Assembly: GCF_004217045.1 (NCBI RefSeq)
Contig: NZ_SGXM01000001.1
Location: forward strand, 1,798,001-1,862,000
DNA length: 64,000 nucleotides
Direction: 5' to 3'
DNA from: Cupriavidus agavae
Lineage (GTDB): Bacteria; Pseudomonadota; Gammaproteobacteria; Burkholderiales; Burkholderiaceae
The notes below the pieces were generated by a model, which saw nothing but the letters and a program-made list of their open reading frames with translations, made no database searches and had not been told where the DNA came from. A program made the position numbers and the translations under genes. Below are positions 1 to 64,000 of the stretch, in pieces; the first letter of the stretch is position 1, and each line of letters starts with the position of its first letter.

Positions 1-45
1 CCGCGCCGGCGCATTCCGGGGCGCTGCCTTACAATAGCGCCCATC

Positions 46-477
46 ATGTTCAATCCCTCAAGAGAAGAAGTCCGCCGTTTCTTCTGCGATGCCTGGCAGA
101 AGCGCGTAGCGGGCAATGTCCTCACGCCGCTCGAAGCCATCGCCGTCGACTGGATCGACCAGCACCCCGAATACCACGCGCTGCTGACCGATACCGAAGG
201 CGCCCTGACGCGCGACTACACGCCCGAAGGCGGCCAGACCAACCCGTTCCTGCACCTGGCCATGCACCTGTCGATCTCCGAACAGGTGTCGATCGACCAG
301 CCCCCCGGCATCCGCGCCGCCTGCGAGGCCCTGAGCCGCCGGCTCGACTCCACCCACGACGCCCAGCACCAGATCATGGAAGCGCTCGGCCAGATGCTCT
401 GGAACGCCCAGCGCAACGGCATGCCACCGGACGGGCAGGCGTATGTGGACGATATCTTGCGGCGGGCGCGGGGATGA
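46..477 (+). CDS. DUF1841 family protein
   Basis: This 143-residue soluble protein matches the DUF1841 family of beta- and gamma-proteobacteria, whose function is unknown. The segment around residues 57-85 (DYTPEGGQTNPFLHLAMHLS, then the IDQPPGIRAA stretch) is the family hallmark as I remember it, and the length is normal for the family. It has no signal peptide or membrane segment. Upstream bases 1-45 contain a TACAAT box about ten bases before the ATG, which could be a -10 element; no clear Shine-Dalgarno is visible. The next gene lies 160 bp away on the same strand and appears unrelated. Family assignment is confident; any role is unknown. Confidence 0.85.
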   Translation: MFNPSREEVRRFFCDAWQKRVAGNVLTPLEAIAVDWIDQHPEYHALLTDTEGALTRDYTPEGGQTNPFLHLAMHLSISEQVSIDQPPGIRAACEALSRRLDSTHDAQHQIMEALGQMLWNAQRNGMPPDGQAYVDDILRRARG

Positions 478-638
478 GACGCGATTGAAGCGCCCCATGT
501 ATCACATTCATCCGGCGCTCCCTATTCTGCTTCCTCAAATACCAGACAACGCCTGACAAGCGCGCTTCTGCGCACGTGCTAGGCTTGCCGGCATCTTTGT
601 CCCAGTAGTGCCGCCGCTGCTGCGCGGCGCTTCCCGCC

Positions 639-1997
639 ATGCCCCAATCCTTTGCCGACCGCGCCGGCCTGCGCCGCGCGGCCTCCCCTTCGCTGCGCTG
701 CGTTTCCGCCATGGCGGGCGCCGTGCTGCTGCTGGCGCCGCTGGCGGCGCACAGTGCCGTGGCGCTGCTGCAGCCGCCGCGTGCCATCGACGGCACCAAG
801 CCGCTCACGCTGACGCTGCTGATTACCGCCGATGACGACACGCGGCGCTACGAGGTGCCGGACACGCTGCAGGTCACGGCCGTGGGCGACCTGGCCGCGC
901 CGGTGAAGATGGAACTGAAGCGGGTGGACAAGGCTGGCAAAGGCCCGCGCATCCTGAACCTGCGGCGTGGCGACAACCGCACCGTCAGCTACACCGCCGA
1001 CTGGCCTGCCGGGCTGCGCGGCATGGTGCGGCTCGACGTGGCGGGCATCGACGCGGCGCCGGTCACCATCACGCTGAACCGCGCCCCGCTGCCGGGCGAA
1101 GCCACTCCCACGGCGCCGGTCATCGTGGCCAGACCCGCCACGGCGACCGACACTCCGGCTGGCGCGCCGACCACGACCGAGCGCGACCTGGCCAACGCGC
1201 AGGGCACGCCGATGTCGGACGAGGCCGTGACGCCCGTGGTCTCGGATGGCGCCGCGCCGGCGCCGGTGCCGGCCGATCTCCGCGACTCGCAGCGGCTGGC
1301 GTTCAACGAACCGATGTACCTGCTGTTCGGCGCGCACAACGGTGCCAACGCCAAGTTCCAGATCAGCTTCCGCTACCGGATCTTCGAGGGCGAGAACCCG
1401 AACTCGAAATCGGTGCTCGACAACCTTTACTTCGCCTACACGCAGTTCTCGCTCTGGGATCTGGCCAGCGCCTCACGGCCGTTCAAGGACACGAACTACC
1501 GGCCAAGCCTCTATTACTACCTGTCAGACGTGGGGGTGAAGAACAGCGTGATCAGCCGGATGTCGATCGCCACCGGTTTCGAGCACGAATCCAATGGCCG
1601 CGACGGCGACAACTCGCGCGCCGTCAATACGCTGTTCGTGAAGCCCACGATGTACTTTGGTGACCAGACCGACTGGCACTGGCGCGTGGCGCCCAAGGTC
1701 TACGCCTACGTGGGCAAGAGCGACAACGAGGACATTGCCCACTACCGCGGCTACATGGACCTGAACATCGCCTACGGCCGTCCGGATTCGTGGGAGATCG
1801 CCACCACGCTGCGCAAGGGCACGCGCAAGGGCTATGGCAGCATCGACGCCCAGCTGACCTACCCGCTGGCGCGCCTGCTGCCGGGCACGGCCGGCTACCT
1901 GATGGCCGGCTATTTCTACGGCTGGGGCGAAAGCCTGCTGTACTACAACCAGAAGACGCCGTGGCAGTTCCGGATCGGCTACGCGCTGTCCCGGTGA
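639..1997 (+). CDS. pldA: Outer-membrane phospholipase A (OMPLA)
   Basis: This is a 452-residue phospholipase A1 that would hydrolyse acyl chains of phospholipids in the outer membrane, where the family preserves lipid asymmetry. The catalytic signature HESNG is present with His316 and Ser318, and Asn330 lies exactly 14 residues after the histidine, as in the E. coli enzyme (His142, Ser144, Asn156). A hydrophobic signal segment (about residues 25-40) is followed by a roughly 200-residue Pro/Thr/Ala-rich N-terminal region and then the 12-strand barrel domain (about 235-452), ending in an aromatic/Arg outer-membrane-like C-terminus. The long N-terminal domain is absent from E. coli PldA but common in beta-proteobacterial relatives. 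Start is uncertain: the ATG at 711 would also give a good signal peptide. It converges on the thioredoxin gene with 15 bp between. Confidence 0.88.
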   Translation: MPQSFADRAGLRRAASPSLRCVSAMAGAVLLLAPLAAHSAVALLQPPRAIDGTKPLTLTLLITADDDTRRYEVPDTLQVTAVGDLAAPVKMELKRVDKAGKGPRILNLRRGDNRTVSYTADWPAGLRGMVRLDVAGIDAAPVTITLNRAPLPGEATPTAPVIVARPATATDTPAGAPTTTERDLANAQGTPMSDEAVTPVVSDGAAPAPVPADLRDSQRLAFNEPMYLLFGAHNGANAKFQISFRYRIFEGENPNSKSVLDNLYFAYTQFSLWDLASASRPFKDTNYRPSLYYYLSDVGVKNSVISRMSIATGFEHESNGRDGDNSRAVNTLFVKPTMYFGDQTDWHWRVAPKVYAYVGKSDNEDIAHYRGYMDLNIAYGRPDSWEIATTLRKGTRKGYGSIDAQLTYPLARLLPGTAGYLMAGYFYGWGESLLYYNQKTPWQFRIGYALSR

Positions 1998-2012
1998 CGC
2001 TGCCTCGACCGT

Positions 2013-2444
2013 TCAGCCGGCCAGCGGCTTGCCCTCGGCCTTGAGCCGCGCATTGCCGACCGCCGCCGCGAACTGCCCGTGGCCGTGCCAGCCCGTGGCG
2101 CGGCCCAGCTTCTTGCCCTTGTGGAAGAACATGAACACCGGGATGCCGTGCAGGCCGAAGCGTCGGCCCAGTTCGGGGTGCTCGTAGACGTTGGTGTGCA
2201 GCCAGCGCAGGTTCAGCGCCCGGATCGGCTCGGGATTGGCGAGCATCGCCTTCTTGGCCATTTCGCAGTTGAAGCAGTCCACGCCCCAGAAGAACACGCA
2301 GACCAGATCGTCATTGCCCGCCTCGCCGGCAATGGCGGCGTCGATGGTGGCGGGGTCCACTTCCTGCATGGCGAGCGCGTCGAAGGCGCGGTGGTCGAGG
2401 TGATCGGGTGGGGTGGGTTGCTCGGATTGGGGCGCGTCAGCCAT
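2013..2444 (-). CDS. Thioredoxin-family protein
   Basis: This 143-residue protein has a thioredoxin fold. The redox motif is CFNC, within FFWGVDCFNCEMAKKAML at about residues 52-69, and the cis-proline region is HGIPVFMFF. It lacks a signal peptide, so it is probably cytoplasmic. CFNC instead of CGPC suggests a specialised thiol reductase or chaperone rather than the general thioredoxin TrxA. I chose the ATG at 2444 because GGAGA lies about 7 bases upstream; the frame stays open further upstream without such support. It sits 90 bp downstream of grpE on the same strand, which suggests co-expression with the stress genes, although a hairpin lies in between. Confidence 0.82.
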   Translation of the reverse strand: MADAPQSEQPTPPDHLDHRAFDALAMQEVDPATIDAAIAGEAGNDDLVCVFFWGVDCFNCEMAKKAMLANPEPIRALNLRWLHTNVYEHPELGRRFGLHGIPVFMFFHKGKKLGRATGWHGHGQFAAAVGNARLKAEGKPLAG

Positions 2445-2466
2445 CACAAATTCTCCAGAAACGACA

Positions 2467-2496
2467 ACGCCCGATGGCCTTGCAGCCACCGGGCGT
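2467..2496 (-). terminator. Stem-loop between grpE and the thioredoxin-like gene
   Basis: ACGCCCGATGGC (2467-2478) pairs with GCCACCGGGCGT (2485-2496) with one mismatch and a 6-base loop. Reading the minus strand, the stem is followed by only a broken T-run, so it may be a weak terminator or processing site after grpE rather than a full terminator. Confidence 0.4.
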
Positions 2497-2534
2497 CGTT
2501 CACATCGTCATTCGGCCAGCGGTCAGGCCAGCGC

Positions 2535-3092
2535 TCAGCGCGGCGCCGAAACGGTCACCAGCGCCGGGCGCAGCACTCGGTCGGCAATCGTGTAGCCGCG
2601 TTGCAGCACGCTGACCACGGTGTTCGGCTCCTGCTCGGACGGCACCATCGAGATGGCCTGGTGGCGGTGCGGGTCGAAGCGCTCGCCCACCGGGTTGACC
2701 TCGACGATCTTGCCGCGCTCGAAGGCGGCGGCCAGCTGGCGGGCGGTCAGTTCCACGCCTTCGCGCAGCTTGGCCACATCGCCGCTGTTGTCGGCCAGCG
2801 CGGCCTGCAGGCTGTCCATGACCGGCACGAGGTTGTCGGCGAAGCTCTCGATGGCGAACTTGTGCGCCTTGGACACTTCGTCCTGGGAACGGCGGCGGAT
2901 GTTCTCGCCCTCGGCCGTGGCGCGCAGGAACATGTCGTAGTGCTCCTTGGCCTTGGCTTCCAGTTCGGCCACCTGCTGGGTCAGGCGCGCCACATCATCG
3001 GCACCGGCTGCAGCGTCGGGCGCCTGCGCGCGGGCGGCGTCATCGGCCGGCGGCTGCATGTTCGGATTCGGCGTCAGATTCTGTTCTTCCAT
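2535..3092 (-). CDS. grpE: Nucleotide exchange factor GrpE
   Basis: GrpE is the ADP/ATP exchange factor of the DnaK chaperone. The 185-residue product shows the family order: an acidic Ala/Pro-rich N-terminus, a long coiled coil (about residues 35-100, including [20 protein letters not shown] and [14 protein letters not shown]), then the beta-domain with [20 protein letters not shown] and the C-terminal [14 protein letters not shown]. The start at the ATG of MEEQNLTP (3092) fits normal family length; the open frame runs further upstream without homologous sequence. dnaK and dnaJ are not in the window. hrcA and an Hsp15-type gene lie within 3 kb, so this is a heat-shock neighbourhood. A sigma-32-like -35 box lies about 120 bp upstream. 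Confidence 0.96.
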
Positions 3093-3190
3093 GTCGATTC
3101 GTATCAAAAGCTGAAACAAGCCTGCCGGGCGATGCCGGCAGGCCGGGGAATGGTTCGATGCCGTTCGGACATCAACGGGCAAGTCTAGCC

Positions 3191-3220
3191 GACTTGGCGA
3201 CGCCACCCCGGTTTTTCAAG
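3191..3220 (-). promoter_or_regulatory. Candidate sigma-32 (heat-shock) promoter for grpE
   Basis: On the minus strand, CTTGAAA (complement of 3214-3220) is a perfect match to the sigma-32 -35 consensus. The expected -10 position holds CGCCAAGT (about 3191-3199), a poor match to CCCCATNT. Support is therefore mainly the -35 box and the position about 120 bp upstream of grpE. No CIRCE element (the HrcA operator) was seen here. Confidence 0.35.
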
Positions 3221-3388
3221 AGTGGCGGTTCAGGGACGCAGAAATACGCCGTTACAAAGGGCGGGTTTCATGAGGCGGAGTGTTCATTGCCTTGCTGCAT
3301 CGCAAACACTAAGATTCATGCAGGAAAAATGACAAAAATAACGGGAGCCGAGGTGGATCCATTCGATGCATCCTGGGGAAGGCGCACC

Positions 3389-3544
3389 ATGCACAAGCTG
3401 CCAGTCGTGACCGTATGCCTGATCGCCGCACTGTCGGCCATGACGGTATTCATCTGCCTGTCCGAAGCGGTCAGCGCCCGCGACACCGAATATGGCAGCG
3501 GCAAGGCCGTGTTCAAGCACTACCTCGTCCACTACGTCCGCTAA
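3389..3544 (+). CDS. Small hypothetical membrane-anchored or exported protein
   Basis: This is a 51-residue ORF with one hydrophobic segment (residues 5-24, LPVVTVCLIAALSAMTVFIC) followed by a short polar tail ending KHYLVHYVR. The segment could be a signal anchor or an uncleaved signal peptide. The ATG at 3389 is preceded by GGGGAAGG about 8 bases upstream. An in-frame ATG at 3329 with AGGA just before it would add 20 polar residues. I recognise no family. It lies alone between grpE and the convergent Hsp15-type gene, 14 bp from the latter. It is probably real because of the ribosome site and hydrophobic pattern, but it is unproven. Confidence 0.5.
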   Translation: MHKLPVVTVCLIAALSAMTVFICLSEAVSARDTEYGSGKAVFKHYLVHYVR

Positions 3545-3558
3545 CCACCAGCCCTGAA

Positions 3559-3954
3559 TCAGTGCCGGAAGTCGTCGATCCGGCGCCGGTCGCGCTTGGT
3601 CGGACGGCCCTGCAACTGCGCCGCCGGTTCGGGCTGCAGCTTGCGCCGCTCGGCGTCGGCCTGGCGCCGGGACTGGCTTTCGGGCGTTTCCTCGTACGTG
3701 GTCTGCGCGATGGGCGCCGCGCCGCGCGAGGCCGGCACGCCCCTGACCTCCACCTCCCAGCGCTGCTGGTGCGCCTCCAGCACGACCCGATCGCCCGGCT
3801 TCACCTCGCGCGAGTTCTTGACCGCCTGGCCGTTCACCGTGACCTTGCCGCGCTCCACGGCATCGGCCGCCAGCGAGCGCGTCTTGAAGAAGCGCGCGCA
3901 CCAGAGCCATTTGTCGATGCGCATGCGCGCGCCAGCGTCGAAATCCACCTGCAT
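3559..3954 (-). CDS. hslR: RNA-binding S4 domain protein, Hsp15 type
   Basis: This 131-residue protein begins with an S4 RNA-binding domain: RIDKWLWCARFFKTRSLA, then AVERGKVTVNGQAVKNSREV and KPGDRVVLE (residues 12-60). It ends in a very basic, low-complexity tail (RRQADAERRKLQPEP to RPTKRDRRRIDDF). The layout matches Hsp15/HslR, which rescues stalled 50S subunits carrying nascent chains during heat shock. The ATG at 3954 is preceded by AGGAGG at about 6 bases; MRIDKWLW ten codons later is an alternative start. It follows hemH on the same strand with 23 bp between, so hemH-hslR may be co-transcribed. Confidence 0.88.
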   Translation of the reverse strand: MQVDFDAGARMRIDKWLWCARFFKTRSLAADAVERGKVTVNGQAVKNSREVKPGDRVVLEAHQQRWEVEVRGVPASRGAAPIAQTTYEETPESQSRRQADAERRKLQPEPAAQLQGRPTKRDRRRIDDFRH

Positions 3955-3977
3955 GTCCTGCCTCCTGCTTGCTGCGG

Positions 3978-5093
3978 TCAGGCCGCCGCGCCGCGCGCAT
4001 GGGCACGCGTGCGGCGCGCCTCGATCTCATGCGCATGCAGCGGCGCCAGCGGCCAGCCCTGCAGATGCTGCAGGGCAATATCGGCCAGGCCGGCAATCCA
4101 GACCTCCGAATCATTCATGCATGGAATGAAATGGAAGTCGTTGCCGCCGGCCAGCCGGAAGTCGTTCTGGCCTTCCATCGCAATTTCTTCAAGCGTCTCG
4201 ATGCAGTCTGCCGGAAAGCCGGGGCAGAACACGTCCACGCGCTGCGTGCCGACCTTGCCGAGTTCGGCCAGGGTCGGAGCTGTATAGGGCTGCAGCCATT
4301 CGGCCTTGCCGAAACGTGACTGAAACGTTACCTGGTACTGGCCCGGTTGCAGGCCCAGCGCCTCGCCGAGCAGCCGCCCGGTCTTCAGGCATTCGCAGTG
4401 GTACGGGTCGCCCAGGTCCAGCAGCCGGCGCGGCAGGCCGTGGAAGGACAGGATCAGGCGGTCGCCCTGCGCGAAATCAGGCACGCCGTGCTGGCGCCAG
4501 TAGGCACGCACCTGTTCGTTGAGCGCGCGGATATAGGCCGGGTGATCGTGGAAATGCTTCACCAGCCGGAGTTCGGGCTGGTTGCGCCAGCCGCCCAGCA
4601 CGCGGAACACCTCGTCGAACGCGGTGGCCGTGGTGGTGCCCGAGAACTGCGGGTACAGCGGCAGCAGCAGGATCTGTTCGGTGCCCTGGCGCCGCAGCGC
4701 CTCCATGACCGACTCGATCGACGGGTTGCCGTAGCGCATCGCGCAGGCCACCGTCACGTCATGCCCCAGTTTCTGCATCAGCAGCTGCAGCGCGTGCGCC
4801 TGGCGCTCGGTATGCACCAGCAGCGGCGAACCCGTCATATGGGCCTCGCGCAGCCAGATCGACTCGTACTTGAGCGCCGAGGCCCGCGAGCGGAACGGCA
4901 GGATCAGCCCGTACAGGATCGGCAGCCAGGCCAGGCGCGGGATTTCCACCACGCGCGGGTCGGACAGGAAGGCTTTCAGGTAGCGCCCCACCGCCGCGGG
5001 CGTGGGGGCGTCGGGGGTGCCGAGGTTGATCAGCAGGATTGCGGTGCGCGGCGAGTGGCCGTGCTGGTAGGCCGGTTCAGGCGAAAACGTCAT
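3978..5093 (-). CDS. hemH: Ferrochelatase
   Basis: Ferrochelatase inserts Fe(II) into protoporphyrin IX, the last step of protoheme synthesis. The 371-residue protein carries the family landmarks: [10 protein letters not shown] near the N-terminus, the active-site histidine in [11 protein letters not shown] (His218), [21 protein letters not shown], and [15 protein letters not shown] with the conserved acidic residue Glu299. It has no signal peptide. It lies 40 bp downstream of hrcA on the same strand, so a shared transcript is likely. Length and motifs are complete. Confidence 0.96.
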
Positions 5094-5133
5094 GGGGTGT
5101 CCGTTGCAACTCCGGGGGCGCCTGGGGATTGGC

Positions 5134-6183
5134 CTAATTCTGGCTCAGCGCGCTGGACAGCAGGCGCGCGGTGATGTCGACGATCGGGATCACGCGTTCG
5201 TAGGCCATGCGCGTGGGGCCGATCACGCCGAGCGTGCCCACGATCTGGCCGTCCACCTCGTACGGCGCGGTGATCACCGCCATGTCTTCAAGCGGCACCA
5301 GCTGGCTCTCGCCGCCGATGAAGATCTGCACGCCCTGGGCGTGGCTGGACACGTCCAGCAACTGCAGCAGGCTGGTCTTGTGCTCGAAAACGTCGAACAG
5401 CCGGCGCAGCTTGTCCATGCTGGACGACAGGTCTTCCACCTCCAGCAGCTTGCGCTCGCCCGAGATGAACACCTGCTCGCTGTTGTCCTCGGCCATGGCG
5501 CTGCTGCCAGCCTCCACGGCCGCTTGCATCAGCGACGACATGTCGCGCCGCAGCGCCTGCAGTTCCACGCGCAGGTGATCGCGCACGGCGTCGAAGCTCA
5601 TGCCCGCGTAGTGCGCGTTGAAGAAATTGGCGGCCTCGATCAGCTGGGCCGGGGTATACGATAGTTCGGTCTGGATGATGCGGTTCTGGACGTCGCCTTC
5701 CGGGCTGACGATGATCAGCAGGATGCGCTTGTCTGACAATCGCATGAATTCGACCTGGCGGAACGCCTGGGCGCGCCGGGGCGTCATGACCACGCCGGCG
5801 AACTGCGACAGGTTCGACAACGTATGGGCGGCCGCCGTGATCATGCGCTGGGGCCCGAGCTGCTGGTTGGCCATCTGGCCCTGGATCTGGTCCTTGAGCC
5901 CGGCCAGCTCGGCCGGCAGCACCACCTCGCCATCGAGCGGGCGGGCGGTCAGCATGGCGTCGACGAACAGCCGGTAGCCGCGCGGCGTGGGAATCCGCCC
6001 CGCCGACGTGTGCGGGCTGGCGATGAACCCCATTTCCTCGAGATCCGACATCACATTGCGGATGGTGGCCGGCGAGAGGTCCAGCCCCGAGTACCGCGAC
6101 AGGGTGCGCGAGCCGACCGGCTGCCCCTCGGCGATGTAGCGCTCGATCAGGGTCTTGAGAAGGGTTTTCGAACGTTCGTCCAT
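5134..6183 (-). CDS. hrcA: Heat-inducible transcription repressor HrcA
   Basis: HrcA represses class I heat-shock genes by binding CIRCE inverted repeats and is reactivated by GroEL. The 349-residue product starts with a winged-helix domain (residues 1-75, including [20 protein letters not shown] and [15 protein letters not shown]), followed by the [18 protein letters not shown] motif and the C-terminal dimerisation domain ending [18 protein letters not shown]. It is divergent from nadK with 100 bp between. I found no CIRCE repeat in the parts of the window I checked, so its targets probably lie elsewhere. Confidence 0.95.
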
Positions 6184-6283
6184 GATGCCCCGATTCTAAT
6201 CAAATCTGCGCGGTTCGGGCGGCACGGCGCGCGGGCACGGCCCGAGGCTGACAATGGTCACGCCGGTATGGTCTAATCCCGCC

Positions 6284-7201
6284 ATGTCTGCCCCCTCAAA
6301 GACCAGCGCCACGCGCGCCCCGTTCAAGACCGTCGCCCTGGTGGGCCGGCACTCGACCGCCGGCATCGAAGGCCCGCTCGAAGAGCTGGCGTCGTGTATC
6401 TCCCGCAACGGCCAGGATGTCGTGTTCGAACGCGCCACCGCGCTGGCTACCGGCCTGACCGGCTACCCGGCCCTGACCGCCGAGGAAATCGGCCGCCAGG
6501 CGGACGTGGCCGTGGTGCTGGGCGGGGACGGCACGCTGCTGGGCCTGGCGCGCCAGCTGGCCGGGCACGATGTGCCGGTGATCGGCGTGAACCACGGCCG
6601 GCTGGGCTTCATGACCGACATCCCGCTTGAAGACGTGACCACGGCCCTGCCCGAGATGCTGGCCGGACGGTACGAGGCCGAATCGCGGATGCTGCTCGAA
6701 TCGCGGGTGATCCGCGACGATACGGTGATTTTCTCGGCGCTGGCGTTCAATGACGTCGTGGTCAACCGCTCCGGCATCTCCGGCATGGTCGAACTGGCGG
6801 TCTCGGTGGACGGCTATTTCATGTACAACCAGCGCTCGGACGGCCTGATCGTGTCCACGCCCACTGGCTCCACCGCCTACGCGCTGGCCGCCGGCGGGCC
6901 GATCCTGCATCCCACGCTGTCCGGCATGGTGCTGGTGCCGATTGCCGCGCACGCGCTGTCCAACCGCCCGATCGTGCTGCCGCACGATGCCGAGGTCACG
7001 ATCGAGGTGGCCAGCGCACGCGATGTCAGCGTCAACTTCGACATGCAGTCGCTGGCCTCGCTGCTGCCCGGCGACCGCATCGTGGTGCGCCGCTCGGCCA
7101 AGACCGTGAGCCTGCTGCACCCGGTGGGCTACAACTATTACGCCACGCTGCGCAAGAAACTGCACTGGCACGAATTCCCGACCGAGGACAACCGGCTGTA
7201 A
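6284..7201 (+). CDS. nadK: NAD kinase
   Basis: NadK phosphorylates NAD to NADP using ATP or polyphosphate. The 305-residue product has the GGDG motif (residues 80-83, in [16 protein letters not shown]), the [16 protein letters not shown] segment, and the substrate loop [21 protein letters not shown] start at the ATG of MSAPSKTS; an in-frame ATG at 6254 would add ten residues with no family support. Neither start has a clear Shine-Dalgarno. It is divergent from hrcA and followed by recN after 74 bp, an arrangement I recognise from Burkholderiales. Confidence 0.94.
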
Positions 7202-7275
7202 GGCTTGTCCTTGCGCACCCGCCGGCCCTTCCGCCCCGCCACCCCGATCCGACCCCACCCAGCCCACCGCCCAAG

Positions 7276-9027
7276 ATGCTGCGCAGCCTGTCCATCCGCG
7301 ACTTCGTCATCGTCGATACGCTCGACCTCGATTTTTCGAGCGGCTTCACCGTGTTCACGGGTGAAACCGGCGCGGGCAAGTCGATCCTGATCGACGCGCT
7401 GGCACTGGTGCTGGGCGAGCGCGCCGATGCCGGCGTGGTGCGCGAGGGCGCCGCCCGCGCAAGCCTGGGCGCCACGTTCCACACCCACCCGGCGCTCGAC
7501 GCCTGGCTGGCCGAGCGCGAACTGGCCGGCGACGACGACACTGTGCTGCTGCGCCGGACCGTGGACGCCAGCGGGCGCAGCAAGGCGTTCATCAACGGCG
7601 CCGCGGCCACGCTGGCGCAACTGCGCGAGGTGGGCGAGCAACTGGTGGATATCCACGGCCAGCACGCCCACCAGCAGTTGCTGCGCCCGGACGCCCAGCG
7701 CCACCTGTTCGACGCCCATGCCGGGCTGACCGAGCAGGCCGGCGCCGTGGCCGAGGCCTGGCGCGCGTGGCGCGTCTGCGTGAAGCAGCGCGAGGCCGTG
7801 GAGCACCAGTCGCGCGAGATGCAGCTGGAGCGCGAACGGCTGGAATGGCAGGTCGGTGAACTCGACAAGCTGGCGCCGCAGCCCGGCGAGTGGGACGAGA
7901 TCCAGTCCGAATACAACCGGCTGTCGCACGCCGCCGGCCTGATCGACGGCAGCCGCGCGGCGCTCGATGCCCTGTCGGAATCCGACGGCGCCGTGGCCTC
8001 GGTGCTCAACGGCGTGGTGCACCGGCTGCAGCAGCTGGCCGATGTCGACGCCGCCCTGCGCGACGTGCTGGCGGCGCTGGAACCGGCGCTGGTGCAGGTG
8101 GAGGAAGCAGCCCACTCGCTGAACCGTTACGTCGACCGGCTCGAACTCGATCCCGAGCGGCTCGCCGCCGTGGAGGCCCGCATGCAGGCCCTGCACACCA
8201 CCGCGCGCAAGTACCGGCTGCCACCCGAACAACTGGCCGACGAACTGCTGGCCCGCAAGCAGCAGCTTGACGACCTGCAGGCCGCGCAGGACATCAACAA
8301 GGTGCTGGCGCGCGAGGCCGCCGCCCGCGCCGCGTACCTGACGCTGGCGCAACACCTGTCGGCCGCGCGCAAGGTGGCCGCCGAGGCGCTGTCGAAGGCC
8401 GTGACCGAGGCCATGCAGGGCCTGTCGATGGCTGGCGGCACGTTTGCCGTGGCGCTGAACCCGCTCGAAGAGGGCCAGAGCCACGGCCTCGAACAGATCG
8501 AATTCCTCGTGGCCGGCCATGCCGGGGTCAGCGCGCGTGCGCTGGCCCGCGTGGCGTCGGGCGGCGAACTGGCGCGGATCAGCCTGGCCATCTCCGTGAT
8601 CACCAGCGAAGCGGCGCCCACGCCGACGCTGATCTTCGACGAGGTGGACACCGGCATCGGCGGCGCCGTGGCCGAGGTGGTGGGCCGGCGCCTGCAGGAA
8701 CTGGGCCGCGCGCGCCAGGTGCTGTGCGTGACCCACCTGCCCCAGGTGGCCGCGCAGGCCGGCACCCATCTGCTGGTCAGCAAGGAGAGCCGCGCGGACA
8801 AGCACGGCGCGGTGACGCGCTCGCGCATCCGCGCACTCGACGCCGAGGGACGCATCCAGGAGACCGCGCGCATGCTGGGCGGCGCGACGGTCACGGCCAC
8901 CACGCTGCAGCATGCCGAGGAAATGCTCGCGCAGGGCCGGCTCGCCAGCCAGGCCGCGCCGGCCGACGAAGCCGCCAACGCGCCGCGCGAGGGCGGCGGC
9001 CGCAAGCCGCGCCGCGCGGCCGGCTGA
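7276..9027 (+). CDS. recN: DNA repair protein RecN
   Basis: RecN is an SMC-like ATPase that acts early in double-strand-break repair. The 583-residue protein has a Walker A motif GETGAGKS at residues 28-35, a long central helical region (about 150-370) with coiled-coil heptads rich in Glu, Arg and Leu, the ABC signature VASGGELARISLA (about 430), and the Walker B region TLIFDEVDTGIGG. Its C-terminus is extended by an Ala/Arg-rich tail. No LexA box was recognised upstream. It is followed 21 bp later by a lipoprotein gene. Confidence 0.95.
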   Translation: MLRSLSIRDFVIVDTLDLDFSSGFTVFTGETGAGKSILIDALALVLGERADAGVVREGAARASLGATFHTHPALDAWLAERELAGDDDTVLLRRTVDASGRSKAFINGAAATLAQLREVGEQLVDIHGQHAHQQLLRPDAQRHLFDAHAGLTEQAGAVAEAWRAWRVCVKQREAVEHQSREMQLERERLEWQVGELDKLAPQPGEWDEIQSEYNRLSHAAGLIDGSRAALDALSESDGAVASVLNGVVHRLQQLADVDAALRDVLAALEPALVQVEEAAHSLNRYVDRLELDPERLAAVEARMQALHTTARKYRLPPEQLADELLARKQQLDDLQAAQDINKVLAREAAARAAYLTLAQHLSAARKVAAEALSKAVTEAMQGLSMAGGTFAVALNPLEEGQSHGLEQIEFLVAGHAGVSARALARVASGGELARISLAISVITSEAAPTPTLIFDEVDTGIGGAVAEVVGRRLQELGRARQVLCVTHLPQVAAQAGTHLLVSKESRADKHGAVTRSRIRALDAEGRIQETARMLGGATVTATTLQHAEEMLAQGRLASQAAPADEAANAPREGGGRKPRRAAG

Positions 9028-9048
9028 ACATACAGGAGTTTCAAACCG

Positions 9049-9486
9049 ATGACCCATGGCAAGCTGCCATCGACCTTCCGCCAGTTGCCGCGCTCGGTAG
9101 CCGTGACTGCCTTCGCCGCGCTGGCCCTCACCGCCCTCTCGGGCTGCGCCTCGGAGTCGAAATCGTTCGCCCCGCCGCGCGGCAGCCTGACCGACGACCG
9201 GGCGCTCGGCGACATCCTCGTCAAGTTCACGCCGCCCGACGTGGTGGTGTCGGAAGACGCCGGCAAGCTGCTGGCCACGGTGCCGGGTCCGGTGCGCTAC
9301 GTGGTCAAGCGGCCGATGTCCGGCGGCGTCTGGCTGGTCACGGCGATCACCACCTCGGCCGACGTCACGCTGGACCAGGCGGTGGCGACGCTGCAGGCCG
9401 CTCCGCGGGTGGAATCGGCCACGCCGGACCGCATGCTCAAGCCGCACCGCAGCCGGCCGACCGGCCGCGACATGCCCGCCAGTTGA
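9049..9486 (+). CDS. Lipoprotein resembling an S8-protease propeptide (I9-like)
   Basis: This 145-residue protein has a lipoprotein signal peptide with lipobox LSGC (acylated Cys33). The mature part (about residues 55-130) closely resembles the N-terminal propeptide region of the S8 protease encoded next. Compare VKRPMSGGVWLVTA with VRRPMGGGSQLLTV, and AAPRVESATPDRMLKPH with NDPRVADAVPDRWLQLH. Propeptides of this class fold as inhibitor/chaperone domains, so a membrane-anchored inhibitor or folding factor for the neighbouring protease is plausible; that is inference. It begins 21 bp after recN and ends 129 bp before the protease gene. Confidence 0.75.
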   Translation: MTHGKLPSTFRQLPRSVAVTAFAALALTALSGCASESKSFAPPRGSLTDDRALGDILVKFTPPDVVVSEDAGKLLATVPGPVRYVVKRPMSGGVWLVTAITTSADVTLDQAVATLQAAPRVESATPDRMLKPHRSRPTGRDMPAS

Positions 9487-9491
9487 CGTGT

Positions 9492-9519
9492 CCGGCGCCT
9501 CAATCCCGGTCGGCGCCGG
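9492..9519 (+). repeat. Inverted repeat downstream of the lipoprotein gene
   Basis: CCGGCGCC (9492-9499) and GGCGCCGG (9512-9519) form an 8-bp perfect stem with a 12-base loop just after the stop codon at 9484-9486. No T-run follows, so it may be a weak terminator or RNA-stabilising hairpin. Confidence 0.4.
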
Positions 9520-9537
9520 CCGTTAATGACCTGACGA

Positions 9538-9558
9538 GAACCAATATAAGAACCAATA
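9538..9558 (+). repeat. Tandem GAACCAATA direct repeat upstream of the S8 protease
   Basis: GAACCAATA occurs at 9538-9546 and again at 9550-9558, a 12-bp period, about 60 bp before the protease ATG. The intervening TATAAG could serve as a -10 element. It may be an activator half-site pair; no regulator is identified. Confidence 0.35.
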
Positions 9559-9615
9559 ACCGGAGCACCGGTATTCCTCAGCAGTTCGTTTGACGCGATC
9601 TTCCCAGGAGTCCAG

Positions 9616-11280
9616 ATGCCGTACGTTCCGCCCGTTTTCCATTCGCTTTCGCGTCCTTCACGCCCCATCCTGCTGCTGCCGGCCGTGCTGCTGGCGCTGG
9701 GCGCCACGCTGACCCTTGCCCCGGCCGCCCACGCGCAGGCCGATGCCAGCGCCGCGCAGGCCCGCCCTGCCCCGCGCTACACCGGCAACTACATCGTGCG
9801 CTGGCGCGATGGCAGCCAGACCGTCGACAGCCAGGCCGACACCTCGCGCATGAAACGCGTGGCCTCGAATACCGGCCTCACGCTCTCGGTCAGGCGGCCG
9901 ATGGGCGGCGGCTCGCAACTGCTGACCGTCAAGGATGCGCGCGGGGAGTCGCCCGAACTGGTCGCCAGGCGGCTGCGCAACGACCCCCGCGTGGCCGATG
10001 CCGTGCCCGACCGCTGGCTGCAGTTGCATGACACCACGCCGAACGACCCCGAATTCGCCGTCAACCAGCCCTACCTGGGCACGCCGGCATCGCTGACCGG
10101 CGCCGCCAACCTGACCCGCGCCTGGGATCGCTCGCGCGGCAGCAGCAGCATCGTGGTGGCGGTGGTGGACACCGGCATCCTCGCCCATCCGGATTTGGCC
10201 GGGCGGCTGGTGCCGGGCTACGACTTCATCTCCACCACGACGGTTTCGGTCGATGGCGACGGACGCGACAGCGATCCGACCGATCCGGGGGACTACGTGC
10301 CAACGGGCGAGACCTGCCCCGGCGGCGGCGACCCCGATCGCACCAGCACCTGGCACGGCACGCGCGTGGCGGGCGTGCTCGGGGCGGCAACCAACAACAG
10401 CCTCGGCATTGCCGGCGTGGACTGGTCGGCGCGTATCCAGCCGGTGCGGGTGTCGGGGCGCTGCGGGGCGCTGTTGTCCGATACGGTGGATGCCATGCGC
10501 TGGGCCGGCGGCCTGAACGTGCCGGGCGTGCCCAACAATCCGACGCCGGCCAAGGTGATCAACATCAGCCTGGGCGGCGGGAGCTGCAAGGACTCGCCTG
10601 AGCAGAAGGCCGTCGACGATCTGAACGCTGCCGGCGTGGTGGTCGTGGCGGCGGCTGGCAATCAAGGCAGCGCCGTGGAATCCCCCGCAGACTGCAGCGG
10701 CGTGATCGCCGTGACGGCCCATGCCAACGACGGCGAGAACGCGAGCTACGCCAACGTTGGAAAGGAAATCGCGATCAGCGCGCCGGGCGGCGGCTGCGGC
10801 ACTTCGAAAGTTGTGGAGTCAGGCGGCATCACCACCTGCGCCTCGCGCGGACCGCTCGGCATCACCACGCTGTCGAACGACGGCGCGGCGTCGCCGGGGG
10901 CCTACACGATCTCGCGCAACTCGGCCGGCACGAGCTTCGCCGCCCCGATGGTCTCGGGCGTGGCGGCGATGATGCTGGCGGTCAACCCCTCGCTGACGCC
11001 GGCCCAGGTGACGGCCGTGCTGAAGGCATCGGCCCGTGCGCATCCGGCGAACACGTACTGCACGGCCAGCGTCAACGCGGGCAAGTGCGGCGCCGGCCTG
11101 CTGGACGCCGACGCGGCGCTGGCGCTGGCACCGACTCCGCCGGCGACGGGCAGCAACGCGGCGCCGCCGCCTGCAACCGCAGGCGATAGCGGCGGCGGTG
11201 GTGGCGCCTTCGCGCCGTGGAGCGCGGCAGTGCTGCTGCTGGTTGGGATTGCCGGCTTCGTGACGCGCCGGCGAGGATAG
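9616..11280 (+). CDS. Subtilisin-like S8 serine protease with GlyGly-CTERM-like sorting tail
   Basis: This is a secreted S8-family protease of 554 residues. Domain order: signal peptide (about 1-42, ending AHA-QA), I9-like propeptide (about 55-140), catalytic domain (about 160-505), a Pro/Ala-rich linker, and a C-terminal tripartite tag. The catalytic triad is Asp185 (VVDTG), His247 (WHGT) and Ser440 (AGTSFAAP), with oxyanion Asn349 (AAAGNQG). Six or more cysteines suggest disulfides. The tail has a glycine run (525-530), one transmembrane helix (about 533-549) and RRRG at the end. This is the layout of GlyGly-CTERM proteins, which are cleaved by rhombosortase, and a rhombosortase-like gene lies 70 bp away on the opposite strand. 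A GAG/AGGAG-type site (CCCAGGAGTCCAG) precedes the ATG. Confidence 0.9.
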   Translation: MPYVPPVFHSLSRPSRPILLLPAVLLALGATLTLAPAAHAQADASAAQARPAPRYTGNYIVRWRDGSQTVDSQADTSRMKRVASNTGLTLSVRRPMGGGSQLLTVKDARGESPELVARRLRNDPRVADAVPDRWLQLHDTTPNDPEFAVNQPYLGTPASLTGAANLTRAWDRSRGSSSIVVAVVDTGILAHPDLAGRLVPGYDFISTTTVSVDGDGRDSDPTDPGDYVPTGETCPGGGDPDRTSTWHGTRVAGVLGAATNNSLGIAGVDWSARIQPVRVSGRCGALLSDTVDAMRWAGGLNVPGVPNNPTPAKVINISLGGGSCKDSPEQKAVDDLNAAGVVVVAAAGNQGSAVESPADCSGVIAVTAHANDGENASYANVGKEIAISAPGGGCGTSKVVESGGITTCASRGPLGITTLSNDGAASPGAYTISRNSAGTSFAAPMVSGVAAMMLAVNPSLTPAQVTAVLKASARAHPANTYCTASVNAGKCGAGLLDADAALALAPTPPATGSNAAPPPATAGDSGGGGGAFAPWSAAVLLLVGIAGFVTRRRG

Positions 11281-11300
11281 TAGTTTTCTGAGTTTCTGCG

Positions 11301-11343
11301 GGTTGGCTCCCCTCTCCCGCCATGCGGAAGAGGGGAGCCAACC
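11301..11343. terminator. Dispersed palindrome copy 1 (bidirectional terminator-like)
   Basis: GGTTGGCTCCCCTCT (11301-11315) pairs perfectly with 11329-11343, and inner CCGC/GCGG bases extend the stem. It sits between the convergent S8 protease and rhombosortase genes. It shares the CTCCCCTCTCCC core with six other copies in the window. Confidence 0.7.
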
Positions 11344-11349
11344 ACGTGG

Positions 11350-11970
11350 CTACTGACGCCGCCACCACCACTCCTGCAGCAGCCAGCATCCCAAACCTGC
11401 CATTGCACCGGCCGCGTGGGCGCCGCGGGCGACGTTGAAACCCCAGGACGGGTCGAAGACCAGTGCTGCCAGCCAGGACTGTTCGGTCCAGACCTTGCCC
11501 AGCACCACCACCGCGATCACCACGCCGATCACGCGCGGCCAGCCGGCCTCCTGCAGCAGGCGCAGCGCCGTCCAGAGCGCCAGCCCGTGGGCCGCGCCGG
11601 ACAATCCGCCGTACCAGCCCACCGCCGGCATGCGCAGCAGCGCCACCTGGGCGACCAGCCCGCAGATCACGAGCACGGCCAGCATCTCGCGGATGCGCGC
11701 GACGCGGCCGGCCAGCAGCAGCAACCCCACCGTGGCGGCCACGTCGGCCAGATAGTGTTTCCATCCGAGATGCACCCACATCGAGGTCAGCACGCGCCAC
11801 CACTCACCCTCGAAGCGCACCCCGTGGCGCAGGTACATCCCGTGCGCGTGCAGCCACGGCACGAACGTGAACGCCGCGGCCAGCGCGGCGACGGCGGCCG
11901 ACGCCGCCAGCATGGCGGGCCAGCCGGGCAGTCTCGTGGGGGGCGGCGAGGTCGGTTCGGGCAGCACCAT
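11350..11970 (-). CDS. rrtA: Rhombosortase-like rhomboid intramembrane serine protease
   Basis: This 206-residue multi-pass membrane protein has a rhomboid fold with about six hydrophobic helices. The active-site serine lies in WYGGLSGAAHG (near residue 121) and the catalytic histidine in RGAHAAGAMAGL (near residue 184). The N-terminal part has EGEWWRVLTSMWVHLGWKHY, which matches the rhombosortase pattern as I know it. The GLSG-x-xHG form, rather than GASG, is characteristic of rhombosortase, the enzyme that processes GlyGly-CTERM proteins. It begins 2 bp after glnE on the same strand, so it is likely co-transcribed with glnE, and it converges on the candidate substrate protease. The subfamily call is by motif and context. 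Confidence 0.8.
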   Translation of the reverse strand: MVLPEPTSPPPTRLPGWPAMLAASAAVAALAAAFTFVPWLHAHGMYLRHGVRFEGEWWRVLTSMWVHLGWKHYLADVAATVGLLLLAGRVARIREMLAVLVICGLVAQVALLRMPAVGWYGGLSGAAHGLALWTALRLLQEAGWPRVIGVVIAVVVLGKVWTEQSWLAALVFDPSWGFNVARGAHAAGAMAGLGCWLLQEWWWRRQ

Positions 11971-11972
11971 CC

Positions 11973-14966
11973 TCAGCGGGCGCCGAACACGGCCTGCCAG
12001 AGCGCGCGGACCGGGGCGGTCTGCTCGCTGACGCTGTCGGGCGGCACGCGGGCCTGATCGTGGCCGTCGAGCCGCAGCTTGTGCTGGCGGGCGCGGAAGA
12101 CGCGGTAGGCATCGCCCACGGCCAGCGCCAGCCCGGCATCGATCAGGTTCAGCACGCCCGCCATGCGCAGCAGCGCGATGTTGCCGGCATTGCGCGTCAG
12201 CTCCGGGTGCGCGCCGCTGTGCAGCAGCACCAGGTACTGCACCGTGAACTCGATATCGACCATGCCGCCACGGTCGTGCTTGAGGTCGAACAGCGGCGTC
12301 GGGTTCGGGTGGCCCTCGGCCACCTTGGCGCGCATCTGCACGATTTCCTCGCGCAGCGCGGCGGCGTCGCGCGGCTGGCGCAGGATCTCCTCGCGCAGAT
12401 CCTCGAAACGGTTGCCGATCTCGCGGTCACCCGCGCCGAAGCGTGCCCGCGTGAGCGCCTGATGCTCCCAGACCCACGCGGTGTTGTCGCCCTCGCGCAG
12501 CTGGTAGCGGCGGAACGCATCGAAGCTCGTCACCAGCAGCCCGGCGGCGCCGTTCGGCCGCAGGCGCGTGTCCACGTCGAACAGCATGCCGGCCGCCGTA
12601 TGGCTCGTGAGCCAGGTGATCAGGCGCCGCGCATAGGCCGCGTAGACGTCGGGGGCGCGCTCGTGGTCATCGTCGTAGAGGAAGATCAGGTCCAGGTCCG
12701 ACGCGTAGCCCAGTTCCTTGCCGCCCAGCCGGCCGTAGGCGATCACCGCGAAGCGCGGCGTGTCGCGGTGGCGCGTGGCCAGTTGGCGCCAGACCGCCTG
12801 CATCGTGACTTCGAGCATGGCGTCGGCCAGGTCCGACAGCCGGTCCGCCACCTGCTCCACCGTCAGCAGGCCGCGCAGGTCCTGCAGCAGGATGCGGAAG
12901 GTCTCGGCATGGTGCTCGCGGCGCAGGATGTCCATCTGCGTCTCGACCTGGCCGTCAGACGCGTGCAGCCGCTCGGCCAGCCGGTCGCGGAACGCCGCCC
13001 AGTCCGGCGCGGCGGCCAGCGCATCGCTGTCGAGCAGTTCGTCGAGCAGTTGCGGGTGGCGCGTCAGATAGGCGGCCGCCCAGCGCGAGGCGTGCAGCGT
13101 CTGGGCCACGCGGTCCATGGCCTGCGGGTACTCGGACAGCAGCGACAGATAGGACGCGCGGCGGCTGATCGCGTCGAGGAAGTCCAGGAAGCGGGCGATG
13201 GTGCTATCGGCATCGTCCTGCTTCGCGGCCAGGTCCAGCGCGCGGTTCACGAGTTGGTCGAAGCGGTTGCGGCTCGATTCGGACAGCGCGCGATAGCGCA
13301 GCGACGTGCCGATCGCGCGCAGCCGGTCATAGAGGCCGGTGCAGTCGCCAAAGCCCGCCGCCTGCAGCGCCTGGCACGGCGACGACTGCGGGTCGGTCTC
13401 GTCGTCGGGGCTGGCCTGGGCTGCGCGCGAGGCCATTTCCTCGCGCACCAGCGCCGGCCACAGCGGCTCGCTCTGGGCCGCTTCGTCATCGGCAAACGGA
13501 TCGGCGAAGGTGGCCTCGAACTGCTGGGCCACCGGCGCCATCAGCGTATCCATCTGGGCCACCAGCGCCGGCCAGTCGGCGCAGCCCATCATCAGCGCCA
13601 CGGCGTGGCGTTCCTCGTCCGAATTCGGGAGATGGTGCGTCTGGGCGTCGTCGCGGTACTGGAGCCGGTGCTCCAGCTGGCGCAGGAAGCGGTAGGCGTC
13701 GGCCAGCTCGCCGGCCTGCCCCACCGGCAGCAGGTTGCGCGCCACGGCCACGTCGAGCACTTCGAGCGTGGGCCGCACCCGCAGCGCCGGGTCCTGTCCG
13801 CCCCGGATCAGCTGGAACACCTGCGCCATGAACTCGATCTCGCGGATGCCGCCGCGACCAAGCTTGATATTGAAGGATTTCTGATTGACACCGTGCCCGG
13901 CCAGCCCCCCGCTGCGCTTGGCAGCCTCGGAGCGGATCTGCGCGTGCAGCGCCCGGATAGCGGCGATCACGCCATAGTCGAGGTAGCGGCGGAACACGAA
14001 CGGCGTGGTCAGCCGGCCCAGCAGCGCGGCCGCGCGTTGGGCGTGCGGCGTGTCGATGGCGGACACCACCCGGCCCTTGATCCACGCGTAGCGCTCCCAC
14101 TCGCGCCCCTGCACCACCAGATACTCTTCGAGCATGCCGAAGCTGCAGACCAGCGGGCCGGCGTCGCCATTGGGGCGCAACCGCATGTCCACGCGGAACA
14201 CGTAGCCGTCGCCGGTCACCTCGGACAGCAGCGTGATCAGCCGCCGCCCGAGCCGGATGAAGTATTCGTGGTTCGACAGGCTGCGGCGGCCGCCCTGGGT
14301 GTCGCCGTCCTCGTCGTAGAGGAAGATCAGGTCGATGTCCGACGACACGTTCAGTTCGCGCCCGCCGAGCTTGCCCATGCCCACCACCACCAGTTCCTGC
14401 ACCTCGCCGCTCTGGGCGCCGGTGGGCTGGCCGTAGGTGGCGCCCAGGTCGTCGCCAAGCACGCGCAGGCCGTGCTGGATCGACAGTTCGGCCAAATCGG
14501 TCATGGCGCCGGTAATCTCGCCCAGCGTGGCCAGGCCACGCAGGTCGCGCTCGATCACCACGCACATCACTTCGGCACGCAGGCGGCGCAGCGCCTGGGC
14601 GGCGGCCGCCTCGGCATCGGCCGAGGGCACCTGCAGCACCTGCAGGCGCTGCACCATCCAGTCACGCGTGATCGGGCCCACCGCGGCCTCGGCCACCACG
14701 CCGGGCGCGCCAGGCCGCGCGGCCAGCACACGGCGCGCGTAATGGGAGTACGCCGCCGAGTACAATACGTGGCCTTCGGTTTCGACCGGCGTCAGACCCT
14801 GCGCCGACATGGTGGCAAAAGCCCCCTGGGCCATGCTGCCGATGGGCCCCGCGGCGCCTTCGGGCGTCAGGTCCAATGTGGTGCCGGCGCCATTTTGCAC
14901 GCCCTGCGGGTCGGTCGGAGCGCGGGCTTGGCCCGCGGCGGAACTCGTCGGATCAGGGACAGTCAT
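11973..14966 (-). CDS. glnE: Bifunctional glutamine synthetase adenylyltransferase/adenylyl-removing enzyme
   Basis: GlnE adds AMP to glutamine synthetase or removes it in response to PII and glutamine, setting nitrogen assimilation. The 997-residue protein has two nucleotidyltransferase halves. The N-terminal deadenylylase half shows GMGKLGGRELNVSSDIDL (about residues 196-213, metal ligands Asp210/Asp212). The C-terminal adenylyltransferase half shows YGRLGGKELGYASDLDL (about 745-765). Linker helices lie between and after them. Length is slightly above the usual 930-960 because of an N-terminal Pro/Gly/Ala-rich extension of about 45 residues; a downstream start such as MAQGAF is possible. 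It is divergent from the large AsmA-like gene. Confidence 0.95.
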   Translation of the reverse strand: MTVPDPTSSAAGQARAPTDPQGVQNGAGTTLDLTPEGAAGPIGSMAQGAFATMSAQGLTPVETEGHVLYSAAYSHYARRVLAARPGAPGVVAEAAVGPITRDWMVQRLQVLQVPSADAEAAAAQALRRLRAEVMCVVIERDLRGLATLGEITGAMTDLAELSIQHGLRVLGDDLGATYGQPTGAQSGEVQELVVVGMGKLGGRELNVSSDIDLIFLYDEDGDTQGGRRSLSNHEYFIRLGRRLITLLSEVTGDGYVFRVDMRLRPNGDAGPLVCSFGMLEEYLVVQGREWERYAWIKGRVVSAIDTPHAQRAAALLGRLTTPFVFRRYLDYGVIAAIRALHAQIRSEAAKRSGGLAGHGVNQKSFNIKLGRGGIREIEFMAQVFQLIRGGQDPALRVRPTLEVLDVAVARNLLPVGQAGELADAYRFLRQLEHRLQYRDDAQTHHLPNSDEERHAVALMMGCADWPALVAQMDTLMAPVAQQFEATFADPFADDEAAQSEPLWPALVREEMASRAAQASPDDETDPQSSPCQALQAAGFGDCTGLYDRLRAIGTSLRYRALSESSRNRFDQLVNRALDLAAKQDDADSTIARFLDFLDAISRRASYLSLLSEYPQAMDRVAQTLHASRWAAAYLTRHPQLLDELLDSDALAAAPDWAAFRDRLAERLHASDGQVETQMDILRREHHAETFRILLQDLRGLLTVEQVADRLSDLADAMLEVTMQAVWRQLATRHRDTPRFAVIAYGRLGGKELGYASDLDLIFLYDDDHERAPDVYAAYARRLITWLTSHTAAGMLFDVDTRLRPNGAAGLLVTSFDAFRRYQLREGDNTAWVWEHQALTRARFGAGDREIGNRFEDLREEILRQPRDAAALREEIVQMRAKVAEGHPNPTPLFDLKHDRGGMVDIEFTVQYLVLLHSGAHPELTRNAGNIALLRMAGVLNLIDAGLALAVGDAYRVFRARQHKLRLDGHDQARVPPDSVSEQTAPVRALWQAVFGAR

Positions 14967-15064
14967 TCCAGTTACTTTTGCATGTTTGGGTAGCGCCGCG
15001 AACCTTGCGGCGGCGCGGCCCGCACCACTTTGGAGAGCGGCTAGTATTGTCGGATAATCTGCGC

Positions 15065-18000
15065 ATGTCCAGCCGCCCCACCGCCCCCCACGACGGTTCC
15101 GCGCCCCCTGGCGCGGCCGCCGACGGTGCCGCCGCCGCGGCCGCTGCCTCCCCTTCCCCCTCTTCCGCCGCCGGCCGTGGCCGGCGCGCCGGCGTGCGTG
15201 CGCTCGCCTTGCTCGGCGCCGCCGGGCGCGCGGCCCTCGCGCTGACCCGCCATCCGGCCTGGGGCCGGCTCTGGCGCGTGCTGGTGCGCGTGCTGCTGGT
15301 GCTCGCCGCGCTGGCCGTGGTGGGCGTGCTGCTGATCCGCTTCGTGCTCTGGCCGCAGGCCCATACGGCCCGCGAGTGGCTGGAGCGCGAGGGGTCGGCG
15401 GCGCTCTCGGCGCGGCTCACGATCGGCCAGCTCGATACCTACTGGGAAGGCTGGCACCCGGCCTTCCGCGCCCGCGACGTGCGTGCGGTGGATCGCCAGC
15501 AGCGCACGCTGCTGGCCGCCGGGGCGCTGGAGGGCAAGCTGTCGTGGCAGTCGGTGCCGTCGCTGGCGCTGCAATTTGCCAGCCTGACCGCCGACCGGAC
15601 CGATGTCTTGATCCGGCGCACCCCGCAAGGCCAGTTGCTGGTGGCCGGCGTGCCGGTGGACGCCAACAAGCGCAGCGACGACAACGACCCGTTCCTGAAC
15701 TGGCTGCTGTCGCAGGGCCGCATCGAACTGGTCAGCGGCAACCTGCGCTGGCTGGACGAGAAAGCCCGGTTGCCGCAGCTCGACGTGGCGGACATCCACT
15801 TCACGTCGCAGCGCCGGGGCGCCCAGCACACGCTGCGGCTGGAGGCGCGCAGCGCCTCGCTGGCGCCGCAGCCGCTGGTGGTGCAGACCACGCTGCGGCA
15901 CGACTATCTGTATGGCGCCGGCAACTGGCAGCACTGGACCGGCCAGGCCAGCTGGCAGTTCAACCAGGTTCAACTGCCAGTGGTGCAGCGCTACCTGGCG
16001 ATTTTCGACAATGTGGGCAGCGGGGTCTTCAGCACCGACGGCACCGTCGATTTCCGGGGCGGGCACGTGCTGCGCAGCCAGTTGCGGATGCGCGCCGCCG
16101 ATGTGGACCTGCACCTCTCGGGCGCGCCCGAGGCGCTCAGGCTGGCCAACGCCCAGGCGCTGCTGCTGCACAACGGCGACCGCAACGGCAACAACACGCT
16201 GACGATCGATACGCTGCTCTGGCAGGCCGAGCCGCTGGCCGGGCCGCCATCGGCCTCGGACACCTCGTGGCGCGAGGGCATGCGCAAGGTCACCATCGCC
16301 TGGACACGCGACGACGCGGGCCGGCTGCGCAAGTTCGCGCTGCGCGCGCCGACGTTCGACCTGAACACGGTGCGGGCGCTGGCGGCATCGATGCCGCTGG
16401 ACATGGCCGTGCTGCGCCAGTTGCGCGCGCTGCAGCCGGCCGGCCATATCGACAACCTCGATGTCAGCTGGGCGCGCGAGCGCACCGGCATGCTCGGCCG
16501 CACGCCGGGCGCGCCGCACTACACCGTGCAGGGCACGCTGCGCGGTGTCTCGGTCAACAGCCAGCCGGCCGTGCCGGCCGTGGGGCCGGACGGCAAGCCA
16601 CACACGGGCATGCCGGGCTTCACGCGGCTCTCGGGCACGTTCAGCTTCGACGACCGCCAGGGCAGCGCCCGCGTGGACAGCAGCGGCGCCACGCTGAGCT
16701 TCCCGGGCGTGTTCGACGATCCGCGCGTGCCGTTCGACTCGCTGCGCGGCGAAGTGCGCTGGACCCACGAGGGCGAGCATCTGGTGGTCCGCTCTGACGG
16801 CATACGGTTCGCCAATGCCGATACGGCGGGCTCGGTGCGCGGCTCCTGGCGGGCCGGCGGCGACGGCGCCAGCGGCATCGCGGACCTGACCGGCCAGCTC
16901 GACCGCGCCCAGGCCAACCGCATCCCCCGCTACCTGCCGACGACGATGCCGGCCACGCGCCACTATCTGGAAGGCGCGCTGGTGGGCGGCGAGGCCCATG
17001 ACGTGAAATTCCTCGTCAAGGGCGACCTGCACCACTTCCCGTTCCATCCGCCGTTCGCCCGCGCCGGCGATTTCCGCGTGGAAGTGCCGGTGCGCAACGT
17101 GAGCTACCAGATTGCCCCGCACGAGCACGGCCCCAATGTGGGCGGCAGCGCCGCCACGGTTTCCAATGGTGCCGGCAGTGCCGGCACTGCCAATGGCGGC
17201 ACGGCATGGCCCGATTTCACCGACATCTCGGGCCATCTGCTGTTCGAGCGCAGCAAGATGTCGTTCGTGGCGAAGCAGGCCGGCGTGCGGGGCGTTCCGG
17301 GCGTGATGCTGCGCGACGTGAGCGGCCAGATCGACGATCTCAGCGACCACGGCCGCCTGCAGCTGGACGGCTCGGCCACGGGCCCGGTGCAGTCGTTCCT
17401 GCGCTTCGTGGCCGCCACCCCGGTCAAGGGCTGGACCGGCAACATCACCGAAAACGCCCGCGCGCCCGGCCATGGCGACCTCAGGCTCAAGCTCGACCTG
17501 CCGCTCGCCCACGCAGCCGGCACCAAGGTCAACGGCGAGTTCCGCTTCCCGGGCAACGACATCACGCTGATGCCGGAACTGCCCACGCTCCACGGGGCTA
17601 CCGGCGCCGTGGCATTCGACGAACACGGCTTCCAGCTCAACGGCGTCCGCGCCCGCTTCCTGGGCGGCGAGACCCGCATTGCCGGCGGCACGCAGCCGGA
17701 CGGCACCACGCACGTGACCGTGGGCGGCACCGCCACGGCCCAGGGCCTGCGCGAGGCGCTGGGCGCCGAAGCGCCCGGGGCGCGCATCGAGGGCACCACG
17801 CCCTACTCGGCCGTGATCGGCGTGCGCGAGAAGCGGCTGCAGGTGCAGGTTTCGTCCGAACTGAACGGGCTGGCGCTGAACCTGCCCGCCCCGCTCGGCA
17901 AGACGGCCACGCAGGACATGCCGCTACGCGTGGACCTGCGTCCCGTGGCGTCCCGCACCGGGGCCGCCGGGCTCGACGAACTCTCGGTCCAGCTCGGCAG

Positions 18001-19384
18001 CGCCAACAGCGCGCGCTACCTGCTGCGCCGGGGCGAATCCGTGGAGGTGGTGTCGGGCGGCATCGGCATTGGCCAGGCGGCGCCGCAGCCGTCCGGCGGC
18101 GTGGCGCTCGCGGTCAGTGCCGAGCGGCTCGATGTCGATGCCTGGCGTGGACTGCTCGCCGGGCCCGGCGGCGAGGAGCGCCGGCCGGCTGGCGAGGTGG
18201 ACCGCTCGTCGCCGTTCCTGCCCGAGCGCATCAATGTCCGCACCAAGGCACTCGACGCGTTCGGCCGCAGCATCGATGACGTGACGATCGAGGCCAACCG
18301 CCAGTCCGGTGGCTGGAACCTGCAACTCGGTTCGCGCCAGGTGGCCGGCACGGGCCAGTGGCGGCGCGACGCCGGCAGCCCCTCGGGCGCGCTGTCGGTG
18401 CGGCTGACGCACCTGGAGATTCCCGACGCCGTCGACGACGGCCACTCGGCCGAGGCCATCACCCGCAGCGTCGAGGAAATGCCGGCGCTGGACCTGGTGG
18501 TGGACCGCTTCGTGCTGCACGGGCGCGATTTCGGCAAGCTCGAAGTCAAGGCCCACACGAGCCACGCCGACAACCAGCCCGTGTGGACGCTCGACAGCCT
18601 GACCATCGCCCAGCCCGGCGCCACGCTGACCGGCAACGGCAGCTGGCGGCTGCCGCGCCGGCTGCGCGAGGCGGCCGCCAAGGGCGCGACGTCGCCCACC
18701 GAGGGCCGCCGCACGCTGCTGAACTTCAAGCTCGACATCCGCAACGCCGGCGACGTGCTCGACCGCATGGGCATGGCGCACACGGTGCGCGACGGCAAGG
18801 GCACGCTCGAAGGCCGCATTGCGTGGCGCGGCTCGCCGATGTCGATCGACTACCCGACGCTGTCCGGCAAGCTGAACCTGCAGCTCGAAAACGGCCAGAT
18901 CCTCAGCGTGGACCCGGGCGCGGCGCGGCTGCTCGGCGTGCTGAGCTTGCAGAGCCTGCTGCGCTTTGCCACGCTCGATTTCCGCTCGCTGACCAGCAAG
19001 GGCATCGTGTTCGACGACATCAGCGGCGCGGGCACGATCGAGAACGGGGTGGGCAAGATCGACGATTTCAGCTTCAAGGGCAGCCAGGTCGTGGCGTCGA
19101 TGCGCGGCACGGCCGACCTGCTGCACGAGACCCAGGACCTGAACGTGTCCGTGACGCCGCGCATCAACGCCACCACCACCTCGGTGGCGGCGGCGTTCAT
19201 CAACCCGGTGCTCGGCATCGGCACGCTGGCCGCGCAGCTGATGTTCGCCGACGAGTTCTCGAAGGTCTTCACCCAGCACTACCATGTGAGCGGCTCGTGG
19301 GCCGACCCCAAGGTGGCCAAAGTGGAGGACAATGAGCCGCGCAAGCCGCCGATCCTCGACCGCTCGGGCGTGTACCCGCGCTAG
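15065..19384 (+). CDS. yhdP: YhdP-family AsmA-like protein
   Basis: This 1439-residue protein has a low-complexity Ala/Pro/Ser N-terminus, a single membrane helix (about residues 70-100, RVLVRVLLVLAALAVVGVLL) and a very long periplasmic region with the AsmA-type C-terminal domain (DIRNAGDVLDRMGMAHTVRD, then GKLNLQLENGQILSVDPGAARLLGVLSLQSLLRF). Members of this family form hydrophobic-groove bridges that carry phospholipids to the outer membrane. The start at 15065 is chosen because upstream in-frame sequence overlaps the glnE promoter side and is not family-like; no strong ribosome site is seen. It is followed 58 bp later by the nitrilase-family gene and tldD, a gene order I recognise from beta- and gamma-proteobacteria. 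Confidence 0.9.
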   Translation: MSSRPTAPHDGSAPPGAAADGAAAAAAASPSPSSAAGRGRRAGVRALALLGAAGRAALALTRHPAWGRLWRVLVRVLLVLAALAVVGVLLIRFVLWPQAHTAREWLEREGSAALSARLTIGQLDTYWEGWHPAFRARDVRAVDRQQRTLLAAGALEGKLSWQSVPSLALQFASLTADRTDVLIRRTPQGQLLVAGVPVDANKRSDDNDPFLNWLLSQGRIELVSGNLRWLDEKARLPQLDVADIHFTSQRRGAQHTLRLEARSASLAPQPLVVQTTLRHDYLYGAGNWQHWTGQASWQFNQVQLPVVQRYLAIFDNVGSGVFSTDGTVDFRGGHVLRSQLRMRAADVDLHLSGAPEALRLANAQALLLHNGDRNGNNTLTIDTLLWQAEPLAGPPSASDTSWREGMRKVTIAWTRDDAGRLRKFALRAPTFDLNTVRALAASMPLDMAVLRQLRALQPAGHIDNLDVSWARERTGMLGRTPGAPHYTVQGTLRGVSVNSQPAVPAVGPDGKPHTGMPGFTRLSGTFSFDDRQGSARVDSSGATLSFPGVFDDPRVPFDSLRGEVRWTHEGEHLVVRSDGIRFANADTAGSVRGSWRAGGDGASGIADLTGQLDRAQANRIPRYLPTTMPATRHYLEGALVGGEAHDVKFLVKGDLHHFPFHPPFARAGDFRVEVPVRNVSYQIAPHEHGPNVGGSAATVSNGAGSAGTANGGTAWPDFTDISGHLLFERSKMSFVAKQAGVRGVPGVMLRDVSGQIDDLSDHGRLQLDGSATGPVQSFLRFVAATPVKGWTGNITENARAPGHGDLRLKLDLPLAHAAGTKVNGEFRFPGNDITLMPELPTLHGATGAVAFDEHGFQLNGVRARFLGGETRIAGGTQPDGTTHVTVGGTATAQGLREALGAEAPGARIEGTTPYSAVIGVREKRLQVQVSSELNGLALNLPAPLGKTATQDMPLRVDLRPVASRTGAAGLDELSVQLGSANSARYLLRRGESVEVVSGGIGIGQAAPQPSGGVALAVSAERLDVDAWRGLLAGPGGEERRPAGEVDRSSPFLPERINVRTKALDAFGRSIDDVTIEANRQSGGWNLQLGSRQVAGTGQWRRDAGSPSGALSVRLTHLEIPDAVDDGHSAEAITRSVEEMPALDLVVDRFVLHGRDFGKLEVKAHTSHADNQPVWTLDSLTIAQPGATLTGNGSWRLPRRLREAAAKGATSPTEGRRTLLNFKLDIRNAGDVLDRMGMAHTVRDGKGTLEGRIAWRGSPMSIDYPTLSGKLNLQLENGQILSVDPGAARLLGVLSLQSLLRFATLDFRSLTSKGIVFDDISGAGTIENGVGKIDDFSFKGSQVVASMRGTADLLHETQDLNVSVTPRINATTTSVAAAFINPVLGIGTLAAQLMFADEFSKVFTQHYHVSGSWADPKVAKVEDNEPRKPPILDRSGVYPR

Positions 19385-19442
19385 GCGGCCCGGGGCCGTC
19401 GATCCGGCCCGCCCTCTCGCTCCGATGCTCCAGGAACCCACG

Positions 19443-20300
19443 ATGACCGCTCATCCGTCCAGCCCGCCCGGTACGCACCGCTCGCCGTTCCACGTTGCCG
19501 CGATCCAGACCGTGACGGGCACGTCGCCCGACGACAACCTGGCACGGGCCGACGAACTGATTGCCGAGGCCGCGCGCGGCGGCGCCCAGCTGGCGCTGCT
19601 GCCCGAGTACTTCGCCATGATGGGCCGGCACGAATCGGACAAGGTGGCCATCCGCGAGCAGGACGGCGACGGGCCGGTGCAGCGCTTTCTGGCCGACGCC
19701 GCCCGGCGCCACCGGATGTGGCTGGTGGGCGGCACGCTGCCGATGTGGTGCGGCGACGACAAGCGCGTCTACAACACCTCGCTGGCGTTCGATCCGCACG
19801 GCCAGCGCGTGGCGCGCTACGACAAGATCCACCTGTTCGGCTTCACCCGGGGCGAGGAGAATTACGACGAGGCGCGCACGATCCTGGCCGGCAAGACACC
19901 GGTGGCCTTCGACGCACCGTGCGGCCGGGTGGCGATGTCGGTCTGCTACGACCTGCGCTTTCCCGAGCTGTACCGCGGCCTGGGCGCCGGCCGCGACGGC
20001 CAGGGCGTGAGCTTGATTCTGATGCCGGCCGCCTTCACCTACACCACGGGGCAGGCCCACTGGGAAATCCTGCTGCGCGCCCGCGCCATCGAAAACCAGT
20101 GTTATGTGCTGGCTGCGGCACAAGGCGGCAAGCACGAGAACGGCCGGCGCACCTGGGGCCACTCGATGCTGGTGGACCCGTGGGGCGAGCTGATGGGCGT
20201 GCTGCCCGAGGGCGAAGGCGTGGTGGCGGGGGTCATCGACCCGGCCCGGCTGGCCGAGGTGCGTCAGAACCTGCCGGCACTGCGCCATCGCGTGCTGTAG
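19443..20300 (+). CDS. Carbon-nitrogen hydrolase (nitrilase superfamily, Nit1-like)
   Basis: This 285-residue enzyme has the nitrilase-superfamily Glu-Lys-Cys triad: Glu55 (LLPEYF), Lys128 (YDKIHLFGF) and Cys168 ([13 protein letters not shown]). It belongs to the branch related to Nit1/deaminated-glutathione amidase, which repairs the side product of transaminases acting on glutathione; the exact substrate cannot be read from sequence. AGGA lies about 7 bases before the ATG at 19443. It sits between the YhdP-like gene and tldD on the same strand, a common trio, so they may be one operon. Confidence 0.88.
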
Positions 20301-20335
20301 GATTCAGGACATTACGTTTCAACGTTTGCATGCCG

Positions 20336-20355
20336 CCGTGGCCAGGTCGCCACGG
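20336..20355 (+). repeat. Stem-loop in the tldD leader
   Basis: CCGTGGC (20336-20342) and GCCACGG (20349-20355) form a perfect 7-bp stem with a 6-base loop, about 20 bases before the tldD ATG and immediately before its ribosome site. It has no T-run, so it is not a classic terminator. Confidence 0.35.
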
Positions 20356-20376
20356 GGTGAAAGACCAAGGAAAATC

Positions 20377-21837
20377 ATGAACGCCGGCGATCTCGGAATC
20401 CGCAACCTGGCCACCGCGCAGCAACTGCTGCTGGCACCGTACGGTCTCGACGAGGCCAAGCTCCAGCGCGTGCTGGCCGACATCTTCACCCACAAGGTGG
20501 ACTACGCCGACCTGTACTTCCAGCACACGCGCAACGAGGCGTGGAGCCTTGAGGAAGGCATCGTCAAGTCTGGCAGCTTCAGCATCGACCAGGGCGTGGG
20601 CGTGCGCGCCGTCTCGGGCGACCGCACGGCGTTTGCCTATTCGGACGACATCAGCCTGGCGGCACTGTCGCAGGCGGCGGCCGCCACGCGCACGATCGGC
20701 AAGACCGGCAGCGGCCGCGTCAAGGTGGCCGGCGCGCTGGCCTCGCAGACGGGGCGCAACCTGTACACGCCGAACGATCCGCTCGATTCGATGACCGCCA
20801 CCGAGAAGGTGGCGCTGCTGGAAAAGATCGAGAAGATGGCGCGCGCCAAGGACCCGCGCGTGGTGCAGGTCATGGCCGGCCTGGCTGGCGAATACGACGT
20901 GGTGCTGGTGGCGCGCAGCGACGGCGTGATTGCCGCCGACGTGCGCCCGCTGGTGCGTGTGAGCGTGACCGTCATCGCCGAGCAGAACGGGCGCCGCGAG
21001 ATCGGCTCGTCGGGCGGCGGCGGCCGCTACGCCTACGGTTACTTCACCGACGAACTGCTGCGCAAGTATGTGGACGAGGCCGTGTCGTCGGCGCTGGTCA
21101 ACCTCGAAGCCCGCCCGGCCCCGGCCGGCGCGATGACCGTGGTGCTCGGCCCGGGCTGGCCCGGCGTGCTGCTGCACGAGGCCGTGGGCCACGGGCTGGA
21201 GGGCGACTTCAACCGCAAGGGCTCGTCGGCCTTCGCCGGCCGCATGGGCGAGCGCGTGGCCGCCAAGGGCGTGACCGTGGTGGATGACGGCACGATTGCC
21301 AACCGCCGGGGCTCGCTGAACCTTGACGACGAAGGCAACCCGACGCAGTGCACGACGCTGATCGAGGACGGCATCCTGACCGGCTTCATCCAGGACACGC
21401 TCAACGCGCGCCTGATGAAGATGCCGGTCACCGGCAACGCCCGCCGCGAGAGCTACGCCGCGCTGCCGATGCCGCGCATGACCAACACCTACATGCTCAA
21501 CGGCGACAAGGACCCGGCCGAAATCCTCGCCAGCGTGAAGCGCGGACTCTATGCCGTGAACTTCGGCGGCGGCCAGGTGGACATCACCAACGGCAAGTTC
21601 GTGTTCTCGGCCAGCGAGGCCTACATGATCGAGGACGGCAAGATCACGTACCCGGTCAAGGGCGCCACGCTGGTCGGCAACGGCCCGGAATCGCTCAAGG
21701 ACGTGACGATGATCGGCAACGACATGCGCCTGGACTCGGGCGTGGGCGTCTGCGGCAAGGAAGGCCAGAGCGTGCCCGTGGGCGTGGGCCAGCCGACGCT
21801 GCGGATCGAGAACATGACGGTGGGCGGGACGGCGTAA
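20377..21837 (+). CDS. tldD: Metalloprotease TldD
   Basis: TldD is the zinc metalloprotease subunit that works with TldE/PmbA to degrade unfolded peptides and, in some bacteria, mature peptide antibiotics. The 486-residue product contains the HExxxH zinc site in [18 protein letters not shown] (about residues 265-282), [19 protein letters not shown], and the C-terminal [29 protein letters not shown] precedes the ATG at 20377. A TldE partner is not in the window. It converges on the methyltransferase gene, with one copy of the dispersed palindrome between. Confidence 0.95.
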
Positions 21838-21861
21838 GCGTTTCACCCACCCTTTTGTTTG

Positions 21862-21893
21862 GCTCCCCTCTCCCGCTCGCGGGAGAGGGGAGC
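21862..21893. terminator. Dispersed palindrome copy 2 (between convergent genes)
   Basis: GCTCCCCTCTCCCGC (21862-21876) pairs perfectly with 21879-21893 across a 2-base centre. It lies between the stop codons of tldD and the convergent methyltransferase gene, so it could terminate both. Confidence 0.7.
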
Positions 21894-21904
21894 GAAACAT
21901 CCCC

Positions 21905-22960
21905 CTACGGCCTCACCTCGTACACCAGGTTGAACGGCGTCTGCGCCGCCCGCCTGAAGCTCCCGAATCCCCCCTGCTCCGTCACGCCGCGCATGCGCGC
22001 CTCGCCCGCCTGGGCGCCCAGGCACATCGCGCCCTCCTGCGCGCGGGAACCCGGCGTGCAGATGAACGTCGACGCCGAATAGAACACCCTTCCCACCGGA
22101 TTCAGATTGTCCTGCAGGTTGTCGTTTGCAAACGGCTCGACGATCATCCAGCAGCCGTCCGGCTTCAGGGTCTGGCGGATATGCCGCGCGGCGCCGACCG
22201 GATCGCCCATGTCGTGCAGGCAGTCGAACACGGCCACGAGGTCATAGTCGTTTCCTGAAAAATCCTTGGCCGATGCCACTTCGAACGTGACACGATCGCC
22301 CACGCCGGCGCGCCGGGCGGCGTCCGTGGCATAGCGGATCGACGGCTCGTGGTAGTCGAAGCCGCGGAAAGTCGAGGCCGGAAACGCCTGCGCCATGATG
22401 ATCGTCGAGGCGCCATGGCCGCAGCCGACATCGGCCACGGTGGCGCCCGCCTCCATCCGCGCCGCCAAGCCTTCGAGCGCCGGTATCCACTCGTCCACCA
22501 GATGGGCCGCGTAGCCGGGCCGGAAGAACCGCTCCGTGCCATGGAACAGCGACGGATCATGTTCGTGCCAGCCCAGGCCCCGCCCGTTGCGGAAGATGTC
22601 GAGCATGCGGGGGATCGCGCGGAACTGCGCCACGGCAATCTGGAACGCGCCCGGGATGAACGCCGGACTGCCCTCCTGCGCCAGCGCGAACGCCTGCTCC
22701 TCGGTCAGCCAGAAGGTGTCCTGGCCGGGGTCGTACTCCACGTAGCCGCTGGCCGCCTGGGCCGACAGCCACTCGCGCAGGTAGCGCGGATCAGTCCTGG
22801 TCTTGGCGGCGAGCGTGTCGGCGGTCATCGGCTTCTCCGCCAGCGCCTTGTAGAGCCCCAGTTCGTCGCCCACCACCACGGTGGCGGCGTGCATCACCGC
22901 GCCCAGATCCTGGACGAACTGCCCCATGAAGGCATTGAGCCTTGCTTCATCGACTGCCAT
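21905..22960 (-). CDS. SAM-dependent class I methyltransferase
   Basis: This 351-residue protein has an N-terminal winged-helix dimerisation region (about residues 20-90, VGDELGLYKALAEKPMTADT and DPRYLREWLSAQAASGYV) and a Rossmann methyltransferase domain with SAM motif I at VADVGCGHGASTIIMAQAFP (about 175-195) and VFDCLHDMGDP. This arrangement resembles small-molecule O-/C-methyltransferases related to the UbiE and hydroxyneurosporene types; the substrate is unknown. I start at the ATG at 22960, preceded by GGGGGAAG about 6 bases upstream. The open frame continues well upstream but that part is not protein-like and crosses the aroG leader. It is divergent from the aroG control region. Confidence 0.85.
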   Translation of the reverse strand: MAVDEARLNAFMGQFVQDLGAVMHAATVVVGDELGLYKALAEKPMTADTLAAKTRTDPRYLREWLSAQAASGYVEYDPGQDTFWLTEEQAFALAQEGSPAFIPGAFQIAVAQFRAIPRMLDIFRNGRGLGWHEHDPSLFHGTERFFRPGYAAHLVDEWIPALEGLAARMEAGATVADVGCGHGASTIIMAQAFPASTFRGFDYHEPSIRYATDAARRAGVGDRVTFEVASAKDFSGNDYDLVAVFDCLHDMGDPVGAARHIRQTLKPDGCWMIVEPFANDNLQDNLNPVGRVFYSASTFICTPGSRAQEGAMCLGAQAGEARMRGVTEQGGFGSFRRAAQTPFNLVYEVRP

Positions 22961-23074
22961 GATCGCTTCCCCCATGTGGATTCTTGTCGGGGGCGCCCGC
23001 CCATCCCAGGCGTCCGATTCCAATATAGGCAGGCGGAATGCTCTGCATTCGCTTAAATGCGATGCAGTTGCCGC

Positions 23075-23103
23075 TTGCAACCATTCCGGAAAAGCGATAT
23101 AAA
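23075..23103 (+). promoter_or_regulatory. Candidate sigma-70 promoter upstream of the aroG leader
   Basis: TTGCAA (23075-23080) and TATAAA (23098-23103) are separated by exactly 17 bp. Transcription would start near 23110 and give a leader RNA of about 330 bases containing the aromatic leader peptide and attenuator. A TTGACA at 23145-23150 is also present but lacks a well-spaced -10 box. Confidence 0.45.
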
Positions 23104-23254
23104 GATGCTTCGTTGCGGCGCACGCGGCGATTGCACCCCGGCCTTTGACAGACCCCGGCGCAATAAAATGCCTTTCGATCACGCGCCGCAGCATAAATGT
23201 CACGCATCCGCGTAAAACCGACACAAGCTGACCCTGCCCACTTCGATTTCCGCC

Positions 23255-23326
23255 ATGACCGCCAAGTTTTACTTTTACTTCTTTTGGCATCTCACACCGC
23301 TGGCGGATAGAGAGGGACGGATGTAA
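23255..23326 (+). CDS. Aromatic-rich leader peptide of the DAHP synthase gene
   Basis: A 23-codon ORF encodes MTAKFYFYFFWHLTPLADRE plus GRM. Seven consecutive codons, Phe-Tyr-Phe-Tyr-Phe-Phe-Trp (23267-23287), specify all three aromatic amino acids, the end products of the pathway that the downstream gene initiates. This is the signature of transcription attenuation, as in the E. coli pheA leader. Ribosome stalling at these codons would expose the downstream segments to the alternative fold described at 23299-23375. The Shine-Dalgarno before the ATG is weak. The stop codon TAA lies 23 bases before the terminator hairpin. I am confident in the reading frame; the regulatory role is inferred. 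Confidence 0.82.
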   Translation: MTAKFYFYFFWHLTPLADREGRM

Positions 23327-23375
23327 GCAGACCCCGAATGCAAAAGAAACCGCCAGCAACCCTGGCGGTTTTTTT
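23299..23375 (+). promoter_or_regulatory. aroG attenuator: alternative antiterminator and terminator hairpins
   Basis: The terminator stem pairs ACCGCCAG (23349-23356) with CTGGCGGT (23362-23369) around a 5-base loop and runs into seven T residues (23369-23375). Its 5' arm can pair instead with GCTGGCGG (23299-23306) through a perfect 8-bp match to CCGCCAGC (23350-23357), forming an antiterminator. A further copy, CCGCCA (23259-23264, inside the leader ORF), can pair with TGGCGG (23301-23306). All four segments of a classic attenuator are therefore present in the correct order. Confidence 0.82.
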
Positions 23376-23441
23376 ATTCCCGCCACGACTGCGACGCACC
23401 ATTCCAACAGAATCCACACCTCACAAGAACCCGGAGCCATC

Positions 23442-24521
23442 ATGCTGAAGAACACCGACGACCTGCGTATTCGAGAACTCAAGGAACTGCTGCCCCCGGC
23501 GCACCTGATCCGCGAGTTCGCCTGCTCGGAAGCCGCGTCCGACGTGATCTACGGCGCCCGCCAGGCCATGCACCGCATCCTGCACGGCATGGATGACCGC
23601 CTGATCGTGATCATCGGCCCGTGCTCGATCCACGACACCAAGGCGGCGCTGGAATACGCCAGGCTGCTCAAGGTGCAGCGCGACCGCTTCGCCGGCGAGC
23701 TGGAGGTGGTGATGCGCGTCTATTTCGAGAAGCCGCGCACCACGGTGGGCTGGAAGGGCCTGATCAACGATCCGCACATGGACGGCAGCTTCAAGATCAA
23801 CGACGGCCTGCGCACCGCCCGCGAACTGCTGCTGAACATCAGCGAAATGGGCGTGCCGACGGGGACGGAATATCTGGACATGATCAGCCCCCAGTACATT
23901 GCGGACCTGGTCAGCTGGGGCGCCATCGGGGCGCGCACGACCGAATCGCAGGTGCACCGCGAACTGGCGTCGGGGCTCTCCTGCCCGGTGGGCTTCAAGA
24001 ATGGCACCGACGGCAACGTCAAGATCGCCGTGGACGCCATCAAGGCCGCGTCGCAGCCGCACCACTTCCTGTCGGTGACCAAGGGCGGCCACTCGGCCAT
24101 CGTGTCGACCTCGGGCAACGAGGACTGCCACATCATCCTGCGCGGCGGCAAGGCGCCGAACTACGACGCCGCCAGCGTGCAGGAAGCCTGCGACGCGATC
24201 TCGAAGTCCGGCCTGGCCGCACGCCTGATGATCGACGCCTCGCACGCCAACAGCAGCAAGAAGCACGAGAACCAGATGCCGGTCTGCGAGGACATCGCTC
24301 GCCAGATGGCCGGCGGCGACCGCCGCATCATCGGCGTGATGGTGGAATCCCACCTGATCGCCGGCCGCCAGGACCACGTGCAGGGCACGCCGGTGGAAGA
24401 CCTGACCTACGGCCAGTCCGTCACGGACGCCTGCATCGGCTGGGACGACTCGATCGGCATCCTGGAAACTTTGGCCAACGCCGTGAAACAGCGCCGCCTG
24501 GTGCCCGGCAGCGGCAACTGA
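23442..24521 (+). CDS. aroG: 3-deoxy-7-phosphoheptulonate synthase (DAHP synthase), class I
   Basis: DAHP synthase condenses phosphoenolpyruvate with erythrose 4-phosphate, the first step of the shikimate pathway. The 359-residue protein is full length for the AroFGH class. It shows RIRELKELLPP near the N-terminus, IIGPCSIHD, the YFEKPRTTVGWKGLINDP block, GARTTESQVHRELASGLSCP, VGFKNGTDG and the metal-binding IDASHANSSKKH. Which aromatic amino acid inhibits it cannot be read with certainty. GGAG lies about 7 bases before the ATG. Upstream is a leader peptide plus attenuator, so expression is probably tuned by aromatic aminoacyl-tRNA levels. A strong terminator follows. Confidence 0.95.
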   Translation: MLKNTDDLRIRELKELLPPAHLIREFACSEAASDVIYGARQAMHRILHGMDDRLIVIIGPCSIHDTKAALEYARLLKVQRDRFAGELEVVMRVYFEKPRTTVGWKGLINDPHMDGSFKINDGLRTARELLLNISEMGVPTGTEYLDMISPQYIADLVSWGAIGARTTESQVHRELASGLSCPVGFKNGTDGNVKIAVDAIKAASQPHHFLSVTKGGHSAIVSTSGNEDCHIILRGGKAPNYDAASVQEACDAISKSGLAARLMIDASHANSSKKHENQMPVCEDIARQMAGGDRRIIGVMVESHLIAGRQDHVQGTPVEDLTYGQSVTDACIGWDDSIGILETLANAVKQRRLVPGSGN

Positions 24522-24546
24522 GCCGAATCGACTCCAGATGTGACGA

Positions 24547-24572
24547 CGCCGGCCATGGGCCGGCGTTTTTTT
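24547..24572 (+). terminator. Rho-independent terminator after aroG
   Basis: CGCCGGCC (24547-24554) pairs with GGCCGGCG (24558-24565) around a 3-base loop and is followed by seven T residues (24566-24572). It ends 20 bases before the convergent hipA gene. Confidence 0.88.
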
Positions 24573-24591
24573 ATGGCGGCAACACCGTGCG

Positions 24592-25941
24592 CTAGGCCAG
24601 TTCCATGGCGGCGAGACGGTCTGCGGAGGCTTCAAGCTGTTCGAAGATGGGGTCCGCGACGCGGGCAGGAAACCCTTGCGGCACCCGCCCCGCCACCTCG
24701 GCGATGGCACCAGGCAAGCGTTCCAGAAGACCGGTCAGGACTGGCTCGGCGGACGTGCCGACGTAGCAGCGCCGCGCCATAGCGTTGAAATGGCGGCGAC
24801 GAATATCGCGGAGCAGGAAGTGGCGATTCTTGCCTGACACGGCCATGGCCAGCTTGACCCGCTGATGCGGCACTTGATTCGGTCCGTTGCCCACGATCGG
24901 CCAGACCGACATGATGTCGTACAGCGGCGCAAGCCGGAAACGGCCGCCGGGCAGAAGATGGATGCTGAAGTTCTTGGCATGCCCGTCCGTGGCAGCGAGC
25001 ATCCAGAACACGATCTGCGCGGCGAGCAACGTGTCGAGATCGCGCCCGGCGTTGACCGACTGCCGCAGCACACCCGCCAGATCCGTCATGCCGGGACCGC
25101 CGTCCGCCTCATATTTCAGATGCGAAGGCAAGCCCAGCGCCTGGCAAAAATCCTCCTGTGGCAGACGCATGATCCAGGTGCCGCTCGAATGCATCTGCCG
25201 GTCGAAGCGTTTCACGGATAGCACGCGCTGCGTGCCGAACGTCAGCATTTCGCAGTCGGCCGCCGGCAGGCCCAGCGCCTGCACCATCTGCATGCAGAGC
25301 CATTCGTTCTCTACCGAAGTCGTGAGGTCCGCGCGTCGGTTGCCGACCAGTCCGATCGGCATCTTCAAGATGTGAGTGGTGGGCGTGGCGCCCCGCGGCA
25401 GCATCCACTGCCCGCCGTGAACCAGCAGCGCCGTCTTTTCCTGCATTCCGGCGATAGAAACTCGGAAATCTACGATTTCATCGATCCCGAGGGGCCCCGG
25501 CGCGGTCACCGTGCGCGAGAGCAACGTCTCGATGTCTTCGTCGGACAACGGCGTACCTTCGATGCGCTCTATGTTCTCCGGCTCCTCATCCTCGCCGAGC
25601 ATTTGCACGGCGCCAGTACAGTCCCGCCCGATGGCCGCGAGCAGATCGAACGCATCGGTCGAACTGGTCCGGTGCCGGGCGGCCAGCCGGCGGCGGATGA
25701 CATCGCTGTCCGGCAGGAGATTGTCGAAATAGTTGAGGACGGCCTCGCCCCGCAGCGGGCCGGTGTCGATACCAAACGGCAGCGAAAGGGACAGCGGTCG
25801 ACCGGCGGCCGACGCCATCCACGCTGCATCGTAGGAAAATTCCATCCCGGAGCGCGCCGGGATGCGCCACGTTCCCACGCGCTGTCCGTTGGTCCAGACA
25901 GAAATCGCCCGGCCTTTCGACGGTCTGCCCATCTTTACCAC
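24592..25941 (-). CDS. hipA: Type II toxin HipA (serine/threonine kinase)
   Basis: HipA kinases phosphorylate targets such as glutamyl-tRNA synthetase and induce growth arrest until neutralised by HipB. The 449-residue protein keeps the key residues: the autophosphorylation-loop serine in VSIAGMQEKTAL (Ser162), catalytic Asp319 with Asn324 in ATDGHAKNFSI, and metal-binding Asp342 in LYDIMSVWP. HipA N- and C-lobes are both present, so it appears active. Its start overlaps the end of hipB by 7 bp, the usual coupling. An alternative start three codons on (MGRPSKG) is possible. Third-position bases are visibly less G/C-biased than in neighbouring housekeeping genes, consistent with acquisition by transfer. 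Confidence 0.93.
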   Translation of the reverse strand: MVKMGRPSKGRAISVWTNGQRVGTWRIPARSGMEFSYDAAWMASAAGRPLSLSLPFGIDTGPLRGEAVLNYFDNLLPDSDVIRRRLAARHRTSSTDAFDLLAAIGRDCTGAVQMLGEDEEPENIERIEGTPLSDEDIETLLSRTVTAPGPLGIDEIVDFRVSIAGMQEKTALLVHGGQWMLPRGATPTTHILKMPIGLVGNRRADLTTSVENEWLCMQMVQALGLPAADCEMLTFGTQRVLSVKRFDRQMHSSGTWIMRLPQEDFCQALGLPSHLKYEADGGPGMTDLAGVLRQSVNAGRDLDTLLAAQIVFWMLAATDGHAKNFSIHLLPGGRFRLAPLYDIMSVWPIVGNGPNQVPHQRVKLAMAVSGKNRHFLLRDIRRRHFNAMARRCYVGTSAEPVLTGLLERLPGAIAEVAGRVPQGFPARVADPIFEQLEASADRLAAMELA

Positions 25942-26183
25942 TCCGTTGTCGATGCTTCAGGCGGGGGCGACTTCGGATGAATCACGAGTTCGAGTCCGTA
26001 GAGACTCAACAGAGCCAGTAATTGTTCTGCAGAGATCACCTTCGGGTCAAGTTCTAGCGCGGACAGGCGGCTCTGGCTGAATCCGAGCCGCGCGGCAGCA
26101 TCTGACTGACTGAGTTTGCGCGCGCGGCGGGCCGATCGAAGAATCTGGCCAATCTGCCCTGCTGTTGTTATCACCTGATGCAT
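25935..26183 (-). CDS. hipB: Antitoxin HipB (XRE-family repressor)
   Basis: This 82-residue helix-turn-helix protein (QIGQILRSARRARKLSQSDA, then ARLGFSQSRLSALEL) is encoded directly upstream of hipA with a 7-bp overlap. HipB binds its own promoter and sequesters HipA. The C-terminal tail (HPKSPPPEASTTEW) is disordered and ends in Trp, as in E. coli HipB. The AGAGG ribosome site lies about 9 bases before the ATG and overlaps the first inverted TTACCT element, so repressor binding would sit at the translation start as well as the promoter. Codon use is AT-richer than neighbours. Confidence 0.9.
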   Translation of the reverse strand: MHQVITTAGQIGQILRSARRARKLSQSDAAARLGFSQSRLSALELDPKVISAEQLLALLSLYGLELVIHPKSPPPEASTTEW

Positions 26184-26189
26184 GCCTTT

Positions 26190-26260
26190 TTACCTCTTAT
26201 GCAGGTAACCACATAATAGCTGTAAATCAGGTAAATGCAAATTACGCGTATAACAGGTAA
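26190..26260 (-). promoter_or_regulatory. hipBA operator region with phased CAGGTAA elements
   Basis: Three identical CAGGTAA heptamers start at 26202, 26228 and 26254, exactly 26 bp apart. The first forms an inverted repeat with TTACCT (26190-26195) across a 7-base spacer. A TACGCGTA palindrome lies at 26243-26250. The region is AT-rich and lies immediately upstream of hipB, as expected for autorepression by HipB/HipAB. Confidence 0.55.
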
Positions 26261-26274
26261 TCAAGCTCCAGGCG

Positions 26275-26300
26275 AAAAAAGGCCGTCCACTGGGGACGGC
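26275..26300 (-). terminator. Rho-independent terminator after the cytochrome c genes
   Basis: On the minus strand, GCCGTCC/GGACGGC arms (26282-26288 and 26294-26300) form a hairpin followed by six T residues (complement of 26275-26280). It lies 30 bases after the stop codon of the second cytochrome gene. Confidence 0.8.
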
Positions 26301-26329
26301 GCTTCCGGTCAGCAACTCAGACCGCTGAC

Positions 26330-26728
26330 CTACTTCTTCACCACCAGATCGCCCTTCAGCGAGCCGATATAGGCGGCCATGTTCTGCAACTCCGCCTTGG
26401 TGAACGGGCGCGGTTTGCCGCTCTTGTCCGTCACGGCGGGGTTGCTGTTCATCTGGCCGGCCATGATGGCGTTGGTGCGGCCCACGATCGGGTTGCCGCT
26501 GGTCTGGTAGGCCGACATGGCGTGGTAGAGGTAGTCCGGATGCTGGCCGGCCAGCTTGGGGTAGTCCGGCGAGATCGGGGCGTTCATGTCCTTGCCGTGG
26601 CAGGCCACGCAGCCGCCCTTGTCGACCAGCGCCTTGCCGGCGGCGATATCGGCGGCCTGGGCCGGCAGCGCGGCAAACCCGAGTACGGCCGCGCCCAGCG
26701 CGTACGAAACTGCTTTCAGCGTCTTCAT
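26330..26728 (-). CDS. Small periplasmic cytochrome c (class I)
   Basis: This 132-residue protein has a signal peptide (about 1-25, cleaved after AQA) and one heme-binding CxxCH site, CVACH, at residues 40-44. The segment AIMAGQMNSNP probably supplies the axial methionine. It resembles small cytochromes c553/c4-half proteins that pass electrons to terminal oxidases. The sister gene lies 12 bp upstream on the same strand, so the two are one operon, perhaps equivalent to a split diheme cytochrome c4. A terminator follows. Confidence 0.88.
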   Translation of the reverse strand: MKTLKAVSYALGAAVLGFAALPAQAADIAAGKALVDKGGCVACHGKDMNAPISPDYPKLAGQHPDYLYHAMSAYQTSGNPIVGRTNAIMAGQMNSNPAVTDKSGKPRPFTKAELQNMAAYIGSLKGDLVVKK

Positions 26729-26740
26729 GATGGCGGGTTC

Positions 26741-27085
26741 CTACTTGAGCGTGTTGTTCTTGGTATCGGACTTCTGCTGCGAGTAGTAGGCAGCCAGCGC
26801 GGTGATGTCCTTGTCCGTCAGGCTCGCGGCAATCGCATGCATGGTGGGGTGCTTGCGGTCGCCCTTCTGGTAGCCCTTGAGCGCGTTCTCGATGTATTTG
26901 GCGCTCTGGCCGCCGAGCAGCGGCACCTGGTAGGTCTCCGGGAACGATGCTCGGTAGCCGGGAATGCCATGGCAGCCGATACACATGGCCACCTTGTCGC
27001 GGGCGGTGTCGACACTGCCCTTGTCCTGGGCATGCGCAGCCGTTGCGGCCGCGCCCAACACCACCATCGTGAGGAGCTTTTTCAT
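26741..27085 (-). CDS. Small periplasmic cytochrome c (class I)
   Basis: This 114-residue protein has a short signal peptide (1-19, AAHA-QD) and a single CIGCH heme site (Cys35, Cys38, His39). The likely axial methionine is in HPTMHAIA (Met82). The segment KYIENALKGYQKGDRKHPTM is typical of cytochrome c4/c553 domains. It precedes the other cytochrome gene by 12 bp. The start at 27085 is chosen for its signal peptide; the longer open frame upstream is not protein-like. No strong ribosome site is visible. Confidence 0.88.
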   Translation of the reverse strand: MKKLLTMVVLGAAATAAHAQDKGSVDTARDKVAMCIGCHGIPGYRASFPETYQVPLLGGQSAKYIENALKGYQKGDRKHPTMHAIAASLTDKDITALAAYYSQQKSDTKNNTLK

Positions 27086-27589
27086 TGTCGTAGCAGATAG
27101 GGAAGTGTTAAACCGCGTGTGACCTGCCCCTTGCCGGGACGCCAGACGGAATGCGGGATGGGGACGTGAAGCGGTTCGCCGGAAATCGGCCGAGGTCGTC
27201 GGCCAGACAGGGCGCAGCCGGGCGTGATGCTGATGTGCCGCGGTGCTCAGACACCATTCTTGCAACCATCTCGCGCTGTTGCCGCCTCCCGATGCTCCGC
27301 CATGTCTCGGGTGGCGGAACTGCCGGGCTTGAGGAGGGTATTGACTTTGGGGGCGCGTCAAACCGGCGCATTGTACCGCAGCGTGCACGCGCTGGTCCAC
27401 GCCGTGCGCCTTCGGGTGTGCCCCACTGAACACGAACGCCGATCTGCTCTTATACTGGCCCATTCCGGCCGGATTTCCGATTGTCCGCGCGGTTTGTCGG
27501 CCGGGCCGGTTGCCGTTTCAGAAGTGCCGTTCCCAATTGTCCGCCGACCGGCCTGCCAGGCAGGCCGGCGCGCTACACCAGGTTGCTCA
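27086..27589. other. Gene-free 504-bp spacer between divergent cytochrome and MoxR genes
   Basis: No convincing ORF is present. The spacer must hold promoters for both directions. A TATACT box (27451-27456) is a possible -10 for the MoxR gene, but no good -35 is visible. A stem-loop lies at 27548-27568. I recognise no riboswitch. Confidence 0.5.
27548..27568 (+). repeat. Perfect 21-base palindromic hairpin in the MoxR leader
   Basis: CCGGCCTGCC (27548-27557), one central A, then GGCAGGCCGG (27559-27568). It ends 21 bases before the ATG of the MoxR-type gene, so it would be part of the 5' UTR and could be an operator or an RNA hairpin. Confidence 0.5.
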
Positions 27590-28468
27590 ATGTCCACCAA
27601 CGCCAACGCCAATCCGTCCCAGCAGGTCAAGTTCGAAGGTAGTGCCCAGTACGTTGCCACCGACGACCTGAAGCTGGCCGTCAACGCCGCGCGCACGCTG
27701 CAGCGTCCGCTGCTGATCAAGGGCGAGCCCGGCACCGGCAAGACCATGCTGGCCGAGGAAGTGGCCGCCGCGCTGGGCATGCCGCTGCTGCAGTGGCATA
27801 TCAAGTCAACCACCAAGGCGCAGCAGGGCCTGTACGAGTACGACGCCGTGTCGCGCCTGCGCGACTCGCAGCTGGGCGACGACCGCGTGCACGACATCCG
27901 CAACTACATCGTCAAGGGCGTGCTGTGGCAGGCGTTCGAGGCCGACGAGCCCGTGGTGCTGCTGATCGACGAGATCGACAAGGCCGACATCGAATTCCCG
28001 AACGACCTGCTGCGCGAACTGGACCGCATGGAGTTCTACGTCTACGAGACGCGCGAACTGGTCAAGGCGCGCCACCGCCCGCTGGTCATCATCACGTCGA
28101 ACAACGAGAAGGAACTGCCGGACGCGTTCCTGCGCCGCTGCTTCTTCCACTACATCAAGTTCCCGGACGCCGAGACGATGCAGCGCATCGTCGACGTGCA
28201 CTACCCCGGCATCAAGCGCGAACTGGTGGCTGCCGCGATGGAATCGTTCTACGAGATGCGCAACCTGCCGGGCCTGAAGAAGAAGCCGAGCACGTCCGAA
28301 CTGATCGACTGGCTCAAGCTGCTGATGGCCGAGGACATTCCGGCCGAGGCGCTGCGCAGCCCCGACCGCAAGGCCGCCATCCCGCCGCTGCACGGCGCGC
28401 TGCTCAAGAACGAGCAGGACGTGCACCTGTTCGAGCGCCTGGTGTTCATGAACCGCGCCAACCGCTGA
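27590..28468 (+). CDS. MoxR-family AAA+ ATPase
   Basis: MoxR ATPases act as chaperones, usually with a VWA-domain partner, in metal-cofactor insertion or complex assembly. The 292-residue protein has Walker A GEPGTGKT (residues 45-52), Walker B VVLLIDEIDKAD (about 122-133), sensor 1 LVIITSNNEKELPDAFLRRC, and the C-terminal lid. A VWA-domain protein is encoded 660 bp downstream on the same strand, with an acetyltransferase between them. The start at 27590 (MSTNANANPS) matches the family N-terminus; the frame is open upstream without similarity. Confidence 0.9.
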   Translation: MSTNANANPSQQVKFEGSAQYVATDDLKLAVNAARTLQRPLLIKGEPGTGKTMLAEEVAAALGMPLLQWHIKSTTKAQQGLYEYDAVSRLRDSQLGDDRVHDIRNYIVKGVLWQAFEADEPVVLLIDEIDKADIEFPNDLLRELDRMEFYVYETRELVKARHRPLVIITSNNEKELPDAFLRRCFFHYIKFPDAETMQRIVDVHYPGIKRELVAAAMESFYEMRNLPGLKKKPSTSELIDWLKLLMAEDIPAEALRSPDRKAAIPPLHGALLKNEQDVHLFERLVFMNRANR

Positions 28469-28508
28469 ACGACCGCCACACTTCAAGCGAAGATTTAAGC
28501 GAATTACG

Positions 28509-29102
28509 ATGACGAAGTTTGTCCAGCCCGTCACGCTGACCGGGCAACACGCCACGCTGGCCCCGCTGTCGCGGGACCACGCCGCCGGGCTGCGCGAAGC
28601 CGCCGCCGATGGCGAACTGCATCGGCTCTGGTACACATCGGTGCCAACGCCCGAGGGGGTCGAGGCCGAGATCGAGCGCCGCCTGGGGCTGCAGGACCAG
28701 GATTCGATGCAGCCGTTCACGGTGCTCGACGCCGGGGGCCGCGTGGCCGGCATGACCACCTACATGAATATCGACGGCAAGAACCGTCGCGTGGAAATCG
28801 GCTCCACCTGGTACGCAAAGCGCGTGCAACGCACGGCGCTGAACACCGAGTGCAAGCTGATGCTGCTGCGCCACGCATTCGAATCGCTCGACTGCATCGC
28901 CGTGGAATTCCGCACGCACTGGATGAACCACCAGAGCCGCACGGCCATCGCCCGGCTTGGCGCCAAGCAGGACGGCGTGCTGCGCAGCCACCTGCGCATG
29001 CCCGACGGATCATTGCGGGACACGGTGGTCTTTTCCATCATCGCCAGCGAATGGCCCACGGTGCGCGCCCACCTGCAATACCAGCTCGAGCGTCCGCGCT
29101 GA
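28509..29102 (+). CDS. GNAT-family N-acetyltransferase (RimJ/RimL-like)
   Basis: This 197-residue protein fits the RimJ/RimL branch of GNAT acetyltransferases. It shows LTGQHATLAPLSRDHAAGLR at the N-terminus, a central TYMNIDGKNRRVEIGSTWY strand, and the acetyl-CoA-binding helix region near VQRTALNTECKLMLLRHAFE, then NHQSRTAIARLGAKQDGVLR. Its substrate is unknown. It lies 40 bp after the MoxR gene and 24 bp before the VWA gene, so it is probably part of the same operon. Its position inside a MoxR-VWA pair is unusual. Confidence 0.85.
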   Translation: MTKFVQPVTLTGQHATLAPLSRDHAAGLREAAADGELHRLWYTSVPTPEGVEAEIERRLGLQDQDSMQPFTVLDAGGRVAGMTTYMNIDGKNRRVEIGSTWYAKRVQRTALNTECKLMLLRHAFESLDCIAVEFRTHWMNHQSRTAIARLGAKQDGVLRSHLRMPDGSLRDTVVFSIIASEWPTVRAHLQYQLERPR

Positions 29103-29126
29103 TCGCCCGCCGGGCCGGAGACACCC

Positions 29127-30302
29127 ATGCTGATCGACTTCTTCTTCTCGCTGCGCCACGCCAAGCTGCCGGTATCGGTCAAGGAATACCTGACGATGCT
29201 CGAAGCGCTGCGCGCCCAGGTGATCGCGCCATCGATCGACGAGTTCTATTACCTGTCGCGCATGACGCTGGTCAAGGACGAAAAGCACTTCGACAAGTTC
29301 GACCAGACCTTCGCGGCCTACTTCAAGGGCGTGGAGAGCCTGGTGGACTGGAAAAGCGACATCCCGCTGGACTGGCTCCAGAAGACGCTGGAGCGCGAGC
29401 TGTCCGCCGAGGACAAGGCGAAGATCGAGGCCATGGGCGGCCTGGACAAGCTCATGGAGCGCCTGAAGCAACTGCTGGAAGAGCAGAAGGAGAAGCACGA
29501 GGGCGGCAGCAAGTGGATCGGCACCGGCGGGACATCGCCGTTTGGCCACGGCGGGTACAACCCCGAGGGCATCCGCATCGGCGGGCCGTCGAAGGGCAAC
29601 CGCACCGCGATCAAGGTCTGGGAGGCGCGCGCCTACAAGGACTATGACGACCAGGTGGAACTGGGCACGCGCAACATCAAGGTGGCGCTGCGCCGCCTGC
29701 GCCGGTTCGCGCGCGAGGGTGCCGACACCGAACTCGACCTCGACGACACGATCCACTCCACGGCGGCCAACGCCGGCATGCTCGACATCAAGCTGCGGCC
29801 CGAGCGCCACAACAAGGTCAAGGTGCTGATGCTGATGGACGTGGGCGGCTCGATGGACGACCACATCAAGCGCGTGGAGGAACTGTTCTCGGCCACCAAG
29901 ACCGAGTTCAAGCACCTGGAGTACTACTACTTCCACAACTGCCTGTACGACTACGTCTGGAAGAACAACCGCCGCCGCCACGCCGAGAAGATCGCCACGT
30001 GGGACTTGATGCACAAGTACACGCCGGACTACAAGGTGATCTTCGTCGGCGACGCGACGATGAGCCCGTACGAGATCCTGCAGCCGGGCGGCTCGGTGGA
30101 ATACAACAACCCGGAAGCGGGCGCGGTCTGGCTCAACCGGATGATCGAGCAGTTTCCGCGCTTCGTCTGGCTCAATCCCGAGCCGGAGGGGCTCTGGCAG
30201 TACCGGCAGTCGATCACGGTGATCAACCAGATCATGAAGAACCGGATGTATCCGGTGACGCTGGCGGGGCTGGAAGAAGCGATGAAGGTGCTGTCGAAAT
30301 AA
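29127..30302 (+). CDS. VWA-domain protein (CoxE-like), MoxR partner
   Basis: This 391-residue protein belongs to the CoxE-like VWA group that pairs with MoxR ATPases. The N-terminal half is helical, with a Glu/Lys-rich probable coiled coil at about 92-125 and a Gly-rich loop (GGSKWIGTGGTSPFGHGG). The C-terminal half is the VWA domain, whose metal site is DVGGS (residues 238-242), a variant of the canonical DxSxS. The start is supported by GGAG about 8 bases upstream. The gene ends 28 bp before the convergent LysR gene; no terminator hairpin was seen. Confidence 0.85.
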   Translation: MLIDFFFSLRHAKLPVSVKEYLTMLEALRAQVIAPSIDEFYYLSRMTLVKDEKHFDKFDQTFAAYFKGVESLVDWKSDIPLDWLQKTLERELSAEDKAKIEAMGGLDKLMERLKQLLEEQKEKHEGGSKWIGTGGTSPFGHGGYNPEGIRIGGPSKGNRTAIKVWEARAYKDYDDQVELGTRNIKVALRRLRRFAREGADTELDLDDTIHSTAANAGMLDIKLRPERHNKVKVLMLMDVGGSMDDHIKRVEELFSATKTEFKHLEYYYFHNCLYDYVWKNNRRRHAEKIATWDLMHKYTPDYKVIFVGDATMSPYEILQPGGSVEYNNPEAGAVWLNRMIEQFPRFVWLNPEPEGLWQYRQSITVINQIMKNRMYPVTLAGLEEAMKVLSK

Positions 30303-30330
30303 GGTTTCTACGATGCGCGTGGGGTGTGCT

Positions 30331-31233
30331 TCAGACCACGACATCGACCCCTTCCATGACCCACTGCCGGAACGTCTGCAGCGCCGGCAGATGGGCCTTC
30401 TGCTCCGGGTAGCACAGGTAATAGCCCTTTCTGGCCAGCACCCGCGCCGGATGCGCGACGATCAGCGTGCCGGTGGCCAATTCCTCCTCGATCAGGCAGC
30501 GCGGGATCAGCGCGATGCCGAGCCCCGACACCGCCGCCTGCGTCAGCAGCGTGAACTGGTCGAAGCGCGCGCCAGCCCAGGCCTCGCGCGTGGAAATGCC
30601 GAGCGCCGCAAGCCAGTCCGGCCACGCTTCGGGCACCGTCGTGTGGTGCAGCAGCGGATAGCGCAGCAGCGATCCTGGCGTTTTTGCGATGCCGTCGGGT
30701 TCGTGCACCAGCAGTCCGGGGCGGCAGACCGGCAGCACTTCCCTTCCCGTCATGTAGTCGGCCTGGGTGCCGGGCCAGACGCCGTCGCCGAAGCGGATCG
30801 CCGCGTCCAGATCGGGCTGCGAAAAATCGTAGCCCTGCGCGTGCGGCACGAATTCCAGCGTGACTTCGGGATAGCGGGCGAAGAACTGCGGCAGGCGCGG
30901 AATCAGCCATTTGGCGCCGAGCGTCGGCATGCTGGCGATGTGAAGAATGCCCCCACGGCCCTGCCGCGCGATCAGTTCCACGCTGGCTGATTCGATCGTG
31001 TCGAGGCTTGGCCCGATCCGCTCCAGATAGCGCGCCCCGGCCTGCGTCAGCAGCAGCCGCTGGCGCACCCGTTCGAACAGTTCGACGCCCAGAAACGCTT
31101 CCAGGCTTCGAACCTGTTTGCTGACCGCGCCCTGCGTCACGTGCAATTCGCGCGCCGCCACCGTGAAACTGCTGTGCCGCGCGGCGGCCTCGAAAGCCAC
31201 CAATTCGGTCATCGACGGGCATAAGCGCCGCAT
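30331..31233 (-). CDS. LysR-family transcriptional regulator (GcvA-like)
   Basis: This 300-residue regulator has an N-terminal winged helix (AFEAAARHSSFTVAARELHV, then TQGAVSKQVRSLEAFLGVEL) and a periplasmic-binding-like effector domain (HIASMPTLGAKWLIPRLPQF). This pattern is typical of the GcvA/AmpR-like branch. I choose the ATG at 31233 because GAGGTGG lies 5-6 bases upstream, and because an in-frame ATG at 31251 lies inside the candidate LysR box (31248-31270). It is divergent from a Bug-type binding protein and an N-formylglutamate amidohydrolase, which are its likely targets. Confidence 0.88.
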   Translation of the reverse strand: MRRLCPSMTELVAFEAAARHSSFTVAARELHVTQGAVSKQVRSLEAFLGVELFERVRQRLLLTQAGARYLERIGPSLDTIESASVELIARQGRGGILHIASMPTLGAKWLIPRLPQFFARYPEVTLEFVPHAQGYDFSQPDLDAAIRFGDGVWPGTQADYMTGREVLPVCRPGLLVHEPDGIAKTPGSLLRYPLLHHTTVPEAWPDWLAALGISTREAWAGARFDQFTLLTQAAVSGLGIALIPRCLIEEELATGTLIVAHPARVLARKGYYLCYPEQKAHLPALQTFRQWVMEGVDVVV

Positions 31234-31247
31234 GAGCCACCTCACAT

Positions 31248-31270
31248 CCATTTACTTCGATACCAAATGG
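31248..31270. promoter_or_regulatory. LysR-type operator between divergent LysR and Bug genes
   Basis: CCATTT (31248-31253) and AAATGG (31265-31270) form a perfect inverted repeat with an 11-base spacer, the classic T-N11-A layout of LysR boxes. It lies 15 bases upstream of the chosen LysR start and about 150 bp before the Bug gene. Confidence 0.6.
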
Positions 31271-31423
31271 AATGATCGAGGGATTTTATTTCGTTTGCAA
31301 GGGTCAGGTGTTGGCGCGCAGAATCGACCGGCGACGGGGAACACAGATTTCCTGCGATTTCGCCGAGGCCCCTCAGGCCCCTCAGAGGCCGATTGTCTTC
31401 TCTCTTTCAACGGAATCCCTTCG

Positions 31424-32410
31424 ATGCAACGCCGTCCCCTGCTGAAAGTCCTTGCCGCCGCCACCGCCTTCGCCGCCGCCGGCATGACCCTGCCCGCCTT
31501 CGCGCAGGGCACCTATCCGAGCAAGCCGATCACGCTCGTCGTGCCGTTCCCGGCCGGCGGCACCACCGATATCGTGGCGCGCATCGTGGCCGACAAGCTG
31601 GGCCAGCAACTGGGCCAGGCCGTGGTGGTGGACAACCGCGGCGGCGCCGGCGGCAGCATCGGCACCGGCTTCCTGGCCAAGGCGGCCCCGGACGGCTACA
31701 CGCTGGGCATTGCCACCGCGTCGACGCACGGCATCAACCCGGCCGTCTACCCGCGCCTGCAATACGACGCCACCAAGGATTTCACGACCATCACGAACCT
31801 GGCCTCGGTGCCGAACGTGATGAGCATCAACCCGGCGGTCAAGGCCACGGACATGAAGTCGTTCATCGCGCTGGCCAAGTCCGAGCCGAACAAGCTGGCC
31901 TACGGCTCGGCCGGCAACGGCAGCGTGTCGCACATGATGGGCGAGCTGTTCAAGATGAGCAGCAAGACCGAACTGCTGCACGTGCCGTACAAGGGCGTGG
32001 GCCCGGCGCTGAACGACGCACTGGCCGGCCAGGTGCAGATCCTGTTCGACAACCTGCCCTCGTCGCTGCCGTTCATCGAAGGCGGCAAGCTGCGCGCGCT
32101 GGCCGTGGCGGCGCCCAAGCGCGTGGCGGCCCTGCCGAACGTGCCGACCTTCGCCGAACTGGGCCTGCCCGAAGTGAACGACGCCGCGTGGTTCGGCCTG
32201 ATCGCCCCGGCCAAGCTGCCCGCCGATATCCAGGCGAAGCTGAACGCCGCCGCCATCAAGGTACTGGCCATGCCGGAAGTCAAGGCCAAGCTCGAAAAGC
32301 TGGGCGCCACCCCGGTGGGCGACACGCCGCAGCACTTTGCGCAGCAGATCGCCACCGAAGTGGCCAAGAACAAGAAGGTGGCGGCCGCCGCCAAGATCTC
32401 GCTGGACTAA
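31424..32410 (+). CDS. Bug/TctC-family periplasmic solute-binding protein
   Basis: This 328-residue Bug-type binding protein has a signal peptide (1-24, ending AFA-QG). The mature domain shows the family hallmarks YPSKPITLVVPFPAGGTTDI and DNRGGAGGSIGTG, then HVPYKGVGPALNDALAGQVQ. Bug proteins bind small carboxylates or amino acids for tripartite transporters or sensing; they are hugely expanded in Cupriavidus and Bordetella. The ligand is unknown. Its divergent LysR neighbour and the N-formylglutamate amidohydrolase 24 bp downstream suggest an acidic amino-acid derivative. No membrane partners are encoded nearby. Confidence 0.9.
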   Translation: MQRRPLLKVLAAATAFAAAGMTLPAFAQGTYPSKPITLVVPFPAGGTTDIVARIVADKLGQQLGQAVVVDNRGGAGGSIGTGFLAKAAPDGYTLGIATASTHGINPAVYPRLQYDATKDFTTITNLASVPNVMSINPAVKATDMKSFIALAKSEPNKLAYGSAGNGSVSHMMGELFKMSSKTELLHVPYKGVGPALNDALAGQVQILFDNLPSSLPFIEGGKLRALAVAAPKRVAALPNVPTFAELGLPEVNDAAWFGLIAPAKLPADIQAKLNAAAIKVLAMPEVKAKLEKLGATPVGDTPQHFAQQIATEVAKNKKVAAAAKISLD

Positions 32411-32434
32411 TCCGATCCACCACAGGCAGCACGT

Positions 32435-33307
32435 ATGACCGAAGCAGAACGAAAGACCGCGGAAAGCCCGTACTTCCTGCGCATGCCGGAAGGCGAGAGC
32501 GGACCGCTCTTTCTGGATTCACCGCATAGCTGCACCACGTACCCGGCGGATTTCCGCTACGCCGCCGGGCTGCCCCTGCCGCTGCTGCGGCAGGCGGAAG
32601 ACACGTTCGTGGACGCGCTCTACGCCGATGCCCCCGCGCGCGGCATTCCGCTGCTCGAAGCGGGCTGCCCGCGCAGCTACCTCGACGCCAACCGCGGCCT
32701 CGCGGAAATCGACGAGAGCCTGCTCGACGCGCCCTGGCCCGGCCCGAAGCAGGAAACCTCCAAGACCCGCCTCGGCAAGGGGCTGGCCTGGCGGGTGCTG
32801 GACACGGGCGAGGCCATCTACGACCGCAAGCTGACCGTGGCCGAGCTGCAGGCGCGTATCGACACATACTACGTGCCCTACTACGCCCAGTTGCAGCGGC
32901 TGTCTGACCAGGCCGTGGCGCGCCATGGCGTGGCCTTCCACATCAACTGCCACTCGATGCCGAGCGAGGCCGCCAGGTTCGCCACCGAGCATCCGGGCCT
33001 GCAGCATCCGGATTTCGTGGTGGGCGACCGCGACGGCACCACCTGCGACCCGCGCTTCACCGACCGCGTGGAGGGGCTGCTCAAGGAAATGGGCTACGAC
33101 GTGTGGCGCAACCACCCGTACAAGGGCGTGGAAATCGTGCGCGTGGTGGGTCAGCCGCAGGCCAACCGGCACAGCCTGCAGCTTGAAATCAACCGCAAGC
33201 TCTACATGGACGAAGTGGGCCTGACCCGCTCGGCCGGCTTCGACGGGCTCCAGCGCAATCTCAACGCGCTGATGGACGAACTACTACGCTTCGCGCGTAC
33301 GTTCTGA
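32435..33307 (+). CDS. hutG: N-formylglutamate amidohydrolase family protein
   Basis: This 290-residue enzyme matches the N-formylglutamate deformylase (FGase) family, which releases glutamate and formate in histidine degradation. Conserved blocks include FLDSPHSCTTYPADFRY, DTFVDAL, FHINCHSMPS, VVGDRDGTTC and LQLEINRKLYMDE, containing the probable metal ligands His and Glu. No other hut gene is nearby, and the gene is linked to a LysR/Bug pair, so the true substrate may be another N-formyl or N-acyl amino acid. The gene symbol reflects family only. Confidence 0.85.
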   Translation: MTEAERKTAESPYFLRMPEGESGPLFLDSPHSCTTYPADFRYAAGLPLPLLRQAEDTFVDALYADAPARGIPLLEAGCPRSYLDANRGLAEIDESLLDAPWPGPKQETSKTRLGKGLAWRVLDTGEAIYDRKLTVAELQARIDTYYVPYYAQLQRLSDQAVARHGVAFHINCHSMPSEAARFATEHPGLQHPDFVVGDRDGTTCDPRFTDRVEGLLKEMGYDVWRNHPYKGVEIVRVVGQPQANRHSLQLEINRKLYMDEVGLTRSAGFDGLQRNLNALMDELLRFARTF

Positions 33308-33315
33308 CGCGGTCT

Positions 33316-33340
33316 GGCGGACGCTGCAACGGCGTCCGCC
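33316..33340 (+). terminator. Stem-loop after the N-formylglutamate amidohydrolase gene
   Basis: GGCGGACGC (33316-33324) pairs perfectly with GCGTCCGCC (33332-33340) around a 7-base loop, 9 bases after the stop codon. No T-run follows. A second imperfect hairpin (TCCCCGGACAC with GTGTCTCGGGGA, 33342-33374) follows directly. Confidence 0.5.
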
Positions 33341-33555
33341 GTCCCCGGACACGCGCCATGGGTGTCTCGGGGATCGCCTAGTTGTGCAAGAACCGCGATT
33401 TCGATAATGACCGCGTGAAAATCGTCGCCGATCGCTACCAGATGTAAGCAATTAGAACGAAGGGTAACAACATTTGGGAACTCTGCCGGTAGGCTTTCCT
33501 CTATCATGGCAAACCTTCACCAACCCTCCTTGCTTGCCTGAGCAACGACGATCCC

Positions 33556-34293
33556 GTGATCCGACGAATTTCCGAACTGTTCGGCAGCCAGCTTCGCATG
33601 CTGACTGCCGCAGTGGCCGGCGCCATCGCCCTGGCCGGCTGCGCTACCGCGCCGACCGAAGAGGCCGCGCCCGCCGCCCCGACACCCGCCGCCGCCCCGG
33701 CTGCCACCGCTCCCACCCCGCCGGCCGTCAAGCCGCCGCCGGTCGTCAACAAGAATCCGCCTACGACCACGGTCACACTGCCTGACAAGGGCCGCGTGAG
33801 CCTGGCCGAGTACCGCACCCGGATGCGCGAGCAACTGATGAAGTCAGAAAACGCCACCGCACCGGTGGCTGACTGCGCGGCCCATGCGAGCTGGGTCGTG
33901 CCGCGTTCGGCAAATTACGATGCGCTGAAGATTCCGACCGGCGCGCTGGCCACAGGCCAGGCGGTGGAGGAACGTTGGGAAGGCCGCTTCTCGCCCGGCA
34001 AGCAGGCCGTGCCGGTCAGCTCGGTGGTGACGTTCAGCGCCACCGCCCACAAGCGGCGCGGCGAGGCCCAGTGGCAGCCCGTGAAGGTGCGCTGCGGCTA
34101 CAACGACGGCATGATGCTGGCCTACGAACTGCTCGACAGCAACGGCGACACGATCATCGAACCGCCCGCCGCCCCGGCCGTAGCCACCCCGTCGCAGACA
34201 AGGAAGAAGGGCAAGAGCAGCGCGAAGGCGACTTCCTCTGCGAAGAAGTCTTCGGCGAAGTCGACGTCTTCGAAGAGCAAGAAGAAGCAGTAG
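33556..34293 (+). CDS. Hypothetical lipoprotein with lysine/serine-rich C-terminal tail
   Basis: This 245-residue protein has a lipoprotein signal (lipobox LAGC, Cys29) followed by a Pro/Ala linker (residues 30-70). A globular middle (about 75-210, with SLAEYRTRMREQLMKSENAT and KVRCGYNDGMMLAYELLDSN) precedes an extremely basic Lys/Ser/Ala tail (about 216-245, histone-H1-like). The start is GTG at 33556; ATG at 33598 also leaves a lipobox. I recognise no family. Such a tail on an envelope lipoprotein could bind anionic polymers such as LPS, peptidoglycan-linked polymers or DNA, but this is inference. It is monocistronic and faces the M14 peptidase gene. Confidence 0.8.
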   Translation: MIRRISELFGSQLRMLTAAVAGAIALAGCATAPTEEAAPAAPTPAAAPAATAPTPPAVKPPPVVNKNPPTTTVTLPDKGRVSLAEYRTRMREQLMKSENATAPVADCAAHASWVVPRSANYDALKIPTGALATGQAVEERWEGRFSPGKQAVPVSSVVTFSATAHKRRGEAQWQPVKVRCGYNDGMMLAYELLDSNGDTIIEPPAAPAVATPSQTRKKGKSSAKATSSAKKSSAKSTSSKSKKKQ

Positions 34294-34319
34294 GCGCCGC
34301 AACCGGTACCGCTGGCGTA

Positions 34320-34346
34320 CTCCCCTCTCCCTAAGGGAGAGGGGAG
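34320..34346. terminator. Dispersed palindrome copy 3 (between convergent genes)
   Basis: CTCCCCTCTCCCT (34320-34332) and AGGGAGAGGGGAG (34334-34346) form a near-continuous 27-bp palindrome, followed by AAAA. It lies between the convergent lipoprotein and M14 peptidase genes. Confidence 0.68.
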
Positions 34347-34352
34347 AAAACC

Positions 34353-35495
34353 CTACCCCAGATACTCCCCGATCGCCTGCAGCATCGCCGTTCCCAGCAG
34401 CGCGCTTTTTGCCCCGTTCCAGCCCACGGCTGCATCGGGAAGATCGGCGTTGTCCTTGAACGGCATTTCCAGCGTCAGCGCCAGGCAGCCGAAGGTGTGG
34501 CCGATGTATTTCGACGCCAGCTTCAGCGCGTCGGCGTTGTACTTGCTCGCCGCGTAGCCGTGCACGTCCTGGAAGTCCGGCGTGGCGCGCTTGAAAGCCT
34601 CGATGAAGCGCGACTGCTGCTCGCGCTGGGTCTCGGTAAAGCCGGGCAGCATCTCGCTGCCGGCCACGAAGTTGTACGGCAGCGCCTCGTCGCCGTGGAT
34701 ATCGAAGAACAGGTCCACGCCGGTCCGCTCGATCGCCTGGCGCACGTAGAACACCTCCGGGCTGGTTTCCTCGCTCGGCTGCATCCACTCCCGGTTCAGG
34801 TTGGCGCCCGCCGCGTTGGTACGCAGGTTGCCGCGCGCCGAGCCGTCCGGGTTCATGTTCGGCACGATGTGGAACACCGCGCGCTCCAGCAGCCGGCGCG
34901 CAACCGGGTCTGCGCTCCACATGCCGGTGCCGGTCAGCCGTTGCAGCGTGCCCTCGACGAACCATTCGGCCATGCTTTCGCCCGGATGCTGGCGCGCGAT
35001 CATCCAGATCGTCTTCTTGCCCGGCCCGGGCTGGCCCACGGTCACGCAGGTCAGGTCGCGGCCATCGACCGTGCTGCCCAGGTGCGACAGCTTCGCCAGC
35101 GGCGAGCGCTGGCACGTGGCCAGCAGCATCAGGTGGCGCTCTTCCGGATACGGCTCGAAATAGGCAAACCAGACACTGTCGTGCTCGGGCGTGAAGTCGA
35201 CGGTCATCGTCGTGCCGTCGTAGCGGGTCGGCACGCGGAACCAGTGGGCGCGGTCGTACGAGGCCACCGCGCGGTAGTCGCGCCAGCCGTCGGGATAGGT
35301 GCACTCCCCGGCGTTCAGGAACTTGAGCGTGCACGCCTGGCCCGCCGCGCCCTGCAGCCGGAAGTGGAACCACTGGCGGAAGTCGGCGTGCGAATCGGCG
35401 CGGATGCGCAGGCGGATGTCGTCGGCCCGCGCGAGCGATTCCACCTCGATGGCGCCCGAATCGAACAGCGTGGAAATATGCAGTGCTGAGGTCAT
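34353..35495 (-). CDS. M14-family metallocarboxypeptidase, cytosolic CCP-like
   Basis: This 380-residue protein has an N-terminal beta-sandwich domain (about 1-130, including RQWFHFRLQGAAGQACTLKF) and an M14 zinc carboxypeptidase domain. Zinc ligands are His and Glu in ARQHPGESMAEW (about 168-179) and His in FDIHGDEALPYNF; the catalytic Glu is in LTLEMPFKDN near the C-terminus. The N-domain plus this active site is typical of the M14D (AGBL/CCP) subgroup found in many proteobacteria. It has no signal peptide. The substrate is unknown. It is followed in the same direction from yaaA after 24 bp. Confidence 0.85.
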   Translation of the reverse strand: MTSALHISTLFDSGAIEVESLARADDIRLRIRADSHADFRQWFHFRLQGAAGQACTLKFLNAGECTYPDGWRDYRAVASYDRAHWFRVPTRYDGTTMTVDFTPEHDSVWFAYFEPYPEERHLMLLATCQRSPLAKLSHLGSTVDGRDLTCVTVGQPGPGKKTIWMIARQHPGESMAEWFVEGTLQRLTGTGMWSADPVARRLLERAVFHIVPNMNPDGSARGNLRTNAAGANLNREWMQPSEETSPEVFYVRQAIERTGVDLFFDIHGDEALPYNFVAGSEMLPGFTETQREQQSRFIEAFKRATPDFQDVHGYAASKYNADALKLASKYIGHTFGCLALTLEMPFKDNADLPDAAVGWNGAKSALLGTAMLQAIGEYLG

Positions 35496-35519
35496 GGTTG
35501 TTATCCTTCGGTCCCTCGG

Positions 35520-36305
35520 TCAGTCTTCCAGCCGGCGGCGGAACACCCAGCGGGCGTCGTCCGAGGCCGTCTTGTCGAAGGCGTAGCCGTCTTCGGCGAA
35601 CCGCTTCAGCCTGGCCGCGTCGGTGATGCGATGGGTCACCGCGTAGCGGGCCATCGTACCGCGCGCCCGCTTGGCGTGGAACGAAATGATCTTGTAGCGC
35701 CCGGCCTTCCAGTCCTCGAACACGGGCGTGATCACGCGTGCGGCCAGCACCTTGGGACGAATGGCCTTGAAATACTCTTCGGAGGCCAGGTTGACCAGCG
35801 TGGGCTGGCCTTCGTGCCTGAGGTCGGCCAGGTCCTTGTTGACGAGCTGCGTGACGTCATCGCCCCAGAACGCGTACAGGTCCTTGCCGGCCGCCGTATC
35901 CAGCCGGGTGCCCATTTCCAGCCGGTACGGCTGCATCCAGTCCATCGGGCGCAGCACGCCGTACAGGCCGGACAGGATGCGGATGTGCTTCTGGGCGAAG
36001 GCCAGGTCCTCGGTGGACAGCGACGTGGCATCGAGCCCGTCGTAGACGTCGCCGTTGAACGCCAGCACGGCCTGCTTGCTGTTGGCGGCGGTGAACTCGG
36101 GCGACCAGTCGGCGTAGCGGGTCACGTTGAGCACCGCGAGCTTGTCGGAGATATCCATCAGCGAGCCCACATCCTGCGGCGCCAGCTTGCGCAGGCGCTC
36201 GATCAGCGTGGCGGAACGGTCGATGAAGCGCGGCATCGTATGGGTCTTGATGCGGGGCGGCGTCTCGTAGTCCAGGGACTTGGCGGGAGACAGGACGATG
36301 AGCAT
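35520..36305 (-). CDS. yaaA: Peroxide stress protein YaaA (DUF328)
   Basis: YaaA limits free iron and oxidative damage during hydrogen-peroxide stress. The 261-residue product shows the family landmarks [62 protein letters not shown] (split blocks), [22 protein letters not shown] and [15 protein letters not shown]. The start at 36305 matches the family N-terminus; the frame is open far upstream but not similar. It is divergent from the PIN-domain gene with only 39 bp between, so the two promoters overlap. Confidence 0.94.
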
Positions 36306-36344
36306 GGCAAAATCGCGGACAGAACAAAGCTGAGATTGTAGCGA

Positions 36345-36863
36345 ATGCCCACCGAAGTGACTGCCGCCACCCCTGCCGCACCCGTTTCCGCCTCCCCGCC
36401 ACCCCGCGTCGTGCTCGATTCCAACGTCTGGGTGGACTTGCTGGTCTTCCGCGACCCCCATGTGGAGCCGATCCGCGCCGCGCTGGCCGCCGGCACCATC
36501 GCCCCGGTGATCCGCGCCGACTGCCGCGAGGAGCTGCGCCGCGTGCTGGCCTACCCCCAGTTCGCGCGCTTCGCCGTCGATATCCCGGCGGCGCTGGCCG
36601 AAGTGGACCGCCTGGCCACGCTGGAACCGCTGCCGGACCCGGCCGAGGCGGACGCCATCCGGCTGCCGAAATGCCGCGACACCGACGACCAGAAGTTCAT
36701 CGAACTGGCCCACCATGCGCGCGCCGCGCTGCTGGTCTCGAAGGACAAGGCCGTGCTCAAGCTCAGGAGCCGCTTGCGCCGCACGAGCGGCGTGGAAGTG
36801 CTCACGCCGCCCGCCTTTGCCGGATGGCTGGCCGCCTGGGTACCACCCGGCGAACCCCGCTAG
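36345..36863 (+). CDS. PIN-domain protein, putative toxin-type ribonuclease
   Basis: This 172-residue protein has a PIN nuclease fold: [13 protein letters not shown] (first acidic residue) near residue 22, [14 protein letters not shown], and the acidic cluster [14 protein letters not shown] (about 108-121). This resembles the COG1569 branch, often labelled as a toxin-antitoxin toxin component. No antitoxin gene lies next to it, so a housekeeping or orphan role is possible. It is followed by the aminotransferase gene with at most 49 bp between, so co-transcription is likely. Confidence 0.8.
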
Positions 36864-36912
36864 AATGTCGCAGCCGCGTTTCACGCATTCCTCACGTTTT
36901 CCGTCACTGTCC

Positions 36913-38082
36913 ATGTCCGAATCGTCGCCCGCACCCCTGAATCCGCCCCCCTCGCGCCTGCCGAACGTCGGCACGACCATCTTCACCGTGATGTCGGCGC
37001 TGGCCGCCGAGAAGAACGCCGTGAACCTGGGGCAGGGTTTTCCGGATTTCGACTGCGATCCGCGCATCGTCGACGCCGTGGCCGACGCCATGCGCGCGGG
37101 CCACAACCAGTATCCGCCGATGGCTGGCGTGCCCGCGCTGCGGCAGGCCATCGCCGCCAAGATCGCCACGCTGTATGGCCACCAGTACGACTGGAACACC
37201 GAGATCACGGTCACGGCCGGCGCCACGCAGGGCCTGCTGACGTCGATCCTGAGCGTGGTGCATCCGGGCGACGAGGTGATCGTGCTGGAACCGTGCTACG
37301 ACAGCTACCTGCCGTCGATCGAGCTGGCCGGCGCCAGGGCGGTGCCCGTGCGCCTGGAAGCGCCGCTGTTCCGCATTCCGTTCGACAAGCTGGCGGCCGC
37401 CATCACGCCGAAGACGCGGCTGATCATGATCAACACGCCGCACAACCCCACCGGCACGATCTGGCGCGCCGAAGACATGCAGAAGCTGGCCGGCCTGCTG
37501 GCCGGCACCGACATCCTGCTGCTGTCGGACGAAGTCTACGAACACATGGTCTATGACGGCCAGCGCCACGAATCGGTGGCGCGCCACCCGGAACTCGCCC
37601 GCCGCAGCTTCGTGGTGTCGAGCTTCGGCAAGACGTATCACGTCACCGGCTGGAAAGTGGGCTTCGTGGCCGCGCCGGCCGCGCTGATGAACGAATTCCG
37701 CAAGGTGCACCAGTTCAACGTGTTCACCGTGAACACGCCGGTGCAGGTGGGGCTGGCCCAGTACATGGCCGATCCGGCGCCGTACCTGGAGCTGGCCGGC
37801 TTCTACCAGGCCAAGCGCGACTATTTCCGCGCCGGTCTGGCCGGCTCGCGGTTCAAGCTGCTGCCTTCGGACGGCACGTACTTCCAGTGCGTCGATTATT
37901 CGGCGATTTCCGACATGAGCGAGGCGGATTTCTCGATGTGGCTCACGCGCGAGATCGGCGTGGCCGCCATCCCGGTGTCGGCGTTCTACTCCGAGCCGCG
38001 CGAATCGGGCGTGGTGCGGTTCTGCTTCGCCAAGAAGGAAGAAACGCTGAAGCTGGCGCTGGAGCGGCTGGCGAGGATTTGA
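36913..38082 (+). CDS. PLP-dependent aminotransferase class I/II (methionine aminotransferase, YbdL-like)
   Basis: This 389-residue fold-type I aminotransferase contains [43 protein letters not shown] and the PLP-binding Lys240 in [16 protein letters not shown]. The closest family I recognise is YbdL/kynurenine-oxoglutarate transaminase, which uses methionine, histidine and phenylalanine. The start is uncertain: ATG at 36865, directly after the PIN stop codon, would add 16 residues; neither has a clear ribosome site. It converges on a GST gene across one palindrome copy. Confidence 0.9.
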
Positions 38083-38101
38083 TCGTCATGCGCCGGTATT
38101 C

Positions 38102-38129
38102 TCCCCTCTCCCGCGCGCGGGAGAGGGGA
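38102..38129. terminator. Dispersed palindrome copy 4 (perfect 28-bp palindrome)
   Basis: TCCCCTCTCCCGCG (38102-38115) is directly followed by its exact reverse complement (38116-38129). It lies between the convergent aminotransferase and glutathione transferase genes. Confidence 0.68.
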
Positions 38130-38157
38130 ACCAACCCACTGAGGGAAATCAGGTTCC

Positions 38158-38799
38158 TTACCGATTCCGGCTCAGCATCAGTTCCGTATTCGCCTTCCGC
38201 TCGGCATTGACCTTCTGCACCGACGGGCGCTCGGACATCGCCTTCAGGTAGTCCTTCACCGGCAGGCCGGCCAGCAGGTCCTGGCCATAAATGATCTTCG
38301 TGCACGACGAGATCAGCGGCAGGTGGCACACGGCGGCGCAGTCGGCCAGCGTGAACGTGTCGCCGGCGATGTAGGGCGAGAACTTCGCCAGCTTGCCGAA
38401 CGCCGGGATGTACTTGTCGAGCAGCGCGCGCTGGCGCTCCTTGACGCGGTCGCTGACCTTGCCGCCGAAGAACGCCTCGGCATACAGCTCGCGGGCGGTC
38501 AGCTCCAGATACAGCTCCAGATACGTGACGATCTCGCGCACCTTGGCTGCCTGGTACGGGTCCTTGGGCAGCAGCGGCGACTGGAGATAAGTGGCTTCCA
38601 GGTACTCGGCGATCGTTTCGGACTCGCACAACGGGCCGGCATCGGTGATGATGTAGGGCACCTTGCCCAGCGGCGACGCGGCCAGGTCGGTTTCGCCGAG
38701 CCAGGCCAGCACTTCCTCGAACGGCAGGTTCTTCTCCAGCAACGCCAACTTCACCTTGTTGTAGTAGTTGCTGGCGGCAAAACCGCAAAGCTTCAGCAT
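38158..38799 (-). CDS. Glutathione S-transferase family protein
   Basis: This 213-residue protein has an N-terminal thioredoxin-like GST domain (MLKLCGFAASNYYNKVKLAL, then LGKVPYIITD and the glutathione gamma-Glu loop ESETIAEYLE, residues 58-67) and an all-helical C-terminal domain (SPYIAGDTFTLADCAAVCHL). The substrate is not predictable. It is divergent from the 3-hydroxyacyl-CoA dehydrogenase gene with 122 bp between, where two small palindromes lie. Confidence 0.87.
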   Translation of the reverse strand: MLKLCGFAASNYYNKVKLALLEKNLPFEEVLAWLGETDLAASPLGKVPYIITDAGPLCESETIAEYLEATYLQSPLLPKDPYQAAKVREIVTYLELYLELTARELYAEAFFGGKVSDRVKERQRALLDKYIPAFGKLAKFSPYIAGDTFTLADCAAVCHLPLISSCTKIIYGQDLLAGLPVKDYLKAMSERPSVQKVNAERKANTELMLSRNR

Positions 38800-38881
38800 G
38801 TCGTCTCTCTCCGTTGGAAATATGTCCGATCAGCGCACGCCGCATGTGCCGCCCCTCTGTCGCGAAGGGTGCAGAAAACGT

Positions 38882-38900
38882 ACGATCGTGCTAATTTAGC
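38882..38900. promoter_or_regulatory. Candidate operator pair upstream of the 3-hydroxyacyl-CoA dehydrogenase
   Basis: ACGATCGT (38882-38889) is an 8-bp palindrome within GTACGATCGTGC. It abuts GCTAATTTAGC (38890-38900), an 11-base palindrome with 5-bp arms. Both lie 20-40 bp before the dehydrogenase ATG. ACGATCGT-centred sites are typical of TetR-type regulators of acyl-CoA genes, but no such regulator is encoded here. Confidence 0.38.
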
Positions 38901-38921
38901 CACAACTTTTTTGGACCAACA

Positions 38922-40445
38922 ATGAGCAATTCCACTATCCAGTCGCTGGGCATCGTTGGCACGGGCGCCATGGGCCGGGGCATCGCCCAGATCGCCGCCC
39001 AGGCGGGCCTGACGGTCAGCCTGTTCGACGTCAACGCCCAGGCCGTGGCCGCCGCGCGCCAGTACCTGCAGGATACCTTTGCCAAGCTGGCCGACAAGGG
39101 CAAGATCAGCGCCGCCGACAGCGAGGCCGCACTGGGCCGCGTCAAGGCGTGCACGGCGCTCGAAGACCTGGCCGGCTGCGACATGGTGCTGGAAGCCATC
39201 GTGGAACGCCTCGACGTCAAGCGCGACCTCGTGGCCAGGCTCGAAGCCATCCTGCGCGAAGACGCCGTGATTGCGTCGAACACCTCGTCGCTGTCGATCA
39301 CGGCCATCGCCGTGGGATCGAAGCATCCGGGCCGCGTGGTGGGCTACCACTTCTTCAATCCGGTGCCGCTGATGAAGGTCGTGGAAGTCATCGACGGCCT
39401 GTCGGGCGACCCCGCCGTGGGCGACCGCCTGATGGAACTCTCGCGCCGCATGGGTCACACGCCGGTGCGCTGCAAGGACATGCCGGGCTTCATCGTGAAC
39501 CATGCCGGGCGCGGCATGAACATCGAGGGCCTGAAGGCCGCGCAGGAAGGCGTGGCCGAGTTCGTCGACATCGACAACATCATGCGCGAGCAGGCCGGCT
39601 TCCGCATGGGCCCGTTCGAGCTGATGGACCTGACCGGGCTGGATGTGTCGCATCCGGTGATGGAATCGATCTACAACCAGTTCTACCAGGAACCGCGCTA
39701 CCGCCCGTCGCCGATCACGGCGCTGCGCTCGGTGGGCGGCCTGCTGGGCCGCAAGACCGGCGCGGGCTTCTATGCCTACCCGGAAGGCCAGAAGCAGGTG
39801 CCCGCCACCCGCGCGGTGCCTGACAGCCGTCCGGCCAGCGTCTGGGTCAGCCGCGCCAACGCGCGTGGCCATGCCATGGCCGTGAAGCTGCTCGGCGCGC
39901 TCGGGGCAAATGTCGAAGGCGGCAACACGCCGTCCGCCGACGCGCTGATCGTCGTCACGCCGCTGGGTCTCGATGCCACCACCGCCGCGCTGGAGGAAGG
40001 CCTGGACGCCACGCGCGTGGTTGCCATCGACACGCTGCTGCCTTTCGAGGCCACCAAGCGCCGCACGCTGATGACCACGCCGGCCACCAGCGCCGCCGCC
40101 CGCGACGCCGCGCACGGCCTGTTCGCCAGCGATGGCGTGCCGGTGACCGTGATCCGCGACTCGGCCGGCTTCATCGCCCAGCGCATCATCGGCTGCATCG
40201 TGAACATCGCCAGCGACATCGCCCAGCAACGCATTGCCACGCCGACCGATATCGACCTGGCCGTGAACCTGGGCCTGGGTTACCCGAAGGGCCCGCTGGC
40301 CCTCGGCGATACGATCGGCGCGAACGTGATCCTGGAAGTGCTGCGCAACATGAACCGCCTGACCGGCGACATGCGCTACCGCCCGAGCCCCTGGCTGTGG
40401 CGCCGCGCGGGCCTGGGCCTGTCGCTGCTGACTGAAGAAGCCTGA
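38922..40445 (+). CDS. 3-hydroxyacyl-CoA dehydrogenase (PaaH/PaaC type)
   Basis: This 507-residue NAD-dependent enzyme oxidises 3-hydroxyacyl-CoA to 3-oxoacyl-CoA. The Rossmann motif is GIVGTGAMGRGIAQ (Gly13, Gly15, Gly18). The substrate region includes NTSSLSITAIA and GYHFFNPVPLMKVVEVI (catalytic His), then two C-terminal 3HCDH domains (residues about 185-285 and 400-500), both with FI(V/A)xR/N-type helices and GPFELMDLTGLD. Two C-terminal domains and this length fit PaaH/PaaC of phenylacetate degradation, but no paa ring-opening genes are nearby, so the true pathway is uncertain. A terminator separates it from the enoyl-CoA hydratase gene. Confidence 0.9.
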   Translation: MSNSTIQSLGIVGTGAMGRGIAQIAAQAGLTVSLFDVNAQAVAAARQYLQDTFAKLADKGKISAADSEAALGRVKACTALEDLAGCDMVLEAIVERLDVKRDLVARLEAILREDAVIASNTSSLSITAIAVGSKHPGRVVGYHFFNPVPLMKVVEVIDGLSGDPAVGDRLMELSRRMGHTPVRCKDMPGFIVNHAGRGMNIEGLKAAQEGVAEFVDIDNIMREQAGFRMGPFELMDLTGLDVSHPVMESIYNQFYQEPRYRPSPITALRSVGGLLGRKTGAGFYAYPEGQKQVPATRAVPDSRPASVWVSRANARGHAMAVKLLGALGANVEGGNTPSADALIVVTPLGLDATTAALEEGLDATRVVAIDTLLPFEATKRRTLMTTPATSAAARDAAHGLFASDGVPVTVIRDSAGFIAQRIIGCIVNIASDIAQQRIATPTDIDLAVNLGLGYPKGPLALGDTIGANVILEVLRNMNRLTGDMRYRPSPWLWRRAGLGLSLLTEEA

Positions 40446-40455
40446 TACCGAAGCG

Positions 40456-40490
40456 GGCGCCCCGACGAGACACGGGGCGCCTTTTTGTTT
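40456..40490 (+). terminator. Rho-independent terminator after the 3-hydroxyacyl-CoA dehydrogenase
   Basis: GGCGCCCCG (40456-40464) pairs with CGGGGCGCC (40473-40481) around an 8-base loop and is followed by TTTTTGTTTT. It ends about 25 bp before the next gene. Confidence 0.88.
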
Positions 40491-40515
40491 TCCTGCCCCA
40501 GACAATGAGGCTGCC

Positions 40516-41295
40516 ATGACTGCCCAGCTGCTGTCCGAACGCGTCGGTTCGACGCTCGTCCTGACCATCTCCAACCCGGAAGCCCGCAACGCGCTGCATC
40601 CGGACATCTACGCGGCCTCGCGCAAGGCGCTCGACGCGGCCACGACCGACGACGCGATCCGCGCCGTGGTGCTGACCGGCGCCGACGGCGTGTTCTGCGC
40701 GGGCGGCAACCTGAACCGGCTGCTCGGCAACCGCTCGCAGCCGCCTTCGGTGCAGGCGGAAAGCATTGGCGTGCTGAACGCATGGATCGAGTCGTTCCAC
40801 GCCTTCCCCAAGCCGATCATCGCCGCCGTGGAAGGCCCCGCCGCCGGCGCCGGCTTCTCGATCGTGCTGGCCTGTGATTTCGTGGTGGCGGCCAGCGATG
40901 CCAAGTTCGTCATGGCCTACGTGAAGGTGGGCCTGACGCCCGACGGCGGCGGTTCGTACGAACTGGCGCGCATGCTGCCGCGCCAGCTCGCCAGCGAAAT
41001 GATGATGGAAGGCAAACCGGTGGACCCGGCCCGTCTGGCACACTTTGGCATCGTCAACCGTGTGGTCGCCCCGGGACAGGCACTGACCGAGGCGCTGGCC
41101 ATCGGCGCGAACATCGGCCGCGAATCGCCCAACGCGGTCAGCGGCATCAAGGCGCTGATCAACCATGCGGGCACCGCCACGCTGGGCGAACACCTGGCCG
41201 CCGAGCGCGACAGCTTCGTGGCCGCGCTGCACCACAAGGACGGTGGCGAAGGCATCAGCGCCTTCCTGGAGAAGCGCAAGCCGGACTACCGCTGA
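40516..41295 (+). CDS. Enoyl-CoA hydratase/isomerase family protein (oxepin-CoA hydrolase, alternative type?)
   Basis: This 259-residue crotonase-fold protein shows the CoA oxyanion block VFCAGGNLNRLLG (residues 60-72) and EGPAAGAGFSIVLACDFVVA (about 105-124), with KVGLTPDGGGSYELARMLP. I recall similar beta-proteobacterial proteins labelled oxepin-CoA hydrolase, alternative type, but a general enoyl-CoA hydratase is equally possible. GAGG lies 5 bases before the ATG. It forms a cluster with the upstream dehydrogenase and the downstream phosphotransferase. Confidence 0.85.
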   Translation: MTAQLLSERVGSTLVLTISNPEARNALHPDIYAASRKALDAATTDDAIRAVVLTGADGVFCAGGNLNRLLGNRSQPPSVQAESIGVLNAWIESFHAFPKPIIAAVEGPAAGAGFSIVLACDFVVAASDAKFVMAYVKVGLTPDGGGSYELARMLPRQLASEMMMEGKPVDPARLAHFGIVNRVVAPGQALTEALAIGANIGRESPNAVSGIKALINHAGTATLGEHLAAERDSFVAALHHKDGGEGISAFLEKRKPDYR

Positions 41296-41366
41296 AGCTG
41301 GCGCAACCCATGACGTAACGCAATCCAAGCGACATAGCAAAAAATCCAAAAAATTCCGGAGACACG

Positions 41367-42443
41367 ATGAGCACCAACGTTTCGCACTTCGAAGGCACGC
41401 GTCCCGTGGCCGACCAGCAGCGCTTCGACGTAGGCGCGCTCGAGGCATGGATGCGCGAGCATGTAGCCGGCTTTGCCGGCCCGCTGACCGTCGAGCAGTT
41501 CAAGGGCGGCCAGTCGAACCCCACGTTCAAGCTGGTCACGCCGGGCCAGACCTACGTGATGCGCGCCAAGCCGGGCCCCAAGGCCAAGCTGCTGCCCTCG
41601 GCGCACGCCATCGAGCGCGAATACCGCGTGATGAAGGCGCTGGCCGGCACCGACGTGCCCGTGGCCCATATGTACGCGCTGTGCGAGGACGAGGAGGTAA
41701 TCGGCCGCGCGTTCTACATCATGGAATTCGTCAGCGGCCGCGTGCTCTGGGACCAGTCGCTGCCGGACATGACGCCAACCGAGCGCGGCGCCATCTACGA
41801 CGAGATGAACCGCGTCATCGCCGCGCTGCACTCGGTTGACTACCAGGCCATCGGGCTGGGCGACTACGGCAAGCCCGGCAACTACTTCCAGCGCCAGATC
41901 GAACGCTGGAGCAAGCAGTACAAGCTCTCCGAGACCGAATCGATCCCGGCCATGGACCAGCTGATGGCGTGGCTCCCCGAGCACATCCCGACCGAATCGG
42001 CGGACCTGACCACCATCGTCCACGGCGACTACCGGCTCGACAACCTGATGTTCCACCCCACCGAGCCCAAGGTACTGGCGGTGCTGGACTGGGAGCTGTC
42101 GACGCTGGGCCATCCGATGGCCGATTTCGGCTACCACTGCATGAGCTGGCATATCCAGCCAGGCCAGTTCCGCGGCATCGCCGGCCTGGACCATGCCGGG
42201 CTGGGCATCCCCGACGAAGCCACCTATCGCCGCCTGTACGAGCAGCGCACCGGCCGCCAGATCACCGGCGACTGGAATTTCTACCTCGCCTTCAGCATGT
42301 TCCGCATCGCCGGCATCCTGCAGGGGATCATGAAGCGCGTGGTGGATGGCACCGCCTCGTCGGCCCAGGCGCTGGACGCTGGCAAGCGCGCCCGGCCGAT
42401 GGCGGAGATGGGTTGGGAGTATGCGAAGAAGGCGGGGGGTTGA
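41367..42443 (+). CDS. APH-family phosphotransferase (ACAD10/ACAD11-kinase-like)
   Basis: This 358-residue kinase-fold protein has the nucleotide loop FKGGQSNPTFKLVTPGQTYV, the catalytic Brenner motif IVHGDYRLDNLMFHP (about residues 218-232), and LDWELSTLGHPMADFGY for metal binding. It matches the phosphotransferase family fused to acyl-CoA dehydrogenases in eukaryotic ACAD10/11, which phosphorylate 4-hydroxyacyl-CoAs. In bacteria such genes cluster with acyl-CoA enzymes, as here. GGAG lies 6 bases before the ATG. It is followed by a palindrome copy. Confidence 0.88.
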   Translation: MSTNVSHFEGTRPVADQQRFDVGALEAWMREHVAGFAGPLTVEQFKGGQSNPTFKLVTPGQTYVMRAKPGPKAKLLPSAHAIEREYRVMKALAGTDVPVAHMYALCEDEEVIGRAFYIMEFVSGRVLWDQSLPDMTPTERGAIYDEMNRVIAALHSVDYQAIGLGDYGKPGNYFQRQIERWSKQYKLSETESIPAMDQLMAWLPEHIPTESADLTTIVHGDYRLDNLMFHPTEPKVLAVLDWELSTLGHPMADFGYHCMSWHIQPGQFRGIAGLDHAGLGIPDEATYRRLYEQRTGRQITGDWNFYLAFSMFRIAGILQGIMKRVVDGTASSAQALDAGKRARPMAEMGWEYAKKAGG

Positions 42444-42466
42444 GCGTTACCGATCGCGCTGATTGA

Positions 42467-42497
42467 CTCCTCTCTCCCGCCGTGCGGGAGAGGGGAG
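42467..42497 (+). terminator. Dispersed palindrome copy 5 after the phosphotransferase gene
   Basis: CTCCTCTCTCCCGC (42467-42480) pairs with GCGGGAGAGGGGAG (42484-42497) with one mismatch and a 3-base loop, and is followed by CAAAAA. The next gene is on the same strand, so this copy would act as a one-way terminator. Confidence 0.65.
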
Positions 42498-42523
42498 CAA
42501 AAACCGATCGCAATCCCTGGAAT

Positions 42524-42536
42524 GTTGTATGACAAC
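42524..42536. promoter_or_regulatory. Operator-like site GTTGT-ATG-ACAAC (distal copy)
   Basis: This 13-bp inverted repeat has 5-bp arms and a 3-base centre. A near-identical site occurs exactly 126 bp downstream. The pattern resembles FadR-type GntR operators (TTGT/ACAA half-sites). Confidence 0.5.
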
Positions 42537-42649
42537 CGAGAACCCTCGGCTGTCCTCCGCGCTTGCCTCCATGTCCCTACATTAACCGTTTGTTCTACGT
42601 GTTTTCCCGATAGACCAGCGCCCCGCGCCAGCCTACACTTGCGTCAATC

Positions 42650-42662
42650 GTTGTACGACAAC
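42650..42662. promoter_or_regulatory. Operator-like site GTTGT-ACG-ACAAC (proximal copy)
   Basis: This site matches the distal copy except for one central base. It lies 30 bp before the Bug gene ATG, just downstream of a possible promoter (TAGACC at 42611, 17-bp spacer, TACACT at 42634), where a bound repressor would block transcription. Confidence 0.5.
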
Positions 42663-42691
42663 TGATGATAAGTGTTGACTGGAGACACAGC

Positions 42692-43696
42692 ATGACCTCT
42701 TCTCGCCGCCAATTCCTTGGCCAGCTTTCTGGCCTGGCTGCCATGGGCACCGTGGGCACGTCTGGCATCCTGGCCCCGGCATCCGCCTGGGCGCAGGACA
42801 AGTGGCCGAACAAGCCCATCCGCCTGGTAGTGCCCTACCCCGCCGGTGGTTCGTCCGACATCATTGCGCGCCTGATCAGCAAGCCGCTCGGCGAGGCCCT
42901 GGGCCAGGCCGTGGTGGTCGACAACAAGCCGGGCGCGAACGGCAATATCGGCGCGGCCATCGTTGCGCAGTCGGGCACCGACAACCACACGCTGCTGCTG
43001 TGCGACGTAGGCGCGCTGGCCATCAGCCCGTCGGTCTACACCAAGCTCACGTTCAATCCGGACAAGGACCTGAAGGCCGTAGGCATGCTGGCCTACTCGC
43101 CGCACCTGCTGGTCGTGCACCCGTCCGTGCCGGCCAACAACCTCAAGGAACTCGTGGCGCTGTCGCACAAGCAGCCGCTGAACTTCGCCGTGACCGCCAT
43201 CGGCAGCGCGCCGCACCTGGCCGGCGTGGCCGTGCAGCAGGCAACGCAGGCATCGTGGCAGTACGTGCCCTACAAGGGCGGCGCACAGGCGATTGCCGAT
43301 ACCGTGGGCGGCACCGCTCAAGTGCTGATGAACGGCATGCTGGCCACGCTGCCGCACGTGCAGTCGGGCAAGCTCAAGCTGCTGGCTGTCTCCAAGCGTA
43401 CGCGCATGGCGCTGGTCAGCCAGACGCCGACCATCGCCGAGAGCGGCGTGCCGAACTTCGAGTCGGGTACGTGGCAGGGCGTGATGGCACCGTCGGGCAT
43501 GCCCGATGCGCTGGTGCAGCGGATCAACACGGAACTGGTGCGCATCATCCGCACGCCGGAAATCCGCGCCAACCTGGCCGGCCAGGGCGCCGAAGTGGTC
43601 ACGATGAATCCGGCCGACACCGGCAAGTGGTTCACCGCAGAAGAAAAACGCTGGGCGCAAGTCGTCAAGGCGTCGGGGGTCAAGCTGGACGCCTGA
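42692..43696 (+). CDS. Bug/TctC-family periplasmic solute-binding protein with Tat-like signal
   Basis: This 334-residue Bug protein has a twin-arginine-like signal (SSRRQFLGQLSGLAAMG) cleaved near ASAWA-QD. The mature domain shows WPNKPIRLVVPYPAGGSSDI and DNKPGANGNIGAA, then YVPYKGGAQAIADTVGG. Most Bug proteins use the Sec route, so the SRRQFL motif hints at Tat export. The ligand is unknown. GGAG lies 8 bases before the chosen ATG; an in-frame ATG at 42665 would bury the signal peptide. Two matched operator-like sites lie upstream. Confidence 0.9.
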   Translation: MTSSRRQFLGQLSGLAAMGTVGTSGILAPASAWAQDKWPNKPIRLVVPYPAGGSSDIIARLISKPLGEALGQAVVVDNKPGANGNIGAAIVAQSGTDNHTLLLCDVGALAISPSVYTKLTFNPDKDLKAVGMLAYSPHLLVVHPSVPANNLKELVALSHKQPLNFAVTAIGSAPHLAGVAVQQATQASWQYVPYKGGAQAIADTVGGTAQVLMNGMLATLPHVQSGKLKLLAVSKRTRMALVSQTPTIAESGVPNFESGTWQGVMAPSGMPDALVQRINTELVRIIRTPEIRANLAGQGAEVVTMNPADTGKWFTAEEKRWAQVVKASGVKLDA

Positions 43697-43723
43697 CAGG
43701 CGGACTCTGGCGGCAAAAAGGAA

Positions 43724-43752
43724 GGGGCGCGAGATTCGCGCCCCTTTTTTTC
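43724..43752. terminator. Rho-independent terminator between the Bug and gamma-glutamyltransferase genes
   Basis: GGGGCGCGA (43724-43732) pairs with TCGCGCCCC (43736-43744) around a 3-base loop, followed by eight T residues. It separates two convergent genes; the T-run favours the plus-strand transcript. Confidence 0.88.
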
Positions 43753-43767
43753 ATTGCCGCGCGCCGG

Positions 43768-45678
43768 TCAGTCGCCCAGCGCCACGCCCTCGCGGCGCGG
43801 ATCGGCGCCGCCCGCCCAGACCTGCCTGCCGTCCACGGTCTTGCGCATCACCACCTGCGTACCGCTGGTCATCTCGATCTCGGCCACCTGATGGCCCTGC
43901 TGCTTGAGCGCCTCGACCAGACGCGGCGTGACCAGGCCACGCTCCACCTCGGTGGGCCCGTTGCGGCTGCCGAAATTGGCCATGCCAACGGCCTGCTGCA
44001 CGTCCATGTCCCAGTCAAGCAGCCCGACCAGCGCCTTCGATACATACTCGATGATCTGAGAGCCGCCCGGCGAGCCCAGCGCCGCCACGAGCTTGCCGCT
44101 CTGGCGGTCGAACACGAGCGTCGGCGCCATCGACGAACGCGGCCGCTTGCCCGGCTCTACCCGGTTCGCCACCGGCTTGCCGTTCTCGGTCGGCGTGAAC
44201 GAGAAATCGGTCATCTCGTTATTGAGCATGAAGCCGCGCACCATGATGTGCGAGCCGAAGTACGACTCGATCGTGGTGGTCATCGACAGCGCCCCGCCCC
44301 GGTTGTCCACGGCCACGATCTGCGACGTAGACACGCGCGGCGGCGAGCGGTCCGGCGCGAAGGCCACCTTCACGCCGGGCGGTGTGCCGGGCTGTGCACG
44401 GCCCATGCTCTTGTCGCTGATCAGCGCGGCGCGCTCGGCCAGATAGTTCGGGTTGACCATGGCCGCCACGTCCACCGGCACGAAATCGGCGTCGGCCACG
44501 TACAGCCCGCGATCGGCATAGGCCAGCCGGTCCGCCTCGGCAATGGCATGCACGGCCAGCGGGTTCGGTTCGAATTTCGACGGCAGGCTGATGGCGGTCG
44601 GCTTCAGGCTGGCCAGCGCATAGCGCGGGTCACGCTTCTCCAGCGCCTCCAGCGTGCCAAGGATCTGGGCAATCGCAATCCCGCCCGATGACGGCGGCGG
44701 CATGCCGCAGATCTTCCACTGGCGGTAGTCGGTGCAGACCGGCACGCGCACCTTGGCCTTGTAGCCCTTCAGGTCAGCCAGCGACAGGCTGCCGGGATTG
44801 GCATGGCCGTTGACCTTGGCCACGATCTCGCGCGCAATCGGCCCGTTGTAGAAAGCGTTCGGGCCGTGCCGGGCGATCTCGCGCAGCGTCTGCGCCAGTT
44901 GTGGATTTTTTACGATGGTGCCGACGGCCTTCGCCTTGCCCTGGCCGTCTAGGAAGTAGGCGGACATGTCTGGCGAGCCGCCCATGAACTTGTCGGCCGC
45001 CACCTGGGTGTAGAGCCGCTGCGACATCGGGAAGCCTTTCTCGGCCAGCCTGATCGCCGGCTGGAACAGCCGCGCCCATGGCAGCCGGCCGTGCTCGCGG
45101 TGCGCCATCTCCAGCGCGCGCAGCACGCCGGGCACACCTACCGAGCGTCCGCCGATCTGCCCTTCCGAAAATTCCATCGGCTTGCCGTCCGGGCGCATGA
45201 ACAGGTTCCCGGTCGCCCCGGCGGGCGCGGTCTCGCGGCCGTCATAGGCCTGCACGCGCTTGCCGTCCCAGTACATGATGAACGCCCCGCCGCCGATGCC
45301 GGTGGCCTGCGGCTCGACCAGCGTCAGCACGGCCTGCATGGCCACGGCCGCATCGATCGCCGAGCCGCCGGCGCGCAGGATCTCGCGCCCGGCTTCGGTC
45401 GCCAGCGGATTCGCCGCGGCGGCCATGTGCTTCTGCGCGATCGTGGTGGTCATGTCGGGCCGATAGCCCGACGACACTTCGGGAGCCGGCGGCATCGCCG
45501 CCGTGGCCGGCCGGGCGGTGCCGGCGGATGGCGCGGCCGGTGCCGTGGCACTCTTCTCCGCCGTGGTACCGCACGCCGCCAGCAGCACGGCCAGCGCCGC
45601 GGCCATGGCGCCGCGCCAGTGCAGGGAATCGGAAGGGTTCGACCGGGATACCCGGGATGCTGCCGCTGCGTCCGTCAT
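43768..45678 (-). CDS. ggt: Gamma-glutamyltransferase, lipoprotein form
   Basis: This 636-residue enzyme cleaves or transfers gamma-glutamyl groups, for example from glutathione in the periplasm. It starts with a lipoprotein signal (LLAAC, Cys36), then the large subunit (TGIGGGAFIMYWDGKRVQAY, DGRETAPAGAT). The self-cleavage site is at Thr451 (RVSTSQIVAVDN), where most family members have a TTH motif, and the small subunit follows (SMTTTIESYFGSHIMVRGFM, LNNEMTDFSF, GSPGGSQIIEYV). TSQ in place of TTH is an unusual variation but keeps the nucleophilic Thr. GGAG lies 7 bases before the ATG. Confidence 0.92.
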   Translation of the reverse strand: MTDAAAASRVSRSNPSDSLHWRGAMAAALAVLLAACGTTAEKSATAPAAPSAGTARPATAAMPPAPEVSSGYRPDMTTTIAQKHMAAAANPLATEAGREILRAGGSAIDAAVAMQAVLTLVEPQATGIGGGAFIMYWDGKRVQAYDGRETAPAGATGNLFMRPDGKPMEFSEGQIGGRSVGVPGVLRALEMAHREHGRLPWARLFQPAIRLAEKGFPMSQRLYTQVAADKFMGGSPDMSAYFLDGQGKAKAVGTIVKNPQLAQTLREIARHGPNAFYNGPIAREIVAKVNGHANPGSLSLADLKGYKAKVRVPVCTDYRQWKICGMPPPSSGGIAIAQILGTLEALEKRDPRYALASLKPTAISLPSKFEPNPLAVHAIAEADRLAYADRGLYVADADFVPVDVAAMVNPNYLAERAALISDKSMGRAQPGTPPGVKVAFAPDRSPPRVSTSQIVAVDNRGGALSMTTTIESYFGSHIMVRGFMLNNEMTDFSFTPTENGKPVANRVEPGKRPRSSMAPTLVFDRQSGKLVAALGSPGGSQIIEYVSKALVGLLDWDMDVQQAVGMANFGSRNGPTEVERGLVTPRLVEALKQQGHQVAEIEMTSGTQVVMRKTVDGRQVWAGGADPRREGVALGD

Positions 45679-45760
45679 GCCGTCACTCCATGGGGGGAAG
45701 GTTCGGCGATTGTAGCGGCGATCGGGGCCCTGAATATATGAGAACAGTCTGAAAAGGCGC

Positions 45761-45808
45761 TTCGGCCTGCTCGGCCGAATGCACGACGGGAGGCTCGCGC
45801 CTCCCGTC
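45761..45808. terminator. Tandem hairpins between the CAP-domain and gamma-glutamyltransferase genes
   Basis: GACGGGAGGC (45785-45794) pairs perfectly with 45799-45808 around TCGC, and TTCGGCC (45761-45767) with GGCCGAA (45773-45779). They follow the CAP-domain gene on the minus strand. No strong T-run is seen. Confidence 0.5.
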
Positions 45809-45839
45809 CGGACCCCGCTGGAACCGCCCGGCGGGCCGC

Positions 45840-47012
45840 TTACAGCGTGGTGAAGGACCAGTTCAGGTTGACGCCCTGCCCGTTCAGCGTGCCGCCGACC
45901 GTGACGTTGTAGCGCGTCTTGCCCGCCAGCGGCGCGCGCGGCGTGCAGATGGCCAGCCCGCGTGCGGCGCCCGACATGCCCGAGGTGCGGGCGTCCACCT
46001 TCTCGCACGGCACGTTGTTGCCCGAGGCATCGGTGATCGTGAAGGTATCGGCATTCAGCGCCAGCGCGGTGTTGACCGCCTGGACCGTGACCGGATAGCC
46101 CATGGTCTGCCCGGCGTAGGCCGGTGCCGGATTCGGGCTCTCGTTGTTGACCCAGCTGGTCGGCACATCGGCCTGGCCGTTCCAGGGGTAGGCCACCATC
46201 TGGTTGTCGGCGCCGCCCACGCTGCGGTCGGCGAGGTCGATGGTCTGGTAGTAGTACGCGGCCGTGCCGGAGCCGTTGGGGCCCACCGATTCGGCAAACC
46301 CGCTGCCGGCCGAGCCATAGCTGCCGAGCAGCGCGGCGCGGTGGAACGGCGCGTTGACCAGATCGATGACCAGCGCGTCCTTCGGCGCCATCGACAGGCT
46401 TGCGTTGGCCGCAGACGTCCAGCGATTGGCGCCGGCCACCACTTCGGCCGTGGCGTTGCTCGGGTACGCGGCCTGGATGCGGTCGTTGGGCGCGGCGCCG
46501 GTGTAGCCGGTCTTGCCCGCCTGCTCGTCGTGCGTCAGCGTCTGGTTGGCGAGCATGTAGGCCGTGTGGTTCTGCGCCGCGGTGTTCAGCGCATCGCGGG
46601 CGGTCAGCGGTGCCAGGCCCACCTGCTCGCGCCGGTAGTTGGCATAGCAAAGGCCCGCCGTGCGCGGCTCTTCGAGCGTGCGATAGCCGGAAACACCGGT
46701 ACCGCGCGCCGGCAACAGGCTCACGGCGCCGGTGACGGGCGCCGGGGCATTGCCCGTGACGGTGTAGCATGCCCGGTCGCCACCTGCCGGCAGCGAGGCC
46801 GCCGGGTTCGTGGCGGACTGCTGGGCGCTGGTGTTGCCCGCGCCCGGCGTACCGGAGGCAGCCGGTGCGCCGGCCGCGGCGGGGGTGGCCGAGCCGCCAT
46901 CGCCGCCGCCACAGGCAGCGAGTGTCAGCGCCGCGCACGCGGCGAGCGTGCCGGCCGCGAGCGGGTTGCGGTGGAAGAATGCGTGGCGCAAGCGCGAGTG
47001 TTTCCCTGGCAT
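45840..47012 (-). CDS. CAP (SCP/PR-1) domain lipoprotein
   Basis: This 390-residue protein has a lipoprotein signal (LAAC, Cys34) followed by a Gly/Ala/Pro/Ser linker. The CAP-domain region (about 115-290) includes YRREQVGLAPLTARDALNTA, AAQNHTAYMLANQTLTHDEQ (the conserved His-x-Glu pair) and NAPFHRAALL. A small Ig-like C-terminal domain ends in TRYNVTVGGTLNGQG and LNWSFTTL. Bacterial CAP proteins are surface-associated and of unknown function. It lies 161 bp upstream of the gamma-glutamyltransferase gene on the same strand, with hairpins between. Confidence 0.82.
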   Translation of the reverse strand: MPGKHSRLRHAFFHRNPLAAGTLAACAALTLAACGGGDGGSATPAAAGAPAASGTPGAGNTSAQQSATNPAASLPAGGDRACYTVTGNAPAPVTGAVSLLPARGTGVSGYRTLEEPRTAGLCYANYRREQVGLAPLTARDALNTAAQNHTAYMLANQTLTHDEQAGKTGYTGAAPNDRIQAAYPSNATAEVVAGANRWTSAANASLSMAPKDALVIDLVNAPFHRAALLGSYGSAGSGFAESVGPNGSGTAAYYYQTIDLADRSVGGADNQMVAYPWNGQADVPTSWVNNESPNPAPAYAGQTMGYPVTVQAVNTALALNADTFTITDASGNNVPCEKVDARTSGMSGAARGLAICTPRAPLAGKTRYNVTVGGTLNGQGVNLNWSFTTL

Positions 47013-47144
47013 GTGGATGCGGCCCGATGGCCCGATGGATTGGAATGGGGGAACTGCCCGCGAACCCGGTGCGAGGACCGGGTGGGACGCCAGGGCGCGG
47101 CAGCGCCTCGATGTGATGCGTCCTGGAGCAGAGGAACGGGGACG

Positions 47145-47164
47145 ATGGTAGGCATGCCCACCAT
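47145..47164. repeat. Near-palindrome centred on GGCATGCC upstream of the CAP-domain gene
   Basis: ATGGTAGGCATGCCCACCAT is symmetric at 18 of 20 positions. It lies about 135 bp upstream of the CAP-domain gene, in a 217-bp spacer with no other recognised signal. It could be an operator; nothing identifies the protein that would bind it. Confidence 0.3.
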
Positions 47165-47229
47165 GACCGTCCAGCTTCAGAACATTTTCTTACGGTGTGA
47201 TCCGAGCGCGGGGCACCCGGCGCGGGCCG

Positions 47230-48174
47230 TCAGCCCGGCGCGGACGCTGCCACGTCGGCCATGCCGGTGCCGAGCGACGCCATCACGGCCATCAACTGGT
47301 CGCGCAGCCAGCGGTTGGCGCCGTCGTTCTCCCCGCCGGCGTGCCAGTAGAGGTGCAGTTCGAGCGACGGCACCTTGAACGGCAGCGACAGCAGGCGGTT
47401 GGCGTACGGCTCGTTCGCAATGCGCGCGTAGCGCATCGGCAGGGTCGCCAGCAGGTCCGTACAGCTGACCACGCGGCAGGCGGCCGCATAGTGCTGGCAG
47501 CGCAGCCGCACACGCCGCGTCAGGCCCATGCGGTGCAATGCCTGGTCCTCCAGCCCCGCGCCGCGCCGCCGCGACGACACGTGCACGTGTTCGGCGGCCA
47601 GGTAGCGCTCCAGCGTCAGTTCCTTCATCACCAGCGGATGGTCGCGCCGGGCCAGTACCACCATGGGGTCGGCCATGAACGCGGTGTGGTGGATGGCCGG
47701 GGAGACCGGCAGCAGGATGTCGAGCGCGGCATCGAGGGTGCCGGCCAGCAGTTCCGACTCCATCTCGCGGCGGTCGAAGCGGATCGCGGCAATCTCGACA
47801 TGCGGGGCGATGGCCGTGACGCGCGCCATCAACGGCGGCAGCAGCGTGGATTCCAGCGCGTCGCGCATGCCGATGGTGAACCGGCGCGTGGTGTTGGCGG
47901 GATCGAAGTGGGGGGTGTCCTGCAGCGTGCGCGCGAACGATTGGAGCGCGGTGCGCACCTCCCCCGCCAGCGAGCGCGCCAGCGGCGTGGGCGCCATGCC
48001 CTGCCCGCGCCGCTCGAACAGCGGATCGTCGAACAGCGTGCGCAGCCGGCCCAGCGCGTGGCTCACGGCCGGCTGGGTCAGGTTGAGCTGCCGCGCGGCA
48101 GCGGTGATACTGCCCTCGCTGTAGATGGCGTTGAAAACCACGAAAAGATTGAGATCGATCCGGCTGAGCTGCAT
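47230..48174 (-). CDS. LysR-family transcriptional regulator
   Basis: This 314-residue regulator belongs to the NodD/LinR/PcpR-like branch, with N-terminal LSRIDLNLFVVFNAIYSEGS and the helix-turn-helix ITAAARQLNLTQPAVSHALG (residues 23-42). Its effector domain includes FTIGMRDALESTLLPPLMAR. It is divergent from the acyl-CoA dehydrogenase gene across a 192-bp region carrying two inverted repeats, so it probably controls that gene and itself. AGGAAAG precedes the ATG. Confidence 0.9.
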   Translation of the reverse strand: MQLSRIDLNLFVVFNAIYSEGSITAAARQLNLTQPAVSHALGRLRTLFDDPLFERRGQGMAPTPLARSLAGEVRTALQSFARTLQDTPHFDPANTTRRFTIGMRDALESTLLPPLMARVTAIAPHVEIAAIRFDRREMESELLAGTLDAALDILLPVSPAIHHTAFMADPMVVLARRDHPLVMKELTLERYLAAEHVHVSSRRRGAGLEDQALHRMGLTRRVRLRCQHYAAACRVVSCTDLLATLPMRYARIANEPYANRLLSLPFKVPSLELHLYWHAGGENDGANRWLRDQLMAVMASLGTGMADVAASAPG

Positions 48175-48227
48175 GGCACTTTCCTGGCACGGGAGCGTTG
48201 GCGCATTCTGGCATGAAAATGCAGCAC

Positions 48228-48262
48228 ATTGATACTGACCAATCCAGAAAATTCATTTTTCT
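48228..48262. promoter_or_regulatory. Inverted repeats (LysR box candidates) between LysR and acyl-CoA dehydrogenase
   Basis: ATTG (48228-48231) and CAAT (48240-48243) are spaced 8 bp. AGAAAA (48246-48251) and TTTTCT (48257-48262) are spaced 5 bp. Both lie in an AT-rich stretch about 55-140 bp from the divergent starts, as expected for LysR regulation. Confidence 0.45.
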
Positions 48263-48366
48263 AATTTCACTTCCTGGGCTAGAGTAGCCACGGTTGGCAC
48301 GGCGTGCCCGTCACAAACCCAGTCACCAACCCGGCCCGGTGCGGCACGGGTTACCGAGGAGACCCC

Positions 48367-49629
<1,263 letters not shown>

Positions 49630-49650
49630 TCTGGCAGGACGTACGGCAGA

Positions 49651-49684
49651 AAGGCCCGACGGCAGTCCGCGTCGGGCCTTTTTT
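49651..49684 (+). terminator. Rho-independent terminator after the acyl-CoA dehydrogenase
   Basis: AAGGCCCGACG (49651-49661) pairs with CGTCGGGCCTT (49670-49680) around an 8-base loop, followed by TTTT. Confidence 0.88.
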
Positions 49685-49764
49685 CGCTCGAACATGCGCT
49701 GCGAGCAGGGTTATTCCATTCATGCTTAAATGCCCCGGCCTAACCATCAGGGAGCACGTTGCAA

Positions 49765-50457
49765 ATGATCGACGTCTATTCGTGGGCCACCCCGAACGGC
49801 CACAAGGTTCACATCATGCTCGAGGAGTGCGGCCTCGCGTACAAGGTGCATCCGATCAACATCGGCGCCGGCGACCAGTTCGGTGACGAGTTCCTGCGCA
49901 TCAGCCCGAACAACAAGATTCCCGCGATCGTCGACAGCGACGGCCCCGACGGCGCGCCGATCTCGCTGTTCGAATCGGGCGCGATCCTGCTCTACCTGGC
50001 CGGCAAGACTGGCAAGTTCCTGCCCGGGGACGTGCGCGGCAAGTACGACGCGCTGCAGTGGCTGATGTTCCAGATGGGCGGCGTTGGTCCGATGCTGGGT
50101 CAGGCCCACCACTTCCGCATCTACGCACCCGAGAAGATCGAATACGCGGTCAACCGCTACACGAACGAAGCAAAGCGTCTGTACGGCGTGATCGACAAGC
50201 AGTTGGCCAGGCACGCCTGGCTGGCCGGCGACAGCTATTCGATCGCCGACATCGCCACGTTCCCGTGGCTGCGCAGCTGGAAGAACCAGGGCGTGGAACT
50301 GGAAGACTACCCGCACCTCAAGCGCTGGTTCGACGAGATCGCAGCGCGCCCGGCCGTGCAACGTGGCGTGGAGGTACTGGCCAAGGAGCGCCAGCCGCTG
50401 CAGACCGACAAGGAGCGCGAGTTCCTGTTCGGCGCCACGCAGTATCAGCGGCGCTGA
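49765..50457 (+). CDS. Glutathione S-transferase, YfcG/disulfide-bond oxidoreductase type
   Basis: This 230-residue GST starts MIDVYSWATPNGHKVHIMLE, the active-site region of YfcG-type enzymes that reduce disulfides with glutathione. The glutathione-binding SPNNKIPAIVD and LFESGAILLYLA follow, and the helical C-terminal domain has LAGDSYSIADIATFPWLRSW. A TTG two codons upstream is an alternative start; the ATG with GGGAG about 10 bases upstream is preferred. It lies downstream of the acyl-CoA dehydrogenase terminator, so it has its own promoter. Confidence 0.9.
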   Translation: MIDVYSWATPNGHKVHIMLEECGLAYKVHPINIGAGDQFGDEFLRISPNNKIPAIVDSDGPDGAPISLFESGAILLYLAGKTGKFLPGDVRGKYDALQWLMFQMGGVGPMLGQAHHFRIYAPEKIEYAVNRYTNEAKRLYGVIDKQLARHAWLAGDSYSIADIATFPWLRSWKNQGVELEDYPHLKRWFDEIAARPAVQRGVEVLAKERQPLQTDKEREFLFGATQYQRR

Positions 50458-50476
50458 AGCGCATCCCCCGAACGGG

Positions 50477-50983
50477 TCAGGCGGCCTGGTGCCAGGACGC
50501 CGGCTGGCGCGAGGGAGTGGGTTCCGGCAGGCGCATGCAGCAGAGCAGGCTGGCGCCGGGCAACAGCGCATCGACGCAGAAATCCTCGCCGGCGCCCGGC
50601 GCGAAACTCATGCCGGGCTGCAGCAGAATGGTGCGCGGCCCGTCGGGCATGGTGTCATCGCGCCACTGCAGGCACATGGCGCCGTGGTGGCAATGGGCCC
50701 AGTACAACCCGCGCGCCTGGAGTCGCAGCCCCCAGTCGGCCTCGCCGGGCTCGAGCGCGACAAATTCGCCCATGCCGGCCGCATCGGGATCGTGCATGCA
50801 CCGTTGCAGGGCGATGGTCCGCACGACAATGCTGTCGAGCACGGCCTGCACGACATACTCCCGGCCGGGCTGCGCGACGAACGCATCGCCGCTGGCGAGG
50901 ATCGCCAGCTCTGCTTCACCGTCGAGTACGCGTACGCCGCCATGCTGGCATGCCCACCATTGCGGACGCTCGGGATGCGGCAT
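50477..50983 (-). CDS. Hypothetical protein, possibly cupin-like
   Basis: This ORF of 168 residues (from the ATG at 50983) has strong G/C bias at third codon positions across its length, which supports real coding. The protein is rich in Trp, Cys and His (PQWWACQHGGVRVLDGEAEL, then ARGLYWAHCHHGAMCLQW) and its beta-strand-like pattern (GDAFVAQPGREYVVQAV, TILLQPGMSFAPGAGEDFCV) suggests a cupin-type sandwich, but I recognise no family. Upstream in-frame starts at 51058 (ATG) and 51100 (GTG) would add poorly biased sequence. It converges on the GST gene. Confidence 0.55.
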   Translation of the reverse strand: MPHPERPQWWACQHGGVRVLDGEAELAILASGDAFVAQPGREYVVQAVLDSIVVRTIALQRCMHDPDAAGMGEFVALEPGEADWGLRLQARGLYWAHCHHGAMCLQWRDDTMPDGPRTILLQPGMSFAPGAGEDFCVDALLPGASLLCCMRLPEPTPSRQPASWHQAA

Positions 50984-51427
50984 CCGATAGCGCGTGCACG
51001 CCGCCAATCGCGCGGTTTGGCGACATGTCCGAGCCGGGCCGTTGCCGGAATGACACATACGCGCGAAGTAGAGTCTGTTGTAAAAGGCGTGATTTCGCAC
51101 GGCAGTGCACCGCGCGCACGGGTGTCGGAGGGCGTGAAAATCTGCATGGCATTTCTACGAAACGGAGCATGGGACGCAGCAGGTCCCGACATGCGCAATG
51201 GACGGCGCGAGGCGGTTCTCCGCCCGACGACCCACTGCGCGACAGCCCCGTTTCGGCACGGTGCGCGGCACCGTCCGGTCAGCCTCCGATGCCGCACCCA
51301 TTGGCGGGCGCATCCCTTAAGATGCGGAACTGGCACCGATAGAACGACAAACTATAAGTTGTCGTTGCCTATAGGTCAAACCCTTAGGCTCGATCGATTA
51401 GCGACTTATTATCCACAAAGTAGCACT
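50984..51427. other. 444-bp spacer upstream of the XRE regulator
   Basis: No convincing gene is present. The right half is AT-richer than the surroundings and holds an inverted repeat AACGACAA/TTGTCGTT and the palindrome CCTATAGG, placed as operators for the XRE gene. Short out-of-frame ORFs here lack coding bias. Confidence 0.5.
51343..51375. promoter_or_regulatory. Inverted repeats upstream of the XRE gene (candidate autoregulatory operator)
   Basis: AACGACAA (51343-51350) and TTGTCGTT (51359-51366) form a perfect 8-bp inverted repeat, immediately followed by CCTATAGG (51368-51375). They lie 53-85 bp upstream of the XRE ATG. Confidence 0.45.
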
Positions 51428-51805
51428 ATGACAGCAGACCCACTCAAGCTGTTCGGACGCCATTTGACCTGGTTGCGCAAGCAGCGCGGCTGGTCGCAGG
51501 AGGCCCTGTCGCTGGAGAGCGGCCTGGCCAGATCGTACCTCAGCGGCATCGAGCGCGGCACGCGGAATGTTGCGCTATATAACATCTGTACCCTGGCAGA
51601 CACGCTCGGCGTTGCACCAAACGATATGCTTGACTTCGGCAAGCATGTTGCGCAAGACAGCACCGAGCCGGCCCGGTCGCCGTTCGACGCCGAGCAGTCT
51701 CCGTCGGTGCAGGCCACGCTGCGCTACATGTCCGAACTCAACGACGTGGATCGTGATGTCGTGGCCGGCGTGGCCCGCGCACTGGCGCGCCGCCACCCCC
51801 GGTAG
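51428..51805 (+). CDS. XRE-family transcriptional regulator
   Basis: This 125-residue protein has an N-terminal Cro/C1 helix-turn-helix: KLFGRHLTWLRKQRGWSQEA, then LSLESGLARSYLSGIERGTR and NVALYNICTLADTLGVAPND (residues 8-67). The C-terminal region is acidic and unrelated to known ligand domains. Its closest pattern is the stand-alone regulators common in Burkholderiales. The start at the ATG preceded by AT-rich sequence has only a weak ribosome site. It converges on ureG with 26 bp between, but nothing links it to urease control. Confidence 0.85.
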   Translation: MTADPLKLFGRHLTWLRKQRGWSQEALSLESGLARSYLSGIERGTRNVALYNICTLADTLGVAPNDMLDFGKHVAQDSTEPARSPFDAEQSPSVQATLRYMSELNDVDRDVVAGVARALARRHPR

Positions 51806-51831
51806 CGTAGCGGCACAGGTCCGGGCGCGCT

Positions 51832-52455
<624 letters not shown>

Positions 52456-52470
52456 GGTGGACTCGGAGGA

Positions 52471-53163
52471 TCAGGATCGGAACAGCCGGGAGTACTGCGT
52501 CTCGTGTCGTGCGGACAGCAGGCCCAGCATCGGGGAAAACGTGGAAAGCCGCGGTGGCTCGGTGGCGGCCCGGCGAAGCGCCTCGTCGACGGTTTCGCGC
52601 ACGGCGTCATGCAGCCCGAGCAGAATGCGCTGCCCGGCCACCTGGCCGAGGGGCACCGCCTTGATGGCGGCGGCCACCTGGTTCTCGGCCCAGTTGAAGG
52701 CGTAGGCCGCCAGCCCGTCGCGCTCGTCGATGCCCAGCGCCACGCAGGCGGCCGTGAATGCGGTGGGCAGGCAGAGCGGCGCCAGCCCGCCCAACGCCTC
52801 GCGCAGGGCGGCGTCGCCCCACGCCATCTGCCCGACGAGTTTGGCCAGCGACCAGCCCATCTGCTCGGTCTCGAGCCTCAGCTCCGACGTTTCGCGCGTA
52901 GCGTGGAACCACCCGTTCCACTTCGCCACGGACACGTGGTCGCCAGCCACCCAGGCACGGTGGAGCAGCAGCCAGACCGGCGCCTCGCACTGGGCCTGGA
53001 CGTGGACGAGGTTGTCATGAATCCAGCGGCATGCGCTATCGGCGTCCTTCACCAGTCCGCAATCGATAGCCGCCTCCAGCCCTTGCGAGTAGCTGAAGCC
53101 ACCGATCGGGAGGGCCGGGGAAGCGAGGTGAAGGAGGGAGATGAGTTGGGGCAGTGCGGTCAT
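52471..53163 (-). CDS. ureF: Urease accessory protein UreF
   Basis: UreF is the GTPase-regulating scaffold of the UreD-UreF-UreG complex. The 230-residue protein is all-helical, with [20 protein letters not shown] and [17 protein letters not shown] at the N-terminus and WRDA-like [20 protein letters not shown] in the middle; length is normal. GGAG lies about 9 bases upstream of the ATG. A 149-bp gap carrying palindromes separates it from ureE, the largest break in the ure part of the operon. Confidence 0.94.
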
Positions 53164-53187
53164 TGGAACTGACTCCGCTTGATGCGC

Positions 53188-53290
53188 CTGCCCTCTCCCC
53201 CTGCCCCTCTCCCAGAGGGAGGGGGGAGCGAACCACCGGTGTTCTCCCCTCTCCCGCCTGCGGGAGAGGGGTTGGGGGAGAGGGCTGGCG
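53188..53290. repeat. Composite palindrome region between ureE and ureF (dispersed repeat copy 6)
   Basis: CCCCTCTCCCGC (53246-53257) pairs perfectly with GCGGGAGAGGGG (53260-53271) around CT. It is flanked by degenerate copies of the same C/T- and G/A-rich arms (about 53190-53228 and 53272-53285). The region separates ureE from ureF and may be a hairpin that reduces or stabilises distal expression. Confidence 0.6.
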
Positions 53291-53312
53291 GTTGATTCAT
53301 CGTGAGATCACA

Positions 53313-53894
53313 TCAGTGCTTGTGCCCACAGTGTTCCCCATGCACATGCCCATCCCCATGATCGTGGTCATGCCCATGGTGATGCTCGTGAAACACGGCC
53401 TGCGCCGCAGCATAGTCTTCCGCGAACGTCGCGTCGTGTCCATGCTTGTGGCCGCCGCCGTACGCCCCGGCCTCCGGTTCGAATGGAGCATCGGCGCGCG
53501 TGGCCTGGACGCCCAGCCGCGCGAGCATGTCGGCCAGCACCGGATCGTATTCGAGCCGCAGGTATTCGCGCCCCACTTCCACCGGTGTGTGCCGGTTGCC
53601 GAGGTGATAGGCCGCGCGCATCAGCGCCTGCGGGTCGCGGGCGGACACTTCGAGCACCGCTTCTGCCGCAGCCTGCACCTCGATGAACGTGCCGTCCTCC
53701 GCCACCAGCAGGTCGCCTCCGCGCAGCACGGTGCCGCGCGGCAGGAACAGGGCGGCCTCGGCGCCGTTGCCGAGCACGGCGCGCAGGCGGCTTTTGCTGC
53801 GGTCGCCAAACGGCAGGACGAGTTTGGGTGCGCGGTTCACCAGCACCGGCGCAATGCCGTGTGGCGCGGGCAGGACTTTATCGATCTTGATCAC
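53313..53894 (-). CDS. ureE: Urease accessory nickel chaperone UreE
   Basis: UreE stores and donates Ni(II) to the urease assembly complex. The 193-residue protein has the peptide-binding N-domain and a metal-binding C-domain with [20 protein letters not shown], and ends in an unusually long His-rich tail ([20 protein letters not shown] then CGHKH; about 12 His in the last 27 residues) for nickel binding. The start is GTG at 53894, four bases after ureC; no ribosome site is obvious, so translation may be coupled to ureC. Confidence 0.95.
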
Positions 53895-53897
53895 GGG

Positions 53898-55615
<1,718 letters not shown>

Positions 55616-55616
<1 letters not shown>

Positions 55617-55921
55617 TACAGCGCTCCCATGATCTTGCCGTTGAAGCCGTAGACGATGCGGTCACCGTCCAGCGCCACCAGTTGCACCGTGCGCGACTGG
55701 CCCGGCTCGAAGCGCACCGCCGTACCCGCCGCGATGTCGAGCCGGAAGCCGCGCGCGGACTCGCGGTCGAACGACAGCGCGGCATTGGTTTCATAAAAGT
55801 GGAAGTGCGAGCCTACCTGTACCGGGCGGTCGCCGGTGTTGGCCACGGTCACGCTGATCGTCGCGCGCCCCACATTCAGTTCGATCTCGCCGTCGAGCGG
55901 CATCAGTTCACCGGGAATCAT
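55616..55921 (-). CDS. ureB: Urease beta subunit
   Basis: This 101-residue structural subunit ([20 protein letters not shown], then [20 protein letters not shown] and [14 protein letters not shown]) is full length for UreB. The start at 55921 is supported by AAGGAG 8 bases upstream; the frame is open further upstream without similarity. It overlaps ureC by one base and lies 31 bp after ureJ. Confidence 0.97.
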
Positions 55922-55952
55922 CGCCTTGCTCCTTTGCGTGTGGCCCGTCGCG

Positions 55953-56600
55953 TCAGGCGACCAGCAGGCCAGCGCCGTACAGCGCCACGCCGGCACCGGC
56001 CACGCGCGCGATCCAGCCGGCATGGCGGCGCAGGAACGCGCCAGCGCCGATACCCATCACGTGCAGCGCCATCGTGCTGACGGCGAACCCGCCCACGTAG
56101 GCCAGCACCGCCGGCATTGCTGCGGCCGTGGCCGGCAGTTCGGCGCCGTGCGCATAGCCATGGAACAGCGCGAAGCCGCCGACGATGGCCATGCCGGCCA
56201 TGGCCGGGAGCCGGGCGCGAACCGCTACCAGCAGGCCGATCACGAGCAGCGACGCGGCGATCATCGGCTCCACGGCGGGCAGCGCCACCCCGGCCAGGCC
56301 CAGCGCCGCACCGATCAGCATCATCGCCACGAACGCAAATGGCAGGCGCAGCAGATCGAGCCTGGACGCACCAGCATCGAACGAACCTTTCGGCGATGCC
56401 GCCAGCGCGCTCCAAACGCCCACCGCGGCCATGGCCAGCAGGTGGTCCGCCCCCGTGAACGGATGCGCCAGGCCGGCGAACAGGCTTGCGCCAACGGTGG
56501 CGCCATCGTGGCCCGGGTGAGCGAAGGCCGAGACTGCGGTCAGGGACAGCGTGGCGCCGGCGAGCAGGCGTGCGCCGAGCGCGCGATGGTTCGGGTGCAT
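55953..56600 (-). CDS. ureJ: HupE/UreJ-family membrane protein
   Basis: This 215-residue protein has a signal peptide ending SAFA, then [20 protein letters not shown] and [18 protein letters not shown], the HupE/UreJ hallmark with conserved His and Asp residues likely to bind nickel, and about six membrane helices. It probably supplies or allows nickel across the inner membrane for urease. I choose the ATG at 56600, 9 bases after GAGG, over the ATG three codons earlier that directly abuts that site. It sits between ureA and ureB, a placement common in Burkholderiales. Confidence 0.92.
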
Positions 56601-56637
56601 AGGGTTCATCCTCTTCTTGTTGAATGCGTGAGCGGTG

Positions 56638-56940
56638 TCAGACGATAGGGTGATGGACGGTCACGAGCTTGGTGCCGTCCGGGAACGTGGCTTCCACCTG
56701 GATCTCGGGAATCATCTCGGCCACGCCGTCCATGACGTCCTCGCGCGCCAGCACGGTGGTGCCTTCATGCATCAGTTCGGCCACGGTGCGGCCATCGCGG
56801 GCACCTTCCATGATCGCGGCCGTGATCAGCGCCACGGACTCGGGGTAGTTGAGCTTGAGTCCGCGCGCGCGCCGGCGTTCGGCCAGCAGCGCGGCGGTGA
56901 AGATCAGCAGCTTGTCTTTCTCGCGAGGCGTCAGTTCCAT
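56638..56940 (-). CDS. ureA: Urease gamma subunit
   Basis: This 100-residue subunit ([20 protein letters not shown], then [20 protein letters not shown] and [20 protein letters not shown]) is full length for UreA. It lies 34 bp downstream of ureD and upstream of ureJ on the same strand. The sequence is typical, with no oddities. Confidence 0.97.
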
Positions 56941-56974
56941 GTCGGCTTCGGTTCCATGTGTGCTTGGTTATGGT

Positions 56975-57850
56975 TCAGGTGGCCCAGAGCCGCAGCGGCC
57001 GGGCGGGCACGCCGTGGATGGGCATGCGCAACGTTTGCCAGCAATCGATCATCAGGTGCCGCACCGCTTCCATGTCGCGGCCCAGCACGCGCACCAGCAG
57101 CATGGGCTGCGCCTGCGCGCGTGCTGCCAGGCAGGTCACACCGGCGCGCAGCGCGGGCTGGTACGGCAGGCGTTCGGCCAGCGATTCGGCAAGGTCCTGC
57201 GTGGCACCCGGCCCCACCGCCCAGAGCGTGCCCAGGATCGGCAGGCCATCCATGCCGGCCACGGCGCCGCGCAGCGGCGAGCCGGCTTCGAAATGCGACT
57301 GTTCGATCCACAGGGGCTGGCCGGGCGCGCCGATGTGCGTATCGAGCCAGAGCGAGCCGCTGGCCCACCGCTCGCCCGACGCCAGCCGGCCCAGCACCAC
57401 GGCATCCCAGCCTATGGCACTGCCGCCCGGCGCCACCACCACATCGGTGGCGATCCGCGCACGGGCATCGTCGAACACGATGTTCTCCTGCGGCAACCAG
57501 TCGAGCCGGGCGCCTTCGGCCACGTCGATACGCACGTGCTGCGCCGCGTCACGGCCAGCCGACTTGTACCACTTGGTGGCCCCCGGTGTGGCCAGTACCG
57601 CGTGCGCGCCCGCTTCCACAGCGATATCGATGTCGAGCAGGTCGCCGCCGGCCACGCCCGCAGGCGGATGCAGCACCACGCCATGGCAGATCTCGCCCTC
57701 GGGATACAGCGGCTTCTGCACGCGCAGCGGCCCCTCGTGGCGGCGCTCGACCATGGCGGTGCGGCCGGCGCGCACCGCAAAGCGCAGGCGCAGGCGGGCG
57801 TGCCAGGACGAGGGCACGGCGAGCGACGAGGGAAAGTCAGGGTGACGCAT
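56975..57850 (-). CDS. ureD: Urease accessory protein UreD
   Basis: UreD forms the tunnel scaffold through which nickel reaches the urease active site. The 291-residue protein shows ARLRLRFAVRAGRTAMVERR, GPLRVQKPLYPEGEICHGVV, LHPPAGVAGGDLLDIDI and ATPGATKWYKS, all typical UreD blocks. The start at 57850 gives normal family length; an in-frame ATG at 57910 would add 20 residues, and neither has a clear ribosome site. A 117-bp gap separates it from urtE. Confidence 0.94.
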   Translation of the reverse strand: MRHPDFPSSLAVPSSWHARLRLRFAVRAGRTAMVERRHEGPLRVQKPLYPEGEICHGVVLHPPAGVAGGDLLDIDIAVEAGAHAVLATPGATKWYKSAGRDAAQHVRIDVAEGARLDWLPQENIVFDDARARIATDVVVAPGGSAIGWDAVVLGRLASGERWASGSLWLDTHIGAPGQPLWIEQSHFEAGSPLRGAVAGMDGLPILGTLWAVGPGATQDLAESLAERLPYQPALRAGVTCLAARAQAQPMLLVRVLGRDMEAVRHLMIDCWQTLRMPIHGVPARPLRLWAT

Positions 57851-57967
57851 GAACAGGGGCGATGGCGTGGAGACGCGGGAGCGAAGCCGGCGAACGGTGG
57901 CGCAGATCATAGCGCGCGGGCGCCTTCGCCGAAAGGCGTCCGCACGGTGTTCGCGCAGCGCAATCCG

Positions 57968-58660
57968 CTACACCGCGATCAGTTCTCGCACGCCGTCCTG
58001 TTCCATGGTCGCGCCCGGCCCCCTGGCCACCACCTCGCCGCGGCTCATCACCACGTAGTGGTCCGACAGATGGCGGGCGAACTCGTAATACTGCTCCACC
58101 AGCAGCACGGTCATGCCGTACTCGTCCACCAGCAGGCGCAGCGCGCGGCCGATGTCCTGGATGATCGACGGCTGGATGCCTTCGGTGGGTTCGTCCAGGA
58201 TCAGCAACTTGGGCTCGCTCATCAGCGCCCGGCCGATGGCCAGTTGCTGCTGTTGTCCACCCGACAGATCGCCGCCGCGCCGATGCCGCATCGTGCGCAG
58301 CACCGGGAACAGCTGGTAGATACGATCCGGCACGCCAGCGGGCTTGCCCCGGCTGGCCGCGCCGATCAGCAGGTTCTCCTCGACCGTAAGCCGGGGAAAG
58401 ATCTCGCGGCCCTGCGGCACGTAGGCCAGTCCGGCCGAAACGCGCTCATAGGGAGCCTTCTTTTCCAGCGCCTTGCCGTCCCAGCTGACGCTCCCGCTGC
58501 GCGTCGGCACCACGCCCATCAGGCATTTCAGCAGCGTGCTCTTGCCCACGCCGTTGCGGCCCAGCAGCGTGGTCAGCTTGCCGTGCGGCACGTCGAACGA
58601 GACGTTGCGCAGGATGTGGCTGCCGCCGTAGTACTGATTCAGTGCATTGACCTGCAGCAT
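57968..58660 (-). CDS. urtE: Urea ABC transporter ATP-binding protein UrtE
   Basis: UrtE is the second ATPase of the high-affinity urea importer (LivF-like). The 230-residue protein has Walker A GRNGVGKST (residues 34-42), signature LSGGQQQQLAIGRAL (about 136-150) and Walker B LLILDEPTEGIQP. GGGAAG precedes the ATG. It follows urtD after 2 bp. Confidence 0.96.
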   Translation of the reverse strand: MLQVNALNQYYGGSHILRNVSFDVPHGKLTTLLGRNGVGKSTLLKCLMGVVPTRSGSVSWDGKALEKKAPYERVSAGLAYVPQGREIFPRLTVEENLLIGAASRGKPAGVPDRIYQLFPVLRTMRHRRGGDLSGGQQQQLAIGRALMSEPKLLILDEPTEGIQPSIIQDIGRALRLLVDEYGMTVLLVEQYYEFARHLSDHYVVMSRGEVVARGPGATMEQDGVRELIAV

Positions 58661-58662
58661 CG

Positions 58663-59511
58663 TTATCTTCCCAGGTAGGATTCGATCACGCGCTCATCGC
58701 GCTTCACGGCATCGAGCGTGCCCTCCGCCAGCAGGCTGCCTTCGGCGAGCACGGTCACCTTGCCCTTCTCGCCGGCCAGCGCGGCCACGAACTCCATGTC
58801 GTGCTCGACCACCATCATCGAGCAGCTGCCGCGCAGGCTGTTCAGCAATCCGGCCAGCTGCATGGTCTCCTCGTCGGTCATGCCCGCCACGGGTTCGTCC
58901 AGCAGCAGCAGTTGCGGCTGCTGCATCAGCAGCATGCCGATCTCCAGGCGCTGCTTCTGGCCATGCGAAAGCAGGCCGGCCGGGCGGTACGCCTCGTCCT
59001 CCAGCCCGGTCAGCGCCAGCGTCTCCTCGATGCGGCGGTGGCCCTCGCCGGTCAGCCGCGCGCGCAGCGACGACCACCAGCGCTTGTCGGCCTTCATCGC
59101 CAGCTCCAGGTTCTCCCAGACCTCATGCTGTTCGAACACGGTGGGCTTCTGGAACTTGCGGCCGATGCCGGTCTGGGCGATCTTCGGCTCGGTCATGCGC
59201 ATCAGGTCGATGGTCTGCCCCAGGAACACGCGGCCCGTGACGTTGGCATTGCGCGGCCCGGTCTTGCCGGTGATCACGTCCATCATCGTGGTCTTGCCCG
59301 CGCCGTTCGGGCCGATCACGCAACGCAGTTCGCCGTGGTCGATCGACAACGACAGGTTGTTCAACGCGCGGAACCCGTCGAACTGCACGGTCAGCCCTTC
59401 CACATAGAGGATAGGTCCGTGCGTGGTATCGATGACGCCGGGTTCAAGGATGCGGCCCAGCCCGGTGGCGTCGCCGCTTTCGGCCTGCTCTACTCCCAGT
59501 GCGGCATTCAT
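58663..59511 (-). CDS. urtD: Urea ABC transporter ATP-binding protein UrtD
   Basis: UrtD is the first ATPase of the urea importer (LivG-like). The 282-residue protein has an N-terminal extension of about 35 residues, Walker A IGPNGAGKTTMMDV, the signature LSHGQKQRLEIGM (a His replaces the usual Gly, common in UrtD), and Walker B LLLLDEPVAGMTDEE. Its ATG overlaps the urtC stop in an ATGA arrangement, so translation is coupled. Confidence 0.96.
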   Translation of the reverse strand: MNAALGVEQAESGDATGLGRILEPGVIDTTHGPILYVEGLTVQFDGFRALNNLSLSIDHGELRCVIGPNGAGKTTMMDVITGKTGPRNANVTGRVFLGQTIDLMRMTEPKIAQTGIGRKFQKPTVFEQHEVWENLELAMKADKRWWSSLRARLTGEGHRRIEETLALTGLEDEAYRPAGLLSHGQKQRLEIGMLLMQQPQLLLLDEPVAGMTDEETMQLAGLLNSLRGSCSMMVVEHDMEFVAALAGEKGKVTVLAEGSLLAEGTLDAVKRDERVIESYLGR

Positions 59512-60707
59512 GCGTTGCTCCCTTGTTGCGGGGCCGGCACCGGTTCGCCGGCAGCGGCTTCAGTCTTCCGGGCGGGCTGGCGCGTGGCGCGCAGCCGGCG
59601 TACCAGGCCCACTACCCCATCGGGCAGGTACAGCGTGACCAGGACGAACATTGCGCCCAGCAGGAACAACCAGTATTCGGCGAAATAGGCCGTGAACATG
59701 GTCTTGGCGCCGTTCACGAGGAAGGCGCCGATGATCGGGCCGATCAGCGTGCCGCGACCGCCCACCGCCACCCAGACGGCCATCTCGATCGAGTTGGCCG
59801 GCGACATTTCGCCTGGGTTGATGATGCCCACCTGCGGCACGTACAGTGCGCCAGCGATGCCGCACAGCACGGCCGAGAACGTCCAGACGAACAGCTTGTA
59901 GCCGAGCGGGCTGTAGCCGGAGAACATCACGCGCATCTCGGCATCGCGCACGGCGGTCACCACGCGGCCCAGCTTCGACGTCACGATGTAGCGGCACGCC
60001 ACGAAGCCACCGATCAGCGCCAGGAAGGTCAGCACGAACAGCGCGGTGCGGGTCTCGGGCGCCGCCACGGCAAAGCCGGCGATCCGCTTGAAGTCCGTGA
60101 AGCCATTGTTGCCGCCAAACCCGGTTTCGTTGCGGAAGAACAGCAGCATCGCGGCATACGTCAGCGCCTGCGTGATGATCGACAGGTACACGCCCTTGAT
60201 GCGCGAGCGGAACGCGAAGAAGCCGAACAGCCACGCCAGCACTCCCGGCACCAGCACCACCAGCAGCAGCGCGTACGGCAGATGCTCCGTGCCGTGCCAG
60301 AACCATGGCAGCTCCTTCCAGTCGAGGAACACCATGAAATCGGGCAGGTCGCTCTTGTAGACACCCTCGCGGCCGATCGAGCGCATCAGGTACATGCCCA
60401 TGGCATAGCCGCCCAGCGCGAAGAACAGCCCGTGGCCGAGGCTCAGGATGCCGCAATAGCCCCACACCAGGTCCAGCGCGATGGCGGCCAGCGCGAAGCA
60501 CATGATCTTGCCGATCAGCGTCAGCGCGTAGGCCGAGAGATGCAGCGGATGCCCCTCGGGCAGGACCAGTGCGCAGACGGGCACACCGATGCCGACGATG
60601 ATCGTGAACGCCACGAGCAGCGTCCAGACGCGGCCCGAGAACAAAGGCTGGCGCTCGGGAACGGCGAGCCGGAACGCCTTGCCGGATTTCGATTGGAAAC
60701 TGGACAT
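59508..60707 (-). CDS. urtC: Urea ABC transporter permease UrtC
   Basis: This 399-residue inner-membrane permease (LivM-like) has about ten hydrophobic helices, including LWTLLVAFTIIVGIGVPVCA-like and LDLVWGYCGILSLGHGLFFA segments, and EMRVMFSGYSPLGYKLFVWT near the C-terminus. A Lys/Arg-rich C-terminal tail follows. It starts 1 bp after the urtB stop codon and GGAGG lies at the end of urtB, so it is translationally coupled. Confidence 0.95.
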   Translation of the reverse strand: MSSFQSKSGKAFRLAVPERQPLFSGRVWTLLVAFTIIVGIGVPVCALVLPEGHPLHLSAYALTLIGKIMCFALAAIALDLVWGYCGILSLGHGLFFALGGYAMGMYLMRSIGREGVYKSDLPDFMVFLDWKELPWFWHGTEHLPYALLLVVLVPGVLAWLFGFFAFRSRIKGVYLSIITQALTYAAMLLFFRNETGFGGNNGFTDFKRIAGFAVAAPETRTALFVLTFLALIGGFVACRYIVTSKLGRVVTAVRDAEMRVMFSGYSPLGYKLFVWTFSAVLCGIAGALYVPQVGIINPGEMSPANSIEMAVWVAVGGRGTLIGPIIGAFLVNGAKTMFTAYFAEYWLFLLGAMFVLVTLYLPDGVVGLVRRLRATRQPARKTEAAAGEPVPAPQQGSNA

Positions 60708-60708
60708 G

Positions 60709-62349
60709 TCAGGCCTCCGCGCTGCGCCCCTTGAGGGCGAAAAGTCCCTGCGGGCGCTTCTGGATGAAAAGCACGATCAGCACGAGGACGAATATCTTGG
60801 CCAGTACCGCGCCGTAGAACGGCTCGATGAACTTGTTGATGATGCCGAGGCCGAACGCGCCGACGATGGTGCCCGCCAACTGCCCCACCCCGCCAAGCAC
60901 GACCACCATGAACGAGTCGATGATGTACGCCTGTCCGAGGTCGGGCCCCACATTGCCAATCTGCGACAGCGCGCAGCCACCGAGGCCCGCGATGCCGGCG
61001 CCGAACGCGAACGCGTAGCTGTCCACTTTCCAGGTCCGCACGCCCACGCAGGCCGCCATGGTGCGGTTCTGCGTCGTGGCGCGCACGAACAGGCCCAGGC
61101 GCGTGCGGTTCAGCACGGCCCACGCCACCGCTACCACGGCCAGCGCGAACAGGATGATGACCACGCGGTTGTACGGGATCACCAGTCCGGACATGGCCTC
61201 GAAGCCGCCGCTCATCCACGAGGGGTTGGCGACCTCCACGTTCTGCGCGCCGAAGATCGTGCGCACGGCCTGTTGCAGCAGCAGGCTGATACCGAACGTG
61301 GCCAGCAGCGTTTCCAGCGGACGGCCGTACAGGTGGCGCAGTACGGTGCGTTCGAGCACGAAGCCGACCGCCCCGGCGGCCAGGAACGATGCCGGCAGCG
61401 CGGCCACCAGGTACCAGCCAAATGCCTCGGCCGGCAGGTAGGCGCGGAACAGCGTCTGCACCACATAGGTGGCATAGGCGCCCAGCATCAGGAACTCGCC
61501 GTGCGCCATGTTGATGACGCCGATCAGGCCGTAGGTGATGGCCAGGCCCAGCGCGGCCAGCAGCAGCACGCTGCCCAGGCTCAGGCCCGCGAACAGGTTG
61601 CCCACCACTTCGGCGCGGCGTTCGTTGCTGCGCAACTGGTCGAGCGCCTTCTGGGCGGCCACGCGCACGCCTTCGTCGGGCTCGCGATACTTGCCGGACT
61701 CATCTTTCTCCACCAGCGGGGCCAGCTTCTGGCGTGATTGCGGATTGCTGTCGCTGGCCAGCAGGCGGATCGCTTCCAGCCGGGCGTCGCGCGCGGCGCT
61801 CGCACCTTCGGCCAGCACCGTGCTGGCCCAGATCACGTCGAGACGCGCCCGCAGGGCGGCATCGGCCTCGGCCTTGCGGGCGGCTTCCACGGCGTCACGC
61901 GAGGCGCTCTCGGGCTGGTCGAACAGGGTGTTGATGGCTTGCGTGCGTACGGCGATGTCCGGCGACTGCAGCAGCAGGCTGCTCGCGGCGCTGTCGACGA
62001 TCGAGCGCAGGCTGTTGTTCAGGGTCAGGGATTCCAGCTCGTCGGGCTTCGCCGTGACAGGCTGGCCCGTGATGGCGTCAAACGTCTTGTCGCCCTCGGT
62101 GCGCACCATGCCGACGGACGGCGCAAACTGCAGCGCGTCGTCCTGCAACGCCTTGAGGATGGGTCCGGCCTGCGCCGCCGGCGCCTGGGTGATCTTCGTG
62201 AGTGCGGCGGTCTTGGCGTCGAAGTCGTCTTCGGCGAGCGGCTTCAGGTCAGCCTGTGTGAGCGGCGTGGCGGCCCATAGCGGGGCAGCGGCCAGCAGCA
62301 GCACAGCGAACATGGCGCGCAGCCATGAACGGATGTCGGGTCGGTGCAT
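60709..62349 (-). CDS. urtB: Urea ABC transporter permease UrtB with N-terminal extension
   Basis: This 546-residue protein has a signal peptide (about 1-27) and a soluble N-terminal region of about 220 residues rich in Ala/Leu/Asp repeats (TQADLKPLAEDDFDAKTAAL, HEAT-like helices). The LivH-type permease domain follows (about 245-546: GLAITYGLIGVINMAHGEFL, ATTQNRTMAACVGVRTWKVD). The extension is known in UrtB but not in LivH and is of unknown function. A palindrome separates it from urtA. Confidence 0.95.
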   Translation of the reverse strand: MHRPDIRSWLRAMFAVLLLAAAPLWAATPLTQADLKPLAEDDFDAKTAALTKITQAPAAQAGPILKALQDDALQFAPSVGMVRTEGDKTFDAITGQPVTAKPDELESLTLNNSLRSIVDSAASSLLLQSPDIAVRTQAINTLFDQPESASRDAVEAARKAEADAALRARLDVIWASTVLAEGASAARDARLEAIRLLASDSNPQSRQKLAPLVEKDESGKYREPDEGVRVAAQKALDQLRSNERRAEVVGNLFAGLSLGSVLLLAALGLAITYGLIGVINMAHGEFLMLGAYATYVVQTLFRAYLPAEAFGWYLVAALPASFLAAGAVGFVLERTVLRHLYGRPLETLLATFGISLLLQQAVRTIFGAQNVEVANPSWMSGGFEAMSGLVIPYNRVVIILFALAVVAVAWAVLNRTRLGLFVRATTQNRTMAACVGVRTWKVDSYAFAFGAGIAGLGGCALSQIGNVGPDLGQAYIIDSFMVVVLGGVGQLAGTIVGAFGLGIINKFIEPFYGAVLAKIFVLVLIVLFIQKRPQGLFALKGRSAEA

Positions 62350-62411
62350 TCAGGAGCCTGTTGGTAGCGCGATGGTTCGCGTCTTGTGTCTGTGGAATTT
62401 GCCGCGGTGTT

Positions 62412-62442
62412 CTCCCCTCTCCCACTTCATGGGAGAGGGGAG
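62412..62442 (-). terminator. Dispersed palindrome copy 7 between urtA and urtB
   Basis: CTCCCCTCTCCCA (62412-62424) pairs perfectly with TGGGAGAGGGGAG (62430-62442) around a 5-base loop. No long T-run follows, so partial termination or 3' mRNA protection would favour UrtA over the downstream genes. It lies 28 bp after the urtA stop codon. Confidence 0.65.
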
Positions 62443-62469
62443 CGAATAGCAACGGATAGCAGCGATGCC

Positions 62470-63726
62470 TTAGTTGCTGACCTTGTCCGCCTTGCCTTCG
62501 TTACCCGCGATGAACGGGCTCCACGGCTGGGCGCGGATCGGCTTGGCGGTCTTCCACACCACGTTGAACTGGCCGTCGCCCTTCACCTCGCCAATCATCA
62601 CGGGCTTGTAGAGGTGGTGGTTGTCGCCCATCGTCAGCGTGAAGCCGTCGGGCGCCTTGAACGTCTGGCCGTACATGGCGGCGCGCACCTTGTCCGGATC
62701 GGTCGAGCCGGCTTTCTTGACGGCCTGCGCCCACATGTGGATGCCCACGTAGGTGGCTTCCATCGGGTCATTGGTCACGCGCTTGTCACCGCCGGGCAGG
62801 TTGTTGGCCTTGACCCATGCCGCCCACTGCTTCTTGAACGCGTCGTTCTCGGCGTTCTTGACCGACATGAAGTAGTTCCAGGCGGCCAGGTGGCCCACCA
62901 GCGGCTTGGTGTCGATCCCGCGCAGTTCTTCCTCGCCCACGGAGAACGCCACCACCGGCACGTCCTTGGCCTTGAGGCCGGCGTTGCCCAGTTCCTTGTA
63001 GAACGGCACGTTGGAGTCGCCGTTGATCGTCGAGATCACGGCCGTCTTGCCGCCTTGCGAGAACTTCTTGATGTTGGCGACGATGGTCTGGTAATCGCTA
63101 TGGCCGAACGGCGTGTAGACCTCCTCGATATCCTTGTCGGCCACGCCCTTGCTCTTCAGGAAGGCGCGCAGGATCTTGTTGGTGGTGCGCGGGTAGACAT
63201 AGTCCGTACCCAGCAGGAAGTAACGCTTGGCACCGCCGCCTTCCTTGCTCATCAGGTATTCCACGGCCGGGATGGCCTGCTGGTTCGGCGCGGCGCCCGT
63301 GTAGAACACGTTCCTGGACATTTCCTCGCCCTCGTACTGCACCGGATAGAACAGCAGCGAGTTCAGTTCCTCGTAGACCGGCAGCACCGACTTGCGCGAC
63401 ACCGACGTCCAGCAGCCGAATGTCACGGCAACCTTGTCCTTGGTGATCAGCTGGCGCGCCTTCTCGGCGAACAGCGGCCAGTTCGACGCGGGGTCTACCA
63501 CTACCGGCTCGAGCTTGCGGCCCAGCACGCCGCCGCTCTTGTTGATCTCGTCGATCGTCATGAGCGCCACGTCCTTGAGCGACGTCTCGGAAATGGCCAT
63601 GGTGCCCGACAGCGAATGCAGGATGCCGATCTTGATCGGTTCCTTGGTCTGCGCCATCAGCGGGCTGGTACCGATCATCGCGGCGGCGGCTACGGCCGTC
63701 AGCGTCAGCATGTCACGTCGTTTCAT
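62470..63726 (-). CDS. urtA: Urea ABC transporter substrate-binding protein UrtA
   Basis: UrtA binds urea in the periplasm for the UrtBCDE importer. The 418-residue protein has a signal peptide (1-25, ending LMA-QT), then KIGILHSLSGTMAISETSLK, the blocks CWTSVSRKSVLPVYEELNSL and FYTGAAPNQQAIPAVEYLMS, and GTDYVYPRTTNKILRAFLKS, typical of the urea-specific branch of the Leu/Ile/Val-binding family. GGGAG lies 6 bases before the ATG. A sigma-54-type promoter lies upstream. Confidence 0.97.
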   Translation of the reverse strand: MKRRDMLTLTAVAAAAMIGTSPLMAQTKEPIKIGILHSLSGTMAISETSLKDVALMTIDEINKSGGVLGRKLEPVVVDPASNWPLFAEKARQLITKDKVAVTFGCWTSVSRKSVLPVYEELNSLLFYPVQYEGEEMSRNVFYTGAAPNQQAIPAVEYLMSKEGGGAKRYFLLGTDYVYPRTTNKILRAFLKSKGVADKDIEEVYTPFGHSDYQTIVANIKKFSQGGKTAVISTINGDSNVPFYKELGNAGLKAKDVPVVAFSVGEEELRGIDTKPLVGHLAAWNYFMSVKNAENDAFKKQWAAWVKANNLPGGDKRVTNDPMEATYVGIHMWAQAVKKAGSTDPDKVRAAMYGQTFKAPDGFTLTMGDNHHLYKPVMIGEVKGDGQFNVVWKTAKPIRAQPWSPFIAGNEGKADKVSN

Positions 63727-63797
63727 TGCAGCTCCCAGTTCGTCCGGTTCGTGTGGTTTGTGTTTTGGCAGGGACTACGCACCCCGGGTGATGCTTC

Positions 63798-63813
63798 TGC
63801 AACTAGCGTGCCA
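63798..63813 (-). promoter_or_regulatory. Sigma-54 (-24/-12) promoter of the urt-ure operon
   Basis: On the minus strand the sequence reads TGGCACG-CTAG-TTGCA, a full match to the TGGCACG-N4-TTGCW consensus. The -24 GG is the complement of 63811-63812 and the -12 GC of 63799-63800. Transcription would start near 63787, about 60 bases before the urtA ATG. Confidence 0.82.
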
Positions 63814-63894
63814 ATGGACCGGAAGCCGGCACGTGACGTCAGGCAAGCGAGGAAGCGCCGCAGGCGACGGAACGGACCTCGCGTCCGGCAATGC

Positions 63895-63911
63895 GGCACC
63901 AGAACAGTGCT
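63895..63911. promoter_or_regulatory. NtrC-like enhancer site (proximal)
   Basis: GGCACC-N5-AGTGCT matches 9 of 12 positions of the NtrC consensus TGCACC-N5-GGTGCA. Its centre lies about 116 bp upstream of the predicted sigma-54 start. Confidence 0.55.
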
Positions 63912-63930
63912 CATCGGGCAGCCGCGTCGA

Positions 63931-63947
63931 TGCACCGCGACTGTGCA
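63931..63947. promoter_or_regulatory. NtrC-like enhancer site (distal)
   Basis: TGCACC-N5-TGTGCA matches 11 of 12 consensus positions, centred about 152 bp upstream of the predicted start. A further half-site GGTGCA lies at 63959-63964. Paired enhancer sites are typical of NtrC-activated sigma-54 promoters. Confidence 0.65.
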
Positions 63948-64000
63948 ACACCAGAGTTGGTGCATCCCGCCCCACTTCTGGCGTTTTAAGGAAACGGCCA

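Follow-up and report, generated by a model that had tools for sequence, protein, structure and literature searches.

The interval 23255–23375 of the window (the whole 64,000-nucleotide stretch of Cupriavidus agavae DNA analyzed here, corresponding to positions 1798001–1862000 of contig C1 in a 5.79-Mb assembly) is very probably a ribosome-mediated transcription attenuator of the trpL/pheL type, which would control the downstream gene for DAHP synthase, the enzyme at the entry to the shikimate pathway, and be derepressed when charged tRNA-Phe or tRNA-Tyr runs short. An earlier sequence-only reading had proposed an aromatic attenuator at this position, and the alignment of relatives that it suggested as a check supports the proposal, with leader codons, antiterminator, and terminator all being conserved. 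The features of the locus are as follows:

23255–23326, plus strand: leader peptide ORF, MTAKFYFYFFWHLTPLADREGRM (ATG at 23255, 23 codons, TAA at 23324–23326), kept in relatives
23267–23287, plus strand: control codons Phe-Tyr-Phe-Tyr-Phe-Phe-Trp (leader codons 5–11; TTT TAC TTT TAC TTC TTT TGG)
23250–23264, plus strand: putative segment 1 (protector), CCGCC at and just past the leader start, from the minimum free energy (MFE) fold
23290–23313, plus strand: local hairpin TCTC...GAGA enclosing segment 2, from the RNAalifold consensus
23299–23306, plus strand: segment 2, antiterminator 5′ arm, GCTGGCGG, a perfect 8-bp complement of 23350–23357
23350–23357, plus strand: segment 3, CCGCCAGC, both the terminator 5′ arm and the antiterminator 3′ arm
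23362–23375, plus strand: segment 4, CTGGCGG and a T7 tract (predicted intrinsic terminator; stem alone about –18.0 kcal/mol)
23433–23436, plus strand: Shine–Dalgarno GGAG of the DAHP synthase gene, from the sequence
23442–24521, plus strand: AroG-type 3-deoxy-7-phosphoheptulonate synthase, the putatively regulated gene (NCBIfam NF006723; AroG relatives in the PDB)

Direct reading confirms the 23-codon leader with its seven consecutive aromatic codons, the perfect 8-bp alternative partner of the terminator 5′ arm, and the CCGCCA at 23259–23264, all of which had been picked out in the sequence-only reading. The terminator proposed there likewise holds, at 23350–23375: its stem pairs CCGCCAG (23350–23356) with CTGGCGG (23362–23368), is lengthened by A–U pairs, and is followed by the T run at 23369–23375. 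The gene downstream scores 595.9 bits against NCBIfam NF006723 (cutoff 568), and the enzyme is 97% identical to the DAHP synthase of C. pauculus (locus L032). The nearest ORF to the left of the leader is methyltransferase-like, lies on the minus strand, and is transcribed away, while tldD, whose end is at 21837, is the nearest recognized upstream gene on the plus strand; thus, no other gene is apparent that the terminator could serve. We note also that a minus-strand gene for a HipA-family protein (window 24592–25941; HipA N-terminal domain over cutoff) adjoins the 3′ end of the DAHP synthase gene.

An aromatic run of this kind is not a matter of chance. Across all six frames of the 64-kb window there is one run of at least five aromatic codons, which is that of the leader, and the pattern (TWY)6, i.e., six Phe/Tyr codons, has one forward match (the leader) and no reverse match in the 5.79-Mb genome, compared with zero and one match for the reversed-pattern control. 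To place the leader among its relatives, we used 210 DAHP synthase loci, made up of the 80 highest-ranking of 591 named loci (and hence close relatives) and 130 order-sample loci, with some genomes present in both sets. An order-wide sample of 300 genomes gave 233 with a DAHP synthase match, of which 129 supplied the order-sample loci; these combine the 30 best matches with 100 from the further matches listed, so that they are tilted toward closer relatives. When ORFs of 8–60 codons upstream of the 210 loci were scanned, one with at least six aromatic codons in eight was found at 111, against 0/210 on the reverse strand and 3/1050 in dinucleotide shuffles; at a threshold of at least five in eight, the corresponding values are 129/210, 1/210, and 26/1050.

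A leader together with a matching terminator precedes DAHP synthase at 79 of the 80 named loci, the exception (L095) being an Oxalobacteraceae MAG, and at 46 of the 130 order-sample loci, with 84 being without the element. These 46 belong to 8 of 25 families (f1 6/6, f8 8/9, f10 8/8, f4 7/9, f13 6/7, f23 6/6, f20 4/6, and f43 1/3), and the order-sample loci of the other 17 families gave 0/76, where the family labels were transcribed by hand, the named loci were assigned to f1 or f8 by hand, and only families with a DAHP synthase match are counted. Some aromatic-rich ORFs were rejected as leaders: in three f28 loci (L181, L188, and L196) the aromatic codons form, or adjoin, the U tract of a more upstream terminator, and the ORF of L157 (f38) is without a CCGCC/GGCGG terminator and looks like a false positive. 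In a f4 genome of about 2.0 Mb (G053, locus L117), an end that resembles tldD by eye is followed by the promoter-like TATGCTAGGAT and then by the start of DAHP synthase, with neither leader nor terminator in between, and the attenuator looks to have been deleted from this small genome.

For comparisons between elements, the definition of at least five aromatic codons in eight plus a hairpin gave 128 elements, which became 120 upon removal of exact duplicates and of L120, L157, L181, and L188, for which the routine found no credible terminator; the terminator of L120 is visible by eye, and this locus is positive in the family tally above. L196 has no terminator, L034 is too short for promoter scoring, and L144 has no kernel for the segment 1 test. 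Kernel and covariation analyses dropped 9 of the 120 elements and used 111, and the alignment behind the codon comparison, RNAalifold, and the covariance model (A1) holds 43 of 60 own-family elements. Shuffles in the antiterminator duplex, Shine–Dalgarno, promoter, and segment 1 tests preserved base composition only.

Within the 43 own-family sequences, variation at Phe and Tyr codons is mostly synonymous (TAC/TAT, TTT/TTC). The leaders are rich in TTT (395 TTT and 99 TTC over the 120 elements), whereas DAHP synthase (0 TTT, 6 TTC) and tldD (1 TTT, 10 TTC) in the window are rich in TTC, and thus the leader codon choice is unlike that of these two genes. An exact GGCGG is present in the leaders of 115 of the 120 elements, and 111 have all three kernels exact (that of the leader and one in each terminator arm). 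In most of these 111, the leader reads its kernel in one codon frame, ..G GCG G (104), but GGC GG. occurs in 4 and.GG CGG in 3, such that 7/111 differ. In two loci, from Candidatus Burkholderia humilis (L046) and Caballeronia megalochromosomata (L064), the leader frame shifts past the aromatic run, with the terminator and the GGCGG kernel being retained, which is possibly decay or a tolerated change.

The antiterminator (2:3) and terminator (3:4) pairings are mutually exclusive, and in the window the isolated energies are balanced, at –17.3 kcal/mol for 1:2, –18.7 kcal/mol for nascent 2:3, and –18.0 kcal/mol for 3:4. RNA folding had been suggested as a check in the sequence-only reading. The fold of 23230–23390 is unusually stable (z = –3.54 against dinucleotide shuffles, 0/200 equally stable), but the complete leader favors the terminator over the antiterminator in its MFE fold, as do RNAs begun at 23282 or 23297 in imitation of a stalled ribosome, and the antiterminator is preferred only in nascent RNA ending at 23361. 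Thus, antitermination would have to be co-transcriptional. The antiterminator duplex itself is strong in the window (row L002; –18.5 kcal/mol, 0/200 shuffles as good) and in 86 of the 120 elements, though not in the other 34, it outscores 95% of mononucleotide shuffles. In the densest window of codons, the first aromatic codon lies 31 nt and the last 13 nt ahead of the predicted duplex (18–43 and 3–22 nt, respectively, across the elements). At this spacing, stalling in the run would leave segment 2 largely free, and a ribosome that has reached the stop codon would cover segment 2 or lie beyond it.

Compensatory change is clearest in the terminator, where A–U pairs become G–C at columns 146:167 (4 rows) and 152:161 (3 rows) of the alignment, and where flank pairing is 0.90 compared to 0.72 when permuted (0/2000 permutations). 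Covariation in the 2:3 flanks is modest, with 0.51 compared to 0.42 when permuted at position –1 (reached by 2.3% of permutations), 6.3% of permutations at position –2, and 1.9% at position –3; over the 111 elements, there is none at positions +1 and +2. The four TCTC/GAGA pairs around segment 2 are standard in all 43 own-family rows of the RNAalifold consensus. The CCGCCA at the leader start, which the sequence-only reading had taken as the first of four classical segments, fares less well in that role: its pairing with segment 2 exceeds 95% of shuffles (at most 10/200 as good) in 27 of 60 own-family elements, but in 0 of 59 elements tested outside the family, and a start-codon segment 1 is not supported as a general feature. 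Elsewhere, segment 2 is predicted to fold back on other upstream parts of the leader. The prediction that the kernel is paired upstream when no ribosome is present extends to all eight families, with family means of 0.54–0.97 that carry no shuffle control.

From this arrangement we infer how transcription start, ribosome stalling, termination, and the response to each amino acid would be connected. RNA polymerase would start upstream of the leader ORF, and when charged tRNA-Phe or tRNA-Tyr (in the window genome perhaps also tRNA-Trp) is short, the ribosome would stall in the aromatic run, leaving GCTGGCGG free to pair with the nascent CCGCCAGC before the terminator closes; once this antiterminator has formed, transcription would continue into DAHP synthase. 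With sufficient aromatic amino acids, the ribosome would pass segment 2 and reach the stop codon, the terminator would fold, and the transcript would end near 23375. Termination would also be expected when the leader is not translated, with upstream leader sequence holding segment 2.

How the leader is translated bears on this scheme. A Shine–Dalgarno core precedes the leader start in 6 of 120 elements (5 of 120 in shuffles) and is absent from 114, including the window leader, compared to 112 of 120 DAHP synthase start regions, which were scored over a longer, 30-nt stretch. Since the window leader has no recognizable Shine–Dalgarno sequence, its efficient translation is an assumption. We scored promoters with approximate –35/–10 position weight matrices, with which the predicted –10 box ends a median of 38 nt before the leader ATG in f1 (59 loci; at most 5/50 shuffles as good in 46 of them) and a median of 33 nt (range 22–66 nt, 29 loci) in f8, where the best pair has TTGCCA or TTGCAT. 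It lies much closer, 6–10 nt before the ATG, at 22 of 27 loci in five other families (f4 6/7, f10 5/7, f13 6/6, f23 4/6, and f43 1/1), and at 18 of these 22 at most 5/50 shuffles were as good; the 4 loci of f20 have no –10 position so close. A –10 box at this distance would place the RNA 5′ end at or next to the start codon, which implies that the leader mRNAs of f4, f10, f13, f23, and f43 are leaderless, as predicted from their sequences, and on such nascent mRNAs, loading of the sensing ribosome would have to occur at the 5′ end or close to it. In the window itself, no sigma-70-like promoter passed consensus in 22950–23460, and our own scorer found no consistent box in Cupriavidus.

The element appears to be single-copy, with a single apparent target. 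R1, the covariance model built for the own-family element, scores 144.6 bits at the leader, which is the one full-length match in the window genome, and 31.1 bits at the next site. This second match is partial (model positions 46–148) and lies on the minus strand at G000:C1:1988133-1988222 (locus L303), in surroundings that comprise, by eye, an aldehyde-dehydrogenase-like and a CBS-domain-like ORF. Of 200 family genomes, 161 have an R1 match at E ≤ 0.01, a few of these matches being weak. Fourteen genomes searched closely have one strong full-length match each, with further matches being weak (28.1 bits over the full span in G317, the rest partial and mostly at the terminator end), and in 10 of the 10 genomes in which both were located, the full-length match lies 52–99 nt (coordinate difference) upstream of DAHP synthase. 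In the window genome, PF00793 matches two proteins, namely this DAHP synthase and KDO8P synthase, PF01474 has no match, and one DAHP synthase gene is thereby detected. Neither TrpR (PF01371) nor TyrR (TIGR04381) has a match there at E ≤ 0.001, in a search whose E. coli positive control works, and this fits the suggestion in the sequence-only reading that attenuation is here a different solution from TyrR/TrpR control. As the sole DAHP synthase detected is preceded by this leader, and the two regulators are without matches, the leader is the leading candidate for end-product control of expression.

Three other explanations deserve to be weighed against this reading. That the hairpin is an ordinary or bidirectional terminator insulating DAHP synthase from other transcription, with the aromatic ORF a coincidence, seems to us extremely improbable. 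The stem does sit between A and T tracts, and a consensus terminator scan lists it on the minus strand only and does not call it on the plus strand, a miss we explain by most of the T run being able to pair into the stem. However, there is no plus-strand gene directly upstream for it to insulate against, the aromatic ORF is kept across genera through synonymous changes such as those described above, and of the 50 order-sample loci at which an aromatic-rich ORF occurs, 46 have the matching terminator as well. A much closer contender, which is compatible with an attenuator, keeps the same leader and terminator but restricts sensing to Phe and Tyr, the Trp codon of the window being incidental; we regard this as quite possible, if slightly less probable than its opposite. 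The densest 8-codon windows of the 120 elements (which were themselves selected for at least five aromatic codons in eight) contain Phe in 120, Tyr in 114, and Trp in only 59, Trp makes up 61 of the 799 aromatic codons in the leaders, and several close relatives, including some Cupriavidus species, have Ser-Asp in place of Trp-His (SDL for WHL). Moreover, the aroR leader of C. glutamicum (Phe-Tyr-Phe) responds to Phe limitation but not to Tyr, according to the review PMC11802643. Against this, many leaders from Burkholderia, Paraburkholderia, and Caballeronia keep a Trp codon at one constant position, and the 13 nt between the window Trp codon and the predicted antiterminator duplex are inside the range for a last control codon. 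The proposal of the sequence-only reading that one leader senses Phe, Tyr, and Trp together may hold in the window genome, but it is not what the elements at large conserve, Trp being optional.

The remaining alternative is that a DNA-binding regulator exerts the main control and the attenuator is a minor modulator, which we consider unlikely. It draws on published lacZ reporters in R. solanacearum, in which aroG1 and aroG2 each rise ∼10–20 fold upon deletion of the other gene and then fall 2–3 fold with 1 mM Phe (PMC6379268). In that study, whose Table 2 has no Tyr or Trp test, aroG1-lacZ in rich medium goes from ∼47 to 702 Miller units upon aroG2 deletion and to 316 with 1 mM Phe, aroG2-lacZ from 49 to 1072 upon aroG1 deletion and to 353 with Phe, and the wild type changes little with Phe (aroG1 47 to 40, aroG2 49 to 41); the words "leader" and "attenuat" are absent from the text. 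The aroG1 result is what attenuation predicts. In six Ralstonia-type genomes (g152), however, the aroG1-type gene has the leader in 6/6, identical to that of the named R. pickettii locus (L041) save for one residue in one genome, whereas the aroG2-type gene has it in 0/6 at the threshold of at least five aromatic codons in eight, so that aroG2 is rejected as a second attenuated copy. This second DAHP synthase (L265–L269 and L272) is 57% identical and has an N-terminal extension. Since aroG2-type genes respond like aroG1 but are without the leader, other control must exist there, and the reporters do not single out attenuation; we note that they are from R. solanacearum, while the leader comparison is from the g152 genomes, with the link to R. 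solanacearum itself presumed. The absence of TrpR and TyrR matches from the window genome, which concerns these two regulators only, and the wide occurrence of the element in the family genomes both argue against a minor role. We thus retain an attenuator derepressed by shortage of charged tRNA-Phe or tRNA-Tyr as the preferred reading, with the leader being an alternative to consider for the published Phe-responsive Ralstonia reporters.

An attenuator of this classical type is nothing new as such; the Burkholderiales DAHP synthase leader is very probably a real one, and we did not meet it among the matches listed in full-text searches, which covered freely accessible article text. The accessible parts of PMC2965389, PMC1262725, PMC5343134, PMC5688073, and PMC3766115 contain no such case, with PMC5688073 placing 82 short 5′UTRs of B. 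cenocepacia in a supplementary table. The closest known system is aroR, the leader that precedes the DAHP synthase operon (aroF) of C. glutamicum (Neshat et al. 2014, via the review PMC11802643), which shares Phe and Tyr codons, ribosome stalling (predicted here), and a DAHP synthase target, but is actinobacterial and has Phe-Tyr-Phe only, as opposed to the runs here, which reach eight aromatic codons and occur in many Burkholderiales. An Rfam search of the window element returned only subthreshold matches, to Phe_leader and Leu_leader, with RF01859 (Phe_leader) reaching 24.5 bits (E 0.11) on 23254–23377, below the gathering score of 55. The E. coli pheL-pheA leader of that family is likewise Phe-rich with a terminator and antiterminator, but targets pheA, whereas the leader here is Tyr-rich, precedes DAHP synthase, and differs in sequence. 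DAHP synthase is also the target of attenuators predicted for Shewanella aroF ("attenuator sensing tyr-tRNA") and aroH (PMC2659441) and for Vibrio aroF-tyrA (PMC1173090), and of one hypothesized for E. coli aroF (PMC8632094); as far as the accessible text of these sources goes, these cases are listed or hypothesized, and a mixed-aromatic leader is not described. The Acholeplasma uORFC-13-1 motif before aroF similarly combines a short ORF containing Phe with a terminator and is predicted only, but it comes from another phylum, has an RBS and at least one Phe codon, and is confined to Acholeplasma and environmental sequences (PMC8632094). Finally, the RNA 5′ end of Sinorhizobium meliloti trpL is the leader ATG, as predicted here for five families, but this leader is Trp only, targets trpE(G), and has been shown experimentally (PMC7298713).

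Taking these comparisons into account, we see an even chance that the elements form an unnamed class of attenuator, widespread in Burkholderiales, with combined sensing of Phe and Tyr (and in some cases Trp) by one leader peptide at the first step of aromatic synthesis, almost always without a Shine–Dalgarno sequence and leaderless in five families. Known rnTrpL acts in trans, and if the class reading is true, termination would yield a small leader mRNA with a possible role in trans too. The leader provides testable predictions for many species, including metabolic-engineering hosts of the group, and the elements are a natural set of Shine–Dalgarno-less and predicted leaderless attenuators for studying the coupling of translation to the nascent transcript.
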